From: Pseudorhodobacter ferrugineus DSM 5888
GTDB taxonomy: Bacteria; Pseudomonadota; Alphaproteobacteria; Rhodobacterales; Rhodobacteraceae
Length of the DNA: 64,000 bases
NCBI RefSeq assembly: GCF_000420745.1
Contig: NZ_ATVN01000002.1
Location: forward strand, 62,001-126,000
Direction: 5' to 3'
Each line of letters begins with the position of its first letter. Position 1 is the first letter of the stretch. This document shows, piece after piece, positions 1-64,000 of this stretch. The notes below the pieces were generated by a model that did no database searches, was not told the DNA's origin, and was given only the letters and a program-made list of their open reading frames with translations. A program made the position numbers and the translations under genes.

Positions 1-1338
1 ATGTATTCGGTGGTGGACGGGCGGTTTTTGCCCGACCGCTATATCGAAGGCACCTGCCCGAATTGCGGGTTTGAGTCTGCGCGCGGCGACCAGTGCGACA
101 ATTGCACCAAGCAGTTGGACCCTGTGGATTTGATAAACCCGCGGTCCACTGTTTCGGGGTCAACCGAGTTGGAGCTGCGCGACACCAAGCATTTGTATTT
201 GCGCCAGTCGGAAATGAAGGGTGCGTTGTCGGAGTGGATCGAGAGTAAGGCCGATTGGCCGATTTTGACGACATCCATTGCCAAGAAATGGCTGAATGAT
301 GGCGACGGGTTGCAAGACCGTGGCATCACGCGCGATCTGAAATGGGGGGTGCCTGCGCAGTTTGAAGGTGCGCCTTGGGCGGGGATGGAGGGCAAGGTTT
401 TCTATGTCTGGTTCGATGCACCCATCGAATATATCGCCTGCGCGCAGGAATGGGCGGCGGCCACGGGGGGCGATTGGGAGCGCTGGTGGCGGACCGACAA
501 GGGCGCGGAGGACGTGACCTATACCCAGTTTATGGGCAAGGATAACGTGCCGTTTCATACGCTTAGCTTTCCGGCGACCATCTTGGGGTCGGATGAGCCG
601 TGGAAGCTGGTCGATTACATCAAGTCGTTTAACTATCTGAACTATGACGGCGGGCAGTTTTCCACCTCTCGCGGGCGGGGGGTGTTTATGGACCAAGCCT
701 TGGGGCTGTTGCCTGCCGATTACTGGCGCTGGTGGTTGCTATCCCACGCGCCGGAATCTTCGGATGCCGAGTTTACGTGGGAGAATTTCCAGCAATCGGC
801 CAATAAGGATTTGGCGGATGTGTTGGGGAACCTTGTTTCGCGTGTGACGAAATTCTGCCGGTCAAAATTTGGCGAAGTGGTGCCCGAAGGCGGCGACTGG
901 GGCGTGGCCGAGGACGCGCTGATTGCCGAGATCGAGGGGCGTCTGCGCGCCTATGAAGGGTTCATGGAGGCGATGGAGGTGCGCAAAGCGGCGATCGAGC
1001 TGCGCAGCATTTGGGTGGCCGGCAACGAGTATTTGCAGGCTGCCGCCCCCTGGACCGTGGTGAAAACCGACCCCGCACAGGCGGCGGCGCAAATTCGTTT
1101 GGCGCTGAACCTGATCCGGATTTACGCCGTAATTTCGCAACCCTTTATCCCAGCCGCTGCCGCGTCGATGATGGCGGGGATGAAAACCGACGATTGGACT
1201 TGGCCAACCGATGTGCGGGCCGCGTTGGGCGCGTTGCCCGTGGGCCATGTGTTCGAGGTGCCCGAGGTGCTGTTCCGCAAGATCACGGATGAGGAACGGG
1301 TGGACTGGGCCGCGCGGTTTGCGGGGGTGCGGGACTAG
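1..1338 (+). CDS. metG: Methionyl-tRNA synthetase, 3' part (5' end outside window)
   Basis: Class I aminoacyl-tRNA synthetase that charges initiator and elongator tRNA with methionine in the cytoplasm. The window opens inside the gene: 445 residues remain and the HIGH-motif end is missing. Near the start is the zinc knuckle with two CxxC pairs (CPNC and CDNC, about residues 19-36). The KMSKS loop appears as the variant FSTSRGRG at about residue 220. The C-terminal half has the alpha-helical anticodon-binding domain. There is no C-terminal tRNA-binding (EMAP-like) extension, as in other short alphaproteobacterial MetG. The first ATG of the window is internal, not a true start. Confidence 0.95.
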
Positions 1339-1388
1339 GGCCGCCTTTTATCAGACGAATCGCGCATGCCGTGGGGACTTGGAACGCG

Positions 1389-1754
1389 TCATTCAAGCTG
1401 GATGATCACCGCTTCAAAATCCTCAGTGCTGGTTACCTGCGCTTGGTGCCCTTTGCCGTGACAGTCCTCCATATGCCAAACATCACTGAGGCCCATATCG
1501 CGGGCCTCGCCGTCGCTTGCGGTCACGTGTACGCGACCGGCCACGGAAATTGGCTTTTGCGGCACAGGTGTGGGGTGAATAGGTTCATTCCACCCGGCGC
1601 GAAGCCGCAGAAACATCATTTGCTTGGCTGTTTCCGGCTCTGAAATTTCAATGGCCTGTACAGGTGGGGCAAAGACACGCTCTGTCATGTCCACCCTTAC
1701 GTCTTGCCAACGGCTGTCACCCGCCGAATCTGCATAAAGCCTTTGAAACTTCAT
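1389..1754 (-). CDS. Small single-domain cupin protein
   Basis: A 121-residue cytosolic protein without signal peptide. The C-terminal half has cupin beta-barrel character (GRVHVTASDGEARDMGLSDV, then an HGKGH stretch), and its sequence resembles small cupins common next to Rhodobacterales metabolic genes. Substrate and metal are unknown. I chose ATG 1754 (MKFQRLYADS); the open frame runs 22 codons further upstream, but that part overlaps the tail of the broken SnoaL-like gene. It lies 28 bases downstream of that gene on the same strand, so the two were probably co-transcribed. Confidence 0.7.
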   Translation of the reverse strand: MKFQRLYADSAGDSRWQDVRVDMTERVFAPPVQAIEISEPETAKQMMFLRLRAGWNEPIHPTPVPQKPISVAGRVHVTASDGEARDMGLSDVWHMEDCHGKGHQAQVTSTEDFEAVIIQLE

Positions 1755-1782
1755 AACCAAACCTTTCCTGTGCGACGTGCGC

Positions 1783-2179
1783 TCAGCTTCGCGACGCTTG
1801 TTTCGCGTAATCGACCGCATCGAACCATCCGCGCGAGGCCTTGATTTTCAGGTCAGGCCCAATCTCCCATTATTCCCATCCCCTTATGTTTAACGGGGGG
1901 GCCCGTTGCCGCGTCATGGCCTGTAAAGGTCCAGACATAAACGGCATGGTTTTCAGACAGACGTATATCATCGCAGGTCAGTGATAGATCGGGGACATCG
2001 GCATAAAACCCTGCGGCCATATCCGCCACGCGGGCGCTGCCCGACCACGGGTCACCATTGTTGATTATGATTTCTCTATCCTGAGCGTAAAAAGACGCAA
2101 CAGCGTTAGAAGAAAGAGAATTCCATGCTTTGGTATATGCCTGCGCCATATCGGCGACAGCTTGGGCTGAACGCGTCAT
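1783..2179 (-). pseudogene. SnoaL-like (NTF2-fold) protein, frameshifted and with a nonsense codon
   Basis: The first 96 or so residues (MTRSAQAVADMAQAY onward, with FYAQDREIIINNGDPWSG and VYVWTFTGHDA) match SnoaL/NTF2-like polyketide-cyclase-fold proteins, which usually end in a conserved WFDA-x-x-YA tail. Here the start frame runs into a TGA at 1853-1855. The expected tail (SRGWFDAVDYAKQASRS, stop 1783-1785) lies in the +1 frame. Removing one base near 1890 joins the halves as VKIRGWE, but a TAA at 1870-1872 then follows where a second Glu codon would fit. Two independent lesions make this a pseudogene. The gene follows mnmH and precedes the cupin gene on the same strand. Confidence 0.8.
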
Positions 2180-2273
2180 GGATTATTCCTGAAATGTGCG
2201 AATACAATGAGTTCAGCATCACCCATGCGGTCCAATTTGTCCAGTATCGTGTCGGATGCAGGAAAAGGTTGGA

Positions 2274-3326
2274 TCAGCGGATGTCTTGCACCCGCACAGC
2301 CAGCCTATCTGCAAGCCGTTCCAGTGCGGCATCGTTCAGGCTGTCGGTTTCAAAGGCCTGCACCCCGTGTTCCAGCCGGGCGCGGTGTTTGTCATAGCGG
2401 GGGTCGTAGTGTTCGGCCATTAGGCTGGCGGCGAGGGATTCAAACGCGCCCGTTGCCGCCATACCTTGCCACGTAGCGATTTGATCGGCGGAATGGGCGG
2501 CGCGCAGGCGGTCGATGACAGCGGCAAGGCGGGCTGTATCCGATACCAAATCGGCATAGGCGGTGACCAAATATCGCGCGCGGGCGGTGACGGGGGCCAC
2601 AATTTCCAGCCGTTTGGCCGCCGCCATCGCCTTCCACAGCATCGGCGGCAGGCGGCAATTGCCAACTTTGGAACTTTCCGCCTCGACGACCACCACGCGG
2701 GTCGGGTCCAACTGGCTGATCGCGGCGGCAAGGGCGGATTCGAACGCCTTTTGGCTGGGTTGGCCGCCCGGCATGGCGCCAAACAGGCTGCCACGGTGAT
2801 GGGCCAGCCCTTCCAGATCCAGTACTTGCACATCGCGCGCGGCCAAGCGGTGCAACAAGTCGGTTTTGGCCGAACCTGTGTTGCCATCCAGCAAAACGAC
2901 GGGGCAGGGAAAGGGCGTGTCATAAAGGGCGGTTGCGACCAGCGCGCGGTAGGCTTTGTAGCCACCATCGATCAGGTCAACCCGCCAGCCGATTTGGGAC
3001 AGGATTGACGCGAAAGACCCTGACCTTTGCCCGCCGCGCCAGCAATAGACCAAGGGTTGCCAGCCGCCCGGCTTGTCGGCCAGCGCCCCTTGCAAATGGC
3101 GCGCCGCATTGGCGGCCACAAGGGCGGCCCCGATTTTGCGGGCGCGAAACGGGCTGTCTTGCTTGTAAATCGTGCCAACCTGCGCGCGTTCGGCATTGTC
3201 CAGCACGGGCAGGTTTATTGCGCCGGGGATATGATCTTCGTCAAACTCGTCAGGGCTGCGCACATCAATGATGTCGTCAAAGCCAAGGGCTGCAATCTGC
3301 GCAAGAGAGGTGAGGGTTAGGGCCAT
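2274..3326 (-). CDS. mnmH: tRNA 2-selenouridine synthase
   Basis: MnmH (SelU/YbbB) exchanges sulfur of 2-thiouridine at the tRNA wobble position for selenium via a geranylated intermediate, using selenophosphate. The 350-residue length is typical. An N-terminal rhodanese domain (about residues 1-125) carries the active-site loop YCWRGGQRS with its Cys. It is followed by a P-loop ATPase-like domain starting at LLDGNTGSAKT (about residue 145), the layout special to this family. No selD or other selenium gene is visible, so the selenophosphate donor must be encoded elsewhere. ATG 3326 is the only start that keeps the whole rhodanese domain. Confidence 0.93.
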   Translation of the reverse strand: MALTLTSLAQIAALGFDDIIDVRSPDEFDEDHIPGAINLPVLDNAERAQVGTIYKQDSPFRARKIGAALVAANAARHLQGALADKPGGWQPLVYCWRGGQRSGSFASILSQIGWRVDLIDGGYKAYRALVATALYDTPFPCPVVLLDGNTGSAKTDLLHRLAARDVQVLDLEGLAHHRGSLFGAMPGGQPSQKAFESALAAAISQLDPTRVVVVEAESSKVGNCRLPPMLWKAMAAAKRLEIVAPVTARARYLVTAYADLVSDTARLAAVIDRLRAAHSADQIATWQGMAATGAFESLAASLMAEHYDPRYDKHRARLEHGVQAFETDSLNDAALERLADRLAVRVQDIR

Positions 3327-3398
3327 GATGCAGCCTCTCTACGCCAGTTGGTAGCGGGCCGAAAGCCACCATTGCGGGGCCGCGTGACCGTACTTGCA

Positions 3399-3420
3399 TT
3401 TCATCTTTGCAAAAATACTC
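3399..3420 (-). repeat. Interspersed repeat box, copy 1 (box only)
   Basis: On the minus strand, 26 bases after the argE stop, the sequence reads GAGTATTTTTG then CAAAGATGAAA. It matches boxes at 12882, 43722 and, more loosely, the box halves of the long elements at 40426, 47455 and 49546. The GC-rich hairpin half is absent here. Confidence 0.75.
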
Positions 3421-3446
3421 AAAAAAAGCGGCTGCAAAGCAAACGG

Positions 3447-4601
3447 TCAATACCCAGCTTCGCACCGCGCCAGCAACGCGTCCAGCATCGCCTCACACCG
3501 CGCCAGTTGGGCCAGTTCAACAAATTCATCCGGCATGTGCCCTTGGGCCATTGCGCCCGGGCCGCAAACCACGGTGGGCAGGCCAAGACGTTGGGCGAAC
3601 ATGCCGCCTTCGGTGCCGTAAGCGACTTTCAGATGCGCGTTGCCGCCGGTCAGGCCTTTGACAAAGCTGACCACATCGGCATCCGGTGCTGTGCCAAGGC
3701 CGGGGTAATCCCACAGACGCTCAATCTCAATCGCGGCTTCGGGGAAATCTGCGCGCAAGGGGGTGAGGATTTCCTTGGCCGCCGTTTCCAGTTGGGCGAT
3801 CAGGGTAGCGGGGTCATGGCCCGCAAGGGTGCGGATTTCCATGTCGATCACGCAGCTATGCGCGACCACATTCACCTGCACGCCGCCATTGATTTTGCCA
3901 AGGTGCAAGGTGGAATAGGGCACGTCATAATCGGGGTCGAACGGGCCATTGGCGGCCACATCGGCCTGCAACGCCCGCACCGCCGCGCCGAAATCCATCG
4001 CCAGATGGATCGCGTTCAGCGCCATGGGGGCCATCGAGGAATGGCCTGCGCGGCCTGTACAGGTTACGCGCAAGGCGACCTTGCCTTTGTGCCCGATCGC
4101 CGCCTCCATGCTGGTGGGTTCGCCGACGATGCACAGGCGGGGGCGCACGGGCCAATCGGCCATTGCGTCGATCATGGACCCGACACCGCGACAGCCGACT
4201 TCCTCATCATAAGACAGGGCCAAAATCAGCGGGACTTTCAAATCGCGTTTGGCGGCATCCAGCATGCACGCGATGGCGCAGGCGTCAAAGCCTTTCATAT
4301 CGGTGGTGCCGCGGCCATAAAGGCGGGTGCCGTCTTGGGTCAACGCGAACGGGGGCTTTGTCCATGTTTGCCCTTCGACGGGCACCACATCGACATGGCC
4401 GGACAGGACCACGCCCGGCACATCGCGGGGGCCAGCGATGGCAAACAGATTGGCCTTTGTTCCCGTTTCATCAAAGATCAGCGTGCTGTCGATGCCACCC
4501 TCTGCCAGCACCCCTTGGACAAAGCGCATGAGGGGGAGGTTGGTCATATGGCTGACGGTTTCAAAGGCGATCAGGCGGTCAAGGATGGCGCGCATTTGCA
4601 T
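3447..4601 (-). CDS. argE: Acetylornithine deacetylase
   Basis: M20-family zinc amidohydrolase that removes the acetyl group from N-acetylornithine in arginine synthesis. At 384 residues it has the usual length. Visible metal-site motifs are SGHVDVVP (about residue 77) with YGRGTTDMKG downstream (about 111) and SYDEEVGCRG (about 145), then the dimerisation domain (GRAGHSSMAP). The close relative succinyl-diaminopimelate desuccinylase (DapE) is possible, but the RGTTDMKG context and overall sequence favour ArgE. Start: ATG 4601, preceded by GGAGCC at about 9 bases; a second ATG two codons later is less well placed. Confidence 0.88.
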   Translation of the reverse strand: MQMRAILDRLIAFETVSHMTNLPLMRFVQGVLAEGGIDSTLIFDETGTKANLFAIAGPRDVPGVVLSGHVDVVPVEGQTWTKPPFALTQDGTRLYGRGTTDMKGFDACAIACMLDAAKRDLKVPLILALSYDEEVGCRGVGSMIDAMADWPVRPRLCIVGEPTSMEAAIGHKGKVALRVTCTGRAGHSSMAPMALNAIHLAMDFGAAVRALQADVAANGPFDPDYDVPYSTLHLGKINGGVQVNVVAHSCVIDMEIRTLAGHDPATLIAQLETAAKEILTPLRADFPEAAIEIERLWDYPGLGTAPDADVVSFVKGLTGGNAHLKVAYGTEGGMFAQRLGLPTVVCGPGAMAQGHMPDEFVELAQLARCEAMLDALLARCEAGY

Positions 4602-4668
4602 GGGTTGGCTCCGGTTTCATCACCTTTGGTGTAGCGTATGGGGGCACCGTTTGGCACCCCCAACTTGG

Positions 4669-7188
4669 CTATTCTTGTGCCCGCAACACTTGGGCCGGAC
4701 GGGCCGCAAGGGGCCGCCAGACAAAGACGAGGCCTGCAAGCAAGGTGGCCAGCACGCCGCCCACAACGATGGCAAAGGCAGAAACGGGTTCAAATACGAA
4801 ATCGGTTTCCATCACGAACCGCATCACCCCCCATGCGGCAAGGCCACCTGCGGCAATGGCCACCACGCCAGCAGCGGCCCCTGTCAAGGCGGCACGCAGG
4901 GCAAAGCTGCCCATGATTTGCGCACGGCTTGCCCCAAGGGTTTTCAGTATTGCCGCCTCATACACCCGTGCGCGTTCTCCTGCGGCAGCGGCCCCGATCA
5001 GCACCACGAATCCGGTCAGCAAGGTTGCGCCTGCGGCCCAAGCGGTGGCGGTGGCGATGGCGGTCAGCGCATCGGACACGCGGTTGATCGCATCGCGCAC
5101 CCGCACGGCGGTGATGTTGGGATAGGCGCCTGCGACATCGCGCAGCAGTTTCGCCTCGGACGCCTCATCGGCGTACACCGTGGCGATATGGGTGTGGGGC
5201 GCACCTGCCACGGCGGCGGGGTTCAGCATCATCACAAAACCCATGCCGCCGGTGGAAAAATCAACCTCGCGAAAGCTGGTGATCGTGGCGTCGATGTCGC
5301 GGCCAAGGATGTTGACGGTCATCGTATCGCCGAGTTTCAGGCCAATCTCATCCGCTTCTTCCTGCGCAAAGGACAGTTGCGGTGGGCCTGTGTAATCGGC
5401 GGCCCAAAAGGTGCCGCCTGTCAGCTTGGTGCCGTCCGGCACGGTGGCTGCATAGGTCACACCACGGTCGCCGCGCACGACCCAATGTTCGCCAGCAACC
5501 TCGCGCGCATCTGTGCCGTTAATTTTGGTTACCACGCCGCGTAGCATGGGGGCTGTATCAACCTTTGTGACGCCCGGTTCGGCGGTGCTGCGGGTGATGA
5601 AGCCGTCGATCTGGTCATTCTGGATATCGACGAAAAAATACGATGGCGCGATGGCAGGTAAATCGCGGTCAATTGCGGCGCGCAGGTTGGCGTCAATTTG
5701 GCCCACGGCGGCAAGGACGGTCAGGCCGAGGCCGAGGGAAAGGATGACCGAGGCCGCCTCATCCTTTGGGCCACCGATGGCGGCAAGGGCTGCGCGCAGG
5801 CCAACGCGGCCACGGGCGATCCGAGAGCGGGCCAGCGCACGGGCGCCAAGGCGCAGGCCATAGGCGGTTGCGAGCAAGATTGCGAGTGCTGTAACGATGC
5901 CTGCCGCCGACCAAAGGGCAAGGAAGGCCAGCCCCGACAGCCATGCTGCCCCGCCGATCAGCAAGGTGACAAGCACCGCAAGCGCCAGCCAATGCACCCA
6001 ATTGGGCCAAGCAACACGGCCCGCGCCGCCACGATAGAGCACCGCCGCGCGGACGTTTTGCACACGGGCCAGCGGCCAGATGGTGAACAAAAGGGCGGTG
6101 ACGATGCCGTAAAACGCTGCCTCAAACAGTGGTGCGGGATAAAGGCCGAAGGCGACGGGGAAGGGGAGGGAGGCCTTGATAAGGGGCGAGAGTGCGAGGG
6201 GCACGCCGGCCCCGAGGATCAGGCCAAGGGTGACGCCGAGCAAGGTCAGCACACCGATCTGGATCAGGTAGGTTTGAAAGATCATCCGGCCGCTGGCGCC
6301 GAGGGTTTTCAGCGTGGCGATGGTGGCGATTTTGCCGTCGAGATAGGCGCGCACGGCGGCGGAGACACCGACCCCGCCCACGGCAAGGCCTGCAAGGCCG
6401 ACCAGCACCAGAAATGACCCGATCCGTTCGACAAAACGGGCGACGCCGGGGGTGGCGCGGCGACTGTCGGACCACCGCAAGCCCTTGTCACGGAAGGCTG
6501 TTTCGGCACGGGTTTTGGCGGATTCTAGGTCGGTATCTGCGGGCAGCAGCAGGCGGTATTGCGATTCAAACAGGCTGCCCGCGCCGATCAGGCCGGAATT
6601 GGCAAGGCCCGTAGTGGGCACGATGGTGCGGGGGCCAAGGCCGAAACCGCCTGTGGCGCTGTCGGGTTCTTTGACCAGAACGGCAGACAAGTGGAAACTT
6701 TGGGTGCCCATTTTGAAGCTGTCGCCAAGGGCAAGGCCCAAGCGGTCAACCAGCACACGGTCCATCACCGCACCCGGCAGATCGTTTTGGGTGGACAGTG
6801 CATCGGCCAGCGGAATGGCGGGGTCAAGCTCGACGCTGCCGATCAGGGGATAGGCGCTGTCGACCGCTTTGACCTGGGTCAGCGCGCGGTCGTCGCCGAC
6901 CACGGCCATAGAGCGAAAGTCGATGATTTCGGATGTCGCGGTGGCCAGATTATCCATAAAGGCGCGCTCATCGGGGGTGGCGGTGCGGTAGGTAAACTCC
7001 ATCTGCGCATCGCCGCCCAAAAGGGACGCGCCTTGTTGTTCCAAGCCGCCTTCAATCGCCGCGCGGACCATGCCCACGGCGGCGATTGCGGCCACGCCAA
7101 GCGCAAGGCAGGCAAGGAAGACGCGAAAGCCCTTGAGGCCGCCGCGCAATTCACGGCGGGCGAGTTTGGCGGCGAGACGCAGGCTCAT
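4669..7188 (-). CDS. ABC transporter permease, FtsX/YbbP-like
   Basis: An 839-residue inner-membrane protein with one N-terminal transmembrane helix, a large periplasmic domain, a central block of helices (about residues 255-500), a second periplasmic domain and a C-terminal FtsX-like helix set (about 700-830). This is the double-FtsX layout of E. coli YbbP and related export or lipid-release permeases. It overlaps the ATPase gene by ATGA at 7185-7188, so the two form one transporter. The adjacent divergent esterase repeats the E. coli ybbP-ybbA/tesA neighbourhood. The substrate is not established in the family. Confidence 0.9.
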   Translation of the reverse strand: MSLRLAAKLARRELRGGLKGFRVFLACLALGVAAIAAVGMVRAAIEGGLEQQGASLLGGDAQMEFTYRTATPDERAFMDNLATATSEIIDFRSMAVVGDDRALTQVKAVDSAYPLIGSVELDPAIPLADALSTQNDLPGAVMDRVLVDRLGLALGDSFKMGTQSFHLSAVLVKEPDSATGGFGLGPRTIVPTTGLANSGLIGAGSLFESQYRLLLPADTDLESAKTRAETAFRDKGLRWSDSRRATPGVARFVERIGSFLVLVGLAGLAVGGVGVSAAVRAYLDGKIATIATLKTLGASGRMIFQTYLIQIGVLTLLGVTLGLILGAGVPLALSPLIKASLPFPVAFGLYPAPLFEAAFYGIVTALLFTIWPLARVQNVRAAVLYRGGAGRVAWPNWVHWLALAVLVTLLIGGAAWLSGLAFLALWSAAGIVTALAILLATAYGLRLGARALARSRIARGRVGLRAALAAIGGPKDEAASVILSLGLGLTVLAAVGQIDANLRAAIDRDLPAIAPSYFFVDIQNDQIDGFITRSTAEPGVTKVDTAPMLRGVVTKINGTDAREVAGEHWVVRGDRGVTYAATVPDGTKLTGGTFWAADYTGPPQLSFAQEEADEIGLKLGDTMTVNILGRDIDATITSFREVDFSTGGMGFVMMLNPAAVAGAPHTHIATVYADEASEAKLLRDVAGAYPNITAVRVRDAINRVSDALTAIATATAWAAGATLLTGFVVLIGAAAAGERARVYEAAILKTLGASRAQIMGSFALRAALTGAAAGVVAIAAGGLAAWGVMRFVMETDFVFEPVSAFAIVVGGVLATLLAGLVFVWRPLAARPAQVLRAQE

Positions 7189-7883
7189 GCGGCACCTTTT
7201 TCGGCTTCGGCTTCGGTGTCGATTTTTCCGTCTTTCAGGCGGATGATGCGAGAGCAGCGCTGGGCCAATTCGGGGGCATGGGTGACCATGATCAAGGTGG
7301 CATCATGGCGGTCGCGCAGGCCAAACAGCAGGTCCATGATCGCGGCACCGTTTTTGCCGTCAAGGTTGCCGGTGGGTTCATCGGCCAGCAAAATCGCGGG
7401 GCGGGGGGCTGCGGCGCGGGCAAGGGCCACGCGTTGTTGTTCGCCACCTGAAAGCTGGCTGGGGTAATGATCCATCCGCGTGCCAAGGCCAACGGTTTCC
7501 AGTTCGGCCTGCGCGCGGGTAAAGGCATCTTGCACGCCGCCCAGTTCCAAGGGAAGGGCCACGTTTTCCAGCGCGGTCATTGTGGGGATAAGGTGGAAAG
7601 ATTGAAACACCACCCCCATATGATCCCTACGAAAGCGCGCAAGTTGGTCTTCGTCCATCGCGGTCATGTCATGGCCAAGGGCGTGGACAGTGCCCGAGCT
7701 GGCCCGTTCCAGCCCGCCCATGACCATAAGGAGAGACGATTTGCCCGACCCCGAAGGCCCGATCAGCCCCAAACTTTCACCGCGCTGGACGTTCAGTGTG
7801 ATCCCGCGCAAAATGGAAACGGGGCCTGCATTGCCCGCAAGCGTAAGCGCTGCGTTGTTCAGCGCCAGAATAGGTGTCGTCAT
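7185..7883 (-). CDS. ABC transporter ATP-binding protein, LolD/YbbA-like
   Basis: A 232-residue ATPase partner of the FtsX-like permease. It contains the Walker A motif GPSGSGKSS, the Q-loop in VFQSFHLIP, the signature LSGGEQQRVALARA, and Walker B ILLADEPTGNLD, all typical of the MacB/LolD/FtsE export class. ATG 7883 (MTTPILALNN) is chosen; the open frame continues upstream without a plausible start. The start codon overlaps by two bases the ATG of the divergent esterase gene (CATG at 7881-7884), so the 5' leaders of the two genes overlap. Confidence 0.93.
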   Translation of the reverse strand: MTTPILALNNAALTLAGNAGPVSILRGITLNVQRGESLGLIGPSGSGKSSLLMVMGGLERASSGTVHALGHDMTAMDEDQLARFRRDHMGVVFQSFHLIPTMTALENVALPLELGGVQDAFTRAQAELETVGLGTRMDHYPSQLSGGEQQRVALARAAAPRPAILLADEPTGNLDGKNGAAIMDLLFGLRDRHDATLIMVTHAPELAQRCSRIIRLKDGKIDTEAEAEKGAA

Positions 7884-8577
7884 GAAATCTGCCCTTTGGT
7901 CTTTTTGTCTTACCCTTGGATATGGGGCGGCGCGGGGGATCCGCAATGTTGTTTTTACGACTGTTGTCGGGATTTCCGCCGTTATGGGGGCAAATGCGCA
8001 GGATATGCCAAAGGTTTTGGCGCTGGGGGACAGTTTAACAGCAGGGTACGGTTTGGTGCCCGAAGACGGGTTCGTGCCGCAGTTGACCGCTTGGCTGGCC
8101 GAGAATGGTGCGGCGGTTGAGGTTATTAATGCCGGCGTTTCCGGGGATACGACAGCGGGGGGGGCCGCGCGGCTGGACTGGTCGCTGGCGGGCGGGGCCG
8201 ATGCGATGATCGTAAGTTTGGGTGGTAATGATATGCTGCGCGGTTTGCCCCCTGCGCAAGCGCGTGCGAATTTGACGCAGATTTTAGAGGCGGCGCGCGG
8301 GCGGGATTTGCCTGTTTTGTTGGTGGGAATGTTGGCACCCGGGAATTTTGGGGCCGATTATAAGACTGAATTCGACGCGATTTACCCTGATCTGGCTGCC
8401 GAATATGGGGCGCTGTTGTTGCCAGCGTATTTCGCGCCGATTGCGACGTCGGATTTGGCGCTGGACCCTGCGTTCATGCAACCCGATGGCATTCACCCGA
8501 ACCGTGAGGGCGTTGCAAAGATTGTTGCTGCGATGGGGCCTGTGGTGTTGGACTTGCTGGCGCAAGTGAAAGACTGA
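7882..8577 (+). CDS. tesA: Periplasmic GDSL esterase / arylesterase, TesA type
   Basis: SGNH-fold serine hydrolase related to E. coli TesA (thioesterase I / lysophospholipase L1). It has an N-terminal signal peptide of about 40 residues ending near ANAQ, then block I ALGDSLTAGYG (nucleophile Ser), an oxyanion Gly in NAGVSGDTT, Asn in SLGGNDMLRG, and the Asp/His pair in DGIHPN. All catalytic residues are present, and the 231-residue length fits. Start ATG 7882 is internal to a longer open frame but places the signal peptide correctly. It is divergent from the LolD/YbbA-like gene, as in E. coli. Confidence 0.9.
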   Translation: MKSALWSFCLTLGYGAARGIRNVVFTTVVGISAVMGANAQDMPKVLALGDSLTAGYGLVPEDGFVPQLTAWLAENGAAVEVINAGVSGDTTAGGAARLDWSLAGGADAMIVSLGGNDMLRGLPPAQARANLTQILEAARGRDLPVLLVGMLAPGNFGADYKTEFDAIYPDLAAEYGALLLPAYFAPIATSDLALDPAFMQPDGIHPNREGVAKIVAAMGPVVLDLLAQVKD

Positions 8578-8643
8578 TCTGAGGCTTGCTGCAGCGCCAA
8601 AGTTGGGCAACAAGTTGGTATACCATTTTTACGCGAGGGCCGC

Positions 8644-10059
8644 ATGACATTGATTGCCGATTTGACCGAAGTTTTGGGACCGGCCCATGTGCTGACAGGC
8701 ACAGATCGCGCGGGGCATATTGGCGATTGGACAGGCAAATATACGGCCGATCCTGTGGCCGTGGTGCGGCCCGCCAATACGGCTGAGGTTGCGGCCTGTT
8801 TGCGCATTGTCGCATCGCATGGCGTGGCCGTGGTGCCGATTTCGGGGCGCACTGGGCTTGTGGGCGGGGCGATGACGCGCGGGGGGCTGATGATTTCGGT
8901 CGAGCGGATGAATAAGATCCGCGAAATCCGGCCCGAGGCGCGGATTGCGGTGGTCGAGGCAGGCGTGATTTTGGACCGCCTGCACGCGGCGGCCGAGGCC
9001 GAGGGGCTGTATTTTCCGCTGTGGTTTGGCGCGCGGGGGTCGGCGATGATTGGTGGCGTGTTGTCCACGAATGCAGGCGGGTCGAACGTGCTGCGCTATG
9101 GGTCCACCCGCGCGCTGTGTTTGGGGCTAGAGGTGGTTTTGGCCGATGGGCAGGTTTTGAACTTGATGTCGGAATTGCACAAGGACAACTCGGGTTACGA
9201 CCTGCGCAATCTGTTTATCGGGGCCGAAGGCACGCTGGGGATTATCACGGCGGCGGTGATGAAACTGGTGCCGCGCCCCAAGGCCTATGCCACCGCCACG
9301 CTGGCGGCGCGGTCCTTGCCCGATGCGTTGGTGTTGTTGAACCGTTTGCGAGAGGCGACGGGGGGCGCGGTCGAGGCGTTTGAATATATGCCCGAAAGCT
9401 ATATGCGCCGGTTGGCAGAGGCGCGGCCCGATATTCGCCAGCCGTTCACGCCCCGCCAAGCCGTGAACATTCTGGTGGAAATCGGGGCGACAGCGCCGCG
9501 TGATGCTGTGCCAAATGCCGCAGGCGAGGTGCCTGTGACACTGCTGTTGCAAGAGGTTTTGGCCGAGATGATGGAGGAGGGTGCCGTGCTGGACGCCGAG
9601 ATCGCCCAGTCCGAGGGCCAGCGCCGCGCGATGTGGGAACGGCGCGAACTGGCGGCCGAGATCACCTTTGCCCGCACGCCTGCGATTGATACGGATGTGG
9701 CCTTGCCCGTCGATAAGGTCGATGCGTTTTTGCGCCGTATGGCGGCACGGTTGCCCTTGCTGGATCCGGGTGCCGAGGATCTCTGCGTTGCCCACCTTGG
9801 GGATGGGAACGTGCATTACACCGTGTTCCCGACCCTTGATGACGCAGGCCTTTATGACCGCGTGGTTGAGGCAGTGGAGGATGAGGTGCAAGCCTTGCGA
9901 GGGAGCTTTTCAGCCGAGCATGGCGTGGGTCTGTCCAAACGCGCGTCGATGGCGCGGCGCAAGGACCCTGTGGCGCTGGCCGTGATGCGGTCGGTCAAGG
10001 CCGCGCTCGACCCTGACAACCGCATGAACCCTGGCAAGATTATTCCCGATCTGACCTGA
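8644..10059 (+). CDS. FAD-linked oxidoreductase, GlcD / D-2-hydroxyacid dehydrogenase family
   Basis: A 471-residue VAO-family flavoenzyme. The N-terminal FAD-binding (PCMH) domain shows PISGRTGLVGGAM and GVLSTNAGGSNVLRYGSTR. The C-terminal FAD-oxidase domain contains HLGDGNVHYTVFP and EHGVGLSKR, the metal and substrate site of D-lactate, D-2-hydroxyglutarate and glycolate dehydrogenases. Without GlcE/GlcF-like partners nearby, a single-subunit D-2-hydroxyglutarate-type dehydrogenase seems likelier than glycolate oxidase, but the substrate is inferred. The ATG at 8644 follows a GAGGG motif. Its 3' end overlaps the tail of the opposite-strand kinase-like gene by 20 bases. Confidence 0.85.
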   Translation: MTLIADLTEVLGPAHVLTGTDRAGHIGDWTGKYTADPVAVVRPANTAEVAACLRIVASHGVAVVPISGRTGLVGGAMTRGGLMISVERMNKIREIRPEARIAVVEAGVILDRLHAAAEAEGLYFPLWFGARGSAMIGGVLSTNAGGSNVLRYGSTRALCLGLEVVLADGQVLNLMSELHKDNSGYDLRNLFIGAEGTLGIITAAVMKLVPRPKAYATATLAARSLPDALVLLNRLREATGGAVEAFEYMPESYMRRLAEARPDIRQPFTPRQAVNILVEIGATAPRDAVPNAAGEVPVTLLLQEVLAEMMEEGAVLDAEIAQSEGQRRAMWERRELAAEITFARTPAIDTDVALPVDKVDAFLRRMAARLPLLDPGAEDLCVAHLGDGNVHYTVFPTLDDAGLYDRVVEAVEDEVQALRGSFSAEHGVGLSKRASMARRKDPVALAVMRSVKAALDPDNRMNPGKIIPDLT

Positions 10060-10771
10060 AGCGCGCCAAGGTGGGGGCCAGTGCGGCCCAATCGCGCGAG
10101 CCTTTTGCGAGCCGTGCCAAGGGCGGCAACCAGCCCAGCCAGCCTGCAGTGACCCGTGCCTGCGCCCAGATGCCGGGGGCAAGGGCGCGGTAGGCGGTGA
10201 TCGCGGCTTCTTGCAATGCGGGGGCGGTTTGGGGCGCGCGCAGCCCGTCGCCCATCAGGCTGTGCACAAAGACCATCAAATCCAGCGCCAGCCCGCGCGG
10301 ATCGGATTTGACGGTGGAAAAGCGTTCCAGATCAATGAAGTGCACGGCGTTTCCATCCCAGCAGATGTCACGAATTGCAGGGCGGCCGTGGCGATAGCTG
10401 TGCAGGTGCAGATTGGCCAAAGCGGTGCCTGCGGCGGTGAATATCGGGGTTAGGGTGGCGGTGTCGGTGGTTGTCCACAACAGATGGCGCAAGGTTGGCC
10501 CAAGATCGGGGGTGATAAACCAATCGTCACCCATTGCCAGCACGGGCGGCACGGGCAGGCCCAAGTCGTCCAGCAACAACAACCCGTCGCGTTCGCGTGC
10601 AAAGGCGCGGGCACCATTACCTTTCTGGAGGCGCATTCTGCCTGAAAGCTGTTCGGCCCGTTTCAGCCAAACCTTACGGCCATCTTGCAGATCAATTCCC
10701 GTCACACGGCAGTAAGGCCCTGCCAAAGCCGCATCGATTGCAGCCTGCAAGGGGGCATCAATGCCCGCCAT
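10040..10771 (-). CDS. Kinase-like protein, Bud32/Kdo-kinase/APH fold
   Basis: A 243-residue protein with a compact protein-kinase-like fold. RKVWLKRAEQ (VWLKR) looks like the ATP-anchoring Lys strand, LANLHLHSYRHG and RPAIRDICWDGNAVHFIDLERF resemble the catalytic and DFG-equivalent segment of Kdo/heptose kinases and the Bud32 family. Its phosphate acceptor is unknown. The start is ATG 10771, one base after the hemC stop, so it is translationally coupled to hemC. An upstream TTG at 10786 would add five residues and overlap hemC. Confidence 0.7.
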   Translation of the reverse strand: MAGIDAPLQAAIDAALAGPYCRVTGIDLQDGRKVWLKRAEQLSGRMRLQKGNGARAFARERDGLLLLDDLGLPVPPVLAMGDDWFITPDLGPTLRHLLWTTTDTATLTPIFTAAGTALANLHLHSYRHGRPAIRDICWDGNAVHFIDLERFSTVKSDPRGLALDLMVFVHSLMGDGLRAPQTAPALQEAAITAYRALAPGIWAQARVTAGWLGWLPPLARLAKGSRDWAALAPTLARFRSDRE

Positions 10772-10772
10772 G

Positions 10773-11729
10773 TCAAAGCCAGTCAAAAAAATCTGCGGGC
10801 GCGCGGGATTTCAGGCGGCGGGCAAGGTCGCGGCCCATCTCAAGGCCATCGGCAGCAGGGCCGCGAATATCATCGGCCAAGGATTGTGTGCCATCGGGGC
10901 GCAGGATTTCACCGCGCAGCCAAAGCGTGTCACCGTCTAGCATCGCCAACGCCGCGATAGGTGTTTCACATGACCCGTCCAATTCGCGCAAAAACGCGCG
11001 TTCGGCGTTCACGCGGTGGCCGGTGGCCGTGCAGTGGATGGCATTGAGCAGCGCTTGGACGCGCGGGTCATCGATGCGGCGTTCGATGCCAATGGCCCCT
11101 TGGGCCACGGCGGGCAGCATGTCTTCGGGTTCAATCGCGCATTTCGCCATATGAGCCATGCCCAGGCGGTTCAGCCCTGCCATCGCAAGGAAGGTGGCTG
11201 CGGCCACGCCATCCTCTAGCTTTTTCATGCGGGTTTGGACGTTGCCGCGAAATTCGACCAGATTAAGGTCGGGGCGCCGCAGCGCCAATTGCGCACGGCG
11301 GCGCAGGCTGGACGAGCCCACGACAGCCCCGTGTGGCAAATCGGCCAAGCTGTTGATGGCGGGCGACACAAAGGCATCGCGCACATCCTCGCGCGGTAAA
11401 TAGCAATTTAGGATCAGCCCGTCCGGTTGCAGGGTTGGCATGTCCTTCATCGAATGGACGGCGATGTCGATGGACCCGTCCAGCAGCGCCTCTTCGATTT
11501 CCCGCGTGAACAGGCCTTTGTTGCCGATTTCCTTGAGCGGGCGGTCGGCATCAATCATGCTGCGATCATCGCCGCTGACCTTGATCACGACCACCGTGAA
11601 GGCAGTTTCTGGCAAGCCATGCGCGGCCATCAGGCAGCGCCGCACCTCATGCGCCTGCCAAAGAGCAAGCGGAGAGCCACGGGTGCCAATCCGCAAGGGT
11701 TGGGCGGGGGAAGGGGGTGCGATTTTCAT
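10773..11729 (-). CDS. hemC: Porphobilinogen deaminase (hydroxymethylbilane synthase)
   Basis: Condenses four porphobilinogens into hydroxymethylbilane for tetrapyrrole synthesis. It is 318 residues from ATG 11729. Motifs: [12 protein letters not shown] at the N-terminus, VHSMKDMPT with the catalytic Asp region, [21 protein letters not shown], and LDGSCETP, whose Cys carries the dipyrromethane cofactor. The open frame extends 18 codons upstream, but that part lacks family similarity. It is divergent from hemE across a 111-base gap and followed without spacing by a kinase-like gene. Confidence 0.95.
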
Positions 11730-11840
11730 GGCGACAGTCTTAGCGCCGATGGGTTTCGGGGGCAACTGGCGATGATGTGTCATATTGACAAGCCCGCCCT
11801 ATCTTGGAAGGCAGGGGGTCAGTTTGATATGGAGAGCCCG

Positions 11841-12872
11841 ATGACCGATAAGACCATCTTGCGTGCGCTGCGCGGCGAAACCTTGGCCACGCCCCCGATT
11901 TGGATGATGCGTCAGGCTGGGCGCTATTTGCCGGAATACCGCGCGACCCGCGAACAGGCGGGGGATTTTCTGAAGCTGTGTTACAATCCCGATTTGGCGG
12001 CCGAGGTGACGTTGCAACCGATCCGGCGCTACGGGTTTGACGCGGCGATCCTGTTTGCCGATATTTTGCTGTTGCCACAGGCGCTTGGTGCCGATTTGTG
12101 GTTTGTAACGGGCGAAGGCCCGCGCCTGTCGACGATCACTGATATGGCGGGGGTCACGGCGTTGCGACCCACGACGGATATCCATGAGACCCTGTCGCCG
12201 ATCTATGAAACGGTCAAGATTTTGGCCCGCGCGCTGCCGCCCGAAACCACGTTGATCGGTTTTGCCGGAGCGCCCTGGACGGTTGCGACCTATATGGTTG
12301 CAGGCCGCGGGACGCCCGACCAAGCCCCCGCGCACAAGTTGAAAGACACCGACCGCGCGGCGTTTGTGGCGCTGATTGACCGGATTACGGAAGGCACGAT
12401 CGAATATCTTGATGCGCAAGTGCAGGCTGGCGCCGAGGTGGTGAAACTGTTCGACTCTTGGGCAGGCAGCCTGAAGGGGCAGGATTTTCAGGATTTCGCT
12501 GTCCTGCCCGCCAAGCGGATCATCGCAGAGTTGAAAAGACGCCACCCGACCTTGCCGATCATCGCTTTTCCGCGCGAAGGCGGCGATGGCTATGTCGGTT
12601 TCGCCAAGGCAACAGGGGCCGATTGTGTGGCGCTGGACAATTCGGTGACGCCGGAATGGGCGGCAGAACATGTGCAAATCGACGGGTGTGTGCAAGGAAA
12701 TCTGGCGTCGCATCACATGGTCACCGGCGGGCAAGCGTTGGTGAATGAGACGCGGCGGATTGTGAAAGCGTTTTCGGGTGGGCCGCACATCTTTAACCTA
12801 GGGCACGGGATTACACCCGATGCCGACCCCGACAATGTCACGCGCATGATCGAGGCTGTGCGCGGAGGCTGA
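11841..12872 (+). CDS. hemE: Uroporphyrinogen decarboxylase
   Basis: Decarboxylates the four acetate side chains of uroporphyrinogen III to give coproporphyrinogen III in haem and chlorophyll synthesis. It is 343 residues. The N-terminal signature [20 protein letters not shown] holds the substrate-binding Arg residues, with [12 protein letters not shown] and [16 protein letters not shown] further on and [15 protein letters not shown] at the C-terminus. ATG 11841 has GGAG 10 bases upstream; an in-frame ATG at 11829 is an alternative. It faces away from hemC; the pair is commonly divergent in Rhodobacterales. Confidence 0.95.
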
Positions 12873-12881
12873 GGGTTGAAT

Positions 12882-12903
12882 GAGTATTTAGGCAAAGATG
12901 AAA
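12882..12903 (+). repeat. Interspersed repeat box, copy 2 (box only)
   Basis: GAGTATTTA then GGCAAAGATGAAA, starting 10 bases after the hemE stop, in the same sense as hemE. It matches the boxes at 3399 and 43722. A diverged copy in opposite orientation follows at 12923, so the two boxes could pair as a hairpin with a loop of about 20 bases. Confidence 0.75.
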
Positions 12904-12922
12904 TGGTAAGGCGTCCTTGTCC

Positions 12923-12976
12923 CTTCATCTTGGTCCAAATACCTCCGGAGGGTCAGGGGGGCAGCGCCCCCCTTTG
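12923..12976 (-). repeat. Interspersed box-plus-hairpin element, diverged copy
   Basis: On the plus strand this reads TTCATCTTGGTCCAAATACC, then a purine-rich link and GGGGGGCAGCGCCCCCC, a GC hairpin. Its order (box, G-run, GC hairpin) is that of the element at 40426. It lies between hemE and the alpha-glucosidase gene and could act as a terminator or as part of the repeat family. Confidence 0.65.
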
Positions 12977-13046
12977 TTTGAAGAATAAGCCTTGCGCGTA
13001 GCGCGCCTTTGGGGTCGTTTGACAGTCGAAATCAAAGGGACAAGAC

Positions 13047-14642
13047 ATGCAAGACTGGTGGCGCAATTCGGTAACCTATCAAATCTATCCCCGCTCGTTT
13101 CAGGACAGTTCGGGAAACGGGATCGGGGATATTGCAGGGATCACCGCGCGGCTGGATCACGTCGCCGCATTGGGGGTTGACGCGATCTGGCTTTCGCCCG
13201 TGTTCCCGTCGCCTATGGCCGATATGGGCTATGATGTCTCAAACTATACCGACATTGACCCGCTGTTTGGCACCTTGGCCGAGTTTGATGTGATGCTGGC
13301 GCGGGCGCATGCGTTGGGGTTGAAGGTGATTGTCGATCAGGTGATCAGCCATTCGTCGGATCAGCATCCGTTCTTTATCGAAAGCCGGTCCAGCCGCGAT
13401 AATCCGCGGGCCGATTGGTATGTTTGGGTCGATCCGAACCCCGATGGCAGCCCACCCAACAATTGGGTGTCGGTCTTTGGCGGATCGGCGTGGGAGTGGG
13501 ACGCGTGCCGCCGCCAGTATTACTTGCACAACTTCCTGACATCGCAGCCGGATTTCAACTTTCATAACCCCGATGTTCAGGATTGGCTTTTGTCGACCAT
13601 GCGGTTTTGGTTGGAGCGTGGGGTGGACGGGTTCCGACTTGATACCGTCAACTTTTATTTCCATGACCAAAAGCTGCGGTCGAACCCGCCAGATCCGCGC
13701 AATACGGTCGCGCCCAAGGTCAATCCCTATGACATGCAAGACCATCTGTATTCCAAGAACCGCCCCGAAAATCTGGCCTTTCTGGAACGACTGCGCAGCC
13801 TGACGGATGAATTTGAGGGTCGCGCGATGGTGGGTGAGGTGGGCGAGTCGCGCCGTGCGGGCGAGATTATGGCGGCCTATACGGCGGGCACCAGCCGCCT
13901 GCACATGGCCTATTCTTTTGATATGCTTGGCCCCGAATTTACCGCCGAGCATTTTCGCCAAAAGATCGAAGCGTTCTATGCCGCCGCCCCGAATGGTTGC
14001 CCCTGTTGGAGCTTTTCCAACCATGATGTGATCCGCCATGTCTCGCGTTGGGAGGAATTTGGCGAAGCGGATGTTTTGGCTAAACAGGCGGTTGCAATGC
14101 TGGTGGGGTTCCAAGGCTCGCTTTGTATTTATCAGGGTGAGGAGTTGGGCCAGACAGAGACGGATATTTTGTATTCCGAATTGACCGACCCGCCGGGGTT
14201 CAAGTTTTGGCCCGATTACAAGGGCCGTGACGGGTGCCGCACGCCGATGGTTTGGGATGATAGCGCGCAGGCGGGGTTTACCGTGGGGGTGCCGTGGTTG
14301 CCGATCAAGCCTGCGCAAAAGGCGCGGAATGTGGCGGATCAGGGCGAGGGGTCGGTGCTGGCGGCCTACCGCGCGGCGCTGGCCTTTCGCCGTGACACGC
14401 CTGCGCTGCGCGAGGCGGGGACCGTTTTCCTTGACCTGCCAGAGCCGGTTTTGGGCTTTCTGCGCGCGGATGTGATGTGCGTTTACAACCTGTCGCCGAA
14501 AGCGGTCACTGTCACGCTGACAGGGCAGGGGGTGTTGATTGGGCCGTGTCAAAATGCGGTGCTTGTCGGTGCGGTGTTGGCGCTTGGGCCGAACGGGGCC
14601 GCCTTTGTGCGGGGTGCGACGGGGGCCGTGGTTGCGGTTTAG
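13047..14642 (+). CDS. Alpha-glucosidase, GH13 family
   Basis: Intracellular alpha-amylase-fold enzyme of 531 residues, of the oligo-1,6-glucosidase/alpha-glucosidase type. It starts with WWRNSVTYQIYPRSF and carries GH13 conserved regions: DQVISHSSDQHPFF (region I), GVDGFRLDTVNF with the nucleophile Asp (region II), the acid/base Glu in MVGEVG (region III) and FSNHDVIRH (region IV). No signal peptide is seen, so it should act on imported di- or oligosaccharides such as maltose, trehalulose-type sugars or sucrose. It is not next to an aglEFGK-type transporter here. The start ATG 13047 has an AAGGGACAAG leader. Confidence 0.9.
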   Translation: MQDWWRNSVTYQIYPRSFQDSSGNGIGDIAGITARLDHVAALGVDAIWLSPVFPSPMADMGYDVSNYTDIDPLFGTLAEFDVMLARAHALGLKVIVDQVISHSSDQHPFFIESRSSRDNPRADWYVWVDPNPDGSPPNNWVSVFGGSAWEWDACRRQYYLHNFLTSQPDFNFHNPDVQDWLLSTMRFWLERGVDGFRLDTVNFYFHDQKLRSNPPDPRNTVAPKVNPYDMQDHLYSKNRPENLAFLERLRSLTDEFEGRAMVGEVGESRRAGEIMAAYTAGTSRLHMAYSFDMLGPEFTAEHFRQKIEAFYAAAPNGCPCWSFSNHDVIRHVSRWEEFGEADVLAKQAVAMLVGFQGSLCIYQGEELGQTETDILYSELTDPPGFKFWPDYKGRDGCRTPMVWDDSAQAGFTVGVPWLPIKPAQKARNVADQGEGSVLAAYRAALAFRRDTPALREAGTVFLDLPEPVLGFLRADVMCVYNLSPKAVTVTLTGQGVLIGPCQNAVLVGAVLALGPNGAAFVRGATGAVVAV

Positions 14643-14661
14643 GGCTGTGGTGCAGCGGTTT

Positions 14662-14692
14662 TGGGTGATCTGATCTGGATCAATCCCAAAAC
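14662..14692 (+). promoter_or_regulatory. FNR-like palindrome inside a larger inverted repeat upstream of nsrR
   Basis: CTGAT-CTGG-ATCAA at 14670-14683 matches the FNR/DNR/NnrR consensus TTGAT-N4-ATCAA with one mismatch. It sits in a longer inverted repeat (GGTTTTGGG ... CCCAAAACC), which could also act as a terminator for the upstream glucosidase gene. The palindrome lies 58 bases before the nsrR start, so oxygen or NO control of nsrR by an FNR-family regulator is plausible. Confidence 0.5.
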
Positions 14693-14741
14693 CGGTTTTT
14701 GGGGCTAGGGTTGGGAAACTCTGATCTTGAAAGCGACTTTT

Positions 14742-15209
14742 ATGCGCCTGACCACACGCACTAACCTAGCCACCCGTGTTTTGGTGTTCTGCGCCGTCAA
14801 TCAGGGCGTTACGGTGCGTACAGCGGACATTGCCAAACGGTGCAACGCATCGGTTAATCATCTTTTGCAGGTCGTGAACCTTTTGCAAAACAACGGATTT
14901 ATTGACACGCTGCGCGGCCGTGCGGGCGGCTTGCGGCTGACGCGCCCGATGGAAGACATCTCTGTCGGCGCGGTCTTTCGGGTGTTTGAGGGGGGGATGC
15001 CCTTTGCTGAATGTTTTGATGAGGGGACGAATACCTGCCCGTTGACCGCAACCTGCCGGTTGAAAGGTTATCTGACCCGTGCAGTTGAGGCATTTTACCA
15101 TGAATTGGATCAGGTGACTTTGGCCGATTTGGTGCAAGGCAATTGCGGGTTGTCGGCGCTGTTGGACATGTCGCCTGCCCGCAGTGTCGATTGCCGCTTG
15201 TCCGCCTGA
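14742..15209 (+). CDS. nsrR: Rrf2-family iron-sulfur regulator, NsrR type
   Basis: A 155-residue transcriptional regulator with an N-terminal winged helix (LTTRTNLATRVLVFCAVN and CNASVNHLLQVVNLLQNNGF) and three Cys in C-x7-C-x5-C spacing (ECFDEGTNTCPLTATCRL, about residues 90-107) for an Fe-S cluster. The C-terminal ELDQVTLADLV segment resembles NsrR rather than IscR or RirA. NsrR normally represses nitric-oxide detoxification genes until its cluster reacts with NO. No hmp or nor target is visible nearby. ATG 14742 is used; a TTG at 14727 is weaker. It ends tail to tail with cueR, with one base between. Confidence 0.8.
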   Translation: MRLTTRTNLATRVLVFCAVNQGVTVRTADIAKRCNASVNHLLQVVNLLQNNGFIDTLRGRAGGLRLTRPMEDISVGAVFRVFEGGMPFAECFDEGTNTCPLTATCRLKGYLTRAVEAFYHELDQVTLADLVQGNCGLSALLDMSPARSVDCRLSA

Positions 15210-15210
15210 G

Positions 15211-15600
15211 TTAGCTGGGTGGCGCAAGGTCGGCCAGTATCGGGCAATCGGGCCGGTCGTCGCCGTGGCAGCAGGTGACCAGATGCGACAGGGTGTCTTG
15301 CATGGCCTTTAGGGCTGCGATTTTTTCGGCGATTTGGGTTAGGTGGCGTTGAGCGATTTCTTTCACATCGGCGCTGGCGCGGCTTTGATCTTCGTACAGT
15401 GACAGCAGGACGCGGCAATCTTCAATCGTAAAGCCCAAGGCGCGGGCGCGGCCCAGAAAGCCGAGTTTATGCACGTCTTGCGGGCGAAAGGCGCGGTAGC
15501 CGTTGGTATCGCGCAAGGGGCGGATCAGGCCCACCTCCTCATAGTAGCGGATGGTTTTGGCGGGGAGGTTGGCACGTTTGCCGGCTTCTTTGATGTTCAT
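15211..15600 (-). CDS. cueR: Cu(I)-responsive MerR-family regulator
   Basis: A 129-residue MerR protein. The winged-helix N-terminus ([26 protein letters not shown]) is followed by the dimerisation helix and a C-terminal metal loop [10 protein letters not shown], with the C-x7-C spacing of Cu(I)/Ag(I) sensors of the CueR class. It overlaps the end of copA by ATGA, so it is the second gene of a copA-cueR operon and probably autoregulated through the CueR-type promoter upstream of copA. Confidence 0.92.
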
Positions 15601-18038
15601 AGCGTGTCCTTGGGGATTTGCGGGGTGACCCAGCGCAGGCGCAAGGCGTTGGTTAGAACGAACACCGAGGACATGGCCATCGCCCCCGCCGCCAGCATGG
15701 GTGACAGTTGCACACCCCAGATCGGGTAGAGCGCGCCTGCGGCCACAGGGATCAGGGCGGCGTTATAGCCAAAGGCCCAGAACAGGTTTTGTTTGATATT
15801 GCGCAGTGTCGCGTGGCTGATGGTCAGGGCAGACACCACGCCGCGCAGATCGCCCGACATCAGCACCACGTCCGCCGCCTCGATCGCGACATCGGTGCCG
15901 GTGCCAATGGCAATGCCGACATCGGCGGTGGCAAGGGCGGGGGCGTCATTGATACCGTCGCCGACAAAGGCGAGTTTCGTGCCATCGGCGCGCAGGTCAT
16001 TCAAGGCGGCGACTTTGCCATCGGGTAGCACCTCGGCCACCACATCGCGGATGCCCAGTTCGGCGGCGATAACGCGGGCGGTTTCGGCATTATCGCCCGA
16101 AATCATCACCACCCGCAGGCCCATCGCCTTGAGCGCGGCAATGGCGGCGGGGGTGCCGGGTTTGATGGGGTCTGCCACGCCGATCACAGCGGCGATTTGG
16201 CCGTTCAAGGCGGCGTAAAGCGGGGTTTTACCTGTGTGGGCTAGCGTGTCGCCGGCCTTGTTCAGCGCGCCAATATCGACGTTTTGCTGCGTCACAAAGC
16301 GGGCAGAGCCGATAAGGACGCGCTGGCCTGCGACTTGGGCCTCGATCCCGTGGCCGGTGTGCGAGGTGAAATCAAAGGCTGGAGGCAATTCTAGCCCGCG
16401 TTCGGCGGCGGCGCGCAGGATAGCACTTGCTATGGGATGTTCGGACTTGGCCTCAACAGCGGCGATGCGGGCAAGCACGGTGTTGGTATCAAACCCTTTG
16501 GCAAGGATCAGGTCGGTCAGTTCGGGGCGGCCCGCGGTCAGGGTGCCGGTTTTATCCAGCGCGATGGTGCCGATGGATTGCAGCGATTGCAGGGCGGCGC
16601 CTTTGCGAAACAGCACGCCCAGTTCGGCGGCGCGGCCAGTGCCGACCATGATCGACACGGGCACGGCAAGGCCCATTGCGCAGGGGCAGGCGATGATCAG
16701 CACGGCCACACCTGCGACAAGCGCGTGGGTGAGCGCGGGGTCGGGGCCAAAGACCAACCAGACCAGAACGGTCAGGGCGGCTGCGGCCAGAACGGCGGGG
16801 ACGAACCAACCGGTGATTTTATTGACCAGATCCTGCACCGGCAAGCGCGCACCTTGGGCGGCGCCGACCATGCGGATGATCTGGGCCAGCATGGTGTCGG
16901 CCCCCACGGCCTGCGCGCGGTATTGCAGCGCCCCTGTGCCGTTGACGGTGCCACCTGTGACCGTGGCACCGATGGTTTTGGCCACGGGTGCGGGTTCGCC
17001 GGTGATCATGCTTTCATCGACATAGCTTTGCCCGTCTGTGACCGTGCCATCGACGCCGATTTTTTCACCGGGCCGCAGGTGGAGGATGTCGCCGACGATA
17101 ACTTGGTCCAAGGGCAGGTCTGTCACCACGCCATCCCGTTCGACTCTTGCGGTTTTGGGGGCAAGGCCCACCAGCCGCGCGATGGCGGCCCCTGTGCGGC
17201 CTTTGGCGCGGGCCTCAAACCAGCGACCCAACAGGATCAGGGCGACGATAACTGCTGCTGCTTCAAAATACACGGCGCGGGCGGTGGCGGGCAGCAGGGC
17301 GGGGGCAAAGGTGGCCACGGTGGAAAAAGTATACGCGGCGGCGGTGCCGATCATCACCAGCGCGTTCATATCGGGGGCGCGGTGGCGCAGGGCGGCCCAG
17401 CCACGGGTGTAGAATACGCGGCCAGGGCCTGCCAACACGGCGCTGGTCAGGGCGAACTGGATATACCAGCTGGTTTGCAGACCGATGGTGCGGGCGATGT
17501 AGTGGTGAAAGGCGGGAAACAGATGCCCGCCCATTTCCAATATGAACACCGGCAGGGTAAGGGCCAAAGCGATGAGCAATTGTTTGCGAAGAGCGGTTGT
17601 CTCATCGGCCCGTCTGTCCTCTTCGACGGGGGCGGTTTGTGGTTTTGCAACATAGCCCATGTTGGAAATTGCGGACATCAAGGTGTCGGCGGTCAGCGAT
17701 CCTGTCAGAAATCGAACCTCGGCCGTTTCTAGGGCAAGATTTACCTGCGCGCTTGTCACGCCGTTAATCGCGGCCAGCCCGCGTTCCACACGGCCGACGC
17801 AGGACGCGCAGGTCATGCCTTCGACAGTCAGGGTCAGCGTGGTTTCGCGCGCACCGAAACCGGCATTGGACAAGGCGGCGGCAATGGCCGCAGCCGACCC
17901 GCCTGCAACACTGGCGCTGTTGTTGGCAAGGTTTGCTGTCGCGGGGCCTGCGCCATCAACGGATGAAAGGATCCGTTCGACGCGACCCACGCAGGCACCA
18001 CAGGTCATGCCCTCGACTTCAAATACATATCCGGCCAT
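15597..18038 (-). CDS. copA: Cu(+)-exporting P1B-type ATPase
   Basis: An 813-residue inner-membrane pump that exports Cu(I) to the periplasm. Two N-terminal heavy-metal-associated domains have [10 protein letters not shown] and [10 protein letters not shown] motifs (CxxC). Membrane helices follow, with the Cu-site CPC in [10 protein letters not shown], the phosphorylation motif DKTGTLT, a TGE-type actuator segment (MITGEPAP), the HP dipeptide in SEHPIA, and the ATP-hinge GDGINDAP. All catalytic residues are present. It is the first gene of the operon with cueR; a copZ-like gene diverges from the same regulatory region. Confidence 0.96.
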
Positions 18039-18059
18039 TGCGCCCTCGCTTTCAACACC

Positions 18060-18090
18060 TACATAGGGGTTCTAGTCACTGGAAGGTCAA
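18060..18090 (-). promoter_or_regulatory. CueR-type promoter of copA
   Basis: Minus strand: -35 TTGACC (18090-18085), a 19-base spacer beginning TTCC, and -10 TATGTA (18065-18060), 22 bases before the copA ATG. The overlong 19-base spacer and the TTGACCTTCC start are diagnostic of MerR-family metal promoters. Confidence 0.85.
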
Positions 18091-18115
18091 GCCCCCGAGG
18101 CGCTTAATTTCGCGC

Positions 18116-18146
18116 TTGACCTTCCCCCTGCCGAACCCCCTAGGCT
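18116..18146 (+). promoter_or_regulatory. CueR-type promoter of the copZ-like gene
   Basis: Plus strand: -35 TTGACC (18116-18121), a 19-base spacer starting TTCCCCCTG, and -10 TAGGCT (18141-18146), 23 bases before the ATG at 18169. It closely resembles known copper-responsive CueR promoters and mirrors the copA promoter about 25 bases away. Confidence 0.85.
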
Positions 18147-18168
18147 GGGCAAAACAAAAGGAGCCGGT

Positions 18169-18366
18169 ATGACTACGTTTTCGATTCCCGATATGAGCTG
18201 CGGCCATTGCAAAGCATCCGTGGAGGCGGCGATTTTGAAGCTGGACCCCGCTGCGAGTGTTGTGGTGGACCTACAGGCCCGCCGCGCCGATGTGATGTCG
18301 ACCGAGCCGGATGAAGCCTTGATGAACGCCTTGAATGCCGTAGGGTTTCCCGCACAGGCGGTTTAA
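18169..18366 (+). CDS. copZ: Copper chaperone, CopZ-like HMA protein
   Basis: A 65-residue single heavy-metal-associated domain with the metal loop MSCGHC (about residues 8-13) and a beta-alpha-beta pattern matching CopZ/Atx1 chaperones that hand Cu(I) to CopA. It has no signal peptide, so it is cytosolic. A strong ribosome site (AAGGAG) precedes ATG 18169. It is divergently transcribed from copA with its own CueR-type promoter, so the two should be induced together by copper. Confidence 0.88.
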   Translation: MTTFSIPDMSCGHCKASVEAAILKLDPAASVVVDLQARRADVMSTEPDEALMNALNAVGFPAQAV

Positions 18367-18426
18367 GGCGGCTTGCCCCCAAGGGGCGGGCAGGCCAGAA
18401 TGCCCGCGACCTAAGCGGAGCATGTC

Positions 18427-19812
18427 ATGATCCTTGAGAACCGGCTGTTTGAGGCGTTGAAACTGGGCGATACGGCGCAGGCCACGCGGCTGTGTACGGC
18501 AGATGATTTGTATATTTTCGCGTCGGCGACGGGCAACCACAACCCGTTGCATTTACCGGGGTTGGACGGTGACGGTGACGGGCAGGCCGAGGCGATGGTG
18601 CCTTCGGCCTTTGCCGCGTCTTTGGTGGCGGCGATTTTGGGCACGCAATTGCCGGGGCCGGGGATTGTGACCTTGTCACAAAGCTATGACTTTCACGCGC
18701 GGGCCCATGCGGGGGATGAGTTGGTGACGGTTGTGACCGTGACGAGCTTGGATGCGGGCGTTGTCACCTTGTCGGCGCAAGTGACGCGCGAAATGGATAA
18801 GACCCTTATTCTGTCGGGGGTTGTGCGGGTGCAGGCACCGGTTAAAACCTATCGTGTGGACAGTTCCACATTGCCCGGATTGACGGTGCGGCGGCATCGG
18901 CATTTTGAGGCGCTGTTGGCGCGGGCGGAACCCTTGCCCCCTTTGCGAACCGCTGTGATCTGCCCCGAAAATGCAGCGTCATTGGGGGGCGCGTTGCTGG
19001 CACTGAAGCATACCATCATCACGCCCATTCTGGTGGGGCATGCGGGCAAGATTGCCGCAGCGGCGGCGGAATTGGGTGCGGATTTGGCCGGGGTCGAGGT
19101 GATTGATTGCCCCGTGCATGTTGATGCGGCAGTCCGCGCTGTGGCGCTGGTGCATGAAGGTCGGGTCGATGCGCTGATGAAGGGCAATTTGCACACCGAT
19201 GACATGCTGCGCCCGATGGTGGACCGCGACAAAGGCCTGCGGATTGGTCGCCGGTTGACCCATATTTTCGTGATGGATGTCCCGGGGTTGGAGCATCCGT
19301 TGCTGGTAACGGATGCCGCGATCAACATCGCCCCCGATTTGGCGACCAAGGTGGATATTGTGCAAAACGCGATAGACCTCGCGATTTCCATCGGGATTGC
19401 GCAGCCGCGTGTGGGGGTTTTGTCGGCAGTGGAAACGGTGAACCCGGCGATACCGTCATCCATCGATGCGGCGCTTTTGTCGAAAATGGCGGAACGTGGG
19501 CAAATCATGGGCGGCTTTGTCGATGGGCCGTTGGCGATGGACAATGCGGTGTCGATGGCCGCCGCGCGGACCAAAGGCATCACGTCCGAAGTGGCAGGCC
19601 GCGCTGAGGTTTTGGTGGTTCCCGGGATTGATGCAGGGAATATGCTGGCCAAACAACTGGCCTATATCAGCCATGCCGAGGCTGCGGGCCTGGTGATGGG
19701 GGCCCGTGTTCCCGTGATTTTGAATTCGCGGTCCGACAGTTCTATGGCGCGGCTGGCGTCTTGTGCGGTGGCCGCCATTCACCATGCGCGGATGAAAGGG
19801 GAGGCGATATGA
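18427..19812 (+). CDS. Fused MaoC-like hydratase / phosphate acyltransferase
   Basis: A 461-residue two-domain protein. Residues about 10-140 form a MaoC-like hot-dog domain (FASATGNHNPLHLP, with the D/H-type hydratase loop replaced by the N-x-N-P-L-H pattern). Residues about 155-460 form a phosphate acetyl/butyryltransferase domain (DALMKGNLHTDDMLRPMV, MDVPGLEHPLLVTDAAINI, AKQLAYISHAEAAG). Such fusions are annotated in proteobacteria as bifunctional enoyl-CoA hydratase/phosphotransacetylase. No acetate or butyrate kinase is adjacent; instead a sugar isomerase-like gene overlaps by ATGA. Confidence 0.88.
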   Translation: MILENRLFEALKLGDTAQATRLCTADDLYIFASATGNHNPLHLPGLDGDGDGQAEAMVPSAFAASLVAAILGTQLPGPGIVTLSQSYDFHARAHAGDELVTVVTVTSLDAGVVTLSAQVTREMDKTLILSGVVRVQAPVKTYRVDSSTLPGLTVRRHRHFEALLARAEPLPPLRTAVICPENAASLGGALLALKHTIITPILVGHAGKIAAAAAELGADLAGVEVIDCPVHVDAAVRAVALVHEGRVDALMKGNLHTDDMLRPMVDRDKGLRIGRRLTHIFVMDVPGLEHPLLVTDAAINIAPDLATKVDIVQNAIDLAISIGIAQPRVGVLSAVETVNPAIPSSIDAALLSKMAERGQIMGGFVDGPLAMDNAVSMAAARTKGITSEVAGRAEVLVVPGIDAGNMLAKQLAYISHAEAAGLVMGARVPVILNSRSDSSMARLASCAVAAIHHARMKGEAI

Positions 19813-20633
19813 AGCCGTTGGTGAAACCTGTTTTGGGCGCGGCGCTGACGCTCGACATGCTGGCCTTGCAGCGGGACTGGATGCTGTCGGCCCCGCGCGA
19901 TCTGGAGATCCAAAGCTTTTGCCTGCCGCATGCGTTGAACGGCGATTTGGCGCCGCTTATTGCGCGCGCCAAGCAGTTGATTGACGGGCTGACGGGGCGG
20001 ATCGGTTTGCATGGTCCCTATGTCGGGTTCAGCCTTGATACCCCTGACCCCGATGTCGCGCTGATTGCGCAGGCGCGGATGCTTAAGGCGCTGGAGGTGT
20101 GTGAGGCGTTAGGGGCCACGCAAATGGTGATCCATTCGCCTGTGACGATGTGGGATCATGGCAACCAGCAGGTCAGCCCCTATGACGCGATGAGCCAGAT
20201 CGAACGGGTCCGTTACACCCTTGGGCCGGTTTTGAAACGGGCCGAAGACACTGGCGTGGGCTTGGTGTTGGAGAATATCGAGGATGTGGACCCGTTGGCG
20301 CGGTGCCGGATGGTCGATGCGCTGAAATCACCGGCGCTGACCGTGTCACTGGATACGGGCCACGCGCAATACGCGCATGTGATGGCGGGTGCGCCGCCGG
20401 TGGATGCCTATGTAATGGCGGCGGGCAAGCGCCTGAGCCATGTGCATTTGCAAGACAGTGATGGTTTTGCCGACCGCCATTGGCACCCGGGCGATGGGCC
20501 GCTGAACTGGCTTGCGATCTTTGCAGCCTTGCGGGCGTTGCCACAGATGCCGCGCTTGATTTTAGAGGTGAATGATCTGCGCAATGTAACGCGCGGTGCC
20601 GTCAATCTTGCAGCGCTGGGGCTGGCCGAGTAG
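19809..20633 (+). CDS. Sugar phosphate isomerase/epimerase-like TIM-barrel protein
   Basis: A 274-residue member of the xylose-isomerase-like TIM-barrel (AP endonuclease 2) superfamily. Barrel strands with likely metal ligands are visible: RIGLHGPYVG, QMVIHSPVT, LVLENIED (Glu), TVSLDTGHAQ (Asp/His), LSHVHLQDSDG and PRLILEVND (Glu). The divalent-metal site looks complete. The substrate is unknown. ATG 19809 overlaps the stop of the phosphotransacylase gene, so the two are co-translated, which hints at a shared pathway. Confidence 0.8.
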   Translation: MKPLVKPVLGAALTLDMLALQRDWMLSAPRDLEIQSFCLPHALNGDLAPLIARAKQLIDGLTGRIGLHGPYVGFSLDTPDPDVALIAQARMLKALEVCEALGATQMVIHSPVTMWDHGNQQVSPYDAMSQIERVRYTLGPVLKRAEDTGVGLVLENIEDVDPLARCRMVDALKSPALTVSLDTGHAQYAHVMAGAPPVDAYVMAAGKRLSHVHLQDSDGFADRHWHPGDGPLNWLAIFAALRALPQMPRLILEVNDLRNVTRGAVNLAALGLAE

Positions 20634-20666
20634 GTGGTGGCGTCTTTTGAGATAAGGTCTTGGTGA

Positions 20667-20991
20667 ATGTGGGTTCTGTTTGCGGCAATTCTTGTGACGC
20701 TGATTGTTTTTGCGCGCGACACCGGTCTGGCGCTTTGTGGGGCTTTTCATGCTGATCTGTGCCACCGCGTTTTATATCTGGGGGCGGCGCGGGATTGTGA
20801 TGGCAAGCGTTCCGGCCGACAAGGTGGTCGCGGTTACCGAGTTTTCCGACGCCGATTTTACAGGGCCGTTGGATGAGGTTCTGATCGACGGGTATTTCCG
20901 GCAGGATCAAGCGGTTAAGGTGAGGTTTCCGAGATCCGTTAGGATATCGGTGCAAGAAATACTCTTAATCCCAGTAACCTCGACTGACTGA
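20667..20991 (+). pseudogene. Small membrane protein gene, probably frameshifted
   Basis: A start at ATG 20667 gives a hydrophobic stretch (MWVLFAAILVTLIVF) and then loses its character. The +1 frame from the T-run at about 20706 continues with FVGLFMLICATAFYIWG (a second membrane segment) and a soluble part containing EFSDADFTGPLDEVLIDG. A one-base change in the T-run would join them into a two-helix protein of about 105 residues. Alternatively the second part starts on its own at TTG 20704. I do not recognise the family. Confidence 0.45.
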
Positions 20992-21539
20992 AAAGCGGGG
21001 GATTCTGTTCACGTTTATATCATCCCGAATTGGTATGGGGGCTGGGACAGATGCGCAGTCTTTGGCCGATGCGCGTGCAAAAGAGGGGTTTCCCCAAGAA
21101 GGTTCCGGGGCTGTGCGGCAAACGCGATTTTTGGCAAAGGCCAATCTCTATTCGTTTAAAGGCGATCCGACCGACGTCATTTCGGCAGCAGGTCTGCCCA
21201 CGGATGGCCCTGTCCAGATCTTGCAGATTAATGAGCACGCGCGGGCGCGCGCTGGAACGCGCCTTTGAATGGTCGCGGACGCTGGCCATTGTTCCGGCGC
21301 TGCTGAATGCTGTCTTTGTGGGGGGCAGCCACCTTGCGCTTGTTAGTGCGCGCCGTATCATCCGTTAAACTGCTTCCGCATGTCAGCCAAGTCCAGCTGA
21401 TTGCGTAACCTTCTTTACGCGTCCGATCCTAAACGCCACATATTTCAGTCGATTGTGACTGGTACAAAATTCCGCCCCGTGGCCCATTGATCCGCGCGCA
21501 GTGGCGTGGTCAGACTGCCGCAAACGGGGGGCTTGGGTC
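20992..21539. other. Decayed or non-coding stretch before the GAPDH gene
   Basis: No convincing gene. Two short plus-strand pieces look like coding debris: 21035-21268, ending YSFKGDPTDVISAAGLPTDG and following residues, and 21231-21368, 45 residues with one hydrophobic segment (LAIVPALLNAVFVGGSHLAL). They overlap in different frames, as expected for a frameshifted or partly deleted gene. The last 170 bases are presumably the leader of the GAPDH gene; I could not single out a clear promoter. Confidence 0.45.
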
Positions 21540-22541
21540 ATGCGGATTTTCATCAACGGGTTCGGGCGGATCGGGCGGTCGGTGCTGCGGGCCTATTTGC
21601 AAAGCCCAGACCGTTGGCAGGGGTTGGAGGTGGTGGGCGTGAATGACATCGCCGCCCCCGATATGTGTGCCTATCTATTTGAGTTTGACAGCATCTTTGG
21701 CCCGTGGCGCGGGACTGTCGGGATGGACGGCGGCGCGCTGGTGATCGATGGGCGGCGCATTCCGCTGCACTGCGCGCGCGATATTTCCACCCTTGATCTG
21801 CGCGGTGTGGATTTGGTGATGGAATGCACGGGCCGTGCGGACGGGCATGAAATGGCCGCGCGGGGGTTGCGCGCGGGGGCGGCAAAGGTGCTGGTTTCGG
21901 GGCCATCACGCGCGGCGGATTATACGGTTGTGCTGGGCGCGAACGAGGATGGGATTTCGCTGCGCGACCACAAGATTTTATCGAATGCGTCCTGCACGAC
22001 AAATGCTTTGGCCCCTTTGGTGGCGTTGATTGATGCCGAATGGGGCGTGGTCACGGGGTCGATGACGACGATCCACTGTTATACCGGTAGCCAGCCCACG
22101 GTGGATGCGCCTGCTGCCGATTTTGCCCGCAGTCGGGCTGCGGCGGTGTCGATGGTGCCCACGACGACATCGGCGCAGCGCTTGCTGGATCAGATTTTGC
22201 CGGCCCTAGCAGGGCGGATCGAAGCGTCGGCGGTGCGTGTGCCGGTGGTCAGCGTTTCGGCGGTTGATTTGGTGGTGATGACGGCGCGGCCTGCGACGGT
22301 TGCGGGCGTCAATGCGGCGTTTCGTGCGGTAGCCCAAACGGAGGGAGGCGTGATCGGGTCGACGGACCGCGCGCTGGTGTCGACCGATATGCGGGCGCGG
22401 CGGGAAAGCATTGTGATGGCCTGCCCTGAAACACGGATTACGGCAGGGGGTATGCTGCGCGTGTTTGGCTGGTATGATAATGAATGGGGATTTTCCAACC
22501 GTATGTTGGATGTGGCGGCGTTGTTAAAGGGAATGGCATGA
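21540..22541 (+). CDS. gap: Glyceraldehyde-3-phosphate dehydrogenase, type I
   Basis: Phosphorylating GAPDH of glycolysis/gluconeogenesis, 333 residues. The N-terminal Rossmann motif is INGFGRIGRSVLRA, the catalytic Cys is in SNASCTTNALAP (about residue 150), and the C-terminal NAD/tetramer segment is WYDNEWGFSNRM. Two features differ from canonical GapA: YLFEFDSIFG replaces the usual Y-x-x-x-Y-DS-x-HG segment, and the nicotinamide-side Arg/His environment is less typical. It may be a paralogue, such as an erythrose-4-phosphate dehydrogenase-like or gluconeogenic form. ATG 21540 is chosen over an upstream in-frame start for lack of homology there. Confidence 0.88.
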   Translation: MRIFINGFGRIGRSVLRAYLQSPDRWQGLEVVGVNDIAAPDMCAYLFEFDSIFGPWRGTVGMDGGALVIDGRRIPLHCARDISTLDLRGVDLVMECTGRADGHEMAARGLRAGAAKVLVSGPSRAADYTVVLGANEDGISLRDHKILSNASCTTNALAPLVALIDAEWGVVTGSMTTIHCYTGSQPTVDAPAADFARSRAAAVSMVPTTTSAQRLLDQILPALAGRIEASAVRVPVVSVSAVDLVVMTARPATVAGVNAAFRAVAQTEGGVIGSTDRALVSTDMRARRESIVMACPETRITAGGMLRVFGWYDNEWGFSNRMLDVAALLKGMA

Positions 22542-23146
22542 ACGAGGCGTTGGACCGGATCAAGGCGGCCATTGCGGCGCAGGCTGGGCAGGGGCGGTTG
22601 CTGATAGCGATTGCGGGGCCGCCGGGGGCAGGCAAATCGACCTTGGCCGAGGCCTTGGCTGTGCAGATTGACGGCGCAGTTGTGGTGCCGATGGACGGGT
22701 TTCATCTGGACAATCGCGTGTTAGAGGCGCGCGGATTGCTGCCCCGCAAAGGCGCGCCCGAGACTTTTGACGTGGCGGGCTTTACCGCGCTGGTTTCGCG
22801 ATTGCGCGGAGCGGATGAGGTTGTGATCCCTGTCTTTGACCGTAGCCGCGATATTGCGGTGGCCGGTGCGCGGGTGATCGGGCCCGAGGCGCGGGTGTTG
22901 CTGATTGAAGGCAATTACCTGTTGCTGAATGAAGCGCCGTGGCGGGGATTGGCCGCGCATTGGGATGTGACGATAGCCATTGAGGTGCCGATTGAGGTGC
23001 TGGAGGCGCGATTGATCCAACGCTGGCGCGATCATGGGTTGACGCAAGATGCGGCGCGGGCACGGGCGTTGGGCAATGACATTCCCAATGCACGCCGCGT
23101 TGTGGCGGGGTCTGTGGCCGCTGACGTGGTTGTGCGCCAAGGCTAG
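22538..23146 (+). CDS. P-loop kinase, PRK/uridine-kinase-like (fructokinase-like)
   Basis: A 202-residue P-loop kinase with Walker A GPPGAGKST (about residue 27), the substrate motif VVVPMDGFHLDN, and a lid region RWRDHGLTQDAARARALGND. It resembles the PanK/uridine-kinase-like group that includes YggC and a rhizobial fructokinase (FrcK). The phosphate acceptor is probably a sugar or nucleoside but is not certain. Its ATG overlaps the GAPDH stop by four bases, suggesting co-translation with a glycolytic enzyme. Confidence 0.8.
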   Translation: MNEALDRIKAAIAAQAGQGRLLIAIAGPPGAGKSTLAEALAVQIDGAVVVPMDGFHLDNRVLEARGLLPRKGAPETFDVAGFTALVSRLRGADEVVIPVFDRSRDIAVAGARVIGPEARVLLIEGNYLLLNEAPWRGLAAHWDVTIAIEVPIEVLEARLIQRWRDHGLTQDAARARALGNDIPNARRVVAGSVAADVVVRQG

Positions 23147-23217
23147 CTGTCGCCGCTTGCACCACGCCGGAAATGATGCGAGTCTTTGTGCCGAAATACC
23201 CCATGAAAGGCTGATTT

Positions 23218-24261
23218 ATGAAACACATACCGCTTGGGTCAACGGGCCTTATGGTGTCGGAATACTGCCTTGGGACGATGACTTGGGGGGCGCAGAACAC
23301 CGAGCGTGAAGGGCATGACCAGATCGCCTTGGCGTTGGAACATGGGATGAATTTTTGGGACACGGCCGAAATGTACCCGACCAACCCGGTGCGCGCAGAA
23401 ACGATTGGCGGCACCGAAGAGGTGATTGGCAACTGGTTTGCGCGCAGTGGCGGGCGCGATAAGGTGGTGCTGGCGACCAAGGTGATGGGCGAAGGCAACG
23501 GTTTTATGCGTGACGGTGCGCCGATTACGGGGGCGGTGTTGCGCGATGGGGTCGAGGCGTCTTTGCGGCGGTTGAAAACCGATTATATCGATCTGTTCCA
23601 ACTGCATTGGCCCAATCGCGGGTCGTATCATTTCCGAAAAATCTGGGGTTTTGCCCCCAGTGTTGTGCCTGCAGCGGATGTGTTTGCCGATATGACCGAT
23701 GTGCTGCAAACTGCGGCCGAGCTGGTGGCCGAGGGTAAAATTCGCGCGATTGGCCTGTCGAATGAAAGCGTGTGGGGGGCGGCCAACTGGCTGCGTTTGG
23801 CCCAAGCGATGGGCCTGCCGCGTATGGCGACGGTCCAGAACGAATATTCGTTGCTGTGCCGCCAGTTTGACAGTGACTGGGCCGAATTTTCCGCGATGGA
23901 AGACATGCCGCTGCTTGCGTTTTCGCCGCTTGCAACGGGGTTGCTAAGCGGGAAATATGCGGGTGGCGTGGTGCCCGATGGCTCTCGCCGTGTCAATTCA
24001 CCCGATTTGGGGGGGCGTGTGACGCCTTATGTGTTTGAGGCGGTGGCGGCCTATCTGGGCATTGCGGCGCGGCACGGGTTGGACCCGAACCAGATGGCGC
24101 TGGCCTTTGTGCGGCAGCGCCCGTTTCCGGTGATTCCGATCATGGGCGCATCGTCGCTGGATCAGTTGCGGGTCAATCTGGGTGCTGCGGATGTGGTGCT
24201 GTCGGATGAGGTGTTGGCCGAAATTGACGCGGCACACCGTGCCTATCCGCAGCCGTTTTGA
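23218..24261 (+). CDS. Aldo/keto reductase, Tas-like
   Basis: A 347-residue NADPH-dependent aldo/keto reductase. The barrel start MKHIPLGSTGLMVSEYCLGTM, the catalytic Asp/Tyr pair in NFWDTAEMYP, Lys in LATKVMG and His in FQLHWPNRG are all present. The long loop after the first strands matches E. coli Tas. The true substrate is unknown. A TGAAAGG-type site precedes the ATG by about 14 bases. Confidence 0.88.
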   Translation: MKHIPLGSTGLMVSEYCLGTMTWGAQNTEREGHDQIALALEHGMNFWDTAEMYPTNPVRAETIGGTEEVIGNWFARSGGRDKVVLATKVMGEGNGFMRDGAPITGAVLRDGVEASLRRLKTDYIDLFQLHWPNRGSYHFRKIWGFAPSVVPAADVFADMTDVLQTAAELVAEGKIRAIGLSNESVWGAANWLRLAQAMGLPRMATVQNEYSLLCRQFDSDWAEFSAMEDMPLLAFSPLATGLLSGKYAGGVVPDGSRRVNSPDLGGRVTPYVFEAVAAYLGIAARHGLDPNQMALAFVRQRPFPVIPIMGASSLDQLRVNLGAADVVLSDEVLAEIDAAHRAYPQPF

Positions 24262-24262
24262 C

Positions 24263-24748
24263 ATGCACATCATGTGGCGCGCAGCCGTTTTGATGATGGG
24301 GTTGGCAGGGTGCCAGTTCGGGGGGGGCGGTGCCGCGCCAACCGATGTGGCCGCCCCAAGTGCCATTACGGGACCAGCGGTTGAAGTGACGGCTTTGGCC
24401 CCTTTGGGCAGCGTGGAGCCTGCAAGCGGCGCGCCAAGTGCTGCTGCACCAGTGGATGTGCCATCCGAAGCGCCAGTAGCTGCGGCACCACCAACGCCCG
24501 TGATCGTGAAATCGCCAAGCCAAGTGGCGTGCGAAAAAACGGGCGGCAATTTTGTGGTCATTGGTAGGTCCGGTGCGATGACCTGCCAAAAACCTACGCG
24601 GGACGGTGGCAAGCAATGCAAACGCGAAAGCGATTGTGATGGTGTTTGTCTAGCGCGGTCCAATACTTGCGCGCCGGTAAAGCCGCTATTTGGGTGCCAA
24701 TCCATCTTGCAAGATGACGGGCGGAGGGTGGAGCTGTGTATCGACTGA
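24263..24748 (+). CDS. Cysteine-rich lipoprotein of unknown function
   Basis: A 161-residue protein with a short hydrophobic leader and a lipobox LAGC (about residues 14-17), so probably a membrane-anchored lipoprotein. A long Ala/Pro-rich linker (about residues 25-85) leads to a C-terminal module with eight Cys (CEKTGGNF, MTCQKP, KQCKRESDCDGVCLARSNTC, FGCQS, LCID), likely disulfide-bonded in the periplasm. I do not recognise a named family. An alternative start is ATG 24272. It runs into the next lipoprotein gene with a 13-base overlap. Confidence 0.7.
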   Translation: MHIMWRAAVLMMGLAGCQFGGGGAAPTDVAAPSAITGPAVEVTALAPLGSVEPASGAPSAAAPVDVPSEAPVAAAPPTPVIVKSPSQVACEKTGGNFVVIGRSGAMTCQKPTRDGGKQCKRESDCDGVCLARSNTCAPVKPLFGCQSILQDDGRRVELCID

Positions 24749-25227
24749 TCGTGCTGGTTTTGCTGGCGGGTTGTGTGGCCAAAGCGCCTGCAACGGTGGC
24801 GGGGTTTCGGGACCCAGCCAAACAGATTTATTCAAATGCCGTTTTGGAAAATGACAAGCTGGTGGGGCGTTGGGCGCAGGTTGCCGAATTCGCACCCATA
24901 GCTGCGCCAGAGTGTAAACTGGGCGGCGCCGAGATTGGGCGCGGGGCCGCGGGCCTGACGCTTGTGGCGCAACTGTGTCTTGGTGGGGAACGGGTCGCGT
25001 TTTCCGGTCCCTTGGCTGGGGCGGGGCCAGGCCGCTTTACCCCGCCAAAAGGCGAGGCATGGTGGGTGCTTTGGGCGGATGTCGGCTATCGCACCTTGGT
25101 GATTGGCACGCCGTCAGGGCGGTTCGGGTTTATCCTGAACCGTGGTGGTGATTTGCCGGCCGACCGGATGCGCGCCGCGCGTGAGGTGTTGGATTGGAAC
25201 GGCTATACTCTGGCGCGGCTGCGCTAA
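24736..25227 (+). CDS. Lipocalin-like outer-membrane lipoprotein
   Basis: A 163-residue protein starting at GTG, with lipobox VLLAGC at residues 8-13. The segment KLVGRWAQVAEFAP holds the lipocalin GxW-type motif also found in bacterial Blc/apolipoprotein-D-like proteins, and an eight-strand pattern is plausible through RFTPPKGEAWWVLWADVGY. Such proteins are thought to bind lipids at the outer membrane. It follows the Cys-rich lipoprotein gene with a 13-base overlap and ends tail to tail with the XRE regulator gene. Confidence 0.72.
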   Translation: MYRLIVLVLLAGCVAKAPATVAGFRDPAKQIYSNAVLENDKLVGRWAQVAEFAPIAAPECKLGGAEIGRGAAGLTLVAQLCLGGERVAFSGPLAGAGPGRFTPPKGEAWWVLWADVGYRTLVIGTPSGRFGFILNRGGDLPADRMRAAREVLDWNGYTLARLR

Positions 25228-26081
25228 AGCGTTGCGCGTAACTGCCGCAAATGCGCGGCGGCGTCGCGCGCGCCAAAGGCCGCTTCACGCACCAACCAGT
25301 CAAAATGTTCGGTCAAGGTTTCGACACGCGCGGAATCGCGGAACGCCATGTAGTGGCGGCCCAAATAGACCACGGCCAGCAATGGCCCAAACACGCTAAC
25401 AGGGGCCGAAAACACCCGCCGCGCATCAAACAGATACAGCCGCAACGAGGGGTAAAGTGTATCCGCAAGGGCGATCAAATGGTCCAATTGCTGAACGCGC
25501 AGGTCCAAGGGCAAGCCCGTGTAATAGCCGCTTGCCTGCGCAAAAGCCGTGAGTTCATGCAAGGGCATGGCGATTTCATAATCTGACCGCGCATTTTGCA
25601 TCCAGTTCAGCCGGTCGCGCGATGCGCCGATGGCCTGTTCCGTTGATTTGCCAAGATGGGGGTCATATTCCCAGCGCAGCATCGCATCGGTTTTCAACAT
25701 GTCGGGCAGGGTGGCGGGCACATGGCGGATTTTGTACCCCGCCGCCTCAAGGTGCCACCGAAAGATCTGGTCATCGACCAATGCGCGCGGGGCCTCGGTC
25801 ATGGCAAGCGAGGCCGCAAGCAGTTCAGCCCCCCTTTCAGGACGGTCCGTCAGGCCCAACAGCCAGTCGGCGCTGACCTGCAAGACGCGGGCGCATTCGG
25901 CAACCACCTGGGCGTTGGGCAATCGGCTGCTGTCTGCCGCCAAAAGCTGCGAGATGGTCGAGCGATCGACGCCGACATGCCGCGCAAGTGCAGCTTGGGA
26001 CATCGCCGTCTGGGTCATCGCGAGGCCCAGCCTGTCGCGAAACAGGGCGGCGCGGATGCGTTTGTCGGGTTTAGTCTGCAT
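25224..26081 (-). CDS. XRE-family transcriptional regulator
   Basis: A 285-residue protein with an N-terminal lambda-repressor-like helix-turn-helix (MSQAALARHVGVDRSTISQLL, about residues 26-46). A long C-terminal domain without recognised motifs ends in ARVETLTEHFDWLVREAAFG. It may be an effector or dimerisation domain. It diverges from the DUF2061/desaturase operon across an AT-rich gap of 98 bases, making that operon a candidate target. ATG 26081 (MQTKPDKRIR) is preferred over an open extension of 75 codons that crosses the divergent promoter region. Confidence 0.82.
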   Translation of the reverse strand: MQTKPDKRIRAALFRDRLGLAMTQTAMSQAALARHVGVDRSTISQLLAADSSRLPNAQVVAECARVLQVSADWLLGLTDRPERGAELLAASLAMTEAPRALVDDQIFRWHLEAAGYKIRHVPATLPDMLKTDAMLRWEYDPHLGKSTEQAIGASRDRLNWMQNARSDYEIAMPLHELTAFAQASGYYTGLPLDLRVQQLDHLIALADTLYPSLRLYLFDARRVFSAPVSVFGPLLAVVYLGRHYMAFRDSARVETLTEHFDWLVREAAFGARDAAAHLRQLRATL

Positions 26082-26179
26082 TGGTGAATTTTTTAAACAT
26101 TGTTCTATTAATATTGCGCATATGTAAGCTATCGCAACATGTGCTGCCGCGCTAATCCTTTTTCGAAAGAGGATAGCAC

Positions 26180-26389
26180 ATGGAAACCCGTAGCCGCAGT
26201 TTGGTAAAAGCCTTTGTTTGGCAAGGCCTTGGCCTGATATCGATGATTGCAATTGGTTGGTTTGTGACCGGATCTTTCGGCTTGGCGGGTGGATTGGCTG
26301 TGGCAAATGTGAGTGTGGGGTTTGTGGCCTATCTGCTGCATGAACGGGTTTGGGCGCAGATCACTTGGGGAAAGAAGACGGTTGAATGA
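26180..26389 (+). CDS. DUF2061 small membrane protein
   Basis: A 69-residue protein with two predicted membrane helices (AFVWQGLGLISMIAIGWFVT and LAGGLAVANVSVGFVAYLL) and the RSLVKAFVW...YLLHERVWAQITWG pattern of the DUF2061 family. The function is unknown. It is preceded by GAGGATAG and overlaps the desaturase gene by ATGA, so the two proteins are probably made together at the membrane. Confidence 0.85.
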   Translation: METRSRSLVKAFVWQGLGLISMIAIGWFVTGSFGLAGGLAVANVSVGFVAYLLHERVWAQITWGKKTVE

Positions 26390-27297
26390 CGAAAATCGCG
26401 CGGGTTGAATGGCCGACATTGCTGCTGCTACTGGCCACCTATGGCGTTTGGGCCTTGGGGACGACCGTGGTTTATGCGTGGTCGCCGATGGTTGCGATTG
26501 TGTTGACAGGCCTTGCGATCACACAGTTTTCGTCGCTGCAACATGAGGCGCTGCATGGCCATCCGTTCCGGCAGCGCTGGTTGAATGAGGCGGTGGTGTC
26601 GCCTGCTTTAACGCTGACTGTGCCGTATGGGCGGTTTCGCGATACGCATCTGGCGCATCACCATGACCCGATTTTGACCGACCCTTATGATGATCCTGAA
26701 AGCAATTTCTTTGACCCTACGGTCTGGGCACGGACCCCTTGGTTGGTTCAAACCCTGTTTCGGGCGAACAATACATTGCTGGGGCGGATGGTGCTGGGCC
26801 CGTTGATTGGCAATGTGATGTGGCTGCTGGCCGAGGCGCGGCTGTTTGCCCGAAACGCGCCGGGGGTGCGGCGCGATTGGGGGCTTCATCTGTTGGGGAT
26901 GGTCCCTGTCGTGGCGTGGCTTTGGTGGGGTGCAATGCCATTATGGGGTTATCTGCTGGCGGCGTGGATTGGCCACGGACTGTTGAAAATCCGCACGTTT
27001 CTGGAACATCGCGCCCATGTGGATGCGTTGGCGCGAACGGTGGTGGTTGAGGATCGTGGTCCCTTGGCCTTGTTGTTTTTGAACAATAATTACCATTCGG
27101 TGCACCATGCCCATCCTGGTGTGCCGTGGTATCGTTTGCCCCAAACCTATAGCGCCAACCGCGACGGTTTTTTGGCGCGCAATGACGGCTATGCGTATAC
27201 GAGTTATCGCGAGGTATTTGCCCGCTATTTCCTGCGGGCCAAAGACCCTGTGCCGCATCCTTTGTACCCTGCCGCAGAACCGCTCGACAGCCGGTAA
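26386..27297 (+). CDS. Fatty acid desaturase family membrane enzyme
   Basis: A 303-residue integral-membrane di-iron enzyme. The three His boxes are present: HEALHGH (about residue 50), HLAHHH (about 88) and HSVHHAH (about 236), between four to six membrane helices. It resembles the desaturase/beta-carotene-hydroxylase-like group widely found in Rhodobacterales. The substrate (acyl lipid or another hydrophobic molecule) is not evident. It overlaps the DUF2061 gene and is followed 20 bases later by an EamA-type transporter gene. Confidence 0.87.
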   Translation: MTKIARVEWPTLLLLLATYGVWALGTTVVYAWSPMVAIVLTGLAITQFSSLQHEALHGHPFRQRWLNEAVVSPALTLTVPYGRFRDTHLAHHHDPILTDPYDDPESNFFDPTVWARTPWLVQTLFRANNTLLGRMVLGPLIGNVMWLLAEARLFARNAPGVRRDWGLHLLGMVPVVAWLWWGAMPLWGYLLAAWIGHGLLKIRTFLEHRAHVDALARTVVVEDRGPLALLFLNNNYHSVHHAHPGVPWYRLPQTYSANRDGFLARNDGYAYTSYREVFARYFLRAKDPVPHPLYPAAEPLDSR

Positions 27298-27317
27298 TCT
27301 GCGTGCGATGAGGGCGG

Positions 27318-28214
27318 ATGGAACTTTGGGTCATTGCCACAATCGCCGCTGCCGCCGTGCAGACCGTCCGCTTTATGCTGCAAAAGCGGCTGAAGGAGAT
27401 TGGGCTGTCAACGGGTGGGGCCACGTTTTCGCGGTTTTTATTCGCCGTGCCGTTGGCTTGTTTCGGGGTCGCAGTTCTGGTGGGCTTGCGCGGGTATAGC
27501 ATCCCGCCGCTGGGCCTGACGTTCTGGACCTTTGCCATCGCTGGCGGGGTGGGGCAGATCATTGCGACGTTCTGCACCGTGGCGCTGTTTTCGGAACGCA
27601 GCTTTGCCGTGGGGATCGCCTTTACCAAAACCGAAACTGTGCAGGTTGCGCTGTTTTCGGCGGTGTTTCTGGCCGAGGCGGTGTCGGGGCTTGGGATTGT
27701 TGCCATTCTGATTGGGCTGGCAGGGGTTTTGATGCTGTCACGCCCCGAACAAGGCTGGATCGCGGGCAAGATTTTCAACCGCGCCACTGTTTTGGGCCTG
27801 TTGGCGGGGGCGTTTTTCGGTGTTTCGGCGATTGGCTATCGTGGGGCCACGTTGGAAATTGCCAATGACGACCCGCTGTTTCGGGCGATGCTGGCGCTGG
27901 CCTGCGTGACCGCGTTTCAATCGGTTGCGATGGCTTTGTGGCTGCGCTGGCGCGAGGCGGGCGAGATTGGCCGCGTGTTGGGCGCATGGCGCGCGACCTT
28001 GCCTGTGGGGGTCACGGGTGTGTTGGGGTCGCTGGGTTGGTTCACGGCCTTTGCCCTGCAAAACGCGGCCTATGTACGGTCGGTCGGGCAGGTCGAGCTG
28101 ATCTTTTCGATACTCGTGTCCATGCTGGTGTTCGGCGAAAAACCCAAAGCGCGCGAGGTGGCGGGCATGGGGCTGCTGGCGGTGTCGATCATTTTGATCG
28201 TGGCGGTTGCCTAA
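27318..28214 (+). CDS. EamA/DMT-family transporter
   Basis: A 298-residue inner-membrane protein with about ten hydrophobic helices in two EamA halves. The second half ends with the typical VELIFSILVSMLVFGEKPKAREVAGMGL segment (described in parts: VELIFSIL, then FGEKP). DMT carriers export or import small metabolites; the substrate cannot be read from sequence. It is co-directional with the desaturase gene and ends nine bases from the opposing NUDIX gene. Confidence 0.87.
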   Translation: MELWVIATIAAAAVQTVRFMLQKRLKEIGLSTGGATFSRFLFAVPLACFGVAVLVGLRGYSIPPLGLTFWTFAIAGGVGQIIATFCTVALFSERSFAVGIAFTKTETVQVALFSAVFLAEAVSGLGIVAILIGLAGVLMLSRPEQGWIAGKIFNRATVLGLLAGAFFGVSAIGYRGATLEIANDDPLFRAMLALACVTAFQSVAMALWLRWREAGEIGRVLGAWRATLPVGVTGVLGSLGWFTAFALQNAAYVRSVGQVELIFSILVSMLVFGEKPKAREVAGMGLLAVSIILIVAVA

Positions 28215-28223
28215 ACCAATCTG

Positions 28224-28916
28224 TCAAAGGAGGCGGCGAAACTGCGGGCGCGTGCCGGAATTGTCGAAAAATGGCACACCTTGGGGCGGCAGGCCCGTGC
28301 GCAGCACAGCGGCCACCTCGGCCAGCACCACCTCGGTTATAAAGGGCAGATCAAGGGTGCGGGTTTGCGCAAGGTCGATCCAGTGCAGATGCGACAGCTC
28401 ATCCGATGCGGCGCTGAAGTCGTCTATATCGCCCGCGATCTGGGTGGCGGGGACAAGGAAAAAACGCGCATCAAAGCGGCGCGGACGGCCGGGCGGGGTG
28501 ATGGCGCGAAAGATAAATTCCATCGCACCCGCTGCTGGCAAAAGGCCGCGCGCCGCAAATCCAGCCCAATCATGCCCCACATCGGTGGGCGGCGCGGACC
28601 ATGTGCCGGGGGTGCCAAGGGCAAGGCCGGTTTCCTCCCACAACTCTCGTATTGCGGCGGCGGCGAGGGTTTCGGGGGGCAAACTGCCATCGACGGCCAG
28701 GCGCGCGGCACATCCCGCAGGCAGCCCCACGCCAAGGGCGACATCGGCATCGGCAGGGTCAACCGCCCCGCCTGGAAAGACGTATTTTGACGGCATAAAG
28801 GCGGCCTTGTCGCCGCGTTGGCCCATCAAAACCTGCGGCGCGCCATCCGACCCGTTGCGCCACAGCACAACGGTGGCGGCATGGCGCAGGGCGGTTTTAT
28901 CAACCGGCGTTGTCAC
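28224..28916 (-). CDS. NUDIX hydrolase
   Basis: A 230-residue NUDIX-fold hydrolase. The NUDIX box is split by a long insertion: VFPGGAVDPADAD near residue 45 and AAIRELWEETGLAL near residue 80, keeping the REx2EE(T)G core. This interrupted form is typical of NUDT7/NUDT19-like and CoA-diphosphatase-related proteins in alphaproteobacteria. The substrate is unknown. GTG 28916 (VTTPVDKTAL) is preferred because it sits four bases after the upstream DUF983 stop and fits the homologous region. Confidence 0.83.
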   Translation of the reverse strand: MTTPVDKTALRHAATVVLWRNGSDGAPQVLMGQRGDKAAFMPSKYVFPGGAVDPADADVALGVGLPAGCAARLAVDGSLPPETLAAAAIRELWEETGLALGTPGTWSAPPTDVGHDWAGFAARGLLPAAGAMEFIFRAITPPGRPRRFDARFFLVPATQIAGDIDDFSAASDELSHLHWIDLAQTRTLDLPFITEVVLAEVAAVLRTGLPPQGVPFFDNSGTRPQFRRLL

Positions 28917-28920
28917 CGCC

Positions 28921-29313
28921 TCAGGTCTTTTTGCCAAAGCCGTGCATCTCTTTGGCCCATTGCATCGCAACCACGGCCCCTTTCAGGCGGGGCAGCAAAA
29001 ACAACGACAGCGCCACAGTGCCGATCGAAAACCCTGTCGCCAGAAGCCACGGATCGGGGCGGTAAGCGGTGAATACCCACAAGATCATTGGGGCCATCAA
29101 ATGCCCGACGATCAGGATGGTCAGATAGGCAGGCCCATCGTCGGCGCGGTGATGCGACAGGTCCTCATTGCACACAGGGCAACTGTCGCGAACGGTCAGA
29201 TAGCCGCGCATCATCGGGCCCGACCCGCAATTTGGGCAACGGCAGCGCCACCCCCTGCGCAAGGCCTGGCCTACGTTGCGTTCTTCTTCCATAGGCAAGG
29301 CTTGGTCGGTCAT
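28921..29313 (-). CDS. DUF983 family membrane protein
   Basis: A 130-residue protein. An N-terminal zinc-ribbon-like segment with two Cys pairs (CRCPNCG and CPVCNED, about residues 24-47) is followed by two membrane helices (LTILIVGHLMAPMILWVF and TGFSIGTVALSLFLL). This is the DUF983 signature in alphaproteobacteria. The function is unknown. A much longer open frame exists upstream but lies antisense to the EF-hand gene, so ATG 29313 (MTDQALPMEEE) is the start. It is co-transcribed with the NUDIX gene. Confidence 0.87.
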   Translation of the reverse strand: MTDQALPMEEERNVGQALRRGWRCRCPNCGSGPMMRGYLTVRDSCPVCNEDLSHHRADDGPAYLTILIVGHLMAPMILWVFTAYRPDPWLLATGFSIGTVALSLFLLPRLKGAVVAMQWAKEMHGFGKKT

Positions 29314-29511
29314 GGGGGTTCCTGCATCTGATCGTGTCGGTGCGAACCTTTGTGATAGACCGTCTTTGCACAAAAGTAGAGTACAAGATGCCACTTGCGG
29401 CGCGATGTCGCAAAAAAGTTTGAGGTGTTGCGACGGAAACCTACGCTTGCTCCGTTTGACTGTACATGAAGGCGGACGAAACAGCCCGTCACAGCAGACC
29501 GGAGATTGAGC

Positions 29512-30078
29512 ATGAAGATGAAAACAGTTTTGAGCGCAGTTACCTTGGCAGCCTTGGTTGCCGCAAGTTTTTCCACCGTGGCGCAGGCCGATGCTGGTGG
29601 GCGCGGAGGTGATCGTGGTGGCGATCGGGGTGGGCCGATGTTTAACTTTGTCGAAACGGACGCAAATGCGGACGGCAATGTGACCAAAGAAGAAATTACC
29701 GCCTATCATGCTGCCAAGATCGCCGCGATGGATACCGATAAAGACGGCAATCTGTCTGCGGCGGAACTGATTGCGGGTCAGGTTGCGCGGGACGCCGCGC
29801 GGCAAGCCGAACGTGGCGCCAAGATGGTCCAGCGCATGATGGAACGGCAGGATGCCAACAAGGATGGTGTTTTGTCGGTTGAGGAAATGACCCCACCAGC
29901 GGGCCGTGGCGACAAGATGTTTGACCGGATTGACGCCGATGGCGATGGCGCGATTTCTAAGGCAGAAGCCGATACGATGGGCGATAAGATGGGCAAGCGT
30001 GGCAAGGGTCGTGACGGCGAGCACCGCGGTAAAGGCAAGCACGATCGTGGTGGCCGCGGCGATCGTGACAAGGGCTAA
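29512..30078 (+). CDS. Secreted EF-hand calcium-binding protein
   Basis: A 188-residue protein with a signal peptide (MKMKTVLSAVTLAALVAASF, cut near AQA). Four EF-hand loops follow: DANADGNVTKEE, DTDKDGNLSAAE, DANKDGVLSVEE and DADGDGAISKAE, each with acidic positions 1, 3, 5 and 12. Gly/Arg-rich stretches flank them, and the basic C-terminus ends in GRGDRDKG. It probably binds calcium in the periplasm. It is followed by an ECF sigma factor operon, suggesting a link to envelope stress or metal sensing. ATG 29512 is preferred over a TTG two codons upstream. Confidence 0.87.
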   Translation: MKMKTVLSAVTLAALVAASFSTVAQADAGGRGGDRGGDRGGPMFNFVETDANADGNVTKEEITAYHAAKIAAMDTDKDGNLSAAELIAGQVARDAARQAERGAKMVQRMMERQDANKDGVLSVEEMTPPAGRGDKMFDRIDADGDGAISKAEADTMGDKMGKRGKGRDGEHRGKGKHDRGGRGDRDKG

Positions 30079-30170
30079 GCTGCGTTTGATAAGCTTGCCC
30101 GCCGCCATATCCTTGGCTGCGGGCAGGATTGCATGTGCAGGTGCGCCGATATAGTTCCGCTAGGATGACC

Positions 30171-30767
30171 ATGCCCTTTGACGCCATTTATGATACGCCC
30201 GACGAGGCCCTGTTGGTGCTGTATGCCAACGGGGACCCTGCGGCCGCGCAAGAATTGGCGGCGCGGCATCTGCCACGGGTTTTGGGCTTTGCCACCCGTA
30301 TGTTGGGCGGTGATCGGGCCGAAGCCGAGGATGTTGCACAAGAGGCGATGTTGCGGCTGTGGCGGATAGCACCCGACTGGCGGACGGGCGAGGCGAAGGT
30401 ATCGACCTGGCTTTACCGTGTGGTGACGAACCTGTGCACCGATCGTTTGCGCGGCACAAAACGCCGCCGTGCGGTGGGGCTGGACGATGCGCCAGATGTG
30501 GCAGATGGCGCGCAAAGCGCCCTTGCGGTGATGGTTGAAAATGACCGGATGACCGCCTTGAACGCCGCGTTGGACCTGTTGCCGGACCGGCAGCGCCAAG
30601 CCGTGGTGCTGCGCCATATCGAAGGGCTGTCGAACCCCGAAATTGCCGAGGTGATGGACATCGGGGTCGAAGCGGTTGAAAGTTTGACGGCGCGCGGCAA
30701 GCGGGCTTTGGCCCAGGCAATGGCCGGGCGGCGCGCGGAATTGGGATATAACGAGGAGGGAAGCTGA
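30171..30767 (+). CDS. ECF-type RNA polymerase sigma factor
   Basis: A 198-residue sigma-70-family factor of the ECF group. Region 2 contains AEAEDVAQEAMLRLWR and KVSTWLYRVVTNLCTDRLR (core and -10 binding); region 4 contains LPDRQRQAVVLRHIEGLSNP and EIAEVMDIGVEAVESLTARG (helix-turn-helix for the -35). The start at ATG 30171 has AGGA six bases ahead. One base separates it from the next gene, whose product has a membrane segment and is a candidate anti-sigma factor. Confidence 0.9.
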   Translation: MPFDAIYDTPDEALLVLYANGDPAAAQELAARHLPRVLGFATRMLGGDRAEAEDVAQEAMLRLWRIAPDWRTGEAKVSTWLYRVVTNLCTDRLRGTKRRRAVGLDDAPDVADGAQSALAVMVENDRMTALNAALDLLPDRQRQAVVLRHIEGLSNPEIAEVMDIGVEAVESLTARGKRALAQAMAGRRAELGYNEEGS

Positions 30768-30768
30768 G

Positions 30769-31116
30769 ATGCAAGACAGCGATCTGGACGACCTTTTTGG
30801 GGCGGCGCGCGCACCTGTTGCGGTGCCTAGCGCCTTGATGGCGCGGGTGCTGGCCGACGCGGATGCTATGCAATTTTCGGGGCGTCCGGTGGTGCGGGTC
30901 AGCCGCGGTACAGGTCTTTGGGCCGGGTTTTGGGCGGCAATCGGTGGCGTTGCCGGTGTGGCGGGCCTGTCTACGGCGGCGGTCGCAGGGGTTTGGATTG
31001 GCTTTGCCCAACCAACCGCGCTGACGGCTGTGACGGACGCTTTTTTGACCGGCGACCTTGTGACGGACACGTTCGATGTTTTTCCCGATTTTGACGCATT
31101 CTTGGTTGAAGGATAA
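30769..31116 (+). CDS. Small membrane protein, candidate anti-sigma factor
   Basis: A 115-residue protein with a short acidic N-terminal part (MQDSDLDDLFGAARA) and a central hydrophobic helix (GLWAGFWAAIGGVAGVAGLS and following, about residues 47-75). It has no recognised zinc-binding or anti-sigma motif. Its position, one base after the ECF sigma gene and three before a Spy-like gene, fits a membrane-anchored anti-sigma or accessory protein, but that is inference from context. Confidence 0.65.
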   Translation: MQDSDLDDLFGAARAPVAVPSALMARVLADADAMQFSGRPVVRVSRGTGLWAGFWAAIGGVAGVAGLSTAAVAGVWIGFAQPTALTAVTDAFLTGDLVTDTFDVFPDFDAFLVEG

Positions 31117-31119
31117 ATA

Positions 31120-31644
31120 ATGTCTGATGCGAACCCTATCTCGCTGCGCGCACCAAAGCCGCCTTTTCGTTGGGGGCGGGTGGTTCTGTTTGTCTCACTT
31201 GCACTGAATTTGGCGGTGGCGGGTGTTGTGGGCGGCGCGGTGCTGGGGCGGTTTGGTCCGGATCGCCACGATATTGCGGCGCGTGACGTAGGCTTTGGTC
31301 TGTTCAACGACGCGTTGAGCAAAGAAGACCGCAAGGCCCTGCGCCGCGCCTATGCGCAAATGAACCCCGATATCCGTGCGGATCGGCAAAAGATGCGGGA
31401 TGATTTGCAATCTGTTTTGGTGATGCTGCGGGCCGATCCGTTTGAGGTGGCTCCATTGCGCCAAGCGCTTGAGGCGGGAGCCGCGCGGATCACCGAGCGG
31501 CAGGAACAAGGCCAAACGGTCGTGCTGGACTATCTGGCGACGCTGTCGCAGGCCGAACGTGCCGTGGTGGCAGATCGATTGGAAGAGTCGTTGAAACGGC
31601 GCGCGCGTGGGCCCAAGCGCCCGCGCAATGATAGCGACGATTAA
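31120..31644 (+). CDS. Periplasmic Spy/CpxP-like (heavy-metal-sensor) protein
   Basis: A 174-residue protein with a membrane anchor (VVLFVSLALNLAVAGVVGGA, about residues 20-39) and a helical periplasmic domain rich in Arg, Glu and Gln (LSKEDRKALRRAYAQMNPD, ADRQKMRDDLQSVLVMLRAD, LDYLATLSQAERAVVADRLE). This resembles LTXXQ-type Spy/CpxP/CnrX-like proteins annotated as periplasmic heavy-metal sensors. Beside an ECF sigma factor it may have a CnrX-like sensing role. It ends in a four-base overlap with the opposite diguanylate cyclase gene. Confidence 0.75.
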   Translation: MSDANPISLRAPKPPFRWGRVVLFVSLALNLAVAGVVGGAVLGRFGPDRHDIAARDVGFGLFNDALSKEDRKALRRAYAQMNPDIRADRQKMRDDLQSVLVMLRADPFEVAPLRQALEAGAARITERQEQGQTVVLDYLATLSQAERAVVADRLEESLKRRARGPKRPRNDSDD

Positions 31645-33026
31645 GCGGCAGTCCGGCTGATCGTGACCTGGTTGCGGCCAGCCGATTTGGCGACGAGCAG
31701 CGCCTGATCGGCGCGGTCAATGACAGCGGTCACGGGCTGTTCGGACCACCCTGTTTTCGCTTCGCCAATCGCCAACCCGATCGAGGCCGTCAAGGCCAGC
31801 GGTGCAAAGCCCGGAATATCAAACGCGGCGTCATGCACGGCGCAGCAAATACGTTCTGCAATCGGGGTGGCCATCGCCAAATCCGTTTCGGGCAAGGCGA
31901 TCAGAAATTCTTCGCCCCCAATCCGCGCCAGCAAATCGCCATGCCGGATGTTGGCCGCCATACGTCGCGCGACCTCGGTCAACACGGCGTCGCCTGCGGG
32001 ATGGCCAAAGCGGTCGTTCACATCCTTAAAACGGTCAAGATCGACAACCATCACGGCAAAAGGACGCCCCGACACGTCAGATTGCGCGGCGATTTCTGCA
32101 AGTTGGCTGACGGCATAGCGGCGGTTGAACAGACCTGTCAGCGGGTCAATCACCGCCAGCCGCAACCCGTTGCGCACAGACGCACGCAGCGTGTCTGCGG
32201 CCCGTTTGCGTTGCAGCAACCGCTTGATCCGCATGCCAAATTCGCGCGGGTCATCCGTTGCGGCGACGACATCATTCGCACCAAGGTCAAACGCCATAGC
32301 GCTTGCCCCGTTGCCGCGACTTTGTTTGACGATACAAATTGCGGCGTGGCGCGTTTCGGCACGGCTGCGCAGTTCCGACATCAGGCGTAAACCACCCATC
32401 GGATCGGCCAGTTCATATTCAATGACAAACACATCCGGCACAGGCATCAGTGCGGCATCGGACAAAGCTGCTTCGCGTGACAGCATCACCATCTTGTCCG
32501 AAAGCTGCCCTGCCAGATCGCGCCGCCAAAGCAAGGCCGTTTCGGGCCGGTGGGTGACGAGTGCGACTGTGCCGGGCAGTTGAAACCCTGACGCGGGTTC
32601 GGCAAATCCCAGCGCCCGAATGGGGGCCCCACCGCTTTCCAACTCGGCAATCGCTTCGCGTTCGCGCAGCAGGTTGCGCAGGCGGGCCAGCAAGGTTTGG
32701 TCATCAACCGATTTTCTCAAATATTCGTCAGCGCCAGCGGCAAGCGCACCCAGCCGCGAGGCGGCATCATCTTCGGCCGAAAAAACGACAACAGGAATCG
32801 CGGCTGTCGCGGGGTCGGCCCGCAGCCGGCGCAGCACCTCGGTGCCGTGCATGTCGGGCAGAATCAGATCCAGTAAAATAAGGTCGGGTTTTGTTTGCTG
32901 CGCCATCACAAGGCAGCTTTCCCCATCAGCCGCCAAGATAGGGGCATAGCATGCAGCGCCAAGTTTGACCTTGTACACGATGCGATTGGTCGCAACATCA
33001 TCCACGATCAAGATTTTGCCAGACAT
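31641..33026 (-). CDS. PleD-like response regulator with GGDEF domain
   Basis: A 461-residue protein with two receiver domains followed by a diguanylate cyclase. The first receiver has a DD pair (ILIVDDVATN), the phospho-acceptor Asp in LILLDLILPD and Lys in YLRKSVDD. The second receiver (about residues 150-275) lacks a clear acceptor, as in PleD. The GGDEF domain has the active motif GGEEF and an RHGD inhibition site five residues before it, so product feedback by cyclic di-GMP is likely. It probably controls surface attachment versus motility, a role known for PleD in alphaproteobacteria. No histidine kinase is adjacent. Confidence 0.92.
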   Translation of the reverse strand: MSGKILIVDDVATNRIVYKVKLGAACYAPILAADGESCLVMAQQTKPDLILLDLILPDMHGTEVLRRLRADPATAAIPVVVFSAEDDAASRLGALAAGADEYLRKSVDDQTLLARLRNLLREREAIAELESGGAPIRALGFAEPASGFQLPGTVALVTHRPETALLWRRDLAGQLSDKMVMLSREAALSDAALMPVPDVFVIEYELADPMGGLRLMSELRSRAETRHAAICIVKQSRGNGASAMAFDLGANDVVAATDDPREFGMRIKRLLQRKRAADTLRASVRNGLRLAVIDPLTGLFNRRYAVSQLAEIAAQSDVSGRPFAVMVVDLDRFKDVNDRFGHPAGDAVLTEVARRMAANIRHGDLLARIGGEEFLIALPETDLAMATPIAERICCAVHDAAFDIPGFAPLALTASIGLAIGEAKTGWSEQPVTAVIDRADQALLVAKSAGRNQVTISRTAA

Positions 33027-33170
33027 TTGTTGTGACCCTACACTCGGACGATTAATAATATGATTAACTTTGCTTTGATTTGGTTAAGAAACCCTTTCCA
33101 ATTTGAGAACAATCGACACAAACAGGGGGCATTTGGGTGATGCGCCCGCCAAAAGAGAGAGAATCCGCCG

Positions 33171-33452
33171 ATGACTAAGCATGAAAGCGCCGAAACGATT
33201 GCCTTGCAGGCCTTGGGCTGGCTGGTTGGCAACGAAGACTTGTTGCCGGTGTTTCTGGGGGCGACGGGTGCGTCTGTTGGGGATTTGGCCAGCAGCGCCA
33301 GGCAACCGGCCTTTTTGGGGTCGGTTCTGGATTTTCTGGTGATGGATGACGCTTGGGTCGTGGCGTTTTGCGATGCGGCGGGTTTGCCGTATCAGGCCCC
33401 GATGCAGGCCCGCGCCGCATTGCCCGGTGGCGAGCAATTCAATTGGACGTGA
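33171..33452 (+). CDS. DUF3572 family protein
   Basis: A 93-residue soluble protein with the N-terminal ESAETIALQALGWLVGNEDL and central FLGATGAS...DLA pattern of DUF3572, a family frequent in alphaproteobacteria. In Caulobacter and Rhizobiales relatives, DUF3572 genes also lie close to pleD-like genes, as here. The function is unknown. AGAGAGAG precedes ATG 33171. Confidence 0.82.
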   Translation: MTKHESAETIALQALGWLVGNEDLLPVFLGATGASVGDLASSARQPAFLGSVLDFLVMDDAWVVAFCDAAGLPYQAPMQARAALPGGEQFNWT

Positions 33453-33502
33453 CATTGCGCACCGGCCTTGGCATCTTGGGCGCAAGCGATGGGGAGCAAG
33501 CG

Positions 33503-34198
33503 ATGATTGACGGCGTAGTGTTTGACAAGGACGGGACACTGTTTGATTTTCGTCAAAGCTGGGGCGTTTGGGCCGCGCGGATGTTGGACCAGTTGGCGAC
33601 AGATCCGGCCCATGCCGCGACCATTGCTGCAGCCATAGGATTTTTCCCCGACCGCCGCGATTTCGCCCCCGAAAGCCCTGTTATCGCAGGAACGGCGCAG
33701 GACATTGCCGAGGTGATGCTGCCGCATATGCAAGGCTTCAGTCAGGCAGATTTGGCCGCGCGGTTGAATGCATTTGCCCAAGATGCGGTGATGGCACCGG
33801 CCGTGCCGCTGCGCCCTGTCTTGGGGGCGTTGCGCGACCGCGGGCTGAAATTGGGGGTTGCCACCAACGACACCGAAGCGCCTGCGCGGGCACATTTGTC
33901 GGCGCATGGGGTGTTGGATTTGTTTGACTTCGTGGCGGGCTGCGATTCCGGCCACGGGGCAAAACCCGCGCCGGGGATGTGCCTTGCCTTTGCGCGTCAG
34001 GTTGGGATTGACCCCGCGCGTGCGGTGATGGTGGGCGACAGCACGCATGACCTGATTGCAGGGCGCGCGGCGGGTATGCGCTGCGTCGCCGTGTTGACCG
34101 GTATTGCCAATGCCGAGGCTTTGGCCCCCCATGCCGATGTCGTTTTGGCCGATATCGGCGCTTTGGGCGCTTGGATTGACGGTCTGTCCGCCGCGTAA
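33503..34198 (+). CDS. HAD-superfamily hydrolase, phosphoglycolate-phosphatase-like
   Basis: A 231-residue HAD phosphatase. Motif I is VVFDKDGTLFDF, with the nucleophile Asp and the acid/base Asp. Motif II is the Thr in GVATNDTEA, motif III the Lys in SGHGAKPAPG, and motif IV MVGDSTHDL. A helical cap lies between motifs I and II. It is closest in type to phosphoglycolate phosphatase (Gph), but other small phosphate esters are possible. ATG 33503 keeps motif I near the N-terminus; the open frame begins earlier but overlaps the DUF3572 gene. Confidence 0.87.
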   Translation: MIDGVVFDKDGTLFDFRQSWGVWAARMLDQLATDPAHAATIAAAIGFFPDRRDFAPESPVIAGTAQDIAEVMLPHMQGFSQADLAARLNAFAQDAVMAPAVPLRPVLGALRDRGLKLGVATNDTEAPARAHLSAHGVLDLFDFVAGCDSGHGAKPAPGMCLAFARQVGIDPARAVMVGDSTHDLIAGRAAGMRCVAVLTGIANAEALAPHADVVLADIGALGAWIDGLSAA

Positions 34199-34303
34199 CT
34201 GCAAGTGTGTGCCAAAAACGACCATTTTATGTCGTCGGCTGAGTGCACATTTTCCGTTCCCATCAGTCATGCTTTGCGGGACAAGGATTTACGGAGTGTT
34301 TCG

Positions 34304-35860
34304 ATGACCGAAGAAGCTGGACGGCGCCGCAGGGCGGGGGGGCGCGCGGGCAATAAGGTGCGGGCAGGGACGGCGGCTGTGGACCAGATGCCGTGGCGGG
34401 TGCCGATAAACCCTGACCGACCCGTAGAGCCGTTGGATGCCGATGGCGTGCAGGCGATTCACCGATCAGCCATGCGAATTTTGTCGGAAATCGGGATCGA
34501 GTTTCTGAACCCCGACGCCGTGGCCATTCTGCAAAAAGCGGGTTGTGTGGTGAACGGCGAAAACGTCCGGATGGACGAAGATTTTGTCATGGAAATGCTG
34601 GGCCACGCGCCCGAAACCTTTACCATCACCCCGCGCAATCCGGACCGTGAGCTGATTATCGGTGGCAAGCATATGGTGTTTGTCAACGTCTCCTCGCCCC
34701 CTAATGCCTGGGATATGGAGCGGGGCAAACGGTCGGGTGATTTTGAGACGTTCAAGGAATTCATGAAGCTGACGCAGTATTTCAACTGCATCCATATCGC
34801 GGGCGGCTATCCGGTAGAGCCGATTGATATTCACCCCGCCGTGCGGCACTTGGACTGTCTTTATGAGAAGCTGACGATCACCGATAAGGTGGTGCATGCC
34901 TATTCGCTTGGGGCCGAGCGGGTGGAAGATGTGATGGAGATGACGCGGCTGGCGGGGGGGCTGTCACAGGCGGAATTTGATGCCAAGCCGCGGATGTATA
35001 CCAACATCAACTCGGTCAGCCCATTAAAGCATGATTATCCGATGTTGGACGGGGCGATGCGGTTGGCGAAACGAGGGCAACCGGTGGTGGTGACGCCGTT
35101 CACGCTGGCGGGGGCAATGGCACCCGTTACGATGGCGGGGGCGGTGGCGTTGAGCATTGCCGAGGCTTTGGCTGCGATTGCTTTGCTTCAGTATATCAAT
35201 CCGGGCTGTCCCGTTGCGATTGGGACGTTTACCAGCAATGTGGATATGAAATCGGGCGCGCCGGCATTCGGGACGCCCGAATATATGCGGGCCACGCAGA
35301 TGACGGGACAGATGGCGCGGTTTTATAAGCTGCCGTTGCGGTCGTCTGGTGTGTGCGCCGCCAACGTGCCGGACGGTCAGGCGATGTGGGAAACATCGAA
35401 CAGCTTGTGGGCCGCCGTGCAATCGGGGACTAATATGGTCTATCACGCGGCGGGCTGGCTGGAGGGGGGGCTGATTGCATCCCCTGAAAAGTTCATCATG
35501 GATTGCGAAGTTCTTCAGATGATCCAGCGCTATTTTGAAGAGGCGACCTTTGCGACCACAGACGATGATCTTGCCTTTGAGGCGATCAAAGAGGTCGGCG
35601 CGGGGGGGCATTATTTTGGCTGCCAGCATACCCAAGATCGCTATCAGAACGCCTTTTATGCCCCGATGGTTTCGGATTGGCGCAATTATGAGGCTTGGGA
35701 ACAGGATGGCGCGGTTTGGACCCATGAGAGGGCACACGGGATTTTCAAGCAGATCATGGCCGAGTTTGAGCCGCCTGAAATGAACGGGGATCACCGTGAG
35801 GATTTGGCCCGATTTGTGGCCAAGAGAAAACAAGAAGGTGGGGCACCGACTGATTTTTGA
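34304..35860 (+). CDS. Trimethylamine methyltransferase (MttB) family protein without pyrrolysine
   Basis: A 518-residue TIM-barrel methyltransferase of the MttB superfamily (NPDAVAILQKAGC, SSPPNAWDMERGKRSGDF, FGCQHTQDRYQNAFY near the C-terminus). There is no in-frame TAG, so it lacks the pyrrolysine of archaeal MttB and belongs with MtgB-like proteins that demethylate glycine betaine or other quaternary amines onto a corrinoid protein. No corrinoid-protein gene or methyltransferase 2 partner lies within the window. ATG 34304 (MTEEAGRRRR) is taken as the start; the open frame extends 33 codons upstream. Confidence 0.87.
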   Translation: MTEEAGRRRRAGGRAGNKVRAGTAAVDQMPWRVPINPDRPVEPLDADGVQAIHRSAMRILSEIGIEFLNPDAVAILQKAGCVVNGENVRMDEDFVMEMLGHAPETFTITPRNPDRELIIGGKHMVFVNVSSPPNAWDMERGKRSGDFETFKEFMKLTQYFNCIHIAGGYPVEPIDIHPAVRHLDCLYEKLTITDKVVHAYSLGAERVEDVMEMTRLAGGLSQAEFDAKPRMYTNINSVSPLKHDYPMLDGAMRLAKRGQPVVVTPFTLAGAMAPVTMAGAVALSIAEALAAIALLQYINPGCPVAIGTFTSNVDMKSGAPAFGTPEYMRATQMTGQMARFYKLPLRSSGVCAANVPDGQAMWETSNSLWAAVQSGTNMVYHAAGWLEGGLIASPEKFIMDCEVLQMIQRYFEEATFATTDDDLAFEAIKEVGAGGHYFGCQHTQDRYQNAFYAPMVSDWRNYEAWEQDGAVWTHERAHGIFKQIMAEFEPPEMNGDHREDLARFVAKRKQEGGAPTDF

Positions 35861-35970
35861 GGCGGGTTTTGGGATTTGACCGCGCGCGGACAAACCTGTA
35901 ACGATTTGAAATATATGGATAACAGGTTTTTTGTTAACCTTATATTAACCTGCGAACGCAAGTTGATTTC

Positions 35971-35991
35971 GGGGCGCTGCCACAGCGCCCC
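35971..35991. terminator. GC-rich hairpin between convergent genes
   Basis: GGGGCGCTG, loop CCA, CAGCGCCCC: a perfect nine-base stem 110 bases after the MttB-family gene and 59 bases from the end of the opposing PhnD-like gene. No T-run follows on either strand, so it is only a possible terminator. Confidence 0.5.
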
Positions 35992-36049
35992 GCCCTATTC
36001 CACTTCGTGCAGCACAGGGCCGCGTTACGCCCGAAGGGGCAGAGCCTGA

Positions 36050-36790
36050 TCAATCTGGATTGCTATACTTAAGGTAATCTGCCTTTGGGATTTTCACGAT
36101 ACCTGTGATCCCAAGCAGCGCCTTGTCTTGATCCTCCAACGCGGCAATCGCCGCGCGGACCGCGTTAAAGACGAGATCCGCGTTGTTGCCCGACGCGGTG
36201 ATGAGCGGCAATCCCGGCGTTGGTGTGGTCCAATCCAGCACCCGCAATCCCGTGGCAAAAGGTTCAAACTTTTCGATATTGCGCCATGTGACGGCATCAA
36301 TTGACGCGATGTCGGCCTGACCTGTTGCAACTGCGCGCGCCGATCCGACATGCTGATGGGTCTGAAAACGGTTTTCAAACCAAATGCCTTGGGGTTTTAG
36401 ATGGTAAAACGGCGCCGCATAGCCCGATTGCGAAAAGGTTTGATTATAGGCAAAGACCGCATCCTTGAACGCCGCTATTTGCGTTCGGGGATCATCGGCG
36501 CGCACGATGATCGCGCTGCGGTAATACCCCGCCGGACAATCCGCCAAGCCGTAATCGGGGGTGCCGACAAGCTGCACCTTGTGATGAAGCCATGTGCGGT
36601 ACGGCATGCCGCAGGTCTGGCTTAGGACCAGATCGGGATGGTTCCAGACAAAGAATTCTTCAGCGGTTTGTGACAGGGTTTCGGGGTTGTTCATGCCTGC
36701 GGCCGTCAGGTTTTGACTGATCAGCGCCCAATACCGATCATGGGCATCCGCCAGTTGCGGCCGTTCATACATCATCAGATTGGCAATCAT
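36050..36790 (-). CDS. PhnD-like substrate-binding-fold protein, no signal peptide
   Basis: A 246-residue protein of the phosphate/phosphite/phosphonate (PhnD-like) periplasmic-binding fold: MIANLMMYERPQLADAHDRY at the N-terminus, LVGTPDYGLADCPAGYYRSA, and TGQADIASIDAVTWRNIEKF in the second lobe. No signal peptide or lipobox precedes the domain and no ABC permease or ATPase is adjacent, so it may be cytosolic or act outside transport. ATG 36790 has a GGAACCCCC leader. It follows the GH25 gene with a 32-base gap. Confidence 0.8.
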   Translation of the reverse strand: MIANLMMYERPQLADAHDRYWALISQNLTAAGMNNPETLSQTAEEFFVWNHPDLVLSQTCGMPYRTWLHHKVQLVGTPDYGLADCPAGYYRSAIIVRADDPRTQIAAFKDAVFAYNQTFSQSGYAAPFYHLKPQGIWFENRFQTHQHVGSARAVATGQADIASIDAVTWRNIEKFEPFATGLRVLDWTTPTPGLPLITASGNNADLVFNAVRAAIAALEDQDKALLGITGIVKIPKADYLKYSNPD

Positions 36791-36822
36791 CGAAGGGGGT
36801 TCCTTTCCAGAACAACGGCTGG

Positions 36823-37620
36823 TTAGCGCGCGCGGGCGTTCAGCCAGTTTTGCCAATCGCCACGAGAGCCGGAGAAGGTGTTCAGGTCAACCTTGCCTTT
36901 GATGCCGGGCACCAGCCCTGTGCCGCTGTATTGCCAGAACCGCCATGATTGGCCGGGGTAAACCTTGGACGGGTGGCCCGCGACCGAACGGAGCCAGAAG
37001 TCATAGCCCGACAGGCGGCCCATCTGGTTGTCGGTAAAAAAATCGACGGTGGTATAGATGATCGGGCGTTGGCCGTAGTGGCGTTCAAGTGCGTCCATGA
37101 AGATGCGGGCCTCTCGCCGGACATGGGCGGCATCGGGGCGGGTTGTGCAGGTGGGGGAATGGGCGTTCCATTCCATGTCCAGCACGGGGGGCAGCGCGTT
37201 TTTGCTGCGGGGAACGTGGCGGATGTACCAGCGCGCCTGTTCGATTGCAGGGCGGCAGAAGTAGAAGAAATGGTACGCTCCGCGCGGGATGCCAGCGGGG
37301 CCTGCGCCGTTCCAATAGGTGTCAAAGGCGGGGTCGATAATGTCGCCGCCTTCGGTCGCTTTGAAGAAGGCGAAAGAAACGCCGTTGGCGCGGGCGGTTT
37401 GCCAATCAATATCGCCCTGCCAGCGCGAGGCGTCGATGCCGTGAACAGGATAGGTTTGAGGGGCGCGGCCGTCCCAATCATGCGGGTCGGCATCCCCGAA
37501 TTGGGGGTGGTTTACGGTGGCAGAGGCATGGTGGCCCGCGCGTTCACGCTTGCGGTCTTGGCCACCGCCGCAGCCTGCGACAACCAGCGCCGCCATCAAT
37601 AGACCTGCCCAAATTCGCAC
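36823..37620 (-). CDS. Lipoprotein GH25 lysozyme
   Basis: A 265-residue muramidase-like glycosyl hydrolase of family GH25. A leader with lipobox VVAGC (about residues 13-17) anchors it to a membrane. The catalytic domain starts YPVHGIDASRWQGDIDW, with Asp on the first strand, and the acid pair DMEW is at about residue 147; the WQYSGTGLVPG segment near the C-terminus is typical. It should cleave peptidoglycan in the periplasm, perhaps for wall remodelling. It starts at GTG 37620. Confidence 0.88.
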   Translation of the reverse strand: MRIWAGLLMAALVVAGCGGGQDRKRERAGHHASATVNHPQFGDADPHDWDGRAPQTYPVHGIDASRWQGDIDWQTARANGVSFAFFKATEGGDIIDPAFDTYWNGAGPAGIPRGAYHFFYFCRPAIEQARWYIRHVPRSKNALPPVLDMEWNAHSPTCTTRPDAAHVRREARIFMDALERHYGQRPIIYTTVDFFTDNQMGRLSGYDFWLRSVAGHPSKVYPGQSWRFWQYSGTGLVPGIKGKVDLNTFSGSRGDWQNWLNARAR

Positions 37621-37637
37621 GTAACCAACCCCTAAAA

Positions 37638-37666
37638 GCCCCGGCGGCCAATGTGGCAGCCGGGGC
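37638..37666 (-). terminator. Rho-independent terminator after the EF-hand gene
   Basis: On the minus strand: GCCCCGGC, a 13-base loop, GCCGGGGC, then TTTTA. It lies between the minus-strand EF-hand gene (stop 37759) and the GH25 gene, oriented to stop transcription from the former. Confidence 0.7.
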
Positions 37667-37718
37667 GGGTTTTGTCACCAGCCAATCGGGGTGTGAGTGC
37701 CTTGGTGGGTGGATTTCA

Positions 37719-37779
37719 CCGAAATCGGCTGTTTTACATTTTGCCGAAACCGACTGTTTTACATTTTGCCGAAATCGGC
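37719..37779. repeat. 25-base tandem repeat spanning the EF-hand gene 3' end
   Basis: Two consecutive 25-base units (37719-37743 and 37744-37768) and a partial third (from 37769), each with CCGAAATCGG or CCGAAACCGA, then CTGTTTTACATTTTG. The third copy is the last codons of the EF-hand gene, and its TAA stop is repeated in each unit. The gene tail was therefore tandemly duplicated downstream of its own stop. Confidence 0.85.
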
Positions 37780-38202
37780 GGGGGTCATGCGCCCGTCGCC
37801 ATCGCGGTCAATCTGGGTGAACACGGTTTTGGTGGCGGCGACAAATTCGTCCAGCGTCACCGTGCCATCGCTGTTAGCGTCATTATAGGTTTGGGTCATC
37901 GAGTCGTGGATGAACTTGCCGGGGCCGTGGCCCATGCCCGCGGCGGGGCCCTTTTCGCCTGTCTCGGCGGCCAGATGTTCGGCAATGGCCGCCCAATCGG
38001 TCGCATCAAGCACGCCATCTTCGGCCTTGTCGAACATGACAAACACTTCCGTGCGCTTTTCTTCGGCCTCGGCAAGGGTCACTTCGCCATTGCCGTCCAT
38101 ATCCCATTGTTCAATGAAATAGGCCCCTGGGGTGCCTTGTTGGGCAAGGGCAAGGCCCGCAGTCAAGGTGATGGCAGTGGTCAGAAGGAACAGGGTTTTC
38201 AT
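37759..38202 (-). CDS. Secreted EF-hand protein
   Basis: A 147-residue protein with a signal peptide (MKTLFLLTTAITLTAGLALA, cut before QQG). EF-hand loops: DMDGNGEVTLAE, a degenerate DKAEDGVLDATD, DANSDGTVTLDE and DRDGDGRMTPAD, the last ending in the C-terminal FGKM. It probably binds calcium in the periplasm. It is a second, shorter EF-hand protein besides the one at 29512. The 3' end is embedded in a tandem repeat. Confidence 0.85.
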   Translation of the reverse strand: MKTLFLLTTAITLTAGLALAQQGTPGAYFIEQWDMDGNGEVTLAEAEEKRTEVFVMFDKAEDGVLDATDWAAIAEHLAAETGEKGPAAGMGHGPGKFIHDSMTQTYNDANSDGTVTLDEFVAATKTVFTQIDRDGDGRMTPADFGKM

Positions 38203-38278
38203 TGCGATATCCTATATATTTGAATTGATGCATGTGTATAACGGCTTGCCGCCGTGGTTCCGTCGCAAGGTTGCGCAT

Positions 38279-38617
38279 TTATTCTGCGGTTAGATCATCC
38301 CACGCGGCCAGCGCCTTGGCGGCATACATAAGCGACGGGCCGCCGCCCATTTGCACGGCCATGCCCAACACATCGCCCAATTCGGCGCGGGTGCCGCCTG
38401 CTTTGGCCAAGGCTTCGACGTGAAAGCCGATGCAGGCCTCGCAGCGATCGGCGATGGCGATGCCGAGGGCTATGAATTCAAGGGTTTTTACGTCAAGAAC
38501 CTGTGCCTCTTTGGCGGCTTTGGACAGCGCGCCAAAGCCTTTTGCCACCTCGGGGATGGTGCGATTCATCACGCGCAGCTGGTCGCGCATATCGGCGTTT
38601 TTGGTTTTCCAATCCAT
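38279..38617 (-). CDS. AhpD / carboxymuconolactone-decarboxylase-like protein
   Basis: A 112-residue all-helical protein of the CMD/AhpD fold. The CxxC redox pair is in DRCEACIGFHVEALAKAG (about residues 60-63), followed by the conserved His and GGGPSLMYAAKALAAW. Members act as peroxidase-system reductants or decarboxylases; the CxxC-x3-H pattern favours alkylhydroperoxidase-like chemistry. There is no ahpC nearby. A GGAG-type site precedes ATG 38617. Confidence 0.87.
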   Translation of the reverse strand: MDWKTKNADMRDQLRVMNRTIPEVAKGFGALSKAAKEAQVLDVKTLEFIALGIAIADRCEACIGFHVEALAKAGGTRAELGDVLGMAVQMGGGPSLMYAAKALAAWDDLTAE

Positions 38618-38684
38618 CGGGGTCTCCTGTCCTTACTGTTTGGGCAGGGGTCGCATGGCGCGGCGGGGCGTGCCTTGATTTGCA

Positions 38685-39287
38685 TCAAGGTTTTTGGGCC
38701 ACCAGCAGCAGATTATTGGCGGGCATAGCTTCGGTCTGGCAGGTCAGGCCGTTGGCGGTCAGTTGCGTGGTGACCCAATGCAGGTCTTTATAGCCAACGC
38801 TTGGGTCGCGTGCGCGCAGGTCGGCGTCAAACTGCGCGTCGCCAGCGCTGGTCGTGCGGTCATCGCGCAGGAAGGGGCCATAAACCAACAGCGTGCCCCT
38901 TGTGGCCAAGGCTTGCAGGCTTTCGCGCAGGATGGTTTGCGCGGCGGGGGCGGACACAAGATGCAAGACATTGACCATCAAGATCAGCGACAAGTCTGTG
39001 TGGATTTTCGACCAGCCCTGTTGGGCCGCGTTAAGGACCACCGGCGGCAACAGGTTCGGCGCAGGGGCAAACTGCGCCCAAGCGGTGATCGAGGGCAGGT
39101 TTTCAGGGTCAAGATCCGAGGCCTGCCATGTCAACCCCGGATGGGCGGCGGCGAAATGCACAATTTGCTGGCCGCTGCCGCTGGCGATTTCCAAGGCGCG
39201 GCCCGTGGTGGGGGCGTGGCGGCCAAGGGCATGCATGATAGGGGCAAGGTTACGCTCGGCTGCGGGGGCGGTGCGGCGATTGGTCAT
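38685..39287 (-). CDS. DUF938 family SAM-dependent methyltransferase
   Basis: A 200-residue protein with a class I methyltransferase fold: SAM-binding loop ALEIASGSGQQIVHFA (about residue 31), acidic loop ASDLDPENL, and MVNVLHLVS. The N-terminal PAAERNLAPIMHALG and YGPFLRDDRTTSAGDAQFD match DUF938. The substrate is unknown. It overlaps the oxidase gene by ATGA and is therefore coupled to it. Confidence 0.86.
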   Translation of the reverse strand: MTNRRTAPAAERNLAPIMHALGRHAPTTGRALEIASGSGQQIVHFAAAHPGLTWQASDLDPENLPSITAWAQFAPAPNLLPPVVLNAAQQGWSKIHTDLSLILMVNVLHLVSAPAAQTILRESLQALATRGTLLVYGPFLRDDRTTSAGDAQFDADLRARDPSVGYKDLHWVTTQLTANGLTCQTEAMPANNLLLVAQKP

Positions 39288-40366
39288 GCAAAGCGGTTGG
39301 GCGATAGGGTCGCGATAACATCGGGGTCCATCGCGCTGGCTGTGCCGGTCAGCAGATCAGCCGCCAATTGCGATGCGGCAGGCGCGGATTGAAAGCCGTA
39401 GCCGCCTTGACCCGCCAGCCAGAAAAAGCCGGGGCTGTGGCGGTCAAAACCTATTACGGGAACACGGTCAGGCGAAAAGGTGCGCAGACCGGCCCAGTTC
39501 GCCAGCATCCGTGTGACGGGTTCTGTGACCATTTCCTCGTACCGCGCCAGGCCTTCGGCCAAGACCATATCATCGGCAAAGGCGTCATGCGGGGTGGTCA
39601 GATGCTCTTCGGCGGGCGAGACGATCAGCGCGCCTGCATCAGGTTTGGAATACCATGTTTCACCCGCGCCAAAAATCATCGGCCAGCGGCTGATATCAAG
39701 GCCGCCAGGGGCGGGGATGCGCGCCATCGATCGGCGCAACGGCGTGAACCCCAACGGAGCCACGCCTGCCATGCCCGCCACCATATCGGCCCAAGCGCCG
39801 GATGCGTTGACCAAAATTCGCGCCGAAAAATCACCTTGCGCCGTGGTCACGCGCCAACCGGCGCCGTCACGCGCAATCGCGGTGACGGGGGCCTTGGTCA
39901 GAATCTCGGCCCCTTGCGCGCGGGCTTGGCGGGCAAAGCCTTGCAGCAACAAATCGGTGTCAATGTCCCAAGCGTGATCGGCCAGCGCCACATGGGCCAC
40001 CGTGTCAGGGTTCAGGATCGGCACAATCGCGCGCGCGGCATCCAGTGAAATGGGCACAAGGTCCATATCTGTCGCATCGGCTTCAAACTGCGCCGCCTCA
40101 TGCGCTTGGCCGACAATCATCATGCCGCGCGGGCTTAGCACATCCTTTGCACTCCGAAAGTAATCGCCCGATGCCATCGATAGTGCGACCACAGGCCCCA
40201 AACCATAACGCGGCTCGTATAGGGCAGCGGATCGACCCGACGCGTGATGCGCTAATGCATCCTCGGCCTCGAGTACCAAAACCTTTCCCGCATGCGACAG
40301 GCGTGCCGCACAGGAAATTCCTGCGATCCCGCCGCCGATGATCAAAAAGTCGTAGTCCATAGTCAT
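39284..40366 (-). CDS. FAD-dependent amine/amino-acid oxidase (DAO family)
   Basis: A 360-residue flavoprotein with an N-terminal dinucleotide fold (FLIIGGGIAGISCAARLS and an acidic residue in VLVLEAED). The DAO-type layout continues with HHASGRSAALYEPRYG and ends GQGGYGFQSAPAASQLAADL. It is related to glycine/sarcosine/D-amino-acid oxidases and dehydrogenases such as DadA or SoxB; the substrate is not determined. It is the first gene of a pair with DUF938. A TTG/ATG choice is not needed; ATG 40366 fits, with an ATG two codons later. Confidence 0.86.
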   Translation of the reverse strand: MTMDYDFLIIGGGIAGISCAARLSHAGKVLVLEAEDALAHHASGRSAALYEPRYGLGPVVALSMASGDYFRSAKDVLSPRGMMIVGQAHEAAQFEADATDMDLVPISLDAARAIVPILNPDTVAHVALADHAWDIDTDLLLQGFARQARAQGAEILTKAPVTAIARDGAGWRVTTAQGDFSARILVNASGAWADMVAGMAGVAPLGFTPLRRSMARIPAPGGLDISRWPMIFGAGETWYSKPDAGALIVSPAEEHLTTPHDAFADDMVLAEGLARYEEMVTEPVTRMLANWAGLRTFSPDRVPVIGFDRHSPGFFWLAGQGGYGFQSAPAASQLAADLLTGTASAMDPDVIATLSPNRFA

Positions 40367-40425
40367 CCCTATTCAAACGCTGTTTCACAAATGACAAAGC
40401 CGAAACACATGTCGCCATGCTGTCC

Positions 40426-40482
40426 GGCTTTCTTTTCGGCAAAAATATCCTCGGGGGGTCCGGGGGGCAGACAGCCCCCCGG
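40426..40482 (-). repeat. Interspersed box-plus-hairpin element, intergenic full copy
   Basis: A 57-base element: on the plus strand TTTCTTTTCGGC then AAAAATATCCTC (box), GGGGGG, and a GC hairpin GGGGGGC-AGACA-GCCCCCC. It lies 26 bases after the stop of the BMP-family gene. It matches the copy inside xdhA at 54 of 57 positions by hand alignment. Confidence 0.85.
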
Positions 40483-40507
40483 TTCTTTGTCACAGACCAG
40501 CGCAAGT

Positions 40508-41599
40508 TTACTGCGGAATGTCGCCAACAATGCCTTCGACATAAAAGTTCATGCCCAGCAAATCGCCGTCAGGTGCCGTCACGCCATCCGCCAACCAAGC
40601 CGAGCCGTCTTGCTTGTTGATCGGGCCGGTGAAGGGGTGATAGGTGCCAGCGCCAATCGCGTCACGCAGCGCTTCAGCTTCGGCCTTTACGTCGGCAGGA
40701 ACGGCATCGGTGATCTCGCCGATTTCCACTTCGCCTGCGCTGATACCTTCCCAGCTGTCAACCTGGGCATAGCTGCCGTCCAGCAAGGCACCGATACGTT
40801 TTACATAGTAAGGTGCCCAGTTGTCGATGATCGACGACACGCGCGGGCTTGGCTTGTACGCCGCCATATCGGACGCTTGGCCAAAGCCGATCACGCCGGG
40901 GGTTTTGGCGGCTTCGGCCAAAGGTGCGGTGGAATCTGTGTGCTGCACGATCACATCCACGCCTTGTTCGATGAGCGCTTTGGCAGCATCGGCCTCTTTC
41001 GCGGGGTCAAACCATGTATAGGCCCAAACAACGGAAAGCGTCGCATCGGGGTTGACCTTTTTGGCATGCAGGAAGGTCGAGTTGATGCCACGGATCACTT
41101 CCGGAATTGGGAAGGACGCAATGTAGCCGATCTTGTTCGACTTGGTCATGCGACCCGCGATTGTGCCAATCACAGCGCGGCCTTCATAGAAGCGTGCGCC
41201 ATAGGTCGACACGTTGTCGCTGTCACGCTTGTAACCCGTTGCATGTTCGAATTTGATATCGGGGAACTTGGCGGCAACCGCATTCGTTGCATCCATATAG
41301 CCGAAGGATGTTGTGAAAATGATATTACAGCCCGACAGCGCCATCTGAGTCAGAACGCGCTCGGCATCCGCCCCTTCTGGTACGTTTTCCTGGTAAGTGG
41401 TGGCATCGACCTTGTCGCCGAACGCCTCAATCACAGCCAGACGACCCTGATCGTGCTGATAGGTCCAGCCGCCATCGCCGACGGGGCCAACATAGACAAA
41501 ACAGGCTTTCACCTTGTCCATGCCTGCGGCGTTTACGGTGCCGCCAAAGACAAGGCCAAGGCCCAGTGCGGCAGTAGCCATCAAAGTTCTGCGGTTCAT
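40508..41599 (-). CDS. BMP-family ABC transporter substrate-binding protein (purine/nucleoside)
   Basis: A 363-residue periplasmic binding protein with a signal peptide (MNRRTLMATAALGLGLVFGG, cut near VNAAG). The Bmp/PnrA fold is shown by KVKACFVYVGPVGDGGWTY, the DxG-type segment NIIFTTSFGYMDATNAVAAK, and GVDVIVQHTDSTAPLAEA. Family members bind purine nucleosides or bases. It belongs with the two permeases and the ATPase upstream; the purine-oxidising xdh genes are in the same strand run, supporting purine uptake. Confidence 0.9.
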   Translation of the reverse strand: MNRRTLMATAALGLGLVFGGTVNAAGMDKVKACFVYVGPVGDGGWTYQHDQGRLAVIEAFGDKVDATTYQENVPEGADAERVLTQMALSGCNIIFTTSFGYMDATNAVAAKFPDIKFEHATGYKRDSDNVSTYGARFYEGRAVIGTIAGRMTKSNKIGYIASFPIPEVIRGINSTFLHAKKVNPDATLSVVWAYTWFDPAKEADAAKALIEQGVDVIVQHTDSTAPLAEAAKTPGVIGFGQASDMAAYKPSPRVSSIIDNWAPYYVKRIGALLDGSYAQVDSWEGISAGEVEIGEITDAVPADVKAEAEALRDAIGAGTYHPFTGPINKQDGSAWLADGVTAPDGDLLGMNFYVEGIVGDIPQ

Positions 41600-41681
41600 T
41601 ATCGTCTCCCTGTTAGATGGGCCATTTTTGGCCCGGTTAGGTTTGGCCCCTCGTCACCGAGAAGCATGGAATAATCCCTCC

Positions 41682-42614
41682 CTAGCGGGAGGCGTGGAAA
41701 TTCTGGCCCAAGGCGGCGGGCGCGTTCATCGAGGCACGGCCTTTGCCGGACGACATGATCACAAGCACGATGATGGTTATCACATAAGGCGACATCGACA
41801 AGTACTCGACCGGAATCCGCGCCCCCGCCGCTTGAAGATTAAGCTGCAACACCGAGATTCCGCCAAAAAGATAGGCGCCGATCAGCACGCGCCACGGTTT
41901 CCAGCTGGCAAAGACCACAATTGCCAGCGCAATCCAGCCCGCGCCTGCGGTGATTCCATCGGTCCATTGCGGCACCCGCACAAGGGAAAGGTAGGCCCCG
42001 CCCAATCCCGCCATTGCACCCCCGAACAGAATGGCGAGGATGCGGATGCGTGTGACCTTATAGCCCAGCGCATGGGCCGCATCGTGGCTTTCGCCAACCG
42101 CGCGCAAAACCAAACCCATGCGGCTGAACTTCAGCACGGCCCAAACAGCGGCGATGATGATGATCGACAGGTACACCATCGGGTCATGGTTGAACAAAAT
42201 CCGGCCGAGCACAGGGAGATCGGCCAAGGGGCCAAAGGGGACTTGGCTGGTCAGCGGCGGTTTTATCCCGACATAGCCTTGACCCATCAGGCTGGACAGC
42301 CCCAACCCGAAAAGCGTGAGTGCAAGGCCGGTTGCCACCTGGTTGGCCTGTAACACTTGGGTCAGAACGGCAAAGACCAAGGAAAGGCCTGCGGCGCCCA
42401 CGGCCCCACCAACAAAGCCCAAAAACGGGCTGCCGGTTTGCACAGCCGTGATGAAACCGCAAATCGCGCCCATTATCATCATCCCCTCGACCCCGAGGTT
42501 CAGGACACCGGCCTTTTCCACCACCAATTCGCCAATAGCGGCCAGCATGATCGGAACCGATGCCACCATAAGGGACGCCACCAGAACCGCCGGATTGATA
42601 CCACCAAAATCCAT
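41682..42614 (-). CDS. ABC transporter permease, nucleoside/purine (YufQ type)
   Basis: A 310-residue integral-membrane permease with about nine helices. It carries the BPD_transp_2 pattern (GELVVEKAGVLNLGVEGMMI, ATGLALTLFGLGLSSLMG, RAVGESHDAAHALG). This is the second membrane subunit of a BMP-type importer. It starts at ATG 42614, overlapping the upstream permease stop (TGATG); a GTG one codon earlier is less likely. Confidence 0.9.
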   Translation of the reverse strand: MDFGGINPAVLVASLMVASVPIMLAAIGELVVEKAGVLNLGVEGMMIMGAICGFITAVQTGSPFLGFVGGAVGAAGLSLVFAVLTQVLQANQVATGLALTLFGLGLSSLMGQGYVGIKPPLTSQVPFGPLADLPVLGRILFNHDPMVYLSIIIIAAVWAVLKFSRMGLVLRAVGESHDAAHALGYKVTRIRILAILFGGAMAGLGGAYLSLVRVPQWTDGITAGAGWIALAIVVFASWKPWRVLIGAYLFGGISVLQLNLQAAGARIPVEYLSMSPYVITIIVLVIMSSGKGRASMNAPAALGQNFHASR

Positions 42615-43696
42615 CACACCGCCCTCCCATTCAACAATCTGATCCGGTAATTGGACAGCAAATCCACCGCCAGCAGGAAAAACAGCAGCATCCCCTGAAA
42701 CGCCTGAATGGCGGCAGATGGCAGGTTCAAGTTGGTCGAGGCCATCTCGCCGCCCACATAGGTCAGCGCCATGACAAGGCCTGCCAGCAAAATGCCCAAG
42801 GGGTTTAAACGGCCAAGGAAGGCAACGATAATTGCGGTGAACCCGTAGCCGGAGGCGAAATCAATGCTGATTTGCCCCGCTGGTCCCGACACTTCGAACA
42901 TCCCCGCAAGGCCTGCCAAAGCGCCCGAAATGCCCATGCACAGCACGACCAAACGCGTGGGTTGCACGCCTGCAAACCGCGCGGCGCGCGGCGCTTGGCC
43001 CGCCAGTTTGATCTGAAACCCAAGCATATGGCGTTGCAGCAAAACATAGGCTGCGATCACCGCGATGAAGGCCGCGACGACACCCCAATGCATACCCGAC
43101 TCCTGGATCAGTTCCACATTCCGCGCCGCCGGATAGGTAGAGAAGTTGCGGCTGCCCGGAAAGCCCATGCCTTGCGGGTTGCGCAAGAACCCCGTGGCCG
43201 CTTTGGACAGAATGGTTTGGGCGACATAAACCAGCATCAAGGACACCAGAATTTCATTCGTGTTGAACCGCGTTTTCAAAATCGCGGGGATCATGGCCCA
43301 AAGCCAGCCCCCAAAAGCGCCTGCCACAATCATCACCGGAAAAATCCAGCGGGTTTCCGTTGGAAACACGGCCAAGCCTACGCCTGCACCGAAAATCGCC
43401 CCGATGATATATTGCCCCTCGGCCCCGATGTTCCAGATGCCGGCGCGAAAGCCTAGTGACAGCCCCACGGCTATCAATATCAAAGGCCCGGCCTTAACCA
43501 GCAATTGCCCGCGCAGATAAAACGCGAATTCGCCAAACAGCGGGTCCCAGAAAATCGTGCGAATGGCGATGAACGGATCTTTGCCCAACAGCGCAAACAT
43601 CGCGCCGCCTGCAATCATGGTCAGGATAACAGCCAAAACCGGCGTCGCATAGGTCCAGAACTGCGACGGTGACGGGCGCTTTTCAAGTACAAACAT
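42614..43696 (-). CDS. ABC transporter permease, nucleoside/purine (YufP type)
   Basis: A 360-residue inner-membrane permease, the first membrane subunit of the importer. It has an N-terminal cytosolic piece (MFVLEKRPSPSQFWTYA), then BPD_transp_2 helices (SLGFRAGIWNIGAEGQYIIG, TNEILVSLMLVYVAQ, ASGYGFTAIIVAFLGRLNPL). Its 3' end overlaps the second permease gene. An approximately 90-base gap with a repeat box separates it from the ATPase gene. Confidence 0.9.
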   Translation of the reverse strand: MFVLEKRPSPSQFWTYATPVLAVILTMIAGGAMFALLGKDPFIAIRTIFWDPLFGEFAFYLRGQLLVKAGPLILIAVGLSLGFRAGIWNIGAEGQYIIGAIFGAGVGLAVFPTETRWIFPVMIVAGAFGGWLWAMIPAILKTRFNTNEILVSLMLVYVAQTILSKAATGFLRNPQGMGFPGSRNFSTYPAARNVELIQESGMHWGVVAAFIAVIAAYVLLQRHMLGFQIKLAGQAPRAARFAGVQPTRLVVLCMGISGALAGLAGMFEVSGPAGQISIDFASGYGFTAIIVAFLGRLNPLGILLAGLVMALTYVGGEMASTNLNLPSAAIQAFQGMLLFFLLAVDLLSNYRIRLLNGRAV

Positions 43697-43721
43697 GTGT
43701 TACCTCCAAGCAGCTGCCTGA

Positions 43722-43743
43722 TTTCATCTTTGTCCAAATACTC
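43722..43743 (-). repeat. Interspersed repeat box, copy 3 (box only)
   Basis: On the minus strand, 45 bases after the ATPase stop: GAGTATTTG then GACAAAGATGAAA. It matches the boxes at 3399 and 12882 and lies between the ATPase and the first permease gene of the same operon. Confidence 0.75.
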
Positions 43744-43788
43744 ATACAATCCGCCCCGCAATCGCGCCGCGTCACGGCCGATAAATCC

Positions 43789-45318
43789 TTACCCATGATG
43801 CGCCACCTCCATGCCATGCGCGCCGCCCATCATCAGGCCGATTTCGTCCACCGTCAGCCCTTCGGTCGGGCGCGCCGGTGTCAGCCGCCCTTCGTTCAGC
43901 GCGGCAAAACGGTCGGACACTTCCAACAAATCATCCAAGTCCTGACTGATCACGACAACGGCGGCACCGTCTTGGGCGCGGTCCAAAATCTCTTGCCGGA
44001 TAAAGGCGGCGGCGGCGGCATCAACGCCCCATGTCGGTTGGTTGATGATCACCACTTCCGGCGCTTGGCTTAATTCGCGCCCGATCAGGAATTTTTGCAG
44101 ATTGCCGCCCGACAGCGCCCGGGCGGCGACCCATGTGCCCGGCGTGCGCACATCATATTGCGCCACCACCTCTTCGGCCCATCGCTTGGTTTTGGACCAG
44201 TCGATAAAGCCGTTTCGGGTCAGGGTTTTGCGCACGGCCCCCGACAGAAAAGCGTTTTCCACAAGGCTCATATCCGGTGCTGCGGCATGGCCCAAGCGGT
44301 CTTCGGGGGCCGCGACAAAGCCCAAGGCGCGCCGTGCATTCGGGGGGGTGTCGCCAATCGGGCTGCCAAAGCATTTCACCATTTCTGGGGCAGAGCGCAG
44401 CTCACCCGACAGCGCCAAAAGCAGCTCGTCCTGACCATTGCCTGCAACGCCTGCGATGCCCAATACCTCGCCGCGTTGTACGGAAAATGTGATATCTTTC
44501 AAGGATGTCCCAAAAGGAATTGGCGATGCAGCGCTTAGGCCCGTTACTTCTAACGCGGCATGCGCATCGCCCCAATCCTTGCGCGCCGATCTTGCGGGCG
44601 GGGTCAGCACCGCGCCCACCATCATTTCGGCCATGTCGCGGGCCGACACGTCACGCGGGGTGCAGGTGCCCACAACTTTGCCGCGGCGCAGGATGGTTGC
44701 CTCGTCACACAGGGCGCGGATTTCCTCCAGCTTGTGGCTGATGTACAAGATCGCGGTGCCTTCGGCCGACAGTTGGCGCAGGGTTTGGAACAAGATGTCC
44801 ACCTCTTGCGGGGTCAGCACGCTGGTCGGTTCGTCCATGATCAAAAGTTTTGGGTCTTGCAGCAAGCAGCGCACAATTTCGACGCGCTGCCGTTCGCCTG
44901 CCGACAAATCTCCAACCCGGCGCGTGGGGTCCAAGGGCAAGCCGTATTCGGTGGAAACGGCGCTGATTTTTTCGGCCAGCGTCCGCATGGGTGGTGGGTT
45001 TTCCATGCCAAGCGCCACGTTTTCGGCGACATTCAGGGCTTCAAACAGGCTGAAATGCTGGAACACCATCGCAACCCCAGAATTGCGGGCGGCACTGGGG
45101 CGGGCGGGGGCATAGGGTTGGCCGTGCAGCGCCATGCTGCCGCTGTCGGGTTTCACCAAGCCGTAGATCATTTTGACCAAGGTCGATTTGCCCGCGCCGT
45201 TTTCGCCCAAAAGCGCGTGGATTTCGCCTTTGGATATCGCAAAAGACACATCGGAATTGGCAACCACACCAGGATAGGCCTTGGTCACGCCGTCAATGCG
45301 CAAAAGTTCGGTGGTCAT
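43789..45318 (-). CDS. ABC transporter ATP-binding protein, dual-domain (nucleoside/purine importer)
   Basis: A 509-residue ATPase with two ABC domains. The first has Walker A LLGENGAGKST, signature LSAGERQRVEIVR and Walker B LLIMDEPTS. The second has a divergent Walker A (GVAGNGQDE), the signature ALSGGNLQKFLIGRE and a Walker B-like VVIINQPTWGVD. This pattern is typical of ribose/nucleoside (RbsA/YufO-like) importers. ATG 45318 overlaps the end of xdhC (ATGA), tying transport to xanthine dehydrogenase. Confidence 0.92.
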   Translation of the reverse strand: MTTELLRIDGVTKAYPGVVANSDVSFAISKGEIHALLGENGAGKSTLVKMIYGLVKPDSGSMALHGQPYAPARPSAARNSGVAMVFQHFSLFEALNVAENVALGMENPPPMRTLAEKISAVSTEYGLPLDPTRRVGDLSAGERQRVEIVRCLLQDPKLLIMDEPTSVLTPQEVDILFQTLRQLSAEGTAILYISHKLEEIRALCDEATILRRGKVVGTCTPRDVSARDMAEMMVGAVLTPPARSARKDWGDAHAALEVTGLSAASPIPFGTSLKDITFSVQRGEVLGIAGVAGNGQDELLLALSGELRSAPEMVKCFGSPIGDTPPNARRALGFVAAPEDRLGHAAAPDMSLVENAFLSGAVRKTLTRNGFIDWSKTKRWAEEVVAQYDVRTPGTWVAARALSGGNLQKFLIGRELSQAPEVVIINQPTWGVDAAAAAFIRQEILDRAQDGAAVVVISQDLDDLLEVSDRFAALNEGRLTPARPTEGLTVDEIGLMMGGAHGMEVAHHG

Positions 45319-46247
45319 ATCGCCGTCTCCTGTCGTAGGCCAATGCGGTGGGGAAGGAGTAGCTGGCCCGCGACCCCGATGGCAATGGCTTGCGGGTGTT
45401 TGCCAAGGGCAGGGTCGCCGATGGGGCAAGTGATGCGGGCGATGGTTGTGGGCGCGTGGCCAAGGGTGGCAAGGCGGTTGCGAAATCTGGCCCATTTGGT
45501 TTTGGACCCGATCAGCCCGCATGCGCCAAAGCCGTGGCTTAGGGCGGCATGGCAAAGGGCAAGGTCAAGCGTGTGGGAATAGGTGAGGATCAGGTGTTCT
45601 GCATTTTCAGGCGCATGTTTCAGGACCTGCGCGGGGTCTGTAGCAGGCAACATGGTGACGCCTTCGGGGCTGTCCGGCGGAAAGCGGTCGGCATGAACAT
45701 CGACCCAAGTGATCGCGAAATCCGGCAAGGGAGCAAGGGTTTGCACCAGCGCGCGGCCCACATGCCCCGCGCCCCAAACCCAAAGCGGGCGGGTGGGTTT
45801 GGCAATCGGTTCCACCATCCAGCCTTGGGTCAGGCCGGATGCGGGCGGTCGGCCTTGGTTACGTGCGCTCGCCAGCAGGCGTGAGATGGCAAGTGGCATA
45901 GGGCTTGCATCTGTGGCGCGGGCGAAAACCTCGGTATTGGGCAAGGTGTTTGTGTCAAAGAGTTCGGTCAGCAAGGTAACGGTGCCGCCACAGCATTGGC
46001 CAAGGCTTGGGCCCAGTGCCTCGCGCGTCAGGGTTTGGCTTTGGCCCTTGGCAAGCATGTCGCGCGCCCGCGCTGCGGCCTGATACTCCAGCGCGCCGCC
46101 GCCGATAGTGCCTGATTGTCCCGCAGGCCAAACCAGCATCGACGCCCCCACCTCGCGAGGGGATGACCCTGCGACTGCGGCAATCACCACGCGGGCGATG
46201 GGGCCGTGGGCGGTGATGGCGGCGCGTGCCGCGGCCAGATCAAACAT
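45315..46247 (-). CDS. xdhC: Xanthine dehydrogenase accessory protein
   Basis: A 310-residue protein that loads and sulfurates the molybdenum cofactor for XdhB. The N-terminal XdhC/CoxI domain has GSSPREVGASMLVW and TIGGGALEYQAA. A Rossmann-type domain follows (LWVWGAGHVGRALVQ) and then FGACGLIGSKTKWARF. Its start ATG 46247 ([10 protein letters not shown]) overlaps the xdhB stop by eight bases; its end overlaps the ABC ATPase start. All Xdh maturation genes seen in simple operons are thus present. Confidence 0.93.
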   Translation of the reverse strand: MFDLAAARAAITAHGPIARVVIAAVAGSSPREVGASMLVWPAGQSGTIGGGALEYQAAARARDMLAKGQSQTLTREALGPSLGQCCGGTVTLLTELFDTNTLPNTEVFARATDASPMPLAISRLLASARNQGRPPASGLTQGWMVEPIAKPTRPLWVWGAGHVGRALVQTLAPLPDFAITWVDVHADRFPPDSPEGVTMLPATDPAQVLKHAPENAEHLILTYSHTLDLALCHAALSHGFGACGLIGSKTKWARFRNRLATLGHAPTTIARITCPIGDPALGKHPQAIAIGVAGQLLLPHRIGLRQETAI

Positions 46248-48696
46248 CGCGCTGCCTTTGCACGGCGGCCAAAATCCGTTCGGGCGTGGCGGGCGCATCA
46301 AGCGCGGGATAAACCGTGCCATCGCCGCAAGCTGCCACCGCATCCGACAAGGCCATCAGCGCGGAAATCCCCAGCATGAACGGCGGCTCCCCCACGGCCT
46401 TGGACCGGCCAACGGTGGCTTCGGGGTTGTCGCGTCCCCAAAGTGCTACGTTGAACACAGGCGGGCGGTCGGAACAGGCAGGGATTTTATAGGTGCTGGG
46501 GGCATGGGTACGCAAAGCGCCTTTATCGTCCCAGACCAGTTCTTCCATCGTCAGCCAGCCCGCACCTTGGACATAGGCGCCTTCGATCTGCCCAATGTCC
46601 AACGCAGGGTTCAGGCTTGCCCCCGTATCATGCAGCAAATCTGCCCGCAAAATGCGGTTTTCGCCGGTCAGTGTGTCGATCACTACTTCGGTCACCGCCG
46701 CCCCATACGCAAAATAAAGGAAGGGTCGCCCGCGCCCCGCCGCGCGGTCCCAAGTGATTTTGGGGGTGCTATAAAACCCAGTTGAAGACAGCGATACCCG
46801 CCCCATATAGGCCAGCGCCGCCGCCTCGGCAAAGCTGTAATCGGCCGCACCCACGGTTACGCGGCCAGCTGCAAACTGCACATCGGTAACCTGCGCCTGA
46901 TGCTTTTCCGCCAAAAACGCCGCCATCCTGTCGCGGATGGTCAAACAAGCGGCCTGTGCCGCCATCCCGTTCAGATCTGACCCCGACGACGCCGCCGTGG
47001 CACTGGTATTGGGCACCTTGGCCGTATCGGTGGCGGTGATTTTAATCAGATCCACCCCAACGCCAAACACCGATGCCGCCACCTGCGCCACCTTTAGGAA
47101 CAAGCCTTGGCCCATTTCTGTGCCGCCGTGGTTCAAATGGATCGACCCGTCTTGATAGACATGCACCAAAGCACCCGCTTGGTTCAAATGGGTCAGCGTA
47201 AAGGAAATCCCGAACTTCACGGGCGTCAGCGCAATTCCGCGCTTCAACAGCGGGCTGCCTGCATTCCATACATCAATCGCCGCCCGCCGAGCCGCATAGC
47301 TTGAACTTTGCTCCAACGCGTCAACAATCCGGTCGCCGATAAAATCCTCGACCGGCATATGGAAGGGCGTGGTTTGCACACCCTTCGGCACAGGTAAGTC
47401 CCGCCCGTGTGCCGTGCTCACAGCCCCACGAGAGGCGAGATCGTCACCAAGCTTTTTCTGTTCAAAAATATCCTCGGGGGGGGAGGGTTTGCCTTGCAAA
47501 CCCGTCGGGGGGGCAGACAGCCCCCCCACTGGTTCAAGCATCGCGTCATAAAAATTCACGCGCCGCACATCCAACGGATCAGCGCCGAGATCAAAGGCGA
47601 TATGGTCCATCACCCGTTCAATCCCCACCATGCCTTGCGGCCCGCCAAAGCCGCGAAAGGCGGTGGCGCTTTGGGTGTTGGTGCGCAGGCGGTGACTCTC
47701 AAGCCGCACATCAGTCAGGTGATAGCAATTGTCGGAATGCAGCATGGCGCGGTCGGCCACAGGGATCGACAGGTCCAGCGCCCAGCCGCAGCGAAACAGA
47801 TGGGTAAACTCAACGCCCGTCACCCGCCCCGTATCGTCAAACCCCGCGCGGTAGCGGATGCGCAGGTCGTGGCGCTTGCCGGTGATCATCATGTCGTCAT
47901 CGCGGTCATAGCGCATTTTGCACGGCAGTCCCGTGTCACGGGCGGCAATGGCACAGGCAATGGCCAGCGCGTTGCCTTGGCTTTCCTTGCCACCAAACCC
48001 GCCGCCCATACGCCGTGTTTCAACCCGCACGCCGTGCATGGGCACATGCAAGGCGTGGGCGACTTTGTGCTGTATTTCGGTCGGGTGCTGGGTCGAGGAA
48101 TGGATCAGCATATCCCCGCCTTCTTGTGGGATGGCGGCAGCGATTTGACCTTCAAGGTAGAAATGTTCTTGCCCGCCAACCTCCATCTCGCCTGTTACCA
48201 TGCGGGGGGCGTTGGCGAGGGCGGCACTGGCATCGCCTTTGGTCCAGACCACAGGGCCGGATTCAAAGCGGCTGTTGGCGGCAAGCGCGTCATCCACCGT
48301 CAAAATCGCGGGCAGCGGGGCATAGTCGACGCGCCCCAGACGGGCGGCTTTGCGCGCGGCCAGATGGCTGGTGGCAACCACCAGAAACACCGGCTGGCCG
48401 ATGTAATGCACACGGCCTGTGGCAAGCAAGGGTTCATCATGGGCCGAGGGAGAGCAATCGGGCATGTCGGTGAAATCATCGGCGGCGTAAACCGCGACCA
48501 CGCCGGCAGCACTGCGCACGGTCGAAAGATCCAGACCCGTGATATCGCCATGGGCTATTGTGGATAGGCCAAAGGCCAGATGCAGCGCGCCTGCAGGCAA
48601 GGGGATGTCATCGACGTAACGGGCGCTGCCTGTCACATGCAGGGGGGCGGCATCATGGGGAAGGGCGTTTCCAATGCTTTGTGACTTAAGGCTCAT
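46240..48696 (-). CDS. xdhB: Xanthine dehydrogenase molybdopterin subunit, with in-frame repeat insertion
   Basis: The 818-residue molybdenum-containing subunit oxidises hypoxanthine and xanthine to urate. It has [52 protein letters not shown] and the catalytic Glu in [11 protein letters not shown]. Between [10 protein letters not shown] and [14 protein letters not shown], where relatives usually have only a few residues, lies an extra Pro/Gly-rich peptide (about residues 389-414: [20 protein letters not shown] and following), encoded by an interspersed repeat element. The frame stays open, so the enzyme may still work if the loop is surface-exposed. Confidence 0.93.
47455..47530 (+). repeat. 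Interspersed element inside xdhB (in frame, variant with extra hairpin)
   Basis: Plus strand: a CAAAAATATCCTC-type box, a run of G, an extra hairpin GGGTTTGC-CTT-GCAAACCC, then GGGGGGGC-AGACA-GCCCCCCC. It shares box and terminal hairpin with the copies at 40426 and 49546, but a 19-base hairpin is added between them. Relative to the gene it is inserted in the orientation opposite to that in xdhA. Confidence 0.8.
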
Positions 48697-50099
48697 GCTG
48701 TCACCTCCATCAGGTCGACGGGGGTGCCATTCAGATCATGGAAATAGCGGATCAGCATATTGCCGGCAGTTGTACTGCGGTACTGCGCGCTGGCACGCAT
48801 ATCGCTGAGGGGCGTGAAATCGCGGGCCATCGCCGCGCGGGCCTTGTGGATCGTGTCGATGGTCCAGTCTTTGCCAATCAGGGCGGCCTCGGCACCTGCG
48901 CTGCGTTTCGGAGTGCCTGCCATGCCGCCAAAGGCGATGCGGGCGGCGGTGACTTTGCCGTTTTCAAGGGTGATATTGAAGCAGCCGCAGACGGCCGAGA
49001 TATCCTGGTCAAAGCGTTTCGACAGTTTGTAGCACCGCAAATTGGGGGCGTTGGTGGGGAAGGTGACGGCTTCGACAAACTCGCCGGGGTGGCGGTCTTG
49101 TTTGCGGTATTCAAGGAAGAAATCTTCAAGCGCCATGTCGCGGCGGGTATCGCCGTGGCGCAGGTGCAACGTGGCGCCGAGGGCGATGAGGGCAGGTGGG
49201 CCATCGCCGATGGGCGAGCCGTTGGCGATATTGCCACCGATGGTGGCCGCGTTGCGGATCTGGTCGCTGGCATAGCGGCGCAGCATTTCGGCAAATGACG
49301 GCAGCGTAGGGGCCACGGCGGCCATCAGCGCGTTGATGGTCACGCCTGCGCCGACTTTTAGGCCGGTTTCGGTTTTGTCGATGGTTTTAAGGTCGGGGAT
49401 GCCGCCAAGAAAGGCCACCTGGCCCAGGTCGCGCAGCTGTTTTGTGACCCAGAGGCCGACATCGGTGGCGCCTGCAATCAGGGTGGCGTCGGGGTTGGCG
49501 GCGTACCAGTTTGCGAATTCGTCGGTGGTGGTCGGGCGGTAGGCGCCGGGGGGCTGTCTGCCCCCCGGACCCCCCGAGGATATTTGGGCCGAAAAGAAAG
49601 CGGGAGCAGCATCTTGGGCCAGCCAGTCAGGGATCGGGGCGGATTCTGCGGCCTTTGCGGCACGGATGATGGGGGCGTATCCGGTGCAGCGGCAGAGGTT
49701 GCCAGCAAGCACCGTGTCATGGTCGGTGCGGCCTGCGGTGTGGGCAGCGACCATTGAGACGACAAAGCCGGGTGTGCAAAAGCCGCATTGCGAGCCGTGA
49801 TGGGTGACCATGGCGGTTTGCACGGGATGGGGTGTGCCATCGGGGGCGATCAGCCCTTCGACGGTACGGACCGATTTGCCGTGCAGTTGCGGCATGAACA
49901 GGATGCAGGCGTTCAGCGCCTTTGGGCCGTCTGCGTCTGTCACCATCACGGTGCAGGCCCCGCAATCGCCTTCGTTGCAGCCTTCCTTGGTGCCGGTCAG
50001 GGCGCGGGTGTCGCGCAGCCAATCGAGCAGGGTTTGCGTTGCGGGCACATCCGAAAGGCAGACCGGCGTTCCGTTCAGGTGAAACGCGATATCTGTCAT
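48693..50099 (-). CDS. xdhA: Xanthine dehydrogenase Fe-S/FAD subunit, with in-frame repeat insertion
   Basis: A 468-residue subunit. It has a plant-type [2Fe-2S] domain ([11 protein letters not shown]), a second cluster domain ([10 protein letters not shown] and [11 protein letters not shown]), and a FAD domain ([25 protein letters not shown]). It transfers electrons from the Mo site to NAD. In the linker between the Fe-S and FAD domains (about residues 166-185) sits [20 protein letters not shown], a peptide encoded by an interspersed repeat. It is the first gene of the purine operon and overlaps xdhB by ATGA. ATG 50099 is the only start giving the complete N-terminal Fe-S domain. Confidence 0.94.
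49546..49604 (+). repeat. Interspersed box-plus-hairpin element inside xdhA (in frame)
   Basis: Plus strand: CCGGGGGGCTGTCTGCCCCC (GC hairpin), a C-run, GAGGATATTTGGGCC, GAAAAGAAAGCG. By hand it matches 54 of 57 positions of the intergenic copy at 40426 (reverse complement). In xdhA it reads as the peptide [18 protein letters not shown]. Confidence 0.85.
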
Positions 50100-50373
50100 G
50101 TCATAATCCGCCGCGGTCTTTGCATCTGGGTTTATGCGTGCCCGCCCGATGCGGCGTAAAGCGGGCCACGCGCCCTGTCTTGGGGAGCATCAAGCCCGTG
50201 CTGCGACAAAATAGCAAACAGAATTTTTCAGTTAATCTCGATAAATGCTTTTCGTTTTGTTTGAAATTGTCTTTGCCCTTTTTGTGATACGCGCCGCGCG
50301 TACCTGCACAAAGACGCGCCATCGCAGCAACGGTGGTCTTTCCCTGCTTGTCTGGCTGGTCTAGGGTTTGGCC
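50100..50373. other. Divergent intergenic region between xdhA and dnaE
   Basis: 274 bases with an AT-richer core (about 50205-50285). It must hold the promoters of both dnaE and the xdh/importer operon. I see no unambiguous -35/-10 pair, no repeat and no RNA-like structure. Confidence 0.4.
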
Positions 50374-53300
50374 ATGTCAGCACCCCGATTCATTCATCTT
50401 CGCACCCATACTGAATATTCCTTGTTGGAAGGTGCTGTGCCATTGCAGGCGCTTATCAAGCTGTGTGTCGAACAAAAAATGCCTGCCGTGGCCGTGACCG
50501 ATAGCAATAATATGTTCGGCGCGTTGGAGTTTTCGACCTATGCGGCGGGGGCGGGGTTGCAGCCGATTGTGGGCTGTCAGGTCACGCTTGCTTATGACCC
50601 GCCGCAACCCGGGGAAAAACCGCGCATCCCTGCGCCTGTCGTGCTGCTGGCGCAGACTCAGGCGGGGTACATGAACCTGATGAAGCTGAACAGCTGCCTG
50701 TATGTGGGGGCGGGTGGGCAATTGCCGCAGGTGTCGCTGGAACAGTTGGAGGCGCATTCGCTGGGGCTTATTTGCCTGACGGGCGGGGCTGAGGGGCCGG
50801 TGGGCAAGTTGTTGCAAACCGCCCAAATGCCGAAAGCGCGCGCGTTGATGGAGCGGTTGGCGGCGGCGTTTGAAGGCCGTTTATATGTGGAATTGCAGCG
50901 CCATCCGGGGGCGGGTGGGCGGTTGACCGAGGCCGAGCAGGCGACCGAGCGCGGGTTTATCGAGATGGCCTATGCGCTGGGCCTGCCGTTGGTGGCGACC
51001 AATGATGTCTATTTCCCCAAGGCCAAGATGTATGAGGCGCATGACGCGCTGATTTGCATTGCCGAGGGCGCCTATGTTGACCAGCAACAACCGCGCAGAC
51101 GCTTGACGCCCCAGCATTATTTCAAGACCGAGGCCGAGATGGCCACGCTGTTCGCCGACCTGCCGGAAGCGTTGGAAAATACGGTTGAGATTGCGCGGCG
51201 CTGTGCGTTCAAGGTGCCGAAACACGCGCCGATTTTGCCGAAATTTGCCGATGATGAGGTGAACGAACTGCGCCGTCAGGCCAATGCGGGGTTGCAGGCA
51301 CGGTTGGCGGTGATCCCTCATGCTGTCAGCGTGGAGGAGTATCAGGCGCGGCTGGATTTCGAGCTGGATATCATCATCGGGATGCAGTTTCCGGGGTATT
51401 TCCTGATCGTGGCGGATTTTATCAAATGGGCCAAGGATCAGGGGATTCCGGTGGGGCCGGGGCGGGGTTCGGGGGCGGGGTCTCTGGTGGCCTATGCTTT
51501 GACGATTACCGATCTGGACCCGTTGCGGTACAGTTTGCTGTTCGAGCGGTTTTTGAACCCCGAACGGGTTTCCATGCCCGACTTTGACATCGACTTTTGC
51601 ATGGATCGCCGCGAGGAGGTTATCCAATATGTCCAAGGAAAATACGGGCGCGACAAGGTGGGGCAGATCATCACCTTTGGCGCGCTTTTGTCCAAGGCTG
51701 CGATCCGCGATGTGGGTCGGGTTTTGCAGATGTCCTATATGCAGGTGGACCGCCTGTCGAAAATGATCCCTGTTGAAGGGGTCAAACCTGTGTCGATTAC
51801 CAAGGCGCTGGCGGATGAGCCGCGACTGCGAGAGGCGGCCAAGGAAGAGGTGGTGGCGCGCTTGCTGGATTATGGCCAGCAGGTTGAAGGGTTGCTGCGC
51901 AACGCGTCGACCCACGCGGCGGGGGTGGTGATTGGCGACCGACCGCTGGATGAATTGGTGCCCCTGTACCAAGACCCGAAATCGGACATGCCCGCGACCC
52001 AGTTCAACATGAAATGGGTGGAGGCGGCGGGGCTGGTCAAGTTTGACTTTTTGGGTTTGAAAACCCTGACGGTTATTCAATCGGCGCTGGATTTGCTGCG
52101 CTTGCGGGGGGTGGATCTGGATATTGCCATGATCCCCTTGGATGATGCCAAGACCTATGAGCTTTATGCCGCCGCCAAGACGGTTGCGGTGTTTCAGGTG
52201 GAAAGTTCTGGGATGATGGATGCGCTGCGGCGCATGAAACCCACCTGTATTGAGGATATCGTGGCACTTGTGGCGCTGTACCGCCCCGGCCCGATGGAGA
52301 ATATTCCGGTTTACTGTGAGGTTAAGAACGGGCTGCGCGAGATTGAATCTGTGCATCCGACGATTGACCATCTGTTGGCGGAAACCCAAGGGATTATCGT
52401 TTACCAAGAACAGGTTATGCAGATTGCGCAGGTTATGGGCGGGTATAGCCTTGGCGGTGCCGACCTGTTGCGCCGTGCGATGGGTAAAAAGATTGCCGCC
52501 GAAATGGCCAAGGAGCGGCCCAAGTTTATCGAGGGGGCCAAGGCGACCCATGGTGTTGACGCGAAGAAGGCAGGCGAGGTGTTCGACCTGCTGGAAAAAT
52601 TCGCCAACTACGGGTTCAACAAATCCCACGCGGCGGCCTATGCGGTGGTCAGTTACCAGACGGGGTATCTGAAGGCGAATTATCCGGTTGAATTTATGGC
52701 CGGTGTGATGAACTGCGATATCCATCTGACGGATAAACTGGCGGTGTATAAGCGCGAAGTGGACAAGCTGGGGATTGCGACGATTGCGCCGTCGGTGAAT
52801 GCATCCTTGGCGACGTTCACGGTGCGCGAGGGTGCGCTGGTTTATGCGCTGGGCGCGTTGAAAAACGTGGGCGTCGAGGCGATGAAGATGATCGTGGCGG
52901 GGCGGATGACCGACCAAGGCGAAAAACCCTATGCGACCTTGTTCGACCTTGCCCGCCGTGTGGATTTGAAGCGGGTGGGCAAGCGGCCGTTGGAAATGCT
53001 GGCGCGGGCGGGGGCGTTTGATTGTCTTGATCCGAACCGCGCGCGGGTGTTTGACGCGCTGGACGGGCTTGCGGCCTATTCCGCTGCGATCCATGAGGCG
53101 AAAACGTCGAACCAAGTCAGCTTGTTTGGCGACGCGGGCGAGGATGTGCCGGAACCGCGCATCGGGTCGCGTGATGACTGGTTGCCAGTGGAACGCCTGA
53201 CCGAAGAGCATAAGGCGATTGGGTTCTATTTGTCGGGGCATCCGCTGGATGACTATATGGCGCCGTTGAAACGAAAAGGCGTGTCCACGCTGGCCGAAAT

Positions 53301-53826
53301 AACCGCGCGGGCCGAAGGCGGGGCAATGGTGGCCAAAATCGCGGGGTCGGTGTCGTCGAAACAGGAGCGCAAATCGGCGCGGGGCAACCGCTTTGCCTTT
53401 GTGCAACTGTCGGACCCCACAGGCCTGTATGAGGTGACGGTATTTTCCGATACGCTGGAAGCGGCGCGCGATATGCTGGAACCTGGCATGAACGTGGTGC
53501 TGACGGTCGAGGCGACGCTGGAAGGCGAGACGCTGAAGCTGCTGGCACGCGGCGCGCAACCGATTGATTCGGTGGCGGCCGAGGCGGGCGGTGTGGGTGT
53601 GCGCATTCACATTGACCGGATCGAGGCGGCGGCGTCTGTGGCGGCCTTGCTGGCCCGTGTGGCCAAGGACGGTGGGCGCAACCGTGGGGCCGTGACGATT
53701 TGTGTGCCCGATGCCGAGACGGGGCAGGAAATTGATCTGGAATTGCCGCAGGAATACCCCGTGACGCCGCAGGTCAAAGGTGCGCTAAAGGCGATGGGTG
53801 GCGTGGTGATGGTCGAAGAGCTTTAA
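50374..53826 (+). CDS. dnaE: DNA polymerase III alpha subunit
   Basis: The 1150-residue catalytic subunit of the replicative polymerase. The N-terminal PHP domain starts FIHLRTHTEYSLLEGAVP. The polymerase palm has PVGPGRGSGAGSLVAYAL and the catalytic Asp pair in MPDFDIDFCMDRR, the fingers follow, and YGFNKSHAAAYAVVSYQT precedes the tandem HhH region. An OB-fold (ITARAEGGAMVAKIAGSVSS) and tau-binding tail complete it. Length and motifs are normal for DnaE1-type. ATG 50374 is chosen; a TTG two codons earlier is also open. It diverges from xdhA across a 274-base gap. Confidence 0.96.
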   Translation: MSAPRFIHLRTHTEYSLLEGAVPLQALIKLCVEQKMPAVAVTDSNNMFGALEFSTYAAGAGLQPIVGCQVTLAYDPPQPGEKPRIPAPVVLLAQTQAGYMNLMKLNSCLYVGAGGQLPQVSLEQLEAHSLGLICLTGGAEGPVGKLLQTAQMPKARALMERLAAAFEGRLYVELQRHPGAGGRLTEAEQATERGFIEMAYALGLPLVATNDVYFPKAKMYEAHDALICIAEGAYVDQQQPRRRLTPQHYFKTEAEMATLFADLPEALENTVEIARRCAFKVPKHAPILPKFADDEVNELRRQANAGLQARLAVIPHAVSVEEYQARLDFELDIIIGMQFPGYFLIVADFIKWAKDQGIPVGPGRGSGAGSLVAYALTITDLDPLRYSLLFERFLNPERVSMPDFDIDFCMDRREEVIQYVQGKYGRDKVGQIITFGALLSKAAIRDVGRVLQMSYMQVDRLSKMIPVEGVKPVSITKALADEPRLREAAKEEVVARLLDYGQQVEGLLRNASTHAAGVVIGDRPLDELVPLYQDPKSDMPATQFNMKWVEAAGLVKFDFLGLKTLTVIQSALDLLRLRGVDLDIAMIPLDDAKTYELYAAAKTVAVFQVESSGMMDALRRMKPTCIEDIVALVALYRPGPMENIPVYCEVKNGLREIESVHPTIDHLLAETQGIIVYQEQVMQIAQVMGGYSLGGADLLRRAMGKKIAAEMAKERPKFIEGAKATHGVDAKKAGEVFDLLEKFANYGFNKSHAAAYAVVSYQTGYLKANYPVEFMAGVMNCDIHLTDKLAVYKREVDKLGIATIAPSVNASLATFTVREGALVYALGALKNVGVEAMKMIVAGRMTDQGEKPYATLFDLARRVDLKRVGKRPLEMLARAGAFDCLDPNRARVFDALDGLAAYSAAIHEAKTSNQVSLFGDAGEDVPEPRIGSRDDWLPVERLTEEHKAIGFYLSGHPLDDYMAPLKRKGVSTLAEITARAEGGAMVAKIAGSVSSKQERKSARGNRFAFVQLSDPTGLYEVTVFSDTLEAARDMLEPGMNVVLTVEATLEGETLKLLARGAQPIDSVAAEAGGVGVRIHIDRIEAAASVAALLARVAKDGGRNRGAVTICVPDAETGQEIDLELPQEYPVTPQVKGALKAMGGVVMVEEL

Positions 53827-54902
53827 GGCCCCAAGACGCGCCGTGCGAAGAGTTTCGCGATGCTGATCGCCAGCACGATGCGCAAGACATGGTGCAGGGT
53901 GACAAAGACCACGCTGATTTGCAGGCTGAGGGCAATCAGGCTCATTTCCGTGATGCCACCCGGTGCAAAGGCCAGAAAAACGGCGGTGAGTGGCAGACCG
54001 ATGGTCAGGTGCAACGCTTCGGCAAAGACAAAAGCGATGAACAGCGAGGCGGCGGTGGACACCAGCGCAAGCAAGCTGCCGCGCCGCAAGGTGGCCGCCG
54101 CCATGCCCGCAAACCGCGCGCCAAGGCCGGTGCCGACCACGATTTGCGTCATCGCAATGGTCCATGCGGGGGGGACGGCATCGGTCACACCCGTCAGGTG
54201 AAAAATGGCGGATGCCGCCAGTGGCCCCGTCATGATGGCGGCGGGAAAGCGCAAGGCGCGGCCTGCGAAATATCCGCCAATGGCGGCGAGCAGCAGGGCC
54301 GCTATGTCCCATGCCTCGAGCGGGTTGTCAGCCCCTGTCATGGCCACGCCCGCGCTGGACCCGACGGCATGGCCTGTCAGAAAGGCAAAGAGGACGGGCA
54401 CAAAAACGATGGTCAGGATCAGGCGCAGGAATTGCAAAAGGACCAGCAGGGCGACATCGGCCCCCGCCTCTTCGCCCAATGTGACCATTTCCATCAAACC
54501 GCCCGGAACTGCGCCGAAATAGGCGGTTGCAGGCGTCATCCCGCCTTTGCGGTAGATAGCATAGCCGCTGAACTGCGCCACAGGGACAAAGACCACCAAC
54601 GCCAGCAAGCTGGGCCACCAGCCCGCTGCGTCGCGGAAAATTTCGGGGGTGAAGGCCCCGCCGATGGCGACGCCGATGATGGGAATAAAGGACATCCGTA
54701 GGGGTTGGGGCAGGTGAATGGGTTGGCCCAGAACGCGCCACCCCATGATTGCCCAGAACGCCACAACGAGGAGGGAGCCGAGCAGGTAGCCCAAAGGCAA
54801 CCCCAGCGCGTGCCCCGCCATGCCGCCTGCAAGCCCAAGGGCGATGGTCGCGGCCAAGGGGATAGGGAGAAGTGTGGTTTTGCCGATTTGGATGGGTTTC
54901 AT
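53823..54902 (-). CDS. AbrB-family membrane transporter/regulator
   Basis: A 359-residue inner-membrane protein with about ten helices in two repeats: PLGYLLGSLLVVAFWAIMGW, FGAVPGGLMEMVTLGEEAGA in the first and FLAFAPGGITEMSLIALSLQ in the second. The doubled PGG-x-x-E(M) signature defines the AbrB/DUF1113-type family (ammonia-monooxygenase-like annotation is historic). The function is unknown. ATG 54902 (MKPIQIGKTT) is used; the longer open frame upstream has no homology. It ends with a four-base overlap with dnaE, tail to tail. Confidence 0.87.
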   Translation of the reverse strand: MKPIQIGKTTLLPIPLAATIALGLAGGMAGHALGLPLGYLLGSLLVVAFWAIMGWRVLGQPIHLPQPLRMSFIPIIGVAIGGAFTPEIFRDAAGWWPSLLALVVFVPVAQFSGYAIYRKGGMTPATAYFGAVPGGLMEMVTLGEEAGADVALLVLLQFLRLILTIVFVPVLFAFLTGHAVGSSAGVAMTGADNPLEAWDIAALLLAAIGGYFAGRALRFPAAIMTGPLAASAIFHLTGVTDAVPPAWTIAMTQIVVGTGLGARFAGMAAATLRRGSLLALVSTAASLFIAFVFAEALHLTIGLPLTAVFLAFAPGGITEMSLIALSLQISVVFVTLHHVLRIVLAISIAKLFARRVLGP

Positions 54903-54970
54903 GGGCCTGATCTTGTTTGTCCCAAAAGGACCACCCGCAGGGCGAAAAGACAAGCCCCAAGATGCGACGT

Positions 54971-55414
54971 TTACGGTTTGGGCCGCGCCCACCAGCCCAA
55001 GGCAAGGCTTGCCAAGGCTAAGGTTAATGTGATGCCACGGCTGACCATCAACTTATGTGCGGCCACGGCGATTGGGTCGCGCAGATCGCCGAATTGGGTA
55101 AGGCTGTCATATTCGCTGGCCATGGCAATAAGGCAGGCGAACAGCACCGCACCCGCCGCCAATGCCTTGAACCCGCGTGCCCATGCCCCAGCGGTGAGGG
55201 CGGTGATCAGCCAAAGAGCCACGCCGAACAGTTGCACAAGGGCAAAGCCGCCGTCTTGCCACCACCTTGCGCGCAAGATCACGGTGTCAAACACCGGCTC
55301 GCCCACCGTGGTGAATGGGGCCACGGCTGTTGCCGCGAAAAACAGGGTAAGGATGGTGGTGGCCAGCATGGCAAACCGCCAGAGCCATAAACGAAAGCGC
55401 GCCACCGGCGTCAC
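54971..55414 (-). CDS. Hypothetical four-helix membrane protein
   Basis: A 147-residue protein with four hydrophobic segments (FAMLATTILTLFFAATAVAP, FALVQLFGVALWLITALTAG, ALAAGAVLFACLIAM, GITLTLALASLALGWW). I recognise no named family. GTG 55414 overlaps the slyX stop (GTGA), so it is coupled to slyX. An alternative GTG at 55405 is possible. Confidence 0.65.
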   Translation of the reverse strand: MTPVARFRLWLWRFAMLATTILTLFFAATAVAPFTTVGEPVFDTVILRARWWQDGGFALVQLFGVALWLITALTAGAWARGFKALAAGAVLFACLIAMASEYDSLTQFGDLRDPIAVAAHKLMVSRGITLTLALASLALGWWARPKP

Positions 55415-55608
55415 CAATGCGGGGGGCGCTGGTCGGTCAGCACGGCACCGCCTTCATCGGGGCCGGACATGCGGTCCAGCATATGCGCCATGCGGCGGGT
55501 CAGGCGGTCAATCTCATCCGCTTGGCGCGCCACGATGTCGGACAAATCCTCGACCGTGCGGGTCAGATGCGCCACGCGTTCCTCGATTGCGTCAATCCGT
55601 TCGGTCAT
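55411..55608 (-). CDS. slyX: SlyX-family protein
   Basis: A 65-residue coiled-coil protein: MTERIDAIEERVAHLTRTVE continues as heptads to RRMAHMLDRM, and the tail ends QRPPHW, the conserved SlyX C-terminus. The function is not established. The start ATG 55608 has GGAGTGG upstream. The open frame runs further upstream but antisense to hisS. Confidence 0.9.
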   Translation of the reverse strand: MTERIDAIEERVAHLTRTVEDLSDIVARQADEIDRLTRRMAHMLDRMSGPDEGGAVLTDQRPPHW

Positions 55609-55682
55609 CTGCCACTCCTCTCCTTGCCGCGCCTGCATCCATCCGCTACACCGCGCGGGCATAAGCTGCAAAGGGTTTCCCG

Positions 55683-57371
55683 ATGGCCAAAGACAAACAA
55701 CCCCGTAAACCGCGCGCTGAAACGCCCAAGGGCTTTCGCGATTATTTCGGTGCGGATGTGATTGAGCGCCGCGATATGCTGGCGAAAATCTCTGACGTGT
55801 ATGAGCGCTATGGGTTTGATCCGCTGGAAACCAGTGCAGTGGAGACGGTCGAGGCGCTGGGCAAGTTTCTGCCCGATGTGGACCGCCCGAACGAGGGCGT
55901 GTTTGGTTGGCAGGATGAGGATGGCGATTGGCTGGCGCTGCGTTACGACCTGACCGCCCCTTTGGCGCGGGTGGCAGCACAGTTTCGCAATGATCTGCCC
56001 ACGCCGTACCGCCGCTATGCCTTTGGCCCCGTGTGGCGCAATGAAAAACCCGGTCCGGGGCGGTTTAGGCAGTTTTATCAATGCGATGCCGATACGGTTG
56101 GCGCGCCATCTGTGGCCGCGGACGCCGAGATTTGCGCGATGCTGTCGGATGCGCTGGAAGAGGTGGGGATTGAGCGGGGCGACTATGAGATTAAGATAAA
56201 CAACCGCAAAGTGTTGAACGGCGTTCTGCAAGCTGCGGAACTGTTGACCCCTGCAGATCCCAATCTCTTTGAGGCAGAGCGTGGCATCGTACTTCGGGCA
56301 ATCGATAAACTCGATAGGCTAGGAATAAACGGTGTTCGGGAGCTTTTGGGACCCGGCAGGAAAGATATTAGCGGCGACTTTACTAAGGGCGCCGGGCTCA
56401 ATGAACTGCAAATTGAAAAAATAATGGGCTTCGTTGGAGCCTTCGATTTGGTCTACGACCGTCTCGGTCGTGAGGCGCTCCGCGCAAGCGATGAAGGTGA
56501 TGAGGAACGGGCCAATCGCCTTCATCACGCGCGATACTCGGTTGCCGGTCCGACCAAGTCTTCTGGGGACTATTCTTACGCAAGACACATTTGGAATCGA
56601 CGGATGATTGACCATTTGCGCGATTTAGTTGGCGGGACTGATGCCGGTTGGGAAGGCGTAAATGAACTTTCAGAGATATACGATATTCTTTGTGCGCAAG
56701 GTTACACCGATGCGCGCTTCTCCATCGACCCCTCAGTCGTGCGCGGCCTCGGCTATTACACTGGCCCCGTTTATGAGGCTGAACTGACCTTTGAAATCCT
56801 TGACGAAAAGGGCCGCAAGCGCCAATTCGGCTCGGTTGCGGGCGGGGGGCGCTATGATGATTTGGTCAAGCGCTTTACCGGACAAGCGGTGCCAGCCACC
56901 GGCGTTTCCATTGGCGTTGATCGGTTGCTCGCAGCCCTGCGCGCCAAAAAGCTGGAACGCGGTGAGGCGGAAACCGTGGCCGCGGGTCCTGTGGTTGTGA
57001 CCGTGATGGACCGCGACCGGATGGCGGATTACATGGCGATGGTGGGCGATTTGCGCCGCGCGGGTATTCGCGCGGAAATGTATCTGGGCAACCCCAAGAA
57101 TTTCGGCAACCAGTTGAAATACGCCGATAAACGCGGCAGTCCGATTGCGATTATCCAAGGCGGGGATGAGGCGGCAAAGGGCGTGGTTGACTTAAAAAAC
57201 CTTGTTCTTGGCGCAGTTATTGCGAAAAGCGCAACGCTTGAAGAATGGAAGGACCGTCCCGCTCAGGAGACTGTCAAAGTCGTTGACCTTGTGGCGGCTG
57301 TCCAAAAAATGTTGCAAGAAATTGGGTCTTTGAAAAGCATCTTGAGCAATGCGAGCAAGAATGACGATTAA
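55683..57371 (+). CDS. hisS: Histidyl-tRNA synthetase, apparently mosaic
   Basis: A class II synthetase of 562 residues; alphaproteobacterial homologues I recall are nearer 500. Motif 1 ([11 protein letters not shown]), the histidine A loop ([20 protein letters not shown]), motif 2 ([20 protein letters not shown]) and motif 3 ([11 protein letters not shown]) are intact. Two stretches, about 56195-56745 (residues about 172-355) and 57185-57371, are AT-richer and use codons such as ATA and CTA that are rare in the rest of the gene; the first also contains extra residues. It starts the run hisS-hisZ-hisG and its end overlaps hisZ by 11 bases. Confidence 0.93.
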
Positions 57372-58464
57372 TCGCGCGGCGATACGGGCCGAAGCCGAGG
57401 CGCTGTTTACCGCGTTCAAGGCGGCAGGGGCGCAGGCAGTAGAGGCGGATACGCTGCTGCCTGCCGAAACGCTGCTGGACCTTTACGGCGAGGATATTCG
57501 CGCGCGGGCCTATGTAACATCGGACCCGTTGCGCGGTGAAATGATGCTGCGGCCCGATTTCACTGTGCCTGTGGTGCAGGCGCATATGAACGGCGGAGCC
57601 GAGCCTGCGCGGTACTGCTATATTGGCGAGGTTTACCGCAAACAAGACCACCTTGGACCGCGCGCGAGCGAGTATTTGCAAGTGGGGTTTGAGCTGTTTG
57701 ACCGCGTGGCCCCCGAGGCGGCGGATGCGGAACTGTTTGCGCTGTTTCATGGCTTGCTTGCCCCGTTGGGGTTGCGGCCTGCAACGGGCGATATCGGGAT
57801 TTTGATGGCGGCGGTGAACGGGCTGACAACGACGGATCGTCGCAAGGCCGCGCTGTTGCGCCATATCTGGCGGCCCGCGCGGTTTCGCAAGCTGTTGGAC
57901 CGATTTTCGGGGCGCGCGGCGGTGCCACAGGCGCGGGCGGATATGCTGGCTCGCTTGGGGTCGGACACGCCGGATGCGTTGATCGCGGCGGCGGGGCCGA
58001 TGACCGGCTTGCGGTCGGAGGATGAGATTGCCGCGCGGGTGGCAGGGCTGATCGAGGATGCCGAGACGCCTGCGCTGAAGGCACCCGAGGCGGCGTTGCT
58101 GTATGATTTGCTGACGTTGCAAGCGCCGGCGCGGGCGGCGCTGTCACATCTGCGCGGAATTACCTTTATGATGCCCGCGATTGAACCTGCGGTGGACCGT
58201 TTTGCCACGCGGCTGGATGCGCTGGAACGGCACGGGATTAACCCGTCTGACCTGCCGTTTGCGGCAAGCCATGGGCGGACCTCGATGGAATATTACGATG
58301 GGTTCGTGTTCAGTTTTCACGGGGCTGGGGATGGGCCTGCGGTGGCCACAGGCGGGCGCTATGACGCGCTGACGGCGGTGCTGGGGCAAGGGCGGTCCAT
58401 TCCGGCAGTGGGGGGGATCATTCGCCCCGCGCTGGTGGCGGCTGTGCGCGAGGGGTTGGTATGA
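57361..58464 (+). CDS. hisZ: ATP phosphoribosyltransferase regulatory subunit
   Basis: A 367-residue HisRS paralogue that activates short HisG and does not charge tRNA. It has the class II core ([41 protein letters not shown] in part, and [12 protein letters not shown]) but no anticodon-binding domain. ATG 57361 (MTINRAAIR) lies inside the last codons of hisS. Its stop overlaps hisG by ATGA. The hisZ and short hisG pairing is internally consistent. Confidence 0.92.
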
Positions 58465-59165
58465 GCCTGAAAATCGGGGTGCCGTCCAAGGGGCGGCTGA
58501 TGGAAAAGACCTTTGACTGGTTTGGTGCGCGCGGCGTGGTAATGGCGCGGTCGGGGTCGGACCGCGAATATGCGGGCGCGGTTGAAGGTATTGCGGGCGT
58601 GGAGCTGGTGCTGCTGTCGGCGGGGGAAATTCCGCGTGAATTGGCGGCGGGGCGCATTCATTTGGGGGTCACGGGGTCGGACCTTGTGCGCGACAAGCTG
58701 GCGGATTGGGAGGCGCAGGTGGTGGAACTGGCGGGCCTTGGGTTTGGCCATGCCGACCTGATTATCGCGGTGCCTGTGGCGTGGATTGATGTGGATACGG
58801 TCGATGATTTGGACGCGGCGGCGGCGGCGTTTCGGCGTGCGCATGGGTTTCGGTTACGGATTGCGACGAAATACCATCGGCTTGTGCGCGAGTTTTTGAC
58901 CGAACAGGGTGTGGCCGATTACCAATTGGTGGACAGCCAAGGGGCGACCGAGGGTACGGTGAAAAACCTGACAGCGGAAGCGATTGCCGATATTACATCA
59001 TCGGGCGAGACGTTGCGGGCCAACCATTTGAAGATTTTATCTGACGGGTTGGTGCATGCCAGCCAAGCGACTTTGTTTGCGGCGCGCGGGGCGGAGTGGG
59101 ATGCCGACACGCGGACGACGCTGGCGGTTTTGGCGGCGCAATTGGGTGTGGTGGCCGAGGTTTAA
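58461..59165 (+). CDS. hisG: ATP phosphoribosyltransferase, short form
   Basis: The first enzyme of histidine synthesis, joining ATP and PRPP. It is 234 residues, the short HisG form without the C-terminal regulatory domain, and so depends on HisZ. It shows IGVPSKGRLMEKT at the N-terminus, LHLGVTGSDLVRD-type binding (HLGVTGSD) and the PRPP loop LVDSQGATEGTVKNL. It is translationally coupled to hisZ. Confidence 0.94.
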   Translation: MSLKIGVPSKGRLMEKTFDWFGARGVVMARSGSDREYAGAVEGIAGVELVLLSAGEIPRELAAGRIHLGVTGSDLVRDKLADWEAQVVELAGLGFGHADLIIAVPVAWIDVDTVDDLDAAAAAFRRAHGFRLRIATKYHRLVREFLTEQGVADYQLVDSQGATEGTVKNLTAEAIADITSSGETLRANHLKILSDGLVHASQATLFAARGAEWDADTRTTLAVLAAQLGVVAEV

Positions 59166-59291
59166 GGCGCCGCACAAGGGCTTCTCCCGCCATTCGTTGA
59201 CGGGCCTTTGGCCCATCGCCTCAAAATTGGTAAAACCTAAAGCGCAAGCGCTGCGAAACTTCTGAAAACCATAACGCGGTCGGATTGACAG

Positions 59292-59723
59292 TTAACGCAG
59301 CCCTATATCTGCCAAAGCACGGGCGAGTTCGGGGGGCAGCGCCTCTTCGGCTTTGCGGCCTTTGGGCAGGTCGCGGGGGGCATCCTCGACCGTCAGATAG
59401 CGCCAGCCTTGGAACGGGCGGCGAGGGGCGGGTTCGGTGCGGTGGATTTCGGGGTTCAGCACCAATGCACAGCGCAAAATGCCATCCTCGCCGCGCCGTT
59501 CCTCAAAGTTCGTGATGTTTTGGCGCGCCAGAATGACGCCTTTGAATACCCAATAGAGCGAGCCGCCGTTCAGCACCTCGGCCTCACGTTTCGGCCACAT
59601 GCGGGTGATGTGGCGCGGCAAATTGTCAGGCCACAGCTTGCGGCGCATATCTTGCCACGTGGCCAGTTCCTCGACGGTTTCGGTGCCGACGCAGAGTTTC
59701 AACAGGTTAACGGTATCTGCCAC
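59292..59723 (-). CDS. DUF1489 family protein
   Basis: A 143-residue soluble protein: VNLLKLCVGTETVEELATWQ, then RHITRMWPKREAEVL and SLYWVFKGVILARQNITNFE, the DUF1489 pattern widespread in alphaproteobacteria. The function is unknown. GTG 59723 (VADTVNLLKL) has GGGGGA closely upstream and matches the family start; an earlier GTG at 59741 would add six residues. It diverges from nrdJ. Confidence 0.85.
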   Translation of the reverse strand: MADTVNLLKLCVGTETVEELATWQDMRRKLWPDNLPRHITRMWPKREAEVLNGGSLYWVFKGVILARQNITNFEERRGEDGILRCALVLNPEIHRTEPAPRRPFQGWRYLTVEDAPRDLPKGRKAEEALPPELARALADIGLR

Positions 59724-59810
59724 GATTCCCCCTTGGGCCACCCCATGTGTGTTAACCCGAATTTAACCTTTTGGGTGGGCGGGACAAGGGGCGGGCCACA
59801 AAAGCCTGCG

Positions 59811-59839
59811 TTGACCTTGGTGCCCTACCGGCCTATCTT
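59811..59839 (+). promoter_or_regulatory. Putative sigma-70 promoter of nrdJ
   Basis: TTGACC (59811-59816), a 17-base spacer, TATCTT (59834-59839), about 60 bases before the nrdJ ATG. Spacing and hexamers fit a housekeeping promoter. No cobalamin riboswitch-like structure is seen in the short leader. Confidence 0.55.
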
Positions 59840-59898
59840 GTGTATTCGCGCGTGAGCACCCCCAATATACACATCATTCTGCCTAAAAGGACCGCCCT

Positions 59899-62160
59899 AT
59901 GTCCCGTTTTTCTGCCCCCATCGCCGAGGCCATTTGGGATATGAAATATCGCCTGAAAGCCCAAGACGGCACGCCCATTGACGGGTCGGTCGAGGATACA
60001 TGGCGCCGTATTGCCCGCGCGCTGGCCGCGCCCGAGGCCGAGCCTGCAAAATGGGAAGAGGCGTTTTATAACGCCTTGGACGGGTTCAAATATTTGCCAG
60101 CAGGCCGGATTACGGCAGGGGCAGGGACGGACCGTTCGGTGACGCTGTTCAACTGCTTTGTCATGGGCACGGTGCCCGATGATATGGGCGGGATTTTCGA
60201 GATGCTGAAAGAGGCCGCGCTGACCATGCAGCAAGGCGGCGGCATTGGTTACGATTTCAGCACGATCCGGCCCAAAGGGGCGGAAGTGAAGGGCGTGGCG
60301 GCCGATGCTTCGGGGCCCTTGTCGTTCATGGATGTTTGGGATGCGATGTGCCGCACGATCATGTCGGCGGGGTCGCGCAGGGGGGCCATGATGGCCACCA
60401 TGCGCTGCGATCACCCCGATATCGAGGCGTTTATTGCGGCGAAAAAAGACCCCGCACGGCTGCGGATGTTCAACCTTTCGGTGCTGGTGACCGACCCGTT
60501 CATGGATGCGGTCAAGGCGGATGGCGCGTGGGATTTGGTGTTTGCGGGCCGCGTGTACCAAACCGTGCAAGCCCGCGATCTGTGGAACAAGATCATGCGC
60601 AACACGTTTGATTTTGCCGAACCGGGGGTGATTTTCATTGACCGGATCAACACGGCCAACAACCTGAATTATGTGGAAACGATTGCCGCGACGAACCCGT
60701 GTGGCGAGCAACCCTTGCCGCCTTATGGGGCGTGTTTGCTGGGGTCGATCAACCTTGCCACGCTGGTCACCGACCCGTTTGAGGCAGGGGCGCGGCTGGA
60801 CCCTGCGGCGTTGGACAGCCTTGTGCGCCTTGCCGTGCGGATGATGGACAATGTGGTGGATGCCAGCCGTTTCCCCTTGCCCCAACAGGCCGAAGAGGCG
60901 CGCAACAAGCGGCGGATCGGGCTGGGGGTCACGGGCCTTGCCGATGCGTTGTTGATGCTGGGCCAGCGCTATGGGTCGGCCCCAGCGGCGGCGCAAACCG
61001 AGGCGTGGATGAAGGCGATTGCGCGGGCGGCCTATTTGGCGAGCGTGGATTTGGCGCGCGAAAAGGGCGCGTTTCCGTTGTTTGATGCGGATAAGTATCT
61101 GGCATCCGGCAATATGATGGCGATGGATGATGACGTGCGCGATGCCATTCGCACGCATGGTATTCGCAACGCTTTGCTGACGTCCATCGCGCCGACCGGC
61201 ACAATCAGCCTGTATGCGGGCAATGTCAGTTCGGGGATCGAGCCGGTATTTGCCTATGCCTATACCCGCAAGGTTTTGCAAAAGGATGGCAGCCGGACCG
61301 AGGAAGAAGTGGTTGATTACGCCGTGCGTTTGTGGCGCGAGCTGAAGGGCGATGCGCCTTTGCCGGATTATTTCGTCAACGCGCAAACCTTGCCACCTTT
61401 GGACCATGTGCGCATGCAGGCGGCGGCGCAAAAATGGATCGACAGCAGCATTTCCAAGACCATCAATTGCCCCGAAGACATCAGCTTTGAGGATTTCAAA
61501 GAGGTCTATATGGAGGCGTGGGATAGTGGCTGCAAAGGCTGCACCACTTACCGCCCCAATGATGTGACAGGGTCGGTTCTGTCGGTCAATTCCGCGTCGG
61601 ATTCGGCCCCCGAGGTCGATGACGGCGCCGAAGTGGTCTATTTGACGGAACCCTTGGACCGCCCCGCATCGCTGGAAGGCGCGACCTATAAGGTGAAATG
61701 GCCGGGGTCGGAACATGCGCTGTATATCACCATCAATGACATCATAATCTCAAACCATCGCCGCCCGTTCGAGGTGTTTATCAACTCCAAGAATATGGAG
61801 CATTTCGCCTGGACCGTGGCCCTGACCCGCATGATTTCGGCGGTGTTCCGGCGTGGGGGCGATGTTTCGTTCGTGGTGGAGGAGCTGAAAGCCGTGTTTG
61901 ATCCGCGTGGCGGGGCATGGGTTGAAGGGCGTTACATCCCGTCGATTTTGGCGGCGATCGGTGGGGTTATTGAACGGCATTTGGTCGCGATCGGGTTCAT
62001 CGCAGGCGAAGGTATGGGGTTGAAATCCGACCCGCAGGCCGAAATTGTGTCAATGGGCGCGTTACGGGGCAAATCCTGTTCATCTTGCGGCAGCTATGAA
62101 TTGCGGATGGTCGAAGGTTGCATGACCTGTGCGGATTGTGGATTCTCGAAATGCGGGTGA
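59899..62160 (+). CDS. nrdJ: Adenosylcobalamin-dependent (class II) ribonucleotide reductase
   Basis: A 753-residue enzyme that reduces ribonucleotides to deoxyribonucleotides, using coenzyme B12 to make the thiyl radical. Active-site Cys are in SVTLFNCFVMGT, NPCGEQPLPPYGACLLGSIN (with the Asn, Glu and Cys of the barrel). The C-terminus carries Cys pairs (CSSCGSYELR and CMTCADCGFSKC) for re-reduction. No class I subunits are adjacent. Dependence on B12 implies cobalamin synthesis or uptake elsewhere. It is followed by a strong terminator. Confidence 0.95.
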   Translation: MSRFSAPIAEAIWDMKYRLKAQDGTPIDGSVEDTWRRIARALAAPEAEPAKWEEAFYNALDGFKYLPAGRITAGAGTDRSVTLFNCFVMGTVPDDMGGIFEMLKEAALTMQQGGGIGYDFSTIRPKGAEVKGVAADASGPLSFMDVWDAMCRTIMSAGSRRGAMMATMRCDHPDIEAFIAAKKDPARLRMFNLSVLVTDPFMDAVKADGAWDLVFAGRVYQTVQARDLWNKIMRNTFDFAEPGVIFIDRINTANNLNYVETIAATNPCGEQPLPPYGACLLGSINLATLVTDPFEAGARLDPAALDSLVRLAVRMMDNVVDASRFPLPQQAEEARNKRRIGLGVTGLADALLMLGQRYGSAPAAAQTEAWMKAIARAAYLASVDLAREKGAFPLFDADKYLASGNMMAMDDDVRDAIRTHGIRNALLTSIAPTGTISLYAGNVSSGIEPVFAYAYTRKVLQKDGSRTEEEVVDYAVRLWRELKGDAPLPDYFVNAQTLPPLDHVRMQAAAQKWIDSSISKTINCPEDISFEDFKEVYMEAWDSGCKGCTTYRPNDVTGSVLSVNSASDSAPEVDDGAEVVYLTEPLDRPASLEGATYKVKWPGSEHALYITINDIIISNHRRPFEVFINSKNMEHFAWTVALTRMISAVFRRGGDVSFVVEELKAVFDPRGGAWVEGRYIPSILAAIGGVIERHLVAIGFIAGEGMGLKSDPQAEIVSMGALRGKSCSSCGSYELRMVEGCMTCADCGFSKCG

Positions 62161-62244
62161 CGGGTAGGTGGCTTACTGTCAGACACTGTAAATAACTGCC
62201 ATTAACCCCACTTTTCTGCCATTGGGGCACATAAAAACTGCCAT

Positions 62245-62275
62245 CGCCCGCCGTCCTGGCGGGCGTTTTATTTTA
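62245..62275 (+). terminator. Rho-independent terminator after nrdJ
   Basis: CGCCCGCC, loop GTCCT, GGCGGGCG, followed by TTTTATTTTA. A perfect eight-base stem and T-rich tail 85 bases past the nrdJ stop. Confidence 0.85.
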
Positions 62276-62645
62276 TAATCATAGGCTTAATTGATTATCG
62301 CAGACGCGATCGCCAGATGCCCGAACGAGCGGCTAGCGCGACCCGCTCCCATTGACTGGGACGCCCAACCCCGGCAGGTACACGACAGACCCGGGTCTTT
62401 TCACACCAACCTCATCACCTGCACCAAAAGCGCGGTGACTTGACGCCGCCTTGTGCGACGCCGGAACGAAAGGCTCACCCATGTCCCAGCAGGCTGGATC
62501 GTCGGGGCCGCCAGCAATCAAGATATGATCGACAAGCCAAGACTCCAAGCCACGGCCCTAGGCCCAGATATTGACCTAGATCTGATCCATTTGCACAACG
62601 ACGCCAGCGGTCAGGAACAACCCAGCCATCGGGATGTGACACCTA
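62276..62645. other. Non-coding or degraded stretch before the IS remnants
   Basis: No convincing gene. A minus-strand frame at 62333-62548 (71 residues, beginning MESWLVDHILIAGGPDDPAC) has protein-like composition but no start context, and I recognise no family; it could be gene debris interrupted by insertion events. The CTAG at 62643-62646 borders the following IS-like end. Confidence 0.4.
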
Positions 62646-62795
62646 GGGGCTGTTGACGTTAACCTTGTCTGAATGATTGTTGCCGCGATTGGAATGAAGG
62701 CTTTGAAGCTCTGGTCTGTTTTGCAGGAACGCATCGCTCTCCCTCTGTTTTCCTTCAGTTTGCCGAAGTAATTTTCGATAAGGAGTGAACTGATG
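62646..62795 (-). pseudogene. Remnant of an IS5-family-like transposase, C-terminal end
   Basis: On the minus strand the last part of a DDE transposase can be read: LLIENYFGKLKENRGRAMR then KTDQSFKAFIPIAATIIQTR. This matches the C-terminal pattern (IE-x-x-F-x-KLK-x-x-R then ATR-x-x-K) of IS5-type transposases. Only about 45 residues survive; the rest is replaced by the IS110-type element. The outer end GGGGCTGTTGACG, next to CTAG, looks like a terminal inverted repeat of that lost element. Confidence 0.65.
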
Positions 62796-62869
62796 CGGTG
62801 GATGCCCCCACCCAACGGCATCAATTGTGCCAAGATGGTTTTGTTGTAACCACCAAGAGGGAGGCATCC

Positions 62870-63883
62870 ATGTCGGAGATTAGCATATTGGCGATCGATC
62901 TTGCCAAGAACAGTTTTCAGGTTTGCGGCGTCAAGGCCGATGGCGTCGCCGTTTTCAACAGATCAGTGTCGAGAACGCGGCTGATCCAGCTTTTGTCGGA
63001 TCAGAAGGCCTGTATTGTGGCGATGGAAGCGTGTGCCACGTCGCATTACTGGGGGCGGATGGCACAGGCACATGGCCATGAAGTGCGTATTATCCCCGCG
63101 ATTTATGTCAAACCCTTCGTGAAACGGCAGAAGAACGATTTTGCCGACGCAGCGGCAATTGCGGAGGCCGCGTCCCGCCCCAGCATGAGTTTCGTGGCGG
63201 TGAAGAGTGCCGAGAAGCAAGGGCGAGCCGTGGCATTCAGGACGCATCAAAGCTTTGTGCGGTAACGCACGCAGCTGATCAATGCGCTCAGGGGCCATCT
63301 GGCCGAGTTCGGTTTGGTCGCGCCAAAAGGTCCTGCTTATTTGAAGGTTCTGCAATCAGCCTTGAATGGGCCGCAGGTTGATTTGCCCACAGTCGTGCGC
63401 GAGATGGGGCAGCTTTATCTGCGGCAAATAGATCAACTGACAGAGATTATCACGCGTCTGGCCGATGAACTGGAAGCCGCGACAAAAACCGATTGCGAGT
63501 TGCGGCGCCTTTGCACCGTGCCGGGCATCGGTCCAGTAACCGCTGGTGCCATCGCGGCGTTCGCCCCAAACCTTGAGACCTTCGACAGTGGCCGGAACTT
63601 TGCTGCATGGTTGGGTTTGGTGCCGCGACAACACTCGACCGGCGGTAAGACCCGCCTTGGCGCTGTCAGTAAAATGGGTCAATGTGACATCCGTAAGCTG
63701 CTAATCGTCGGGGCCATGAGCGTGATCCGCTGGGTTGTGCGTAGAGGCGGCAGCACTAGCCGGTGGCTGGCCAATATCGTCGCGCGCAAGCCTCGAATGG
63801 TTGCCGCAGTTGCTTTGGCCAACAAGATGGCCCGGATGGTTTGGGCCATGACGACGAAAGGCGAGGACTATAGAATAGCGTAA
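62870..63883 (+). pseudogene. IS110/IS1111-group transposase with internal stop
   Basis: The reading frame runs 338 codons from ATG 62870 to TAA 63883, with one internal TAA at 63263-63265. The DEDD RuvC-like half has LAIDLAKNSFQVCG, AMEACATSHYWGR and KNDFADAAAIAEA. The C-terminal Transposase_20 half has TVPGIGPVTAGAIAAF and the Ser region AAWLGLVPRQHSTGGKTRLG. Around the stop, SFVR-stop-RTQLINALRGHL corresponds to the family's VRQRTxLINALRGHL, so a Gln codon mutated to TAA. The copy is therefore probably inactive on its own unless the stop is read through. A GAGGGAGG site precedes the start. Confidence 0.88.
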
Positions 63884-63996
63884 CCCCGAGTCGCGAGGCG
63901 CGGGGTTACGCTGTAGGCCGCAAGGCCTGGGCAAGGTGATCGACAGACGGAGTAAGCGACACGGACTTCAAAGTTCAAGACAGGAAAACCCAGGCC
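63877..63996 (+). ncRNA. Candidate bridge RNA (seeker RNA) of the IS1111-group element
   Basis: Directly at the transposase 3' end: a perfect 12-base stem (AGCGTAACCCCG at 63877-63888 with CGGGGTTACGCT at 63901-63912, 12-base loop) that contains the transposase stop codon; then AGGCC-GCAA-GGCCT (63915-63928), a GNRA-capped hairpin; then GGCCTGGG (63924-63931) complementary to CCCAGGCC (63989-63996). IS1111-group elements are known to carry their guide RNA in this downstream position. The RNA role is inferred from location and folding only. Confidence 0.6.
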
Positions 63997-64000
63997 CGGG

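What the first reader, a model, noticed from the sequence alone, without database searches (positions are those of the whole stretch)
62870..64000. IS1111-group transposase with a nonsense codon but an intact-looking guide-RNA region
The protein-coding part carries TAA in place of a conserved Gln codon, while the downstream flank folds into a 12-base perfect stem that includes the stop codon, a GNRA hairpin and a long-range stem. That the RNA part looks preserved while the protein is broken suggests either very recent inactivation, read-through, or mobilisation in trans by an intact copy.
Basis: partly seen in the sequence, partly recalled or inferred. Interest (0 to 1): 0.62.

Follow-up and report, generated by a model that had tools for sequence, protein, structure and literature searches.

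The report
Jumping gene with one stop mutation
This is an ordinary RNA-guided bacterial insertion sequence (IS1111 group) that landed in the end of another insertion sequence and was then switched off recently by one stop mutation; its guide RNA still matches the site it sits in, but no working copy remains in this genome.

Summary
It is a complete 1,374-bp IS1111-group insertion sequence at window 62791 to 64164, so its last 164 bp lie beyond the window. Transposase codon 132 reads TAA; it is Gln in every relative above 42% identity (more than 80 copies). The downstream RNA lies inside the element and its fold has strong covariation support. Its two guide segments, CCCGGGGC and TGAACCG, match the occupied target TGAAC|CGCCCCGGG, the tip of an IS3-family element. 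In related elements with other targets, the same two RNA positions carry other sequences that mostly match their own flanks.

The contrast "RNA preserved, protein broken" is not supported. Apart from the one nonsense codon the protein is as well kept as in relatives (dN/dS 0.06, no indel). The RNA carries more lineage-specific changes than in any relative, two of them a compensatory pair. The best reading is very recent inactivation. Read-through has no support. There is no intact copy in the genome to mobilise it; only a 118-bp relic of a second copy was found. It is a new member of a known kind, with an IS3-tip target that I did not find described in the papers searched.

The parts
62786..62790 (+). 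TGAAC: left half of the target, the outermost 5 bases of the IS3-family element that was hit
   Evidence: Uninterrupted IS3 tips in other loci read TGAACCGCCCCGATTT, TGAACCGCGCCGGGTTT and similar; nearly all left flanks of this element group are TGAAC
62791..62797 (+). Left terminal extension, 7 bp, TGATGCG
   Evidence: Boundary fixed by comparing flanks of many copies
62798..62809 (+). Left subterminal inverted repeat GTGGATGCCCCC, 12 bp, perfect match to the right one at 64150-64161 (L006 4150-4161)
   Evidence: Sequence; conserved in relatives
62870..63883 (+). DEDD (IS1111-type) transposase gene, 337 codons, broken at codon 132
   Evidence: PF01548 and PF02371 hits; tblastn to relatives
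63263..63265 (+). Nonsense codon TAA in place of the conserved Gln132 codon
   Evidence: Gln in all relatives above 42% identity
63877..63912 (+). Hairpin that overlaps the native stop codon; variable in sequence, conserved as a hairpin, uninterrupted 12-bp stem in this copy
63915..63928 (+). GNRA hairpin AGGCC-GCAA-GGCCT
   Evidence: hairpin kept with other letters in sphingomonad relatives
63931..63940 (+). 5' arm of the long-range closing stem; its partner lies beyond the window at 64134-64143 (L006 4134-4143)
63973..64000 (+). Start of the predicted 77-nt seekRNA hairpin, which continues to 64049 (L006 3973-4049)
   Evidence: Closing stems with covariation, helices 6 to 8
63995..64000 (+). 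[quoted passage not shown] the second guide TGAACCG lies beyond the window at 64021-64027 (L006 4021-4027)
   Evidence: Match to own flank and to flanks of relatives, including other target classes at the same RNA positions
62791..64000 (+). Part of the element inside the window; the right end (GGGGGCATCCAC + ACA) is at 64164, followed by CGCCCCGGGTTTACCGGAG of the IS3 element (L006 4165 on)

Best explanation
A complete IS1111-group insertion sequence of 1,374 bp, inserted 5 bp inside the left terminal repeat of an IS3-family element and inactivated very recently by one nonsense mutation (most simply CAA to TAA) in its DEDD transposase gene. When it worked, the transposase gene and the 3' RNA were presumably transcribed together. 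A roughly 77-nt seekRNA hairpin held two guide segments in an internal loop; [quoted passage not shown] The transposase used it to excise the element as a circle and insert it at TGAAC|CGCCCCGGG. Shown here: element borders, target, conserved fold, guide-target match, the nonsense codon, and the absence of another intact copy. Inferred from published work on IS1111 members: transcription, circle, seekRNA processing and mechanism.
For: Borders and target from about 30 copies. Guides match flanks at fixed RNA positions in several target classes. Fold covariation. Recent death: dN/dS to the nearest relatives 0.06, no higher than between intact copies; no indel and one stop in 337 codons; protein profile score normal. 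The RNA was under selection on this lineage: G106A with C166T restores a helix pair, and position 111-161 is A-U only here. Internal control: since splitting from the C26 relic, the relic has 8 changes in about 107 bp of left end and this copy has none. Known IS1111 biology from PMC11187229.
Against: The nearest known intact relative is distant (dS about 1.2), so the nonsense mutation cannot be dated finely. No expression data. A base-calling error at the TAA cannot be excluded from the assembly alone. Some relatives used for the RNA alignment come from metagenome assemblies.
Confidence: 0.9

Rival explanations
1. The copy is mobilised in trans: its RNA and ends are kept intact because a transposase from another copy moves it.
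For: For ISEc11, transposase, RNA and ends work when supplied on separate DNA molecules (PMC11187229). Ends and RNA here are complete.
Against: The genome has no other intact copy. The other IS110-family proteins found are separate; the one aligned is 37% identical. No further copies or tnp-less derivatives with these ends in the genome apart from the relic. The exact target TGAACCGCCCCGGG was not found.
Confidence: 0.04
2. Read-through of the TAA (suppressor tRNA or recoding) still gives a working transposase.
For: The frame is open after the stop and under normal constraint.
Against: A very recent mutation explains the same facts. Relatives carry a Gln sense codon, and nothing seen here suggests recoding of TAA in this genome (not tested genome-wide).
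Confidence: 0.02
3. The TAA is a sequencing or assembly error and the element is intact.
For: Everything else in the element looks functional.
Against: Single C to T errors are uncommon in assemblies of this quality (99.98% complete); 13 of 17 private CDS changes in this copy are the same G/C to A/T kind, which fits real mutation.
Confidence: 0.04

Closest known systems
ISEc11, ISKpn4, ISPa11, ISPst6 (IS1111 family with tested seekRNA; PMC11187229)
   Same: DEDD transposase of similar length, subterminal inverted repeats with 7-bp and 3-bp extensions, long 3' noncoding region, top-strand guide 5' of bottom-strand guide, no target duplication
   Different: Different target (tip of IS3-family terminal repeats); transposase dead; RNA not tested in the laboratory
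IS4321 and IS5075 (IS1111 family; insert in terminal repeats of Tn21 transposons; title of the paper cited in PMC11208160)
   Same: Insert inside the terminal inverted repeat of another mobile element
   Different: Other host element; not compared at sequence level here
ISEc21 (IS110 family; targets the transposase gene of IS3-family elements; PMC11187229)
   Same: Uses IS3-family elements as landing sites
   Different: RNA upstream of tnp, guide order reversed, target inside the IS3 coding region
IS621 bridge RNA (PMC11208160)
   Same: Recombinase guided by an RNA loop with left and right target guides
   Different: IS110 group with the RNA in the left end; a donor-binding loop was not identified here

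Membership tests
IS1111 group of IS110-type insertion sequences | DEDD/RuvC transposase with C-terminal Transposase_20 domain and GL-P----S/TG motif | tested here: met
   PF01548 and PF02371 hits; GLVPRQHSTGG in the sequence; 337 codons
IS1111 group of IS110-type insertion sequences | Subterminal inverted repeats of about 11-13 bp with 7-bp left and 3-bp right extensions | tested here: met
   GTGGATGCCCCC / GGGGGCATCCAC, 12 bp perfect; TGATGCG left, ACA right
IS1111 group of IS110-type insertion sequences | Long noncoding region downstream of tnp with a structured RNA | tested here: met
   About 280 nt after the native stop; covariation
IS1111 group of IS110-type insertion sequences | Two guide segments, top-strand complement 5' of bottom-strand complement, matching the insertion site | tested here: met
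   CCCGGGGC then TGAACCG; target TGAAC|CGCCCCGGG
IS1111 group of IS110-type insertion sequences | Insertion without target duplication | tested here: met
   Flanks join to the uninterrupted IS3 tip sequence
IS1111 group of IS110-type insertion sequences | Circular intermediate and transposase-bound 70-100 nt seekRNA | not testable with these tools
   Needs PCR and RNA sequencing
Functional (autonomous) IS1111 element | Uninterrupted transposase reading frame | tested here: not met
   TAA at codon 132

The most novel reading that the evidence does not exclude
The dead copy is still an active RNA locus: its seekRNA is made and guides, or titrates, a related transposase arriving in trans, so the element survives as a non-autonomous RNA-bearing unit.
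Probability: 0.03. Interest if true: 0.5.

Novelty: new member of a known kind. Interest (0 to 1): 0.22.

Why it matters
As a single copy it matters little. As a group it adds a clean natural case of seekRNA reprogramming: closely related IS1111 elements with the same RNA architecture carry different guide letters at the same two positions, and these mostly match their own insertion sites (IS3 tips, a CAATTT|TGCATGCC class, a CTCTGT|TGCACAAA class). That gives targets and guide positions for testing programmability without new mining.

Tried and rejected
Rfam search with relaxed threshold gave only a chance hit. First read the conserved left-flank TGAACTG as the end of the element; uninterrupted IS3 tips showed that TGAAC is target. 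First read AGTTCA in the RNA as a guide because it complements TGAACT; rejected because it is a helix strand (GTTC/GAAC) and the order did not fit, while CCCGGGGC and TGAACCG sit in the loop and vary with target class. Considered the perfect 12-bp stem as a terminator or as specially selected; no T run follows and relatives do not keep it perfect. Considered relaxed selection on the whole branch; dN/dS does not show it. The per-copy count for L050 mixed in a second element at that locus and was ignored. I did not identify a donor-binding loop.

Full report
What is there. The window lies at bases 62001-126000 of a 290-kb contig of a 3.43-Mb, 42-contig genome. The contig continues past the window, so I fetched it as L006 (window position = L006 position + 60000). 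The finding covers most of a single IS1111-group insertion sequence. Its transposase gene starts at ATG 62870 and ends at the native TAA 63881-63883, with TAA at codon 132 (63263-63265) and no other defect. The halves match PF01548 (DEDD_Tnp_IS110) and PF02371 (Transposase_20).

Borders. Aligning flanks of about 30 related copies from genomes and plasmids places the left end at TGATGCG (7 bp) plus GTGGATGCCCCC (62791-62809) and the right end at GGGGGCATCCAC plus ACA (L006 4150-4164, i.e. 64150-64164). This is the 7/3 arrangement described for IS1111 members (PMC11187229). The element is 1,374 bp and runs 164 bp past the window. Left of it is TGAAC and right of it CGCCCCGGGTTTACCGGAG. Uninterrupted IS3-family tips in other loci read TGAACCGCCCCGATTTTACCGGAGG and similar, and an intact-looking IS3-type transposase pair (HTH_Tnp_1 and rve domains) lies next to relatives such as L044. 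So the element sits 5 bp inside an IS3 terminal repeat, without target duplication. The IS3 copy here is itself degraded, and a fragment with a weak DDE transposase hit flanks the left side.

The stop codon. Residue 132 is Gln in every relative above 42% identity, more than 80 copies. The change is most simply one transition, CAA to TAA.

The RNA. From the native stop to the right end there are about 280 nt. On 21 sequences a 62-pair structure forms standard pairs in 90.9% of cells, with 50 both-side changes against 17.1 in shuffles (0 of 500) and far above slid controls. The strongest covariation is in the hairpin at RNA positions 99-175 (63973-64049), a self-contained 77-nt unit close to the measured seekRNA lengths of 70-100 nt. 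Its internal loop holds CCCGGGGC (complement of the target right half GCCCCGGG) on the 5' side and TGAACCG (the target left half plus CG) on the 3' side, around an invariant GAGC/GCTC hairpin. This is the order reported for IS1111 seekRNAs. In relatives with other targets the same positions hold other letters that match their own flanks in many cases: CAATTTTG and GGCATGCAA for the CAATTT|TGCATGCC class, GCTCTGTTG and TTTGTGCA for the CTCTGT|TGCACAAA class, GTAAGCG for GTAAG|CG. This assigns the guides by natural variation.

Is the RNA specially preserved? No. In the 12-member close clade this copy has 10 private changes at otherwise invariant RNA positions, the most of any member, and 7 private amino-acid changes including the stop. 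Leave-one-out profile scores put the protein in the normal range and the RNA just below it. Most private changes in both parts are G/C to A/T transitions (13 of 17 in the gene, 8 of 10 in the RNA). Two RNA changes compensate each other (G106A with C166T), and 111-161 is A-U only here, so the fold was under selection on this lineage. Pairwise dN/dS to the two nearest relatives is 0.06, no higher than between intact copies (0.05-0.15), with dS about 1.2. Both parts were functional until recently, and then one hit fell in the gene.

Other copies. The genome holds no second intact copy; the only other match is 118 bp of left end on contig 26, cut by another IS3-type element. In the left end it shares derived letters with this copy and has 8 further changes in about 107 bp where this copy has none. 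A search for the target pattern TGAACYGCSCCGSG with up to one mismatch found no TGAACCGCCCCGGG. Trans mobilisation is possible in principle, because RNA and ends work in trans for ISEc11, but nothing in this genome supports it.

Mechanism. Shown: borders, target, conserved RNA fold, guide-target match, nonsense codon. Inferred: joint transcription, seekRNA processing, circle, insertion. In the circle the joined ends would place TTGCAA (RE) 17 bp before CATGAT (junction), a plausible junction promoter (inference).

Verdict. Ordinary dead member of a known kind. The target and the natural guide variation are the useful part.

Noticed in passing
L013, L015, L023, L024, L047, L049, L050, L120 (right flanks of relatives): In 8 of 29 copies of the group with a right end, the right end is fused at an AAC|CG-like site to an inverted 5' part of the same element (own left end or start of tnp, antisense GAACCG or GAACCGCCCC), in several cases near-identical to its own left end. 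This suggests recombination at a target-like site inside the element, perhaps after insertion in both tips of one IS3 element.
   Followed up: partly
L018, L091: Two relatives have the 5' part of tnp deleted between the left end and about codon 45; L091 keeps the whole RNA region and both ends, so broken-protein copies with an intact RNA region occur elsewhere.
   Followed up: partly
L010, L046, L119, L040 (right ends): The right inverted repeat is interrupted after GGGGGCA; in L010 and L119 the same sequence ATGGTA follows, and in L010/L046 an IS110-type gene follows, so another IS seems to target this repeat.
   Followed up: no
L006 5249-5683 (65249-65683, beyond the window): Fragment of a second, different IS110-type transposase (PF02371) next to the degraded IS3 element: a small graveyard of insertion sequences.
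   Followed up: partly
window 62576-62833, minus strand: Remnant of a DDE transposase (PF13586, weak hit) directly left of the element.
   Followed up: partly
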